Assembly (NCBI GenBank): GCA_921293015.1
Contig: OV121089.1
Coordinates: forward strand, 42,603,220-42,667,219
DNA: 64,000 nt
From: Phorcus lineatus
Taxonomy: Eukaryota > Mollusca > Gastropoda > Trochida > Trochidae
Reading direction: 5' to 3'
The notes beneath the pieces are model-generated. The model had not been told where the DNA came from. It did no database searches and saw only the letters and a list, made by a program, of their open reading frames with translations. Shown here piece by piece: positions 1 through 64,000 of this stretch. The position numbers were made by a program, and so were the translations under genes. Position 1 is the first letter of the stretch. Each line of letters opens with the position of its first letter.

Positions 1-22
1 TGATAATTTACTTGGGTACTCT

Positions 23-230
23 GGGTACTCATTATCTTGCATTAAAAAAACAATATCTGTCGATTGAAGATTTGGAGTTAAAAACTGTATAGGTCCCTGC
101 ATCTCCTGTCCACCAACCATGGTAGAGAACACGCACCTGCCGTTTGTTATGCACCTTGACATAGCTATTGTATTCTAGATGTCTTCCTGGGATTGTTTCT
201 GGCTTCCCTTCTCTAAGCACTTCAGCAAAT
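23..230 (-). other. Possible fragment of an unrecognised coding exon
   Basis: An open frame on the - strand reads EVLREGKPETIPGRHLEYN and then VKVHNKRQVRVLYHGWW before a stop. Its composition is protein-like compared with the AT-rich surroundings. I cannot assign a family and see no unambiguous splice sites. It may be the last exon of a gene outside the window or part of a degenerate mobile element. Confidence 0.2.
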
Positions 231-1284
231 GCTTTTTAAAACCCGTTGGCTTATTTTCAAAAGAAGGTTTGCGAATAGTTCAATTCAACCCCTCATCTCT
301 CATTTCTCTTCCAGAATTGAAAAATCGTCACTAAACGGTCTCTTACAGACATCTTAAATAGTCGGGATCTTCAGTGCCGTCGCTTTTACAGAGCAGTACT
401 ATTTTTCACTTCGTGTAATAACACAAAATAATAATTATTATGATAACTTGTAATACCCTTGCTATTACTCGGGCTATTCAAGAATTCAATCTCGTATCGC
501 CAGGTCATGAGATACTCTGCATGTGACAGATATAGAAACTAGAGGAACACGGAAAAGTACAAATGAAATAACGACGTTGACGATATTGTCACATTGATAG
601 TTGACACTACAGCAAGATGACATTTATATTATTGATTTGGTCCTTAAGAAATAAATAATTCGTATAGACACAAGATCAAGATTGGGTTTGTGACATTATC
701 TTGCGAATCTATTCTAAGTTCATAAATATCATAAAATGACATTACTATCAAACTCGACATTTCCGTTTAGCTTATTAATGTTTTAATTATTTTCAAATCT
801 TCTTTATTCATTATCCTCTTTTCTAACGACAGTGTAACCGATGAAAAATTTCAAAAACTGATTGACATTTTGAAAAGATATACTTAGAATACCAAGTTGA
901 CAATTCATTTCCTTATTATTCATGGTCGTCTATACCGTAAGTTTTAAAAAACCTTTTCAGATATTTGAATAGGACAAGGAGCGCTTCTCAGTAGACTCCA
1001 GGGTCGCCGTGATCGAACCAAGGAAACAAAGATACTTAAGAAGAACATTTCATCACTTGTGTGGCATCTTAAGACAAGTTTACATATCAATAGCATTAAT
1101 GCAATTGAATAATATCAATTCAAAATGTGGATATTTATGAAAACACTTCAGTTTATATGAAAACAAAATCATCATAATCGTATGATATGATAACATAAAG
1201 GTTAAGATTTAAAACTCTTGAATGAAGACACAAAACATTATAATCAAACTGAGACATAATGACAAACAAATTATAAGGAACGAT

Positions 1285-1603
1285 ATTGAGTTTTATCAAT
1301 GTTGTATTCTAAAATGAACTTCAATACTGAACGCCAAACTGCAGTAGATAATTATCATCTTGTTAATAACACCGCAGTCTCAAGGAAATTCAAAGATGTC
1401 TTAAATTACAAATACCATTTCCATATTTGTATTCCCGTTGATCCAAACATTTTTAAGCACATTTTTAGGTGAAGAAAGGGACCTCACGAAAACGAAAATA
1501 AATCCAAACAATTGCAAGGCAGTCTCATTTAATTTTATCATTAGCAGTTCAATAACGAATGTTGCAGGTTCGGTTAACATACGCGAATCCATTTCCCTGT
1601 AGT
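1285..1603. repeat. Direct repeat copy 1 (partner 3261-3559)
   Basis: About 320 bp starting TTGAGTTTTATCAATGTTG and ending TCCATTTCCCTGTAGT. It matches 3261-3559 with scattered substitutions and small indels (about 10% by eye). The two copies flank a TTAA-flanked MITE. The family is unknown. Confidence 0.85.
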
Positions 1604-2472
1604 TTAAATTATTAAAGGTGTTCACATTAGAATGGCGGTTGATACGTGAACTTTTCTTCTGCTTCTGTGGATAATGTGGTTGATTGTTTGTTCTGAGGCT
1701 TGACCCTTTGAAGATAATGCATTTGGCATAAACATGTACTAAGAATTAGGTAAAACTTTGAAGACTTTTTTTTCAAAAGACGTGCAACTTCACCTTTAAG
1801 ATTTGCTGTACCTTTTCTTTTTGTCCAATTGAAAAAGTAAAACCGACTCGTGGTCTCGACGCAAAGTGTTTGAAGTATCTTGAACATTTGTCAGAAGCTT
1901 TAACTCTTTCTCGTAAAACAACTATCTATTTTATCGTAACTAAAATGGAAGAATCTGATATACAAACATTGACATTTATCACGTATCTGATTGATATTAT
2001 GATAAACGGAGCTTACGACGGTAAAGATAATGTTTCTTCTTTGATAGGGAAACGGGTAGAATAATGTGCCGTCAGTCAGTTTTTTACATCACAAATATTT
2101 GATTTTAAATACTCTTTAATACGTCAGGAAATGTTTTTCAATCTCCCGTTGCCAAAAGATCCTCACCTTCCCTCATTAGTTGAACAAAACCTTTTTGCTT
2201 ACAGTTCCGATAAGTTCTAGTTGCAGACACTAGTTTTACATTCTAATGAAATATTAAACCATAAACTACAAGACGAGTGGTAGTATATCATAAACTAGGC
2301 GTGATTAAAGTCGATCGAATGAATGTTTTAAAATATTGACTCTAGCGATATTCGAACGTACTCTATTAGGGGCTGTCCTCTCGACAACGGTCGAGCACAG
2401 CTCCTTGCTAGAACTAGACCTTTTCGATAAAACAACACCATTAATATCGTTTTAATCCAGCAACATAGTGTA

Positions 2473-2951
2473 TTAAAGAGCCACTCCGTGAGTTGTTGGA
2501 ATCATATATACCAAACTTAATCAATGGTGTCATTTGATCGCGAAGTATCTACTTTTAACAAAACAGACACATTTCAAAGCTAATTGGTTTTTTTACAGTG
2601 ACAATATGAAGGTAGAACGTCGCAATTATGATCGAAAACCGGACAGTGGCGCGCGTCAAATAGTCAAACGTAATTTTGGAGACTTATCTAAAACAGCCAG
2701 GAGGGCAGTTAGGAGTTGATAGTGTTTGTTAGGTTATATAACTAGTATCCATGTATATTGGACGTAATATCTACACCTCTGTGCATTTATAAGGCTGTTT
2801 TTAGATTTTCATGGAAAACCAGTATTTATCATATATATGTATTTTGGACATGAAAAGTAAAGATGTTTTGATTTTATATCACCACATATGACATTTAGGT
2901 TCGTATCAAAGGTAAATAATATGTTATGAAAATCACGGAGTGGCTCTTTAA
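2473..2951. mobile_element. TTAA-flanked MITE, subfamily A, copy A1
   Basis: The 479-bp element has perfect 19-bp terminal inverted repeats, TTAAAGAGCCACTCCGTGA and its reverse complement at the far end. Each end carries TTAA, consistent with a TTAA target duplication of the piggyBac type. Internal landmarks (GATCGAAAACCGGACAGT, CATTTATAAGGCTGTTTTTAG) recur in A2. The 61-codon open frame inside is not conserved in A2 and is not a gene. Confidence 0.9.
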
Positions 2952-3260
2952 ACATAAGTCAAAGGATGGAAACATCGCGCATAAAAATCGTTTCATATTT
3001 TATAACTCAGACAGACTCCTAGCATGAAAGAGTTTTTATTATGAATTTAAACTATTTGTAGGTGGAAGCTTTAATATGACTTTATTGCGTTATTTTGACA
3101 TTTGAAATAGGACTGTCTCAGTTAAACTACTAACATCAACAGCTGTCTCGAATTGTCTCATGAAATCGGGGTCATATTGCAGAGTCATGTTCATATATTG
3201 CTTGTAAACACTAATGAACGTTTTTTTCTGTTCACATTGGCTATTTTAAAGCATTTGAGG

Positions 3261-3559
3261 ATTGAGTTTTATCAATGTTGTATTCTAAAATGAACTTCAA
3301 TACTAAACACGCCAAACTGAAGTAGATAATTATCATCTTGTTAATATCACAACAGTCTCAAGGAAATTCAAGATGTTTTAAATTACAAATATCATTTCCC
3401 TATTTGTTTTAAGCACATTTGTAGGTGAAGAAAAGGATCTCACGAAAACGAAAATAGATCCAAGCAAATGCAAGGCAATCTCATTTACTTTTATCATTAG
3501 CAGCTCTATAACGAACGTTAGAGGTTCGGTTAACATACGCGAATCCATTTCCCTGTAGT
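3261..3559. repeat. Direct repeat copy 2 (partner 1285-1603)
   Basis: Same unit as copy 1 in the same orientation, about 20 bp shorter (it lacks the ATTCCCGTTGATCCAAACAT segment). Shared landmarks are TAGATAATTATCATCTTG and GTTCGGTTAACATACGCG. Confidence 0.85.
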
Positions 3560-3716
3560 ATAGAGTCCGTGGAAAAATCATTCATGGCAAGATGAACATG
3601 CAGAAGGTGTCTGCATGAGAGATTCCAGGGTTGTTTACGCCTTTTCAAATGCAGTCAATTGCTTAAAGGTTCTTTTGAAGATGTCCTAAGAAAACCTTTT
3701 TCGACACAATGGTCCT

Positions 3717-4001
3717 GAGACCAAAGTTCAGTTAGTGTGCAATTGAAGTACGTGAATGAAGACACGGTAAGGACTAGTTTGTAGGCCAGACCCTGAAACA
3801 AGGTAGAAGCCTAAGCAAGTCTATAAAAAGACTTTAGAGATTGATTTCAGGAAAATGAAGAAATTTCAAGCTCCTTTTCATTTCATTTAATATTTTTTTT
3901 AATTTTTCGATTAACTGATACATTTTGAATTCAGAGTCTAATTGTTAGAATAGGTAGGGACTTCACGTGCTTCCATTGTACACTAACTGAACTTTGGTCT
4001 C
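3717..4001. mobile_element. Short inverted-repeat element (MITE-like, 285 bp)
   Basis: The left end GAGACCAAAGTTCAGTTAGT is mirrored at the right end as ACTAACTGAACTTTGGTCTC, and the inverted similarity continues for about 40 bp. The inside segment AGCCTAAGCAAGTCTATAAA recurs inverted near 48805-48870. No autonomous relative is seen. Confidence 0.7.
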
Positions 4002-5499
4002 GCTGGCTATTTAAGCGACCTACAGATTTCGTCAAACAAGGTCGCTATAGTTGTATAAAATATCAAGAGAAATTTATTACTCTGCGTGGTTGCTATGAGG
4101 TGGTGTAATATCTGGTCAACTTTTGTTCCTCTAAGTCCACTGCAAGTTTTAAAAGTTAAAAGGTTTTGGAACGGTCTGTTTCAATGAAACTGGAGATATG
4201 ATAAGCATATGCTATGAATATGAATATCGACACATATATCGTTTGGTTCTGGAATGTCATGTTGCTGTGTTGACCAGAATTTGGAATTTCGAAAAGTATC
4301 GTTTTTGGAATGAATTTTTCATTGAGGAGTGCTTCTTGAAATCGAGGGAACATGCAATGACATTAGTTTGAAATGCTTACACTATTTTAGAAAGTAAGTA
4401 ATGAAATCAGCGAAAGTATTTCCATTTGTTTTGCTTCAATAGTGCTCAACAAACCAGTTTTTGTAAAGGTAATATATTTTCTAACTCATGCATATTTTTT
4501 TCCATTAGATAGGAAACATTTCACTAAAGGATGCTTTTAATATCGTGATTTCTTTGCTCTTGCGGTGTCTGGAAACATGATTAATGCAGAAAATGGTATT
4601 TCAAATCGCGTCTTTCATCCGCACAGACAAATTTGTAAATCTTTCAGAGGCATTGTCGTAAAGTAAAAGACGACTACACGTTACATTATCAAAATATACT
4701 ATAAAACTGAAATTTCAGGCCTGTTTAAGGGTAAAAGAATTTCCAACATTGGCAATTTAATCTTTTGTGTCTGGATACAGAGTGACGGATCTTGACTTCA
4801 AGGCTTCGAGGAAAGTTTTCGCTCAAGCTTTCTGAAACTTGGAACATACCTTGCGAATACCAATATTTTGGTTGGTTATAACCTTTAACTTGAGCATATG
4901 AACCACGATTTCTGGAAACTCCCACACTCAATGATGGAACTGGTAAATCTAAATTTTTGTTTCATGTTTTCCTTCAATGTCAAAGTCACCTACAGACGCA
5001 TAATAAAGCGTGAACTCATTCTATCAGTTTTAAACCTCAACCATGGCAATCTCCAAAAGGGTAACAATTCATAAATTTCTTGTCTATAAAAGGACTAATG
5101 CTTTTGAATCAGTCTTCGAAAGGTCAATCTCTCTTTATTATTCATTTAAATGATTTATATAATTAAACGACATTTCAAACAACCAATTAATTTGAAATGC
5201 CTCTTCAGAAGGTCAAGTTTGCATCAATAGGAATATGTAAGGGGTGGGGTCAGATATTGTGCTCTCAAAGCATTCTTGTCATGGGAACATGGGAATAAAT
5301 TTCAAAGACGCGTTACTTAAAACTAAAGCCCCGAACGTCTGCAGAAGAAATTGTAAAAGAAAACATTACAATTGTGTTGTTACATAAGGCGAGAAGACTT
5401 TGGAGCCTGAAGTAAGCAGCGCATTAATTAGTTATTCAGTATTTTCGTTGCAACATACATCCAACTTCTACGCAACTTGATTATTGGAAAATTATAAGT
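4002..5499. other. Intergenic DNA without recognised features
   Basis: AT-rich sequence; short open frames lack splice signals, homology or codon bias. Nothing else is supported here. Confidence 0.5.
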
Positions 5500-5868
5500 G
5501 ATTATTGGAAAGTGCTTTACACCTACATTCAAATATTAACTCCTATACTAGCTAGATATAAAAAAAACCCCTGATAACTGCTTCACACAGATATTCAAAC
5601 ATTCACTTCTATTCTTTACCATCATATATTCGAATAAATGATAACTGCTCCACGAAGTCATTCAAACGTTCAAATTCTATACATTTAAGATATTCCAATA
5701 ACTGATAACTGCTCCACAAAGTCATTTAGACGTTCAACTTCTATACTTTCAAGATATTCCAATAACTGAAAATTGTTCCACACAGGCATTCAACCTCTAA
5801 AATTATTCAAGAAAACTCTAAGTATTCGAATAGCTGAAAAATTATTCATACTGAGATTTAACTTCGAT
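5500..5868. repeat. Degenerate tandem repeat, unit about 64 bp, about 5 copies
   Basis: Successive units begin GATAACTGCTCCACAAAGTC and end ATATTCCAATAACT, with drifting sequence toward both edges. It lies just before the poly-G tract. Confidence 0.75.
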
Positions 5869-5935
5869 TCAAATTCACAAAGTCATATTCATTCGCGTAC
5901 GGTAAGGAAATATTGAAAAGCCTTAAAAAGTGTCT

Positions 5936-5985
5936 GGGGGAGGGAGGGTGGGGGGGGGGGGGGGGGGGGGAGGGGGGGGGGGGGT
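5936..5985 (+). repeat. Long poly-G tract
   Basis: About 50 bp almost entirely G with a few A/T interruptions. It is G-quadruplex-prone, and its length is probably uncertain in any assembly. Confidence 0.9.
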
Positions 5986-6020
5986 GAATATATCAATGCT
6001 GCTCACTGCCACCTTGTGTC

Positions 6021-6511
6021 TGTATGGTTGAACCATTCTGTTGGGCATGTTCCCCTGTCTGATTGCACCAATATGTTGGGCATATTCCCCTGTATGATTG
6101 CACCAATCTGTTGGGCATATTCCCCTGTATGATTGCACCAATCTGTTGGGCATATTCCCCTGTATGATTGCACCAATCTGTTGGGCATACTCCCCTGTAT
6201 GATTGCACCAATCTGTTGGGCATGTTCCCCTGTCTCATTGCACCAATCTGCTGGGCATATTCCCCTGTATGATTGCACCAATCTGTTGGGCATATTCCCT
6301 TGTATGATTGCACTAATCTGTTGGGCATACTCCCCTGTTAGATTGCGCCAATCTGTTGGGCATGTTCCCCTGTCTGATTGCACCAATATGTTGGGCATAT
6401 TCCCCTGTATGACTGCACCAATCTGTTGGGCATGTTCCCCTGTCTCATTGCACCAATCTGCTGGGCATATTCCCCTGTATGATTGCACCATTCTGTTCGG
6501 ATTATTTCCCT
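6021..6511. repeat. 35-bp minisatellite, about 14 copies
   Basis: The unit reads TGTATGATTGCACCAATCTG followed by TTGGGCATATTCCCC. Because 35 is not a multiple of 3, each strand stays open in more than one frame, producing several overlapping spurious open frames. On the - strand it passes without a break into the Tc1/mariner-like remnant at 6512-6811. Confidence 0.92.
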
Positions 6512-6811
6512 GCTGCATCCCGAATTGATCAATACGGGTTTGCTGCAACTCCTCTGGTAGGGTTTCTTCAAACTCCCTTTGGTGTTCTTCTACCAATCGT
6601 TCGGCCGAGTTGGTCCCAGACACGAATGTGGGGTTAAAATCAGGGGACTGGTTATGGTATCAGGGTAACACAACTGAAGACCATTGTTCTCCCGATGTTG
6701 AACAGTTCGGGAACAATAAAATCGAGTATCGTCATCAATGATGAGTTGCCTAACGGCAAATCTGTGCTTATCTAAATGATTGATATCGACAACAACTCCT
6801 CGATAGAGCAA
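6480..6811 (-). pseudogene. Decayed Tc1/mariner-type transposase C-terminus
   Basis: On the - strand the pieces SPDFNP and, one frame over, VWDQLGRTIGRRTPKGV match the SPDxNPIEHxWDxLGR motif that carries the last acidic residue of the Tc1 DDE triad. EELQQ then NRMVQSYRG follows, like the ELQQ...LVQSMRRR end of such proteins. At least one frameshift and a stop break it. The upstream catalytic residues are not recognisable. Confidence 0.55.
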
Positions 6812-7532
6812 AGGTCCTGTACTTCCTCCTCAAAGTGTCACCAAATCAGTAATAAGAGAAAAACGCTATCATCATAACTGATCAGAACTGATTGTACGGT
6901 TGGCATAATGTTCATGATTATCCCATATTTGTACTTTTCCATATTCTGATTCGTCCATCAACAGCTAAGCATCAACTTTGAATTTTTCCCATGATCCTAG
7001 GTTCTGCTGCTGTGATAGACACATACCTTCAATTTAAAACTATCTTTATTAAACGAGTTAATAATTTAGTATAAAACGAGCGAAAGCGAGTTCGACACCA
7101 AGTCATTCCCTAGTTTGATAAATCAGTATTTAACAGTAGGAAGTTTAGTAAACAATTTTATCACCGTGGTTGTGCTCAGTTTCGCTACCTATATTAATGG
7201 AAGGCAGTCCTACTGACATTATCGATAATCTGAATGTCGAGGATGTCCTTCAGAATGAAGCCCACTAATCTACCATTTCAATGTCTCCGTCATCTACCAT
7301 TGTTCAATGGAAGTCGAAACACATTAAGAAAAGGGAAATCACATTTTTTATTTAGATTGTCTTTATTATCTTAGCCAGTTTCGAAATAAAAGTGATAATT
7401 TTCCTAGAATATCCATTTAGATCTCACGATTAAGAGAATTGACATGAACGTTTTTGGCCCGGGTTATATAACAACCAGTGAAGCTGCAGCATTGAAGTCT
7501 GTGTCAGCATACATGTCACAGCAGCGACCAGT

Positions 7533-8554
7533 TACCGTAGATCCTTAATAATCGCCTGCCTTGAATAATCGCCGGGTCAAACCCCGCTATAATACAATTA
7601 TAAAACAAAACTGATAGCCTGGCATTGATAATCGCCGGTTTTAAGCTTCATTGGGCGTCATATTATGAAGTACATTTACTGAGACTACAATTTGAATACG
7701 TCGGTACATTTTGATTACGATTTCTGCCTTTTTTATGAAGTATCTACTATCAAAACGCAATATATGACATAAAAACTAAGTCTGAAGATCATACCTTAAG
7801 CAGATATATAGTTTAAAATCGTTAAAGAATATCAATCGCTTGGAATGTGACTGTTTCACAGAACAAAGATGTTCCATCTAACACCCGAAAACACATAACA
7901 AAACTTTTAATGAATAATCACACATTGAGTTAGTTCAAATGAAAATGACCTTACAATAAGTTCAAACGAAACCCACTTAGTGTTGCAAGAGGATTAATCG
8001 ATTGAACATACTTGATACGTACCATAATAATAACAACAACAACAATAATAACAACAACAACAATGATAATATAGCAAATATCTTATATAGGTACAATTGA
8101 GGTGTGTTGTTAAATCAAATTTATTCAAGAAAATTGATTTTTTTAATGGAACCATATAATGAAACATAATAGATATACAAACTTAGACAAATATATATAC
8201 ACGTATTTGTCATTGAAATGGATACTTGATCTGTTGACAAAAGTAACATAGAGTGTTAAAATAAAGTCAAATTACCTATGAATAATGAATTTTGTCTACA
8301 TATCAAAGTTAAGTTAATTACGTCCATTGGATTATAAGCACGAGTTGATTAACGAGGGGGATTACATGTACTAAGTGTAGTCCGTGGACACTGTTCACAT
8401 GAGGAAAATTCCGATCACTCTGTATTTAGGGATTATAAAACATTTTACTCACATATTTTGGTATCGAGAATAATCGTCTACCTTAAATATTTTCCGAATC
8501 ACATCACTTTTTGAAATCGATAATCGCCAGACGATTATTCAAGGTTTTACGGTA
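7533..8554. mobile_element. Non-autonomous DNA transposon with TA flanks (about 1 kb)
   Basis: The left end TACCGTAGATCCTTAATAAT and the right end, read inverted, TACCGTAAAACCTTGAATAAT define imperfect terminal repeats of about 25-40 bp carrying repeated AATAATCG blocks, flanked by TA. This fits pogo/Tc1-type TA-targeting elements. No transposase remains inside, and an AAC/AAT microsatellite lies at 8022-8071. Confidence 0.7.
8022..8071. repeat. AAC/AAT microsatellite
   Basis: Alternating AAC and AAT triplets for about 50 bp within the 1-kb TA-flanked element. Confidence 0.9.
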
Positions 8555-9691
8555 TTGACTTCCTGGTCACAAAATTGAGTTTCCATGTAAGTCTGCCACA
8601 TGTTACCTGTATTCATTGGACGTGTGAAATAATGCATAACATTAATTAACAAAGAACAGGAATAGATTGTTCGCTTTTCAAATAATAAAAATCTTGTTAT
8701 ATATAAGACCATTTCCATGAATATATATGTATCAAATGATACATGCATGAAAAGCTTAATATTCAAAGGAACAATACGGAAACTGAATAAAAGCATGTAT
8801 ATAACCGACGGTGATGGACGATTTACATTGGTTGACATCCGGTGTTGTCAGAAGTATAATGTATCGTAATTAATCAAACGAGTGTTGTATAACATATAAT
8901 ACGGAAGAATGAAAATGCAAATCATTGGTAATAACCATGAACACACTGCAATTATGTAATGACATTACATTGCATGAAATTCACATTCTTTATTCGATTT
9001 GTTAGTTATTCGAATTGGAAAGAAAGAGTTAAGGAGTTCAAAATAAAACGAGAGAAAAATGAGAGATTTATAAAAACGTCCACTGATATAGAAGTAGGAA
9101 ACTTGAAGCAAAAATATTTTTTTTTCAATTTTAAGAAAAATCTCTTGGAATCCCGGCAGAAACTATTCAAACCTCGAATTTTGCAACAACACATGTACGT
9201 CGGAGAAGGGTTTTCAAAAGCATATAGTGGTAACGAAATGCACTAGCTTGCTTTGCTGGAACGTGACATGCAGTGGTTTCGTACAATAATGTTATGAATT
9301 CATTCGAACTTGTGTGTCAGACAAGGGATTTTGTTGGCAAACATTTATAATTCAATCAAAGAATATATATTATGAGAGCTTCTTTCAATTTTCCACATGC
9401 ATGGGAGATCACTCTAATTTATTATATTTCGATAATGACAGCATTGACAGGAGATGTTAAACTGGCAAGTAGCTAATATTCAGATCTATTACTTTGTTTA
9501 GTAACGTCAAGGTTTAGTTAACAAACACAATGTAATCGATAAACAAACTTTACAAATCAGATTATACTTGTCAAATGCAATTCGAGGAATGCTGTTGCTA
9601 AAGTCAGAACATTTTACTGTTTATTTTAGTACTTAATGATTTTTGTTGACGTTCCAGGTTGATTAAGTTTTAAACTAGTAGATGTGACAAA
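8555..9691. other. 5' flank of the GH63-like gene, no recognised feature
   Basis: AT-rich with short chance open frames only. A possible acceptor (GTTCCAG, 9652-9658) precedes the start codon by about 34 bp, so a 5' UTR exon may lie upstream. I see no TATA box or CpG-rich promoter I would defend. Confidence 0.4.
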
Positions 9692-12600
9692 ATGAAGAGA
9701 GTTATCTCCCCTGATAGAGATGAGGAGCTGCCAATTCCTAGAAAAAGACCAACTACTTCTGCCAGTGTAGGAGAAAATGGTATGAAGACTAAAGATTGAT
9801 TTTTGTCAAATACATTGTATAAAAATATTTGCATTGGTGTTGTCATACTGTATCAAGAATTACCAAAACAAAAAAGTTGTAGCTGATTAGACAAGTGTAT
9901 GTACAATCTATGATTCCTAGAATGAAGCGTCAAAAAATTAAATGATTAATTCACACAGTACAAGACCTACTGATAGAGTGATAATGTAATTAAAGAAAAG
10001 CAAAATTATGATTTTCTTTAGGCAGCACTAAATGGCCCAGCTCTCATTTGAGACCCAGTGCTCTATTCCCCAAGGATTCCAAGGATGAACCCCACCCCCT
10101 ACCCCCCAAATCTTTTCATAAATTAAGCTTCCCTTTTAAAACACCTTGATAACCCACTGACAATGTTAATGGACGATGTGAATGTACTGTACATGTTGTA
10201 GACAGAACTAGACCAGGCCAGAAATCTATTCCTGAGACAACCACAGCAGACTGGGGTCTGTGGGGTCCGTACCTGTCGGAGCGTCAGTGGGGGACTGTCA
10301 GAGAAGACACGTCCAGAGATGGTAACTGGTCAGTCACTTTGGTCAATTTGTTTCCTAAAAGCACCCTTGAGAAAGTTCTTATTCTCATCTCTTACATGAT
10401 ACAAGATAACCCGGTGTTGATTATCTCTGCTTTCCAAGTTAGCTTCAAGAAGTCAAGTCGTGTATGGTCCTTCCCCAATATGGAGAATACTTATTTGATT
10501 TAAATCATTCTATCACAGCTGGGAGAGTCTATCCCATGATGCCTCATCCAGGACAGCATACCGTAGCGGCGAGGACGGACTGCTGGGTGTTTGTGATAGA
10601 GATGGAGTCTTGTGTACAGCGATAGCCTTGTGGAACCACCGAGACCCCTGTCTTAAGGAAAGGCTGTTCGGACTGACCAACCCTGAGGTAAAAAAGGTCT
10701 AAAAAATGTTTTTTTGACAGACATAAGCTTGTGGAATCACCGATACCTTTTTGTAATCAACAACATGCCTGTCTGGAAAAGAGACTGTTCTAGAAAAGAA
10801 ACTGGTGTTTTGATTCAAATTTGACAGCATTCCATTTGATAAATTCGTAAAAATCCTCCTTTTCTGAACAATTCTATTTCAACCCCTCAGTTACCCTAGA
10901 TAGTAGCGTAAAATCTCCAATTTAAACACTGCCCCTGAATAAACCCCACTGTCATTTAGATTTTTTTTTTATCATTTTAAAATTTATTTGTCCTTGTCTC
11001 CAGGGTAACCATGGAGAGGACGTGAAAGAGATATACTACTACCTTGACAGCAACCCACAACACTCGTATATGCGTGCCCTCTACCGCTACCCTCAAGGAT
11101 TGTTTCCTTATGAAGAACTTATTGAAAGGCAGGGAGATGTCACACAGCCTGAATATGAACTCGCAGATACAGGTTAGCTTTATTTAATGTTAAATTCATT
11201 AAAGGGGCTGAAGCACTTTTTTTAAGGTTACATTCCAAGTGATCTCACCAAAAAAAAACGTTTCCAGTTGCAAGAAAATTGTTTTCATGGAAAGAAGCAG
11301 TTTTAGAATGAACATACCATGATTGCATGCCTCCAGATGTGCGGAAATAACACATTAAAGATAAAAACAAGGAGTGACATATACACATAACGATCACCAC
11401 TCCTATAACATAATATTTATTTTAATAAACAGATATGGAAGAAAAAAAGTCAGCTACCTGAATGATTTACTTCAGATACATGATGTGTATGAAGGGTTTG
11501 CTTATGTTACCGATATGAAAATACTAGAGGATCTGAAAACCATAAACCTTGAAATACTCCTAGTCTTTTTCATTTTGTTATTTTACTCCTAAATTTTTAG
11601 TTTGAGGAGTACCATACCACTGGGTCCAAATAATTATCTAAAGCCTTGTTGATCATTGCACAAAGCAATTACTCTTAGTGCCATTCTTTAACATTGTGCT
11701 AAGGCTACCTTAGCGATTTGAGGTCTCCTTAGTTTGTTGTGCAACGGGACTCTGGATTGGTTAAGCTAAGAATCAATTTCCCTACCTCTAATGATTAAAA
11801 GGTGTTCACACCAAAACATGGCAGTCAGGGGTTTTTGCTTTATACATGATTACTTTGTCTGTGACTGCAGATGATTGGGTTGAGAAATGAGATGTTTTTA
11901 CTCTCTGAAGATAATATATTTGGCATAAGCTAAAAAAATTTCGGGAAAATTTGAAGAAAAAATCTTTTTAAAAATTTGCTAAAGTTAAACTAAACTATTT
12001 ATTAGTTTTTCTTCGTGAAATTAAGAGATATACACTATAAATAACTCACCGGTATTTGATGCTTGGGATATGCCCTATCTTTGCCCTATAGGTCTTTCTG
12101 GGTCCTCCAATTTCTGAAATGTTTTTGTTTCAATGGAAACAGGTTTTATTATATTGTACCCTGTTACCAAAATGTTACTAGTAACTGCCATGCGTCAAAA
12201 AAAAAAGAAGAAAAATATTAAGAAAATACTCAGAAAAAGAGGGGTTTTTTTTGGAACGGAAAAGTTTTTAAAAAATTTGAAAAACCTTCGAATTCATCAT
12301 ATCTTACTGAAAGTTTGTATTGATTTACCAACCTACTGAAGTGTTGACATCTAATAAAAATTCCAAACAAGAGAGTTAGCTCTCGACTCATTTGGGTTCA
12401 TTTCATCTAATTAGACCTTGATATTGTAAGCCACCTGACCAAGAACTACAAACAAGCTAATTACCAAATAATATGATTTTATTTATTATCAACAAGACCA
12501 CACATTGTCTTTGGTAACTGAGAAAACTTGAACATGACTGTCCTTGAATAAATATATCACCAGATCAACAACAACAACACTAAACAATGTAATCTCTAAA

Positions 12601-15600
12601 AGCTTGGATAGTTCATGCCTGGCTAAGTAAGTTTTGACCTAAAAGTGGCAAAGGAAGAGATATTTGTTTTTATACTTATTTCTCTATTATATAGATGAAA
12701 TAATATTAAATGGTTTAAATACTTTCAGTTAGTCTTAACGTTTGATTTCACTACAATAAATGTCTCTGGGATTTATATGAACTTACAATTAACAGGGTAG
12801 GGGTTCTAATATTTGCTATATTGCTATTGCTTAATATGATGTGTACACCTCAGAGCACCAAGTGCAAGTGACTAAACTCAGTTCCGTCGCTGCTTATATA
12901 GCTGTCATAAGGGTCACTTGACGTCACTTTGACCAATCATGAGTACTCGTTACAACTTTGCCAGGCATGAGACACGGGCTACTTTTCCAGAAAATGGTAA
13001 ATGTCTGCATTATTACTGTACAAGAGAAATTTGCTCCGCTAAGGTTTAGATACAGAGTAAATATTCCTAAATGGTGCACTTTACAGAACATTAATGCACC
13101 CTGAACTCATTGAGAAACATACAAAAACAAAATTGATATGGGAATTGTCAAGGAGCGGAAGATTGTTGTTTTCTTCCCTAGAATATTGCCGATTACAGAA
13201 TAATTACTGCGGAGCAAGCTTTGCTCCACTAAGAATATGCGGAGCATTAGTAAAAACAATTATTATTTACAAGGAGCATTAATCGAAGTTTTGATGCTCC
13301 GCTAGAATTAGCAAATATAAACAGACGGCAAGACATTTGCCCTAGCGTATGAATACGTATTAACATAGTTCCAAAACTTATAAAAATACGACATTTCAGC
13401 GATATATAATGTGCAGATTACAATAATAACACTTCTTTGGCAACCAGAAAAGATTTACATTTACTTAATATTCTATTCATGAATCGGGAATAGGAAATAC
13501 AACATTAACCCTTATTTACATATAATCGCTGTCACTGTCAAAGTTAAAATGGCGGCTGCCGATAAATTCAGGCGAGCGGCAAGACAGAATACTGATTAAT
13601 CACATCATTTTACGACGTCTTATATGCACCAAAGATGAAACTACAGATAAGTGAAACTTCTGATTCGGAATAATTACGATTATGATCATTCTTTTGACTT
13701 TACCGTGTACTCGTCATTATTCACTTCATCTAGGGCTCGAATTAACCGGCTTTATGTAAATTAGCCATGTGAATCTTGATAAAAATAGAACAACAATGAT
13801 ATTTACATAATGACAACTAACAATAATAGAAACTTTGTCAGGAATGAGGATTACTCTTTTAGCCTTGATGATGTAATTATATTAATACTATTAATTCAAT
13901 CAAAGAAACATTTACACTGAATATCCCTATTACTATTTTCAAATGAACAATGGCAGGTGGTCATTACACCATTATATTAATTATCTACTTAGACCTTATT
14001 ACAATATCCATAATTGAAATAATGATGAATGTCTTTGATATTATTTTTTCAGGTTATGTTCTATCTTGCATGTAGTTTTTTTTATGAAGATCAAGTTTCT
14101 TGATTCTCCTTTAATAAATAAATAATTGCATGGATTTCTTTTAAGTAGCTTCAGAAATCTGATCATTTCTTTACAATTCACAGTGGAAAAGCTGTCTGTG
14201 TCATGTTGACATTATTTTTTTTCATTTACAAAAAATAATTTTCTCATGCTCTGCACAAATTGGTGAGTGCATGTGATATGTCATCTATAAATATTAAAAT
14301 GACTTTGTGACATTTTGTTACTTAGGCATGAATCTTTATTTCAGTAGATCTTAATATTCAAATTAGGGCTATTGTCGTCATCATTAGATAAGAATGGTAT
14401 TTGAAGAAAGGGGCAATACAAAAAGTTTTTTTTTAAATAAAAAGTTTAAAAAGTTTGATCATCAATTCCATTAAGATTTTTAAAAATTAATCCTTGTTGA
14501 AATAAATTTTTAATGTGTTAAAAATAGCCTCTGTTCCACCATTTAATAGTTTTATTTTAGCAGTCATATTCAATGATAAAGAAAGTGAAAGATAATGAAA
14601 GATATTATTTTTATCCTCAAAAATAAGCCTAGTAAGCTAAAATGTTGAGGACTAACTCTTTAGCCAGTGTGGACTATAAATTGTGGAGGTGGTGACTGCC
14701 GGTCAGCATAATGTCCTATGGCCTGGTCTTGAAAACATAATTAATATCTTGCACTTCAGAACAAAAAGGTTTTAAAGTGACACACAGTATGTTTCATAGA
14801 TTTTGTATGCGACTTATAAAGGAAAAAAAATTGTATGAAATGAGTGAAGTTCAAATCGCTTTTCAAAAATTGCGTCTTTTTCTCTTAAATGTCAACAAAA
14901 TGATATTTTCCTTTTTTTTAATTGTAAATGAAAAAGGGAACTATAAATGTTAAGAAATCAAATTTCTCTGTTACATTTACATGTGTTTTAATAAATGATA
15001 TATTAAGCAATTCCTACCTATTTCTATTGTTGTGTCTGCAGTAGATAAGTTTTCAAAATTATGTTAAGAGTCATTGGCACGTGCCACTGTTCGTCTTTCG
15101 ATCATAAATCTCGACTGTAACCTGTTTGTTAATTGTCACTATACTGAACCTATATGCATTGAGCTGTTAATTTTCAGAAACAACCATTTCTTCTCGATCA
15201 AATAACACCATTGATGAAGATTGACATATTCAACCTGAACAACATATTCTGTGCCCCTTTAAATCTGAAATCTTGTGTACAGATTTTTTTAAATAATGTA
15301 TATGAATGGAATAAAAAATGGTAGATTTGGTTACTTTGTGGCCTCTAAAAAGGGCAACAGGGGCAATGCCCTTAAGATCTATTTTACTATCCCTCTTAAG
15401 AGAGAAAAGTCATAGAAAGTCTTTTGCACAAACTCTTTGGTAGACTTAATTTCGAACAGTAGATTTGCTGGACACAGAATAAGAAATTGTGAGAAAATTT
15501 TGGCCTCTTTCTGCAGAATTGTTATTTACAAGACTCCTTGGTAAATGGATATCATGATATGCTGTAAGTGTTTTTACTATAAGTATCCAAAAAAGGAATA

Positions 15601-18600
15601 CAGTGTCTCCTTGGTAAATGGATACAATAAGCCATAAATGTTATTACTATAAGTATCCTAATTATGCCCCCGCCTTACACTGTTAGCGGGGGTATAAAGT
15701 GTTTATTCTGTCTGTCCGTCTGTCATAAATCTTTGTCCGGAGCATATCTCCTAAACTATACATGCTAGCTTTACCGAACTTCATACACTTATCAACAATG
15801 ATTCCTAGATGTACCTTTTGAGGGTTATAGGCCAACAAATGATTTTTATTTGTTGCGGTTTCCATGGAAAAATTACTAAAACATTGACAAAGTTCTTTTT
15901 CCTGGGCATTTCTCCTAAACTATACATGCTAGCTTCAACAAACTTAATACACTTATCAACCATGATCTCTAGGTGAGCCTTTTTAGAGTTAGACCAACAA
16001 AGAAAGCAAGATTATAGTTTGAAGCGGGGGTATGTGAGCTGTGCTCACTTCTTTACTTGTTAGGACTACACAGTTTACATCCTTAAAGCCTATTTTTGTT
16101 TACTTCTCAAGAACAGTAAGCTTGGTTTTTTTTAATGCAGACTTGCCAATATGGAATTTAAACTGTATCTCTGTTTTTCCTTTGAACAAGGTCGGGAAAA
16201 ATTCTATAAATGTTAATGTTGCCTCATAATATATACTGCCTGATAAGCTACAGAACCAATATACATCTCCTAAACATTTGTATTGTCCTGTCTATCAGGA
16301 GTGTTCGAGGAAGGGTGCTACTGGGATGTGTACGTGGAGTATGCCAAGGAGAGTCCAACCCATCTGGTGTGCTGTGTGACACTACGGAACCGAGGAGCTG
16401 AGACCGCCGCCATCACAGTGCTGCCTCATGTGTGGTTCAGGTGAGATATCTGGGGAGATCTGTGACATCATCAATACTTTGATACATGATTTGCATTTTC
16501 ATTGATTTATTTTGGTTAGATGTTCAGAGATCTCAATAGAAGGAAAAGGTCTGAGCAAGTTAAGGAGGATATTCTGATTATTGCCTCAGGTTTGCCTCAG
16601 GTTTTATATCAATACCAGAGCTCTTTAAGTGTGTTTTCAAGGGCGATATCAGAATTTACAGAAGGGGGTTGGGTGGGTTAGGTTTGGGTTTGAGGTTGAA
16701 GGTGGGGGTAGTTTTAAAGTTTATGGTTGTGAATTGGTCTTTAGGAATTTATTGAAGGAGGATGAGTAGGGGAAGGGACCCACATTATCTGGTGATTGAC
16801 ATTTGATAGATTTGTAAATGAGATTTGAGTGCTGGGTGCAGTGGTTAGCTGCATTTAATGTAGTACTGTTTTTTTTGTTTATACAGACATTACATAGAGG
16901 GGTCATTGAAATAAACTGCAATGCTCTGAAAGCAGAGTTAAAACTGAAAACACCTCCACTTTCCTTTTGACATTCTATGATTTTTTAAAAGGAACACCTG
17001 GGGTTGCCATGGAAACAGCACCAAACAGAGGCCTCACCTGTACTTGAAGCAATCTGGCCAGGTGCAAACTGAGAGTAGTCTAGGTGAGAGTGATTCTTCA
17101 TATCCTTGATAATCACAGTACTGTAATTCATTAAATTGTTGATAAGTGTATTCTGTTAAAACTATTATTTATGAATTGCATCTTATCAAAAAGCTGCCAA
17201 ACAATTGGGCCTGAATGGTCCAATGGAAACTGTTTTGATTTTCTGCTAAAACTGCTAAGTGAAGATATTGTTTTAGACTACATCTGTATGGTCGTCAAAA
17301 ACTGGAATCAATATAGCACAACATAGAGATGTAGAGAGGGGTCCACAAAAAGCTATTCCATGACCTTGGGATCTTTTCACAGCAAAGTTTTTGTGATTTT
17401 TAAAATGACAAGCTTGTTGGTTGATCTACTTACACGAGTTAACTTTGGTGACCTGCAGAGGCCTTAGCAAGAATCGCCCTTGAATTTGGTTTTACCATAT
17501 TGGAAATAAATTTTGATATTGACATGTTGCTTGGGATGAAATCATGTCATGCAAATGTGTTGTAATATTTCAGGCAAATATACAGTAGATTTTTACATGC
17601 AAGAAGACAATACGGAGACGATAATGTTCACAGAGAATGAAACCCGTCCAAAGGAACAAATCCATCAAGAGAGCTCTTCTTCACCAAGGCATTATAAAGA
17701 TGCTTTCCATAGGTTCATTGTTCAAGGTAAATAATATTTATCAAGTTACAGTAATTTGAAATTTATTTAATCGGCTGGTCATTACTGTAGGAAGAATGAA
17801 AAATTTAGATAAAAACACGGAAACTGATATCCTGTTGCCGAAAATAAGTTCAGGATTCTACTTTGTTTATTCAGTTGAATTTTGTTCAATGGGTATATAT
17901 CTTGTGAGGAGAGAAAAGTATAGTTTACATCTATCATCTCTTAGGCATTTGTTTGAGACTCATGCTATTGTAACCTGCCATTCACTCGGCCATACTCCTC
18001 CCTCCAAAATCTTGTTAGAAATTCCTGCACCTCCAACCAGGGAGTACCGAATAATTGACTTCTGCAGGGGAAAGTAACACGGTTAACAACCGACACGAGG
18101 GTACAAAGTGTGCTGCCACCTACTGGCTGAAAGTTCCCCCTGGTGGAGAGAGGAAGGTTTACTGGGCTATCCGCCATTCCGAGTCATCAAGACGTTTGGA
18201 CTTATCTTATCTTGAAGATGTCATTGATAGGCGGAAAGCAGAAACAAATGAATTTTATTTGAAGGTAATTGAAAGGTGTTTTATTTTCAACTGAATGTTG
18301 ATAATTTTTATTGTTTTAAAGAGGAGACGTAACGGATAATTGTGTTTATTACAAATTATTATCTGTAGTCGCTTCACTTATAAGAATCAATAGAGCCAAA
18401 AAATGAGAAAATATACGCTTTAATTCGACTACTAGGAGACATTTTATACCCCTGTTTTGGATAACCGCCTAATGAGCCTGGCGAACGCTTAGAAAAAATC
18501 ACCGAAGCATGACTTGAAGCCACGCCCAGTGTGTGACGTGCTAGTCGTCAGCTGAAAGTCCAGCCCTTTGATTTTCTCTGTATTTTTAAGCTAATTCAAC

Positions 18601-21600
18601 AGCAAAATAAAGACAATAGGATGACCGAAAGAATTCCAAAATACGATATGTAACTGCTTCATGATATCAACTTTCCCTCTTAGTCGTCAAATCCATTTTG
18701 ATTGGACTATGACAATCCTTGGACGCGGTTTTCTTGGGTGGGTTTATATAAGAAAGGTTAAAAACTTGGTCGGTGAGAGATCCATTACTATGGGATATCA
18801 CGTAGTGTTACAACATTTATTATCGATATGAAGTTCTAAATTGTCTCGAAAAAAATGAAGGTTTTTGTAATAAACGGGAGAGAATGTAAAAACTTTTTTA
18901 ATGTTTACTGTAGAAAATATGATTTTGTTTCACTTCACTTTATGACAACTTAGTACTTAGTGGATGATTCGTTTGTATTTAACTAACGCATATTATATTG
19001 TTAGCTAGTATAACATCTCACACCGTGTTGCAATATCTCTGTCTTCGAATTTAACAATTAATGACATGAACACATACCTGGCGCAAGCGTTAGAAACATC
19101 CTATGTAATCCTAAAGAATGTTGGTACCTGTCAGTCACGATGCACTTTTTTTAAATGTGTGTCATCGTCCGTAGAAGTGCATGAGCCAAATCTTCTTTAT
19201 TGGTTTTTGACTAGACGCCGTGACAATAAACTAAGTAGCAGTCGAATGCCAAGATTACGCCATTATGACAGGACATATTCCGCTTGGTGGGTCCAAGGCG
19301 GTAAAATTCAAAAGGTATAATTAGAGACCATTAAATCAAGAATTGAAAATGAATGCGATAGGATTATATAACGGCCACCTGTGTGTCATAAAAAATAAGA
19401 CTATTTAAACCAGTCTGATTGTTGTGACAACATTTGGCAGACATCGTAATTGATGTACACATGCTATGGGATAGTGCGCATAGCATCACATTTAAACACT
19501 GTCTTTCGCTTGGAACAATACAAATAATTAAAGATGTATTTAACATCAATTCATCGGAGGTTTGAGTTGCTTGGATGACTTTAGATACTAGTATGTTTAA
19601 ACAGTTGTTTGGAATGTGAGATTTCCTGTTGTTTTTTCATTAAGGAGGTTATACTTCCGCCGACTAGCACGTCACACGGCAGGACACGCGGCTGGCCACG
19701 CCTCAGTGACCACGGGCCAGTTCAATTCTGCTCACTGGTGCTAATTAGTTTGTGATTGGAAAAAGCCGTATTAAAGTTGTTTATAGGCCGATTCCGAAAA
19801 TTTAAACTCAAGTTACTGGCAAATTAGAATACGTATTTTATGAATCACGAAAGTTGCCGTGGGTCATTTCAGTCGATCTTTAAGATGATCTTTGATACTT
19901 GATGGAGAAGATCAAATTCTCTGGTTTGAATTTATTGTCGTTCAACAGATTACAAGAAAACTAAATTCTTCCAAGTTATTTTGAAATAAGTATGGATAAA
20001 CAGTACAAATGTTTTTTGCTTATTTCTTGTTGCTCACACCTGCAAGAGAATATACTGTGGAACTTATGTAACAGAAGTGATTGTGAGATCACCTCCCGCG
20101 GGATTCGAACCCGGGACTTTCAGGTGAGAGTCCTACACTCTACCGATTCAGCCAGAGAGATATCCCTCTGGCCAAAGCCAGTATACATAGGAATGCTTTT
20201 TATTTCACCCTGCTACATACACCCACCACAAAGTGACTCGTCCTTGAGTCAAGCCATTTGGAGTTATCAAGCACCTCAGTTTGACGTACTCAGGGTGTAG
20301 TGAGCAGTAGGGAGTTGCCCCGGCCCCACATTGGGCGCCAAATGTAACAGAAGTAATTGTGAGATCACCTCCCGCAGGATTACAACCCAGGACCTCTGGG
20401 TGAGACTCTACACTCTACCGATTCAGCCAAAGAGATATCTCTCTGGCCAAAGCCAGTAGGAATGCTTTTAATTTCACCCTGCCACACATAGATAGGGTTA
20501 AACATATCCTAGGGAGGCTTGACAAGTTGATGGGCTGGTCACTACATGGATCCACTAGAGAATACCAGTAGCCCTGCTGATGCAACAAACATTAGAAAAG
20601 TATAAGACCAGAGGTGGGACTACCAAACTTAGTAGGGTGACTTTCTCAAGGAGTTGGCCTAATAATTGGACCCAAGATGGGCCGAAATGTTTTTATTAAA
20701 TCTTTGAAGAAATCATTGGTCTGCTTATCTATATATTTGGTAGTCACATATGGCACTTTCTAAAAAAGATTCCTTAACAAATCAATGAACTTACAGAGAA
20801 AAAATATATGGGCAATGTGAACATTTGTATGACAGGTGCTAGGAGAAGGCTGGACGGAGACAGAGAGGAATATTGCTAGGCAGGCAGTAGCAGGACTTCT
20901 CTGGTCCAAACAGTTCTACATGTACAACGTGGACTCTGCTCTTGTTGGTATGTTCGCCGGTCAAGCAGGGTTTAGACTTTGATTTTAAATGACAATAAAA
21001 AATAACAACCCAACTGTCCTGCTTGCAATGAAAGATGGAAATCTTTTTGTGCCATTGGCACCTTGCGCCATGCCCTAGTTTGAAGAGATGTTGTGTCGCA
21101 AGAATGCAGAGCGCCAAGCGAGGAATCAACATCTCAAATCTTTTATGGTCTCTTGGTTAGAAATCAATTCTAGGTTATGAGCATAAGCTCTGCCAACTGA
21201 GCTACTTTCCAAGTTTACAGGTTACTGGACTGACAACTATTTTTTTTGATAACCTTATTGGGCTTCAGATTAGTAATCGGATAGGAGTATCATATTCAAA
21301 TAGAGAAAAACTCTTTGTCCTCTTTGCCCCTTACTAAACTGATATCTTGCCCATTATCAATTTTTCTTCTCTCATCAAAGGCATGCAGGAATGTTTCTAT
21401 TTTGTGTTAACATGTAAAAATGTTTCTGTGATTAGTCATTCTATGGTTAAACCTCTATGGTGTTAAAGTTGACATGGCTTCTTAGAGTTGTTAGACAGTT
21501 GTTGCTGGTCACTTCTTTTATCAGTGTTTTCTCCAGAATTCCACAGACTTTACAAAGACCAAGGTCAGTCTCCCTCTGATGAAGTGGCGCCCCCTCGTAA

Positions 21601-24600
21601 CAGCGGGTGGAAACATCTGAAGAACTCGGACATCATAGCAGTCCCAGACAAATGGGAGTTTCCTTGGGTTTGTGCCGTAACTAGAAAATCATCTTAATTA
21701 AAAAAGCAATCACTCTCTTCATACAGGGGCTACTAAACTCATATCTTCCCACCTAAATTCTGTAACAATTTCGCAATTTTTTGTGGTTCTTTTCAAATTA
21801 CTGCGAAAAGTTGCAGCACAGATTTCATCCAATCAGATATCATGTTACTTCAGAGACTGACTTCTGTATTGGTACAAATAAGTATTGGAAGTCGTGTTTT
21901 CTTGGTTGGACTGTTACTGCTACCAATGAGCAATCAGTATATCTAGTCAAGATAATGATTGAGATTACAGAAAAAACAGTTGATTGAATTGGAACTCTTT
22001 ATTCACTTACAACACTGAATATAAAGATCTAAACAAGTCTCAATAAAATTGTGTCTATATGATTTTGAAACAGTATTTTCTGTTTAGCATTTTATCTGAG
22101 GCCAGTTCCCAATGTCAGAAAAGTAATCCTTGTGTTAATGATTTATGTTTCCTGTAACTGAACAACTATCAGAAAAATGAACACTTATCATGGTCATATT
22201 GATGTAAAAGTTCATGATGTTCATTGCAATGTCTGTATTTCTTCTGTATCAGTACGCCCCCTGGGACTTGGCGTTCCACATGGTCTCATACACCCGCCTT
22301 GACGCCAAGTTCAGTGAAGACCAACTGGAGCTCTTCCTGTCAGACAGATACATGAAGGAGGATGGACAGGTGGGAGATTGCATAGAAACATTTCTCCGAT
22401 TTATCAGATTTTATGTCGCATTTCTGTGTTTCATGTTAAAAATTGTAAGTTTAGACCTTCCAAAGCAACATTGTCCCCATGAGAAGTTGGATGGAACTCC
22501 GCAAATTGCTGTCGGCACTCTTCATCAGACTCCCTCTTTTCCATGTTGGTGCCCCCCCATTTAGTTGTCCTAATGACTTCACATAAGTTATTGATAGTAT
22601 AGACTGAGAGAAAGTATATTGCAAGGATAGAATGAAATATCTTTCCTCACTCTCAAGTATAGAATAGATTTTTTAATCTGTATTGGTTTATTTCAGCTTC
22701 CTGGGTGTGAGTTCAACCTTGATGACCCAAACCCTCCCCTCCATGCCTGGGCGTGTCTAGCTGTAGGACGGGGGAGGACAGGGAGGGGGGATTCTGACTT
22801 TCTAGCCAGATGCTTTCCCAGACTAACACAGAACTATGAATGGTAATTCCTTCTATGACTTAATAGTCTCTATTGATAGTTGCATACGTCTTGTGTTTAC
22901 ACTATTGCTCTTAAATTTATCAGCATCAAACAATTTTGAATGACAAATCAAAATTTGTTAACTATGGAAAGTAGATCAAACTGAAATAAAAGCACAAGTT
23001 ACCCATAGACAGACAGCTTTTGACAAATTCACCATGACTGTATGCTTCTCCTTCTTCCTTAGTGACCCTTCTGTCTATAAGTTAAGTACCAGTAAGTGGA
23101 ACTTTTCCCTTGATCAAGCTCTTCAGACAAATGGAAACTTAGACTCTTTCAGACAGGAACGCCTTCATTATGTTGCCCCTCTCTCCTCTTCTTTTTGACG
23201 TTCAGCTCCAACCCTTGTCTGATTTCTGGAAGTAAGCCTGAAAGACATTCCTTTTTACTGAAGATAAAAACTGATTTTGACTGTTTTTCCTTGTACATAG
23301 TTTAAACGCACCATGAGCATACATTTTTGGGTGGACACTTGCACTATACTAATCATCATCATCATCATCATCATCAAAATCATCACCACCACCACCACCA
23401 TTATCATCATCATTATAATCATCATTACGTCATCACCATCACAACCAAAACCACATCAACCACCATATCCACCAACACCAAAACATACAGCTACACCATC
23501 ACATATATTCCAATATTCCATCACCAATATTCACCACAAACACATCCATTATATCATCATTCTCCCCCTTGCATCCTGCAGGTGGTTGAGAAGACTGAGG
23601 AGTGAGGGACCAACCCACCTCTACACCGCTGGCGGCTTCCTTGGGATGGACAACATTTCCGTCTTCAACCGCTCGGAGGCACCACCTAGTGGGTACACTC
23701 TAGCTCAGGTATTCTCAGTTTGGTCAGTGGGTTGTATAGGAATTAAATGATATTACATTACTTGTAAATTAATCAAGCAGGTACTCTGAGGTAATAATAA
23801 GTGTCTGGCTGCATGAATCTGTGTTATCATAAACAGCTTTTTACTTACAAGTTTAAACTTCATGCATGGGACCATTGTGAGATAAAGTAAACCCTACATT
23901 ATCATTAATCAAAAGATGAAAGAATTCTTTGTTGTCCTTTTCCATCTACTGCATCACTTGGACCTGCAACAATGGTTCAATTTAGGTAGACATTTAACAA
24001 CTGCTAAAAAATGATATTTTGTACCAAGGGGCGTATACTGAAGTTTTATCAGAACATTTTCTCTAAAATTACCATAAACCACAAAGGTACTCCGATAACC
24101 TGTATCAAGTATCCCATGATGCAATGTTTCCAGGCAGATGGAACTGCATGGATTGCGATGTGTGCCCTCAACATGCTGGACATGTCATTACAGCTGGCGA
24201 CCTCTGACCCAAGTGTCGTCAGCCAATCAGATTGTTTTCTTGAAACCTTTTTAAGAATTTCTGTGAAGATGAACAAGGAATACAGACAAGGAGGTGATTA
24301 GCTTGTAAATGTTCAATAAACTGTGTTCAATGTCTCTTGATTTCCTTATTTCTTTGTATATGTTACAATATCCTAAGAAATATCGGCGTTCAACATTTTA
24401 ATAATTTCCTTTAAATCTAAATGAAAAGCTAACAATTAAATTGAAGCTCAATAAAATCTGTGTGAATATTATTTTAGAAAACTTTCTTTGGAATAACAAT
24501 GAATCCTTAATTTGAATAGCAACAATAGTATCCTTTTTAAAGGGTTGTGGCATAGTCAGGACCTCTTCTACTACGATGTTTTGACGAGAAATGATGAGGT

Positions 24601-27600
24601 AATCCCAGTACGAGTCAAGTCCCTGGTTGGCCTTGTGTCGCTGTTAGCCTCCTCGGTAATCGAGATTCCTGATAAACCACACACAGCCTCTCTCCGACAT
24701 AGGATGGAGCACTGTTCTCAGGAGGAAAAACAACATGTAAGATGTAAGAGAGAATTGTAACATGACTTATGTGTCTTCTTGTTTCTGTTGGATTGATTTG
24801 AAAATTGGATTAATGTCCCTAATTTTTTTTACAATGAATAACCTAAATTATTAGAAAGGGCGACTGGTATCAAGTTCTCTGGGTTGTTTTATTTTGTGCC
24901 ATACTCAAATTTGACAGGTGTCATTACCATTTATGCCATCGGTTTTAAGCTAAATTTGCAGATGTTAAATAACAATGAATATCATAAGTTCACAATAGCA
25001 CTATTGATATTGTAATTCTTTGTTGTAACATCTAAAGGAATATGTTCCACAGTTTTTCATTTCAGCAGAACAGTTATCCATAAAATCATATCATGTCAAG
25101 AAGTGTAATATAGTAATTTTACAACCTGTTCTAAAGTTTTTCATTTCAACAAAATATACAAGACATAGATTTTGGTCATTTTTCCATTTCTGGTGCCTCT
25201 CTAGAACCCAGATTTTGTAAGCTGTCTTTGAACAGTAGTATTTCTCATTCATAGTCATCACATTAGTTCTAAGAAAGTTTAAAGAATGTGGCTTGGGTAT
25301 TATGTCAGCATAAGTAGCAGAATATTTGTGGACATTGCAGATCTACAAGCTATCAAAAGACAAATACTTCCTGTCTCTGGTGTCCAAGTCTCGCTTACCG
25401 ATGCTGATGTCTGCTCTGTGTGACGAGACCCTGTTTCTGTCTCCCTATGGGATCAGATCTCTAGCAAAGGTAAGGAACAGTGTTTGAAGTCCTAGGATGT
25501 CATAGCTATCAAGCTGAGATTAGTCAATACCACCATGTTCTATAGATACTGTTGATTAATGCAAATCAGGCAGTCTGATAGAAAGAAACATTTTACGAAG
25601 AAGAAAATTCTTAAATATTGTCTCTACATGGATATCAACTTGATCCATCTCGTATTTCCTCTTCACAATAGTCTGAGCATAGCCTGAAGAGCCACATGTT
25701 CTGTATTTAGTTGCCAATTGTAAGGCCTCTGATAAATGCTTTATGTATCAGGAGTGAGAGCAAGAAACTCCAAAGACCCACTCTTTCAACATTATGACTG
25801 CTATCTTTGTTTTTAACACAATCATGTGATTAGTGTGCTAATGGCTAGGTTTTGTCTGCACCAAGCTGGTAACAATGATTGCATCATTACAAATCATATT
25901 CTGTGGAGATAAACCTCCGATCAAGTTTTCATCAAGGTAGGGGCAATATCTTGAAACATTTATTCCCTTTTGATTTTATAAGACTGTCAAACCTGTAGTT
26001 TTGTTATTGCTAGGTATTGGATTGATGCCAAGCACAAGTGAACGATTTGAGGCTATTGGCCTGATGGAGATAAGGGTCTTTGGAAGGAGCTCGGTGGATT
26101 CTAATACACTGATTTAGCAGGATGAGAAATTCTTGCCAAAATTTAATCATATTGTATGTTGTTCTCCAATTATCAGATTTATGAGAGAGAGCCATACACA
26201 CTCCTAATAGATAAGAAGTCGTACACGATGACGTATGCGCCAGGGATCTCGAACTCTGATATGTTTGGAGGAAACAGCAACTGGAGGGGACCAATTTGGC
26301 TTTGTAGTAAGTGTTTTGGAGGTCTTAAACCATGTTTCAACATTATTTTTTTGCCATTCAATTTGTTATTAGGTTGAGGTCAGACTTGTCAGTCATAATA
26401 ACTGTCTATGTTTAGCAAAGCATTAGGTTTTTTAGGGATAGACATTTGTAGTATTGATATGATAACATTGTTTATAATTTTATCGAACTGTTATTATCAG
26501 CTGCCTATGAATTCATGTAAGGTCATTCCTATAATCTTATCATCAGTGACTTCCAGCATTTGTGAAAGATGTATAGACAAGGGGTCTCTGGGACCCAATC
26601 CACAATGCAGCAGTGGTGAACGTGAACAGGAGAGGAAAGAGAGAATGTACCACCGCAAAGAGGATGTCTAAATTTTATTAATTACCCATTTTAATGATAA
26701 AATGTTAGGGCACGGGTGTCCTGTTTGTAGTAGTTCTTCCTCCCTTGCTCCTTCAGAAAATATTCAAACCATATCAACATGCATATCTCATTTCTCTTCT
26801 TGTCAGTGAACTTCCTCTTGATGGAGTCTATCGACCGTATTGGTCAAGCATTCGGCGACCAGCTGTCTGTGGAACACCCGATTGGGTCAGGGCAGCAAAT
26901 GCCTCTCTCTGGAGTAGCAGCGGACATTGCCTCGCGGATAGTCAGTCTCTTTCTGCCTGGCAGTGATGGAGTTAGGCCTTGCTTTGGTGAGCTTTTTATA
27001 GTCCGTCTGTCCGTCCGTCACAAATCTTTGTCCGCAGCATATCTCCTAAACTATACATGCTAGCTTCACCAAACTTCATACACTTATCAGCCATGATCCC
27101 TAGATGTGCCTTTTGAGGGTTAGACCAACAAATGATTTTTATTTTTTGCGGTTTCCATGGAAACATGACTAAAACAGTGACTCTATGACCAAGTCCTTTG
27201 TCCGGAGCATTTCTCCTAAACTATGCATGCTATCTTCATCAAACTTCATACACTTATAAACCATGATCACTAAATGTGCCTTTTGAGGGTTAGACCAACA
27301 AATGATTTTTATTTTTTGCGGTTTCCATGGAAACATGACTAAAACAGTGACTATGACCAAGTCCTTTGTCCGGAGCATTTCTCCTAAACTATGCATGCTA
27401 TCTTCATCAAACTTCATACACTTATAAACCATGATCACTAAATGTGCCTTTTGAGGGTTAGACCAACAAATGATTTTTATTTTTTTGCGGTTTCCATGGA
27501 AACATGACTAAAACAGTGAATTTATGACTGAGTCCTTTGTCCGGAGTATATCTTCTAAACCGTACATGCTATCTTCACCAAACTTCATACACTTATGAAC

Positions 27601-29220
27601 CATGATCCATTGGTGCGCCTTTTGAGGGTAAGACCAAAAAATTATTTTTATCTTTTGCGGTTTACATGGAAACGTTACTAAAACAATGACTACCTGACAA
27701 AGTGCTTTTTCTTAAGCATATCTCCTTAACTATACATGCTAGCTTCAACAAACTTAATACACTTATCAACCATGATCCCTAAGTGAGCTTTTTTAGGTTA
27801 GACCAACAAAGAAAGCCAGACTATAGTTTGAAGCGGGGGTATGTGAGCTGTGCTCACTTCTTTACTTGTTCTTACTTGCAGTTTTAGGGTTAATATTGTT
27901 GAATGGCCTACACTTTATATACATCAATGGTGAACAGGGCAATTTCCTCGTTAGTATGATATTCTTTCAAATCTCAATAAAGGGATTATGTTTGTTTCTA
28001 AGATTTTTGGTGTAAAGAGTGTTCAAGATCACGTACTTCATTGTGATAACATGTGCTCTAAGCAAGAAAGCCTGCAATTAATTGTGGTTACCAGAAGAAA
28101 TCATCAGTGTACCACATTGTATCTAAACCATACAGTTTTATGAATGGCTTTCAACAGCATGGTTGAGAAACCCCTGGTCAAACCGCCTATCTGCAAAGAT
28201 GAACCTGCTGTTCCATCTTACCTTGAAGAGTCACTCCTTGATTTTCATAACATATTATTAACCTTTGATACGAACCTAAGTGTCATATATGGTGATGTAA
28301 AATCAAAACATCTTAACTTTTCATGTCCAAAAGACATATAGATGACAATTACTGGTTTTCCATGAAAATCTAAAAACAGCCTTATAAATGCACAGAGGTG
28401 TAGATATCATGTCCAATATACATGGATACTAGTTATATAACCTAACAAATACATTCAACCCCTAACTGCCCTCCTGGCTGTTTTAGATAAGTCTCCAAAA
28501 TAACGTTTGACTATTTGACGCGCGCCACTGTCCGGTTTTCAATCATAATTGCGACGTTCTACCTTCATATTGTCACTGTAAAAAAACCACTCTCCGGTTT
28601 TCGATCATAATTGCGACGTTCTACCTTCATATTGTCACTGTAAAAAAACCAATAAGCTTCAAAATGTGTTGTTTTGGTAACAGACGATACTTTGCGATCA
28701 AATGACACCATTGATTAAGTTTGGCATATACGACTCCAACAACTCACGGAGTGTCTCTTTAATTGTTGTTGCTATTTTCCCTATCAGTTTTCATCAGTGT
28801 TTACTAGAAAGTTAGATTATCCAAACTTGAGCTGTGAAAATTTGATAAGTTCCCTAAATGCTACATATTTTTGTGATATTTAAGGTGTAGAGGACAAGCT
28901 GCATTGTCAAAAAGGAAACCAGGAAATGCTGATGTTCCACGAGTTCTTCGATGCGGAGTCGGGACGAGGCTGTGGGGCAAGGTGGGAAACTACTGGTACT
29001 TCTGGCTATACAAAATTGTGGAGGGCCAAGATGGACTCTGTCATTGCATCCAAATAATGATAATATTTAACATTATATGACAAGCATCTTTTCTACCTGT
29101 TGTATACATGTTGTATTATAAACATGCTGTGTTTACTAAAGTACAGAATATTTTCTTTGCAGTCATCAGACAGGCTGGACAGCTTTGGTGGTAGAATTTC
29201 TGCACAGAAAGTACAAATAG
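9692..29220 (+). CDS. Bacterial-type GH63-like glucosidase, 20 exons, complete (905 aa)
   Basis: Exons: 9692-9779, 10202-10328, 10519-10687, 11004-11172, 16299-16440, 16992-17083, 17574-17726, 18068-18264, 20836-20947, 21537-21667, 22253-22369, 22697-22842, 23582-23708, 24134-24293, 24543-24736, 25341-25469, 26177-26306, 26807-26986, 28885-28981, 29163-29220. All 19 introns are GT-AG and every phase joins; the sum is 2718 nt, 905 codons plus TAG. The product resembles the ~850-900 aa bacterial glucosidases of the GH63/MGH1 clan, which hydrolyse alpha-linked glucose or mannose by inversion; the substrate here is unknown. Landmarks: [17 protein letters not shown] (46-62), PWDLAFH (463-469), GGFLGMDN (565-572), ADGTAW (591-596), [12 protein letters not shown] (781-792), [12 protein letters not shown] (885-896). 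D465 is the likely general acid and E874 (MFHEFF) the likely base, by analogy with the family. There is no signal peptide or membrane helix; the start ([13 protein letters not shown], then RKRP) suggests a cytosolic enzyme, unlike ER glucosidase I. An upstream in-frame-independent stop run (TAGTAG) precedes the chosen ATG. Exon structure is confident; substrate is not. Confidence 0.92.
10202..10328 (+). CDS. Exon 2 of the GH63-like gene: N-terminal family signature
   Basis: This exon carries [19 protein letters not shown], the signature that opens bacterial members of the family. The donor is taken at 10329 (TG|GTCAGT), not at the earlier GT at 10322. Only the later site keeps frame with exon 3 and produces [19 protein letters not shown], which matches the conserved DGN-x-W-x-x-x-xHD block. 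Confidence 0.9.
14772..15262. mobile_element. TTAA-flanked MITE, subfamily B, copy B1
   Basis: About 490 bp in intron 4 of the GH63-like gene. Ends are TTAAAGTGACACACAGTATG and CAACATATTCTGTGCCCCTT, the second completing with TAA. The interior is related to subfamily A (GTGCCACTG, ATCATAAATC, AACACCATTGATGAAG). Confidence 0.8.
15664..16061. repeat. Dispersed repeat with hairpin head, about 170-bp internal units (copy 1)
   Basis: It begins with the hairpin CCCCCGCC...GGCGGGGG-like pair (CCCCCGCCTTACACTGTTAG then CGGGGG), continues with CTTTGTCCGGAGCATATCTC units, and ends GTGAGCTGTGCTCACTTC plus TTTACTTGTT. About two internal units are present. Copy 2 is at 26999-27870. Confidence 0.8.
20067..20486 (-). 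mobile_element. Miniature LTR retrotransposon (TRIM) with tRNA-like LTRs
   Basis: Two direct copies, 20067-20217 (151 bp) and 20343-20486 (144 bp), each read on the - strand from TGTRGCAGGGTGAAAT to TTCTGTTACA, so they begin TG and end CA like LTRs. The 125-bp interior starts two bases after the upstream LTR with TGGCGCCCAATGTGGGGCC (20340-20322), matching the complement of the tRNA-Lys(CUU) 3' end with one mismatch: a primer-binding site. No coding capacity is present. Each LTR contains a tRNA-like segment. The 5-bp flanks (ACTTA, CATAG) do not match, so no target duplication is visible. The LTRs differ by about ten substitutions and two indels, so the insertion is old. Confidence 0.8.
20091..20161 (-). 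ncRNA. tRNA-like module inside the downstream LTR (Pol III A and B boxes)
   Basis: On the - strand, TGGCTGAATCGG fits the A box and GGTTCGAATCC is a perfect B box, correctly spaced. Flanking heptamers ATCTCTC and GGGAGGT pair over all seven positions (two G-U) as an acceptor stem. The T arm is nearly complete. The anticodon-loop region reads CTCTCAC as in tRNA-Glu, but its stem is weak, so this is tRNA-derived rather than a working tRNA gene. In the other LTR the B box is mutated (GGTTGTAATCC). Confidence 0.7.
21537..22369 (+). CDS. Exons 10-11 of the GH63-like gene: start of the catalytic (alpha/alpha)6 barrel
   Basis: Exon 10 (21537-21667) and exon 11 (22253-22369) join in phase 0 across a 585-bp intron, giving [16 protein letters not shown]. 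The Asp of PWDLAFH (residue 465) is at the position expected for the inverting general acid in GH63 enzymes; this is inferred from family alignment memory, not shown by the sequence alone. The remaining residues ([19 protein letters not shown]) form the usual amphipathic helix. Confidence 0.88.
23351..23500 (+). repeat. CAT/CAC microsatellite before exon 13
   Basis: Runs of ATC and CAC triplets pass into a CA-rich tract that extends nearly to the exon 13 acceptor at 23581. It creates overlapping His-rich and Ile/Thr-rich open frames that are not genes. Confidence 0.9.
23582..24293 (+). CDS. Exons 13-14 of the GH63-like gene: conserved GGFLGMDN and ADGTAW blocks
   Basis: Exon 13 (23582-23708) follows a split Trp codon and encodes [19 protein letters not shown]. 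Exon 14 (24134-24293) begins [19 protein letters not shown]. These blocks line the active site in related bacterial enzymes, where they read GGFLGLDNI and ADGTAWMA. The acceptor of exon 13 lies at the end of a 230-bp CAT/CAC-rich tract. Confidence 0.9.
26177..26306 (+). CDS. Exon 17 of the GH63-like gene: [12 protein letters not shown] active-site block
   Basis: This exon encodes residues 752-794 and contains the near-invariant [12 protein letters not shown] motif of the family (781-792). It splices with a split Met codon (A|TG) to exon 18, which starts [12 protein letters not shown]. Confidence 0.9.
26999..27870. repeat. Same dispersed repeat family, expanded to about five 170-bp units (copy 2)
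   Basis: Internal units begin ATGATTTTTATTTTTTGCGG and repeat about every 170 bp; the tail is the same GTGAGCTGTGCTCACTTC as copy 1. It starts only about 12 bp after the intron 18 donor (26987) of the GH63-like gene, lacks the hairpin head, and keeps a 90-codon open frame on the - strand that is only a repeat artefact. Confidence 0.85.
28223..28762. mobile_element. TTAA-flanked MITE, subfamily A, copy A2 (reverse orientation, internal duplication)
   Basis: This is the reverse complement of copy A1 and lies in intron 18 of the GH63-like gene. Ends are TTGAAGAGTCACTCCTTGA and TCACGGAGTGTCTCTTTAA. A segment of about 62 bp covering TCATAATTGCGACGTTC and the following TTGTCACTGTAAAAAAACCA is tandemly duplicated (about 28530-28650), which accounts for the extra length over A1. 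Confidence 0.88.
28885..29220 (+). CDS. Exons 19-20 of the GH63-like gene: C-terminal catalytic block and stop
   Basis: Exon 19 (28885-28981) encodes [18 protein letters not shown], and exon 20 (29163-29220) completes [19 protein letters not shown] before a TAG at 29218. Glu874 in FHEFF is the likely catalytic base by family analogy. The ending shortly after the HQTGWT motif is the normal end for bacterial relatives, so the gene is not truncated. Confidence 0.9.
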
Positions 29221-29601
29221 AGTTATCTCCCCTGAGTTGGAACAAGGCTGTGTTTGAATGGTAACCCAAGGCTCCATCTGGCAAACCTCTTTTGTGTAAG
29301 GCAAAGTACGCTGCCTGTGTATTCTGTGATTCGAAATAACATGTTAAGCAGGTGCATAATGGTGAATATTTTCCTTACGACAATTGACAACTTACTTATT
29401 TTGTTTTATTTATGACGATAACATATCTGATTTTTATTAATTTTACATCTACGCAAAGGTTATTTTTAAGCCATTTTTTAAAATGATTTTAAAAGGCTAT
29501 TATCAATTAAATTAAATGCTGACCACTTTCCCTCCTTACAGCGATACACATAGTTCATCTTCAGTCTGCAGGCACCGCATATGCTAATGATCATCATATA
29601 C

Positions 29602-30066
29602 TTAAAGGGGCACAAAGTATGTTGTTTGGTAACCTTCATAAATGGTGTTATTTCATCGACAAGTAGTGGTTTTTTTGAAAATTAGCATCTCAATGCCTAT
29701 CAGTTAGCATAGTGACAATAGACAGGAAAACATTCAAGATTTATGATGGCATACAGGATGGCGCGCACCAATGATTCGAACGTAATTTCTCAAACTTATT
29801 TTTTAGCGAGGAATATAGATTAGAATTGCTCAGTAGGTCATTTAACTATAGAATACATGAAAATGAGACGCTGAATTTTGACTTCTCAACATTTAATGTC
29901 CATTTTTAAATTACAATCAAAAACAAGAAAATGTCATAATTTTGGCATTTTAGAGATGAAGATACAACTTCCGACAGGTGATTTGAACTAAACTCAGGTC
30001 AAATGGTATTTTGGCTCTATTTAAGCCACATACAAAATTCATTAAACTTACTCTGTGTCACTTTAA
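29602..30066. mobile_element. TTAA-flanked MITE, subfamily B, copy B2 (reverse orientation)
   Basis: About 465 bp starting TTAAAGGGGCACAAAGTATG and ending ACTCTGTGTCACTTTAA, in the probable 3' UTR of the GH63-like gene. It is inverted relative to B1. Confidence 0.8.
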
Positions 30067-30450
30067 ACTTAGGCATAATTAAATAAATCAAGCAGAATCC
30101 AAGGGTTGCATTTGATGTACAGAGCACGAGGCTTGAACTACACCAATATACAAAATTATCATCAGCTATAATCACAACGAATTTTGATTATGCAAATCAA
30201 ATTTGGAGTTGATCTCCTCTACCCACAATGCCTGTGATGCCACTTTAGTCAAGTCAGGAGTATACATGTTCTTGACGTGACGGAAAAATATCAATGTGAG
30301 TAAGCTAATTCTATGAAGCCAAATCTGCAGATAATCAGGTGTTAAAATAAGAAGCCCTATTGTCTTTCATTAAGAAATGGTGTTTACTCGATTTTATGTA
30401 TGTTGAGTATTTTTTCTTTTAAATTTTAAACGTGATATTGTTTCAAATGA

Positions 30451-30490
30451 AATAAATAAAATGTTTGATCATTTTATGTGTTTTTTGTTC
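30451..30490 (+). terminator. Probable poly(A) signal of the GH63-like gene
   Basis: Two overlapping AATAAA hexamers (30451-30460) are followed by a GT/T-rich stretch (tgtgttttttgttcattt), the usual downstream element. This would give a 3' UTR of about 1.25 kb that includes a TTAA-flanked MITE. No earlier equally good signal-plus-downstream-element pair was noticed. Confidence 0.45.
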
Positions 30491-30583
30491 ATTTCATTTC
30501 AAAGTGACTTGATATGTTGTCATGAAATGAGATTCAAATAAACCCTTTGAAAATGAAAATATTTTGATCATATTGTTTTGAGA

Positions 30584-30846
30584 CAATCTCATTGAAATCA
30601 GTTTAAACATTTTAGTTGTAGCTATCTAAGTACTGCTTCTTTAAGGACTGGCAAGCTGACTTTCCACCTTCCAAAAATTCAAACACATCACACGCCTGCT
30701 TAAAAATCAAATTTTGCTGATGGCTTTTTCAGTTTTGTCTGATTGACTGAAGTGCAAAGGTCACCTGACACAACCCTTCCAGCAGATTTGAGATCCGAAA
30801 TGCAGTGAGGCAACAGGAAAAGTTAAACCTCATTTTAATGAGATTG
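30584..30846. mobile_element. Short inverted-repeat element (263 bp) between the two genes
   Basis: Ends are CAATCTCATTGAAATCAG and CTCATTTTAATGAGATTG, inverted relative to each other with three mismatches. A similarly bounded segment lies at 31892-32180 (CAATCTCATTAAAATAAG and TTTTAATGAGAATT), but shared interiors are not obvious. Confidence 0.5.
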
Positions 30847-31254
30847 CTATAAGGTGGATTACCGTTGATGTTTATCTCTGATTTAAATTTAAAAATGAAA
30901 TGTAATTAGGAGAAAAACCTAGTGTGTTTTAAAATCAGACTTGTTATGTTTGATTGATAGGGAGTAAATTTACAACTGAAACCGAATGCATACGGCCAAC
31001 TCTGAAGTTATCAGTCGGATAGTCGGAAGTCAATGTATTGTATAATACGTTGTAAACTGATTTCGGGTAAACAGAGCAACTTCAATCATGAATTGATACC
31101 ATGTGAATATGACAAAACAATTAACCAATCAGAATCGAGTATCCAGCACTTTCATGGTAGAAACAATTAAACATTTTACATGATTGGCTTGGTGCGATAT
31201 ATAACATCATTAAGTGCAAAAACAAGTAAACAAAAATTGTCACGAAAGTTATAA

Positions 31255-31260
31255 TTTATT
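31255..31260 (-). terminator. Candidate distal poly(A) signal (RNF43/ZNRF3)
   Basis: AATAAA read on the - strand, followed 20-45 nt later by TTTTTGTTTACTTGTTTTTG, a good GU/U-rich downstream element. Confidence 0.35.
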
Positions 31261-34200
31261 TGTTAAATGATTCAATGACAAACTCACCAACATTCATTCA
31301 AACATACAAATAGGCTGTTAAGACAGTTACAGGCTAATCAAACACTATTTCATTAGGCTATCAACAGTAGTTCTTTTTCAAAGTTGTATAAAAATATTAA
31401 GAAGGGGTAAAATCAATAAAGAATGCACAGAAACGTGGACAGGTGAACCATTCCTCCACATCAAATTAACCCAATAACAGGATAAACTTCTGATATTTGG
31501 ATGTGAAAATCTGACGAAGAGCTACCACTTCCATACTTTCAACCAAACATCCTGCAATATCAGGGTATTCATATCTAAACAATCGTCTGATTGGCTCATT
31601 CCTGTTTGCCCCATATTTGATACTGGCTTTTTAATTTAATCATAGGTACCCAGTAAATAAAATGCAGATCTATTCTCTCATCTTAGGTTGGCAATATTGC
31701 TGATTTAAGTTATTTCGTTTGCTGTTGTATAAATAGTACATATGAGGCAAACATGACAAGGCAATCAGGTGATTGAGGATCCTTGTGTTGATATTGATAC
31801 TGTAATGAAGCAGAATGTAAACCAACCAGAATTGTTTTCCTCCATCTGCCGAAGTTCACCCTTAGTACTTAATAACAAATCAATTTGAAGACAATCTCAT
31901 TAAAATAAGTGAAAACAATTTGCTCATTTGATATACTCCGCTAGATGTCTCTGTGACCTGTGGCATGGAAAAGACCCCAAATAACCATACACAGCGTTAA
32001 ATCATCCATCAACACAGTGTTTATAATGTTCAGATTTTTAAAAGTGCACTAAGGGTCTTATAACAACCATCTGATTCTTCTGGGGTCTCTTCCAACACTG
32101 ATCTAAAAATGGCACATCTAAAGTTGTGTAGATAAAACACTATGTGAGCAAATACCTATGATCTAATTTTAATGAGAATTTTTGACAAGAAGCTGTGATC
32201 AGCATTTCATTCACGAAAATGCTTGAAACATGCCATTTCTCATTAAAATCAGGATGACTCTTTTAATGTTCCCCTAGAAATTATGACAGTTAAATACTTG
32301 CAAATTCAGCATTGTCAAATGCAATTACTATGTATCAATATTGCCTCCCTAAGTTACAGAAAGCAAAACAAAGGCAAAACGCCATATCATATTTAAAATA
32401 TTTATCTTTGATTTAAGCTTCGAAGAGTTTGTAAATTGAGGTAGAACATTCTAATATAAGGTTTTTTAAAGGTTTTGAAGTCGCTTTAAACTTCAACAGA
32501 ATAAAGTAAAACAAATGCCTTGAAAAAAACCCAATTGTTTACCATAAAAAGATTGTTTTTCAAATTTTCATTGCTCCAATATAAATATTTCCTGACTAAT
32601 TATAACCCAAAATTGTAGACATGACTTAAATCAATCACTGTAATTTTAGGATTTGAAATTTGTCCAGATTATGATAAATGCAGTTTTAAAAAAATTGAAA
32701 GTGCCCTGAATATCAAAGAAAATTTCAGATAAAGTTAACAGCCACTGAAAATAAGTGAAAATGATAATGAAATCATGGTTCATGGGATAAAATAAACTAA
32801 TAATTTACAAAAAAAGGTCACAATATTTCTATTACATCTAAGTCTGGGGAAGGTCTGTACTCATTGAAATTCATTCATTTGACCCACTGGCACCAGACTC
32901 TAAATATAAATATAAGCATACATACATGTAGCTATATAGGATATAAACAAGGAACACAAGATTTTGGTCTGCAACTGATGATTAAACTAACTTCCTGGCT
33001 TCATTATGCTTTATAAACTTTATACACAAATCCTGGTTCCCATTTTTAGCTAGATGTGAATACTTACATGCACATTCAGAGTCTGGTGCCTGTGATTTGA
33101 CCAATACTGGCCATAACAACTGACCCGAGGTCAAGTCCTGACAAGGCAATCTTTGGCAAAAATAGTAAACTTAAACAAAATTGTCATGAAAATATATTAA
33201 TTCATTATAATTGAAGTGACTAGAAGAAAAGGCCAGCCAAACAATAGGCAATACTCTCCTTGAAAAACATTATTATTAAAGGCACCGTAGCAGGTCTTCT
33301 GAGTGAAAAACTTTATCTCAAGAAAAGGTAAACAAATACTTCCAATTGAAGGACAATCTTTTGTAACAAATTATAAGGAAGTCTTTTTTAATCAATACAG
33401 ACATTTACAAAATAAACATACCAATATTTTGTAGCTACACAAATCATTTCCTATCTTAACTGAGTTAAATGTAATACACTATTTAGCTGCATGCAGTTTT
33501 TGCTTGATATGCAAAACCTTGTTCTACAATACAGATAATCGGGTCAAGTAAATAGATCTTTATCTTTTGAAGAAAGAAGGATTTTGCATTAAAAATGACT
33601 GGGAAAATATAATTTAAAAAACACTCAAGTACACGCTCCAGTGCCTTTAACAGTGGCAAAAATGCAGAATTATGAGCATGATGACAATTCATAGATATTG
33701 AAGGAATTAATCAGCTATACATACAAGTCTTTGTAAAATAACATATTACAAGGGAAGTGCATTTAGTTTTCAAATATATATTTTCAATAACATTTGGTCA
33801 AAACCTAAATTGAAAAAAGTGATTTATGTAAAACCAGTCATGAATTAAAAATTAATTAAAAATTTATTAACTACAAGATTTTTTTACTTTTATTAGGTGT
33901 ACAGGGTATTTCTTTAAATGATTAAAACCTATGACATCCTCCTAAAATCCTTTAAACAAAGCATTTTGCTGAATGCATTGTGTTCTATATAACTCACTCA
34001 ATTTTGGAGAAGAAAAAAAATGTCAATTACAAAGAATTCCTTCTTAAAGTTAGGTAAGAGTATATATTTTTGTTCTACATTTTTTATAAAAGATAAAAGA
34101 TAAAGATATGTTGTGTGACAATTTTACCATTTTGTTTCCAAAATTGCCAACAAGTACTTGACATTTCATATATATAGCCACACAAACAACAAATAATCTC

Positions 34201-34996
34201 TCACTTTCTATGAACCAGTGACAATGTAAACAAGGCATAATACACAAACAAACACAAAAGCTGACAGTTCTTAAACAAACCCTACACTCTTCAGGGATAT
34301 GTAGCCAATCAAAACATTGTTAAACTGTCAATAAAACTTTTTCTACTGACCAATCGGATGCAAGCACCGAACTGACCAATAGAAAACTGAGGTAATGCGG
34401 TAACTATGGCAACAAACATAACATTAACAACAATATTTCCCTGCAATCTGTTATCTGGCCCTTGGAACCTAATCCAATAGAATTGTTCAAAACCTTCTCC
34501 AATCTCAATTTGGATACCTTCTTTAAATCAAGGATAATCCAAAAGTTATCCATTAGATATAAAGGGACTTTCTCAAGCCACAAGATGGCAAGCACTGGAA
34601 GCTGCACTGAACTTAAATTAGTTTAACCTTCATCAAACCTGAACAACACAAAGAACTCACTATTTATGATGCGGAGTTTGTGTTGTCACTGCTTCTAAAT
34701 TTGTGGGAGGTAAATTTTTTTATTGCTATTTCTGCTTAAAATGTTGTGTTTGTAATGTCATTTGAAAGTAAAGTAATAAGCTGATTCCTTCGATTATGAA
34801 AGCATCAAAGATGAAGAATAACACTTTGTACCCTGAAATGTTTACCCTGAACAAAGTATAAACTTGGACATTACCCTTTTCCGAGCTATACAATACACCC
34901 TTTTCAAACCTAATAAAACTCTTATAACATTCAAGCAAAAAGTTCATAATTATGAAAAATTATTATGCAATTGTCTTATGCTTTCTTTAATTTACT

Positions 34997-35002
34997 TTTA
35001 TT
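34997..35002 (-). terminator. Candidate proximal poly(A) signal (RNF43/ZNRF3)
   Basis: AATAAA read on the - strand, inside AAGAATAAAAGT, about 155 bp after the TGA stop. Confidence 0.3.
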
Positions 35003-35154
35003 CTTTGCTCTAAAAGATATAGTTTCCGTCATGGGTTGTAGTAAAAAAACAATCGAATATGTGAATAGGGGTCCTCTGTGTCATATTTGGATTATTCCAG
35101 ATGTCTTTGGACATAGGTAGGTTCCCTTTCAATTTGTAAACAACACTCCACACG

Positions 35155-53296
<18,142 letters not shown>

Positions 53297-56200
53297 CTGC
53301 AATAATACAGAAATCAGGTTAAAACACAAAATAACCACTAACAACTTTATGAAGATATTCAAATTACAAAATGGAGACACTGGTACCTTCCCATGGTGCC
53401 TTATTTTCTTATAAACCCTGCTACATTGACACCAATCTTAACCCTTAAGGTAATCCCCTTGTATACAGAAATCAAAACTTGTAAAGGAAGGTAGTGATGA
53501 GTTGGGAATGGTCAAATAATGGCTGGGGATATGTTTTTATTTAGTATTTCCAGAAAGGGATGTAAAAGTGACATGAAGAATGAGAAGTTCTATGGATTTA
53601 CAACTTCTTTATTGCAAGAGTGTGTCATTACAGTAGAGATACCAACACTATTATCAAGCAAATTGAACCAAAGAATCAGCTCTCATTTACCATGTAGTAT
53701 CCTGCTATAGCCGGGAAGACTTTACAAGGCTATTGGAGACTTTGGTGCCAATCAATACCTACATGGTTAACAATCTAAGCAGATGTAACATTTCTTACAA
53801 TTGATACCAACTATTGGCTTCAAGGTAATAGAATCAAAGCAAGAAATGTTTAAACATTCCTTTACTGCTCTATGAATACTAACACAGTTCATATTCAATT
53901 CACATTTTCACTGAGCGATATCCTGGCTGTGTAGATGGATCGGCACCAAATGATTCTGAAATTTAGGCACAATATAACAAGACACACAATGAGGGTGGGT
54001 GAAGTTTTTATTTTAATTATTGATCATTATACTGACAAAAGCCTTCAAACTAGTCAAAGGTTTTCATTCATACTCATCCATTCACTTTTTTCATCTTTAT
54101 CTCATGGCTGGGTGTTAGTCAGTAGATATATTGATTGCAAAAATTCATATAAATATAATTTTAGAAAGTTTCAGATTCACAGTGAATAAAATATTTAACA
54201 CTGACCAGAATCTACCCTCTTTGATTAACTTTAATTAAAATATTTAGTTGTGGTTTAACTTAAAGCAAAATTATCAGCGTGATTTATGTTTTATGTTACA
54301 CTGACAAGACTATGTCATTAGAATTGTCTACATGTTCATCTTGTTCCTTCACCTACATACTGCCAGAAGCCAATTTTCCCACGCATGTTCTATTCTCAAC
54401 CAACCTCTGTGACTTGCTAAGATAGGCCTTGCTGCATTTCCCGTACTTTTCTATGTTTGTCACCAAGGCTGCTGCGACGGTCACAATAGTCCAAGATAAA
54501 TCATATTGCAACTTTCGCCAAAGAAGGCACTGCACTTAAAAAATAAAATTACTGGTTGGCAGCAAGGTTTAAATTAGCCAGTGATGGGGAATGGTTCAAT
54601 TTAAAGTCATGTGGGGGAAGATGCCAGAGGTCCTACACAACTCCAATTGCACTTGACTGTGGAGTCATATTAGTTATATTCAAGGTTTCTCTTGTACAGA
54701 GTTCATTTAAGTAATTGAAACTCAATGCTAAAACTTTGAGTTACAGGTTCTCTTAAGAAGGCTTCATAAGGGGCTGGTAGGTGGTTCAATCAACTCCAAC
54801 CCTATAGAACTTCTATGTCATCTTGTACAAATTAAAGCCCTAAGCTGACGTTTACTCATCAAGCGTTCTTATTGCAAAGCCGATGGAACTAAGGTTCACC
54901 AAAGGGTTAAAGATTGTCTCATGTGCAACTACTCTGGCAATAATAAACCAACACATAGAAGTTCTTAAATCTTATCACCAAAGATGTAAAATTCTCATAC
55001 GAGTACAAGTAACTCTTCAAAAAATATCCTTGTCATATTAATCATGGTTGATAATTTTGAACTACATCAAGGTTACATCACCTTGAACTTGTATCAAATC
55101 CAGCCACCTCATTATCAGATAATTCATGAATGTAAATACTTATTTACACGCTGGGAGCATACAGCCTGGGCAGTGTTGAAAACATTCCGACTATAATACA
55201 GTGATGCTAAGCTGCCTGGTTGGAGATCAGGAATCCTCGACAGGACCAGACTCAACAAAACTGGCTGTGATGAACTAACAGCCCCACCCTCTTCCTCATA
55301 TTCAATTAGTTTTGTAGCCCTCACCTGCTTATGGTACAGTAATATAGGTATATATGAATAAGAGAACAAAATGTACTAAAGACTTATATATTTAAATGAC
55401 ATAATATTTTGTTTAAAATTGAGGTACCTGTTCATTTGAAATGAAACAAATATAATTATTACGTATTCTTTTCCCATCAGAAGCATGTTATTACATTTGT
55501 GAACATGTAATAAATTTTGGTTAAATTGTATACAGGTGATACTGGAGAAATATATATAATATATACAAATTACAATTTGAATTAATTAAAATATTAACTA
55601 GTATCTTAATTTTTTTTCTTGGCTTTTAAATTTCAAGTTGTATTTTCATATGGCTATTGACTTGCTTACTGATGGTTATAGGCTTTATCTAAACTGTATA
55701 AAGTTCAACACACAAAATGTGTTCATGGCCAGTTGTACACTATGTGATGTTACGCTGCATTTGACCTTCATAAACCTGCCCCCTAATGATTTTATACAGT
55801 CAAACTTTTCGAGATACCAAACATATTCATGAAACTAAAAATTATCCAAGGACCATTATTGTCTGCTTGAAGGGACCCTTATAGCATACATTCATTGTGC
55901 AAACCTATCAAGGTATTCACAACATGAAGCTATTTTGCATTTGCCTTTCTGTAATCTACCTTTAAGATAATTTTCTGAAACCAGACAGTACCTGTCCAAG
56001 ACTCTATATCTATTATGACCCCCAAAATAACAGCGCTTCTGCGACCCCTGACCTTGATAGAATCTGGGGTTAGGGAAAGAAGGAGATAGGGCCATAACCT
56101 ATTCAAATTTAGTCAGGCGCAACCCCGCGGGCAAGCTAATGGTTTCAATAGATCTACACCAGGTTTTATCTTGTGTAGCAAAGGGTTAGTGAGGATAATC

Positions 56201-56805
56201 TCCCTTTGTTCGCTCTTCAATGGTGGGACACAGAGCTAATGGACTAAACAAAATGGCTGAATGAATGAATTCAAGACATGCATACTGACCGGCAAATTGA
56301 ATCGTCCTGAATCAAATGCCGTCACTGAATGTGCCAAGCACATGTTTTAAATTCAACGATTTTCTTTTTTTTATTAGACGATTACATTACAGTATACTTT
56401 GGTGTAAGAGACTGTCTACCTTGTGACCTATAAAGCATAGGAATTTGTTCCAGGCAATTAATTTGACTTAAAACATATCAGATGAATTGTTAAGTATGCT
56501 ACATGATAAGGAAAGCAGCATCAGATATCCCTTCATTACATGGTCACAGATTATTAATGAACACACATGACAATCTTCATGATTAAGCATGAGGGATTGC
56601 ACTTGAGTCATTGATGAAACTCACCGGTTTGTAACCATGTATGTCGGTATGATTAAATAGGAACAAAATATTGTCAGTGCAAAGCCATTCAAGATGACTC
56701 AATTATCATTGAAGCCACAGCTATATGGTTTACTTGCTTTCAAACATGATAGTTAAACCATACCCTTTTCCATGTAAAAAATAAGGATTGTCATTAAGAA
56801 GTTAC

Positions 56806-57830
56806 CATAAAGGTGAGAACAGTAGAGGTGGTGTGAGGACGAGATGAGAGGGGTGAGGCAAGATGAAGTAAGGTGAGAACAGGTGAGGTGGGATGAAGAT
56901 GAGATGAGAGGGGTGAGGCGAGGTAAAGTAACATAAGAACAGGTGAGATGGGGTGAAGATGAGATGAGAGGGGTGAGGCGGGTGAAGTAAGGTGAGAACA
57001 GGTGAGGTGGGATGAACATGAGATGAGAGAGGTGAGGCGAGGTGAAGTAAGGTGAGAACAGGTGAGGTGGGGTGAAAATGGGATGAGAGGGGTGAGAGAA
57101 GGTAAAGTAACATAAGAACATGTGAGATGGGGTGAAGATGGGATGAGAAGGGGAGGTGTGGTGAGGTGAAGATTGAATGAGAGGGTGAGACGGGGTGAGT
57201 ATGTATGGTGAGAACAGATGAGGTTGAGTGAAGATGAGATGAGAGGGGTGAGGCGAGGTGAAGTAAGGTGAGAACAGGTGAGATGGGGTGAAGATGAGAT
57301 GAGAGGGGTGAGGCGAGGTGAAGTAAGGTGAGAACAGGTGAGGTGGGATGAAGATGAGATGAGAGAGGTGAGGCGAGGTGAAGTAAGGTGAGAACAGGTG
57401 GGGTGAAAATGGGATGAGAGGGGCGAGAGAAGGTAACGCAACATAAGAACATGTGAGATGGGGTGAAGATGGGATGAGAAGGGGAGGTGTGGTGAGGTAA
57501 AGATTGAATGAGAGGGTGAGACGGGGTGAGATGAAGTAAGGTGAGAACAGGTGAGGTGGGGTGAAGACGAGATGAGAGGGGTGAGGCGAGGTGAAGTAAG
57601 GTGAGAACAGGTGAGGTGGGATGAAGATGAGAGGGGTGAGGCGAGGTGAAGTAACATAAGAACAGGTGAGATGGGGTGAAGATGGGATGAGAAGGGGTAG
57701 GTGAGTAAAGGTGGAGATTGAATGAGAGGGTGAGGTGGGGTGAAAATGGGATGAGAAGATGAGGTGAGGTGAGGTGAAGATTGGACGAGAGGTAGAGGTG
57801 AAGTGATTTGAAGTGATCGGGTGAAGATGG
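56806..57830. repeat. 60-bp minisatellite, about 16 copies
   Basis: Unit GAGGTGGGATGAAGATGAGA then TGAGAGGGGTGAGGCGAGGT and GAAGTAAGGTGAGAACAGGT. The + strand is nearly all purine plus T, and the - strand is open in several frames (SHLHPTSPVLTLLHLASPLS type), which is an artefact. A divergent block GGGAGGTGTGGTGAGGT recurs at about 57151 and 57481, suggesting larger periodicity. Confidence 0.93.
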
Positions 57831-59671
57831 GGTCAGTAGAGTCATTCAGTATGCCAGGGAGAGTTAAATACAGCCAGTTAAACGTTTGTTAGACAAATAT
57901 TGAAAACTATCTCTTGACTTTCTGTGTGGACATATTGTTTCTTTGCTATCCATGTTGACATGCTTCTATTATATCTGTGTAAACACATATTCCTTTGATA
58001 TCAATAAGCTATGACCTGTATGTATTGTTATTATCCTTTGATTGGTAGGGAAATATGCCTTTGTGGGACTAAAATAGAATCACAAGTTCTGAACAAGATT
58101 CTGTGATACTGCTATCAGTGGACATGATTCTCAGTGATTCAACACACCACAATCTCTCTCTCATAGATGAATGGTGATAACACAAGTGTCTATAGGGCAG
58201 ACTTCAATGGCTGGATGTTATGATGGTTATCACACACCTTTGTAGTGTTATCAGTGTCAGATACAAGTACTAGGGATCATGGGAAGCTGGGAGACAAGGG
58301 AAGTTTCCTACCACTTCTTATCTACAGTATATATACACTAGTGGACACTGGACATTGGTTCACCTTACAGTAATGGCTAATGCACTGGAGAGTGTTTTAT
58401 TAACCTTTAACCTTCTTCTTTCAAAGTTTTTCACTCTCAAATCAAGGTTACAATAATGAGCATAACATTATGTTCATATCATACAATGGTGCACAATAAT
58501 TATTTTCTCAATTTATGACCTTCATTATTAAACATGGTAAATTCAGGCCTTCAATCCATAACTCAGGGGTTACATTGCCTTAGCTTCAAAACCAGGTACC
58601 AAATTATACAGCTTGGTGAAATGGGGAACTTTTTTACAATAGTTCTTGTTCAAAGTAACACCACTGTGCCTGTATCTTTTTCACATAAAATCTCTATATA
58701 ACTTATCCACTCAGAAATGCTTTGACCTTGATGAATTGAGAAGGAAAAGGGTTAACTTGGTTAACTTCAGAGTCAAACTTATTGTTTCACATCATCGCAA
58801 AATGGTCATCTGTGATTCACTTTTGTTCTGCTCATTAAAGGTTTAAACAATGACAGGTTAAACCTTTTAATGCTAATACTGAAAAGTCTTGAGATTCTTG
58901 ACAATCCTCCATTGATATTAGCCACTCAATATGGTCACCAACAAAGTGGCGAGCTGCTACAACTGCAGGCAATGTGGACCACACAACAACTGGCATGCTC
59001 TGTGCAGTGTGAGGCCTTCTGCTGTACCCACACGCATTGACCCACAAGTATCTGATATGTCCCTGTAACAACCAGGTCAGAGGTCAGATTCTGCCACCAT
59101 GTGGCAGTCATAATCACACACAGTTTGATACATAGGCAAAGCTAGACTCATTCTGGTATCCTTAACAAAATTTCAATTGATTTTAACCCATGAAAAAATA
59201 TAATCAAGGCAATATTTTTAAAAAGCTATGATAAATTAGACTTCTCATATTTCTTATCCTTTCTTTTGGCTTGTAACACCTTGAACATTCCTACATTCAC
59301 TGGTCATTAGCGTTGCTAGTTCCAATATTATGCATTTCATGGAATAAAAGTGCAGTAAAATTTTCAATGGGAATTTTTCTCTTTGCACATTGTCATTTGT
59401 TCAGAGGCTAAAACATTACCCTGCTGTCAAAATCCTAATATGGTGTAAAACAATAAGAATTGATATGTAAATGTTTGGTTTGATAGTCAGGCAGCTTTAT
59501 TTTGTTACTGAAAAGTCTCCTTCTTTGCCTATAGAACATCATATACCAAACATATGGGAGTTGCTGTTTCCTTGCTTGGCCCTCACCATCATAAGGACAG
59601 AACGCTGCTTTCAAACTTTGTCTCCATTCAGGAGCAGATTGCACATAACAGAATCGCAGCTTATAAAAATG

Positions 59672-59758
59672 GCAATTATCATAAAACAAAAACTACCAAT
59701 ATCTCAACTTCAGGGTGGCATGTAAGATGAAAAGACAACACAGGCAGGATGAGAATAC
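59672..59758. repeat. Local duplication, copy 1 (partner 60157-60243)
   Basis: About 87 bp containing ACAAAAACTACCAATATCTC and TCAGGGTGGCATGTAAGATG, repeated nearly unchanged 485 bp downstream in the same orientation. Confidence 0.85.
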
Positions 59759-59840
59759 AGAAGAAGAAGAAAGTTAGTTTACTAAAGTGTCACACTTTGC
59801 ATTTATACATATTACCTACAATTGTCACAGCAAATCAAAA

Positions 59841-60062
59841 TCCCGCCAGGAGCTTGGCAACTTTGTCTGCAGTAGAGAACAGTTCTACACACAGTCAGGT
59901 TTGGGTGCAATGCTGCACTGAAACTCAGTGCAGTGCCACCCATGGTTAGTTCCAGCCAATACTCTCAGGTTTCACCACAATGCATAGCCACAATTGTGTT
60001 GCGGGCCATGATATAAGTGAAAAAATCTTGAAAGCAGCGTTAAACCCCAACTCACCTCACCT
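59841..60062 (+). mobile_element. SINE-like insertion with 15-bp target duplications
   Basis: About 222 bp bounded by the perfect direct repeat CACAGCAAATCAAAA (59826-59840 and 60063-60077). The 3' end AAAGCAGCGTTAAACCCCAA followed by CTCACCTCACCT resembles a SINE tail common in gastropods. I do not see clear A/B boxes at its 5' end, so it may be 5'-truncated. Confidence 0.75.
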
Positions 60063-60156
60063 CACAGCAAATCAAAAAGCAAAGTCCAGTCTACATGGGC
60101 TTACGAGACAAGATATAACATAAAATAATCCTTATAAATAAATAGTATTACTAGAA

Positions 60157-60243
60157 TTATCATAAAACAAAAACTACCAATATATCAACTTCAGGGTGGC
60201 ATGTAAGATGAAAAGACAACACAGACAGCATGAGAATACACAG
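60157..60243. repeat. Local duplication, copy 2 (partner 59672-59758)
   Basis: Same orientation as copy 1 with a few substitutions (GGCAGGATG to GACAGCATG). A SINE lies between the copies. Confidence 0.85.
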
Positions 60244-61430
60244 ACAGCAGAGAAGTGTGCTCTATCATCAGGGATCTCCTCGGCCAGTGTATGTGTTCTC
60301 TCAACACAGTTCTACCCCTGTTATCAGGACACTGCAGCATGCTGTTTGTCAATACACTCACACAGACCCACCTCTGACAACTGCAATCACCTACAGCCAG
60401 CAGAATACTGCTGATATTTTCTACAACCTCAATAATTTTGTGTTTCATGTTACATCCCATGTACACAATGACATTTACCTAGAAATACTTTTGTGGACAA
60501 AAACAATGATTTTTTAACAGAATAACTACCAACACAGATTTAGAAAAAAAATGTGACATGTGTATCTTCAACATTATTACATAGGTATTATTGCTGTTAA
60601 CCATTATTTCAGGACGCCAGCCTTGATCTTGCCAGGAATAATAGAAAGCAAAATGTCAGAGATATAACCTAACCAAGCCAAACTGAACACTGTAGCTATA
60701 AACATGTTACTCTCGTTAGTTGACTATATATTTAATAGATGTTAATTATCTATAAATATCCTCTTCAAGCCACAGAATAAAGACATCTATATACCAAGTT
60801 TTGGGGTGAGGAGGTTTTTCGCTCCATTTTCATTATCAATTGTATCTAAATAAATACCCAGGGTTTTTTTTCATACACCAAGCCTGAAAATATGTTTGAA
60901 TATTAAATGTATTGTACCTTGATGCCCTGATCCAAATTTACTCAAAATTAACCTACAAATTTTCACTTTTACTGTGATATCATGGGAAAGGGTTTCATGA
61001 AAATTTATGAAAAAATTAAGTGGCTGATTAACAACCAAACATTTTTTTCATCTAAAACTTAGAATTACATGAGAAAAATATTTCCGTGAGAGGTACATAG
61101 TGCACTAACGAGCAGGACCTGCACACCTGGCTGTAAGCGGATCTCTCACCTGACCCCAAGGGCACATGCACTAATTGAGCTTCATTTGTAATGCTTTGAG
61201 TGATCCGTTCAACTCACAAACACGAGAACTATTAGCCTTGATCTGAAATTTTATACTCACTTCTTTATTTCCACAAAAAAATGAAGCATTTAAATAAGTT
61301 GGCAGAAAATGTGATCAAATCAAAATGATTAACATTGAGATAGGCAGGTATTTTACTCCTATTAGATAACTGTTTGAGTGGCATTCTAGAAGTTGTCAGT
61401 TTTAGGAAGACAAGGGATTTTATGGTTTTT

Positions 61431-61527
61431 CAAATTCTTTATTGTACTGATAGCAATTTTTCGATAGGGCTTGAAAACGGTAAAAGAACGTTTATCGAAA
61501 TGTCACGATCAGTACAATAAGGAAGTT
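61431..61527. mobile_element. Small palindromic element, related ends
   Basis: Outer arms TTCTTTATTGTACTGAT and ATCAGTACAATAAGGAA pair with one mismatch, and inner arms TTTTTCGATA and TTATCGAAA pair again, giving a long hairpin of about 97 nt. Confidence 0.5.
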
Positions 61528-62465
61528 GATAATCCAAAAAATTCCCTAGGTACATCATTTCAACTAGAACAACCATATAACATGTGGCAGAGTTTGTCAA
61601 TCCTTTATTTGGTTAAGTGATTGAACCTACAAGCATGAGAAAATGATGCGACATTAACAATTTGTGAATTCAAAAGACAGTTGAAATAACACTGTACTTT
61701 CACTTTCAAAAACTCACTCGGGAATGCTTGGCTCCAATTCTTTTGTTGAGGAAAGAGTTAATGCATTGATCTGGCGAGAGTCCATTGAAAATATGTACAA
61801 CAATCAAATATTCTAGCATTGTGATCATAGAGATTTATTCCTATTCCTTATACTGGGATATAACAGGAAGTATGGAAAAAAACTGGTCATTTTCCTAAAC
61901 TAGCAGATCTTAGTGCTGAGGAAACGAAAGGCAAGGAATATTTTCTCAAATCAACAGCACTAAGTCTACTAAATCCAGCAGATAAAAGTCAAAGATTATT
62001 TATCCTAATGGAGAGCACCTATTTATTTGTAAGCTCAAGGGTTAATAGCAATTTTCCGCATTTAAAAGAAATGACAAACTCTGCAAACAAGACGTGAAAA
62101 ATAATTCCCCGATATTGTAACACAAATAATTCCAAGCCGCCTCTCACCTTTCACAGTTTTAACTAATTAACCATTTGAAGGGTTAACTCAGCAAACAAGT
62201 AGTAAAAAATATTTTCCCAGAATCTAAGATTAAAAAGAGAAATAATTCTAGCAGATCATTATCAGATTGGTTCAAAAACCTACCCTACCACCCAGTCATA
62301 ACTAGTTAATTCATCAGTGAAGGGTTAACTCTATTTTCTCCCCATTAGCCCCTGACTACCTTGAAGCAGTTGTCGTCCAGGATTACACCTGGCATGCTCC
62401 TCACCTGTGCTTCTGCGGAGCCTTTGATGTGTCAAAGTTAGCTGATTAATTCCTATTGTTCTCAC

Positions 62466-62549
62466 CTGCATACTCAGGTTGTACGCTTCGCTCTTAACAA
62501 CACGATTTATCGACAGCCGGAAAAAATTGCACCTCAACCGTTTTGCCAT
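62466..62549 (-). CDS. Speculative alternative first coding exon upstream of RNF43/ZNRF3
   Basis: An ATG at 62549 opens 28 codons (MAKRLRCNFFRLSINRVV, then a further ten ending SMQ) that stop at a strong donor CAG|GTGAGA in phase 0. That is the phase needed by the PA exon at 53296, and the vertebrate exon before it also ends in Gln. However, there is no signal peptide and none of the expected N-terminal PA strands, so it may be a chance open frame or an alternative leader. Confidence 0.15.
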
Positions 62550-64000
62550 CAAAGTATTTTTTCTCCGTATTTTTCACCACGTTTCCTTGTATGTGGTTTA
62601 TTTTCAACACGGATTCAATTTTTTACACCATGTTCAATTTTTTCAAAGGTAGACATCTTGGGAAATGCTGTCACAAATTCCCTTTGATATATCTGATACA
62701 AGCTCCGAGGCTGAATATCCCACATTCCTTCGTCACCCGATCTTGTCTACAAACACAGGCAGTTCATTGTGGGGCGAAACAAACACACAAACTCGCCTGT
62801 GAGTCCAGGAAAACAGTTTCTCTAGAAACTCAATATGTACATCAATAGTGAGAGAGTTTTTAAAGATTTAATTTAAAAAAAATAAAAAAGGCTTTAGGGA
62901 ATTAATTCTCTGAGACTGAGAAGCCAAAAGCATGTATTTATTTGCTGTTATCCTCAGGTAGGGTAGGTTGTGTGGAGACTGTTTGCAGGACGAGTTCAAT
63001 CCCTGTAACTGACCCACTATTTAGCCTTCAGTTAGCCATGAGGTAGCCATTTCTACACCTGTTTATTTGCTTCTACTAAGGCTCTTAGTCTAAATCTCTA
63101 GTACTACAGTTCAGGGCAGCCTTCAGAGTTATCAGTTTCATAAAGGGTTTATTGAGATATCCAGAAATTCAGATTTTCAAATTACCCCCATATTTAGCCA
63201 TTCACAAACAAACAAACTTTGAAAATGTGATAAAAAATCTTCTGATTGAATATCATAAAAGACTCACACAGTCCACACAAAAACGCAATCTACAGTTCAC
63301 TCAAAAACACAATCTTTTAACAATCTGTCAGACAGTCCTCGGTTGTATTAGAAGTTCCTTATCCAATGAAAGTACACAGTCACAAACATCTTTAACTTAC
63401 AAACTGCAGGCAAATTGGAAAGAATAAATTAATTAGTTTAACTTGCCTTTGCTACAATTTGCATTAGCAGAGCGACTTCAAATCTTTCAGGATAAATCTA
63501 TGCATCTCTCTTTTCATGAATCATTAAACAAAACGAATTTGACATCAAATCTTCCTACTACTCTTTTCTTATACACGCAAGTGCCCCTCTACAGTACTGT
63601 CAAAGAGGTAAGTAATGCAAACGGTTTACTAACTTTTGATTCTAAATTTGCCTGCAGGTAGAACGAGAACAGTTTAGCAGTTGCTTCTGTCTCACAGAGC
63701 ACGTGTCCCTAAACACTGCTGCTACAGAGGTCACCCGGCCACAACATCAAAGTGACAGCCCTATGTAGTGAGGTATCCAGGATAAACAACTTTCCCTACC
63801 TCCCCACTCACACCCTATCCCTCTTCCTTCTTACATACTTCTACCTTGAACTTCATCCTCTTCTCTTCTCGAAGTATTTATCATTCAATTCCTTTACCAA
63901 GGGTTGTTATTTTTTGTCCTTTTATTTAGGCTCATTTCAGTCTGTTAGGTTTCCCCACTCCACAATCTTAATTTTTCTTCTATCAAAATCTTTCTTCCAC

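Follow-up and report, generated by a model that had tools for sequence, protein, structure and literature searches.

A Helenus-type TRIM with tRNA-like LTRs in the gastropod Phorcus lineatus, and a Gypsy element that is a candidate for its helper

The window analyzed in this study, a 64,000-nucleotide stretch of contig OV121089.1 of the trochid gastropod Phorcus lineatus, contains a 420-bp TRIM that belongs to Helenus; the assignment is based on the features described for that group, each of which was found where it was tested. It is highly likely that the window copy is an old member of a recently active Helenus-type family, whose transcripts would be made by RNA polymerase III (Pol III), enter the particles of an ~9.3-kb Gypsy element that we name X, and be reverse transcribed together with X. 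What is new here is a specific Gypsy helper candidate together with a genomic signature of joint reverse transcription, namely hybrids joined at the primer-binding site (PBS) that have intact target duplications.

The features of the window copy are collected in Table 1. In agreement with an earlier reading based on the sequence only, the element has TG..CA ends and direct repeats of about 150 bp, the two LTRs being 86% identical, and no coding capacity is evident (the longest stop-free frame is 77 aa). That reading did not give the strand; the element lies on the minus strand, and hence its 5′ LTR is the repeat at 20343-20486. The claimed PBS for tRNA-Lys(CUU) with one mismatch is present, but it is 18 nt long and not 19. 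Both A and B boxes had been ascribed to each LTR. The A box is indeed found in both, but an intact B box is present in the 3′ LTR only, where it constitutes the single strict B-box match of the whole window (0.31 expected by chance); it is broken in the 5′ LTR, which is the LTR expected to drive transcription. The seven-pair acceptor stem, also ascribed to each LTR, is not a constant feature either: across the family, 49 of 99 LTRs could form all seven pairs. The earlier description thus stands as far as the structure is concerned, and had to be amended for the length of the PBS, the 5′ B box and the acceptor stem. When checked with Infernal, the Rfam tRNA model RF00005 matched positions 20161-20090 of the minus strand with 27.2 bits (E 0.0023), but this is under the gathering score of 29. 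A cmscan of region 19900-20650 up to E = 1 gave nothing but tRNA, without a 5S rRNA match, and ARAGORN, in its bacterial setting, called no tRNA in the window. The window copy is probably old and dead because its LTR divergence, 13.3%, is the second highest among 40 LTR pairs. Each LTR also contains a 22-nt near-palindrome (GCCAGAGAGATATCCCTCTGGC; 20151-20172 and 20426-20447) that shares positions with the A box and with the beginning of the tRNA-like segment.

Table 1. Features of the Helenus-type TRIM in the window, and X-Helenus hybrids read over both ends
Feature	Position	Strand	Description
Whole Helenus-type TRIM	20067..20486	-	420 bp
5′ LTR	20343..20486	-	144 bp, TGTGGCAGGG...CTGTTACA
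A box, 5′ LTR	20418..20429	-	TGGCTGAATCGG
B box remnant, 5′ LTR	20377..20387	-	GGTTGTAATCC, broken
PBS for tRNA-Lys(CUU)	20323..20340	-	18 nt, one mismatch
Internal region	20218..20342	-	125 bp, no evident coding capacity
Polypurine tract (PPT) remnant	20218..20231	-	TTGTGGTGGGTGTA; commonest family form GTGGAGGGGGTGTA
3′ LTR	20067..20217	-	151 bp
tRNA-like segment, 3′ LTR	20090..20161	-	RF00005, 27.2 bits, under gathering score 29
A box, 3′ LTR	20143..20154	-	TGGCTGAATCGG
B box, 3′ LTR	20101..20111	-	GGTTCGAATCC, intact
Target site duplication, one side	20063..20066	.	CTTA
Target site duplication, other side	20487..20490	.	CATA, 3/4 match
L035 hybrid			duplication TAAA; X LTR 871 bp, start TGTGGCAGGG
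L036 hybrid			duplication TAGT; X LTR 259 bp, start TGTGGCCGGG
L115/L129 hybrid			duplication CACG; X LTR start TGTGGCCGGG
L132 hybrid			duplication ATTA; X LTR start TGTGGCAGGG
L131 hybrid			duplication TACA; X LTR start TGTGACAGGG

The assembly searched comprises 957,807,699 bases in 74 contigs. A whole-element search, for which the best 40 of 991 first-look candidates were scored, gave at least 45 full-length matches and one fragment; the 45 full-length places include the window copy and 8 units that overlap one another within three tandem arrays. The family unit is an LTR-PBS-PPT-LTR of ~415 bp. A pattern made up of the LTR end, two bases and the PBS, allowing up to 2 mismatches, was present at 160 places genome-wide and at 0 for the reversed control, and all 30 junction places that were cut out were Helenus copies, some of them truncated. 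Together, 79 loci (the COX1 locus included) gave 81 placements and 60 unique insertions, which take the form of two-LTR units, solo LTRs, truncated copies and tandem arrays of up to 5 LTRs; these insertions are the best hits to the window copy and no random sample. The LTRs are identical in 11 of 40 pairs and the median difference is 1.4%, which indicates recent movement of the family. LTRs inside the three tandem arrays are 0-2.8% different. Two loci, L116 (C19:18.16 Mb) and L117 (C11:49.25 Mb), contain divergent Helenus relatives with longer LTR matches of 69-85%, the former with an altered sequence after the PBS; these two may be older subfamilies.

Copies with intact target duplications, which had been proposed as a check, were counted in the Phorcus lineatus genome. 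Element ends were anchored on TGT and ACA, at most two bases from the end of the alignment, and 51 of the 60 unique insertions entered the count, 9 with incomplete ends being left out. A perfect 4-bp duplication was found in 47 of these 51; a 3-bp duplication occurred once and a 5-bp duplication in none of the 51. In 1000 trials with randomly paired flanks, matches averaged 1.8 (1.77 of 51) and never exceeded 8. Three of the four exceptions, the window copy among them, match at 3 of 4 positions. The fourth, L052/L107 (C9:15.155 Mb), is a Helenus copy adjoining X sequence whose flanks match at 1 of 4 positions, and a 19-bp direct repeat (GTTGACACCCGGCCACAAA) is present at both sides of this region.

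In 30 of the 39 two-LTR copies, the PBS matches tRNA-Lys(CUU), whose 3′ end we assumed for this comparison, over all 18 nt, and the commonest PPT, GTGGAGGGGGTGTA, is present in 23. ARAGORN called no tRNA across the 79 loci, and 3 tRNA matches across 20 loci reached the Rfam gathering score. Selection on the promoter boxes is not evident: 2 of 23 LTR columns within the A and B boxes are polymorphic, a proportion no lower than in the rest of the LTR (10 of 121; p = 1). Between the start of the tRNA-like part and the 3′ end, 32 of the 39 copies are without a T4 in the sense orientation, compared to 61% of shuffles, while at least one T4 is present on the opposite strand in all 39 (56% of shuffles). 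The first T4 in flanking DNA is found at a median of 68 bp past the 3′ end. Because most copies are without a sense T4, a Pol III transcript would be expected to read through both LTRs and to end in flanking DNA.

Two tRNA-SINEs inserted side by side could mimic an LTR pair, and this was the competing account named in the sequence-only reading, with a separate target duplication for each of the two repeats. A tRNA-like segment with an A box in each repeat, and an intact B box in one of them, is what such a pair would offer. However, 35 of 39 two-LTR copies have a single perfect 4-bp duplication flanking the entire unit, as do all 8 solo LTRs, all 3 tandem arrays and the one LTR-LTR unit; moreover, the PBS and PPT are constant, and the LTR-PBS junction recurs at 160 places. 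The 47 of 51 insertions with one 4-bp duplication around the unit therefore indicate that the element is not a pair of SINEs, and independent insertion of the two repeats was rejected on this duplication test as next to impossible. A different question is which polymerase transcribes the family. A TRIM driven by RNA polymerase II, in which the tRNA fragment is dead and transcription depends on a TATA- or AATAAA-like stretch in the early part of the LTR, could account for the AATAAA motif of 15 5′ LTRs and 16 3′ LTRs (39 of each), and for the fact that the boxes are no more conserved than the rest of the LTR. Yet AATAAA is missing from over half of the LTRs, 32 of 39 copies are without a sense T4, and of the 99 family LTRs 95 have an intact A box and 88 an intact B box, compared with just 49 in which the full acceptor stem of seven pairs could form. 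We consider transcription by RNA polymerase II unlikely, and Pol III transcription from the tRNA-like part is the reading that we prefer.

Pattern searches for the same PBS led to X, a Gypsy repeat of ~9.3 kb, a search for a larger Gypsy relative with a shared PBS having been proposed as a check. The X LTR ends in GGCCACA, which is followed by AAT or AAC and then by the PBS. At least 47 matches to the X LTR were obtained (best 40 of 106 candidates scored); among the matches listed, four pairs are spaced by 8.7-8.9 kb and others by 6.8, 14.6 and 30.3 kb. The X copy at C19:16,755,850-16,765,198 is about 9.35 kb long and has unequal LTRs of about 872 and 684 bp. One piece of it contains the LTR end with the PBS, and other pieces match a PNMA-type gag (6.3e-6) and RVT_1 (8.6e-33) and give, downstream of RVT_1, a weak integrase match (4.5e-4) that is below the curated cut-off; one 410-aa frame of this copy gave no matches. 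Reverse transcriptase before integrase is the Gypsy order. The flanks of this copy, the one X copy for which both flanks were read, are TTAG and TTTG, a duplication matching at 3 of 4 positions. X and Helenus have in common 20 nt at the PBS, two past the tRNA match, and the first 10 nt of the LTR, which in X starts with TGTGGCAGGG; the X PPT, AAAAGGGGGGTGAA, is similar to that of Helenus. Past the LTR start no significant similarity was detected between the X and Helenus LTRs, and their 3′ ends differ (GGCCACA in X versus CTGTTACA in Helenus). This narrows the candidate signals common to helper and TRIM to the 10-nt LTR start, the PBS and the PPT.

The same Lys PBS also occurs in a further element, L110 (C2:569350-572350), in which two LTR pieces (375 bp) that are 99.7% identical lie 2.6 kb apart. 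Its 297-aa frame, which has what we take to be a CCHC-like motif, gave no significant Pfam match. Its family has an A directly after this PBS and counts 18 such sites. L110 was set aside as a helper, since at E below 0.01 only the PBS stretch is common to it and Helenus.

A screen for an X-like LTR end followed by the PBS and the Helenus leader (up to 3 mismatches) gave 12 candidate hybrids and none in the control. The five exact matches among these 12 were read over both ends (Table 1). In all five, an X LTR on the left meets Helenus exactly at the PBS, the internal part and LTR of Helenus following on the right, and a perfect 4-bp duplication flanks each composite. The X LTR is 871-875 bp long in four of them (L035, L115/L129, L131 and L132) and 259 bp in L036. 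Its start departs from TGTGGCAGGG in three of the five, which we count against the cycle proposed below. The Helenus parts are 0.4-7.2% different, those of L035 and L036 being 99.6% identical. The share of hybrids among X-PBS junctions is high: 11 of 19 junctions lead into the Helenus leader and are hybrid candidates, one is the composite L068 described below, and 7 are others. The 259-bp X LTR of L036 (positions 1773-2033) is nearly its own inverted repeat (84%); it starts with TGTGGCCGGGTGTC and ends with GACACCCGGCCACA.

Each hybrid that was read has its own perfect duplication and thus seems to have been integrated as a unit, which supports joint reverse transcription with X. Judged from their structure, the simplest account is that X plus-strand strong-stop DNA, consisting of the whole LTR plus the PBS, would have paired with minus-strand DNA of Helenus inside a shared particle. 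The claim that the element borrows a Gypsy reverse transcriptase is borne out to this extent: mobilization of Helenus in trans by a Gypsy element is very probable in view of X hybrids with perfect 4-bp duplications, and X is a specific candidate for the helper.

The hybrids could also have arisen by ectopic recombination between integrated copies instead of reverse transcription, and the 20 nt of identity at the PBS could support such an exchange. It would leave unmatched flanks, however, whereas the five hybrids read have perfect and different 4-bp duplications and flanks paired at random agree about 3.5% of the time (1.77 of 51); ectopic recombination is accordingly a highly improbable source. 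It is less far-fetched, but still improbable, that some hybrids were copied from one another and that an X-Helenus composite multiplies as a family. The 11 of 19 X-PBS junctions that enter the Helenus leader and the 99.6% identity between the Helenus parts of L035 and L036 would fit such a family. The X LTRs of these same two hybrids are nevertheless far apart in length (871 versus 259 bp), the remaining pairs are 2.4-7.2% different in their Helenus part, and unlike LTRs should block a normal cycle. The identity of the helper is the point on which an alternative has most to be reckoned with. X is perhaps not the sole helper, because the L110 family carries the same PBS and because the LTRs of X and Helenus are unlike past their start, and it is conceivable, though we hold it to be the less probable case, that most of the help comes from some other Gypsy family, with X as an occasional partner. 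Both the existence of a second family with the same PBS, with 18 sites at which A comes next, L110 included, and the unlike 3′ ends of the X and Helenus LTRs would agree with this. Against it, X is the element found joined to Helenus, in a hybrid screen that covered X only, and it shares the first 10 LTR nucleotides.

With X as the helper, the following cycle can be proposed. RNA polymerase III would bind the tRNA-like A and B boxes of the 5′ LTR, and transcription would run through the internal region and the 3′ LTR into flanking DNA, as the T4 pattern suggests. The Helenus RNA would then enter X particles, where tRNA-Lys(CUU) would prime reverse transcription. An integrase, presumably that of X, would insert the product with the 4-bp duplication that is observed. 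In the hybrids, a whole X LTR would have become joined to Helenus at the PBS before the composite was inserted as one piece. LTR recombination would account for the solo LTRs and tandem arrays.

One locus appears to preserve a trace of the primer. The 3′ part of tRNA-Lys was found at five places in the genome, of which four are tRNA-Lys(CTT) genes according to ARAGORN and do not encode the CCA. The fifth is the composite L068 (positions 960-1415; C1:62769208-62769663), in which the X LTR end is followed by AAT and by a PBS that lies within 61 nt complementary to mature tRNA-Lys(CUU). This tRNA copy includes the CCA and is joined, at a TCGGTAGAG common to both, to the tRNA-like part of a Helenus LTR that adjoins a Helenus copy; the X LTR start was not present in 201 bp fetched at the outer boundary (L133). 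Because the four tRNA genes read are without CCA, the 61 nt were most likely copied from mature tRNA-Lys, well past the usual 18 nt. L068 supports tRNA-Lys as the primer, and its junction could be explained by a template switch to the tRNA-like part of the Helenus LTR.

The source of that tRNA-like part was addressed by comparison with two isotypes only, tRNA-Lys and tRNA-Thr. Mean identity is 63% to tRNA-Lys and 66% to tRNA-Thr, the two genes being 67% identical to each other, so that neither is clearly closer. A genome-wide tRNA search (best 63 of 82836 candidates scored) gave at least 54 matches, all listed ones on C32; a dense cluster of them is located at C32:44.644-44.752 Mb, and three stretches fetched from it are tRNA-Thr(AGT) genes. 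A merger of a SINE with an LTR element, as suggested in the sequence-only reading, may be the origin. That the Helenus promoter was derived from its own primer tRNA and not from a SINE, by repeated primer read-through and template switching, is a speculative possibility to which we give little credit. If true, these two processes could install or renew a Pol III promoter in an LTR.

The interpretation put forward earlier holds in part. The element is an animal TRIM with tRNA-like LTRs, but it is not a new parallel solution to that of Cassandra: elements of this kind have already been named Helenus and compared with Cassandra (Kojima 2024, PMC10886601, here and below for the parts of that paper covered). 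Helenus, of the TRIMp3 group, is described there as TRIMs of 311-1263 bp with tRNA-like LTRs, a PBS and a PPT; in animals they have 4-bp duplications and a Gypsy helper, deduced from PBS similarity and duplication length, and their proposed origin is insertion of a SINE into the LTR of a TRIM (PMC10886601). The Phorcus element resembles them in the A and B boxes of its tRNA-like LTRs, in its PBS, PPT and TRIM size and in its lack of coding capacity. It likewise has 4-bp duplications and a presumed Gypsy helper, here X by way of the hybrids, and tRNA-Lys is among the primers listed for Helenus of bivalves (PMC10886601). It differs in its host, a vetigastropod (Trochidae), whereas molluscan Helenus as published there are from five orders of pteriomorph bivalves, and in having a specific helper candidate and PBS hybrids. 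The present results thus place Helenus in a gastropod, beyond the pteriomorph bivalves of PMC10886601. Among top-ranked titles and abstract starts in the open-licence literature, neither a gastropod Helenus nor strong-stop hybrids between a TRIM and its helper were found.

The LTRs of plant Cassandra, another TRIM, likewise contain a Pol III promoter (PMC10886601), and long tandem arrays are indicated by a title cited in the same paper. The promoter of Cassandra, however, is that of 5S rRNA, and its transcription ends within the 5S segment of the 3′ LTR (PMC10886601), whereas the Phorcus element has a tRNA-like promoter and lacks a sense T4 in 32 of 39 copies. The PBS-hybrid test could be applied to other TRIM families, Cassandra included. 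The biv-TRIM elements (Satovic 2019, PMC6934838) are mollusc TRIMs that also occur as solo LTRs and tandem arrays, but a canonical PBS was not unambiguously identified in them, and a tRNA-like LTR is not mentioned in the parts of that paper covered. The tRNA-derived SINEs (SINE2) are comparable as short non-coding elements with a tRNA-like Pol III promoter; unlike the Phorcus element with its LTRs, PBS, PPT and 4-bp duplications, they are moved by non-LTR retrotransposons (PMC10886601).

Elsewhere in the window, a 530-aa stop-free frame on the minus strand (35641-37233) gave no Pfam matches at E 0.001. Two large minisatellite arrays, one at 44308-45215 with about 25 copies of a 36-bp unit and another at 56810-57743 with about 15 copies of a 60-bp unit, are both open in several frames.
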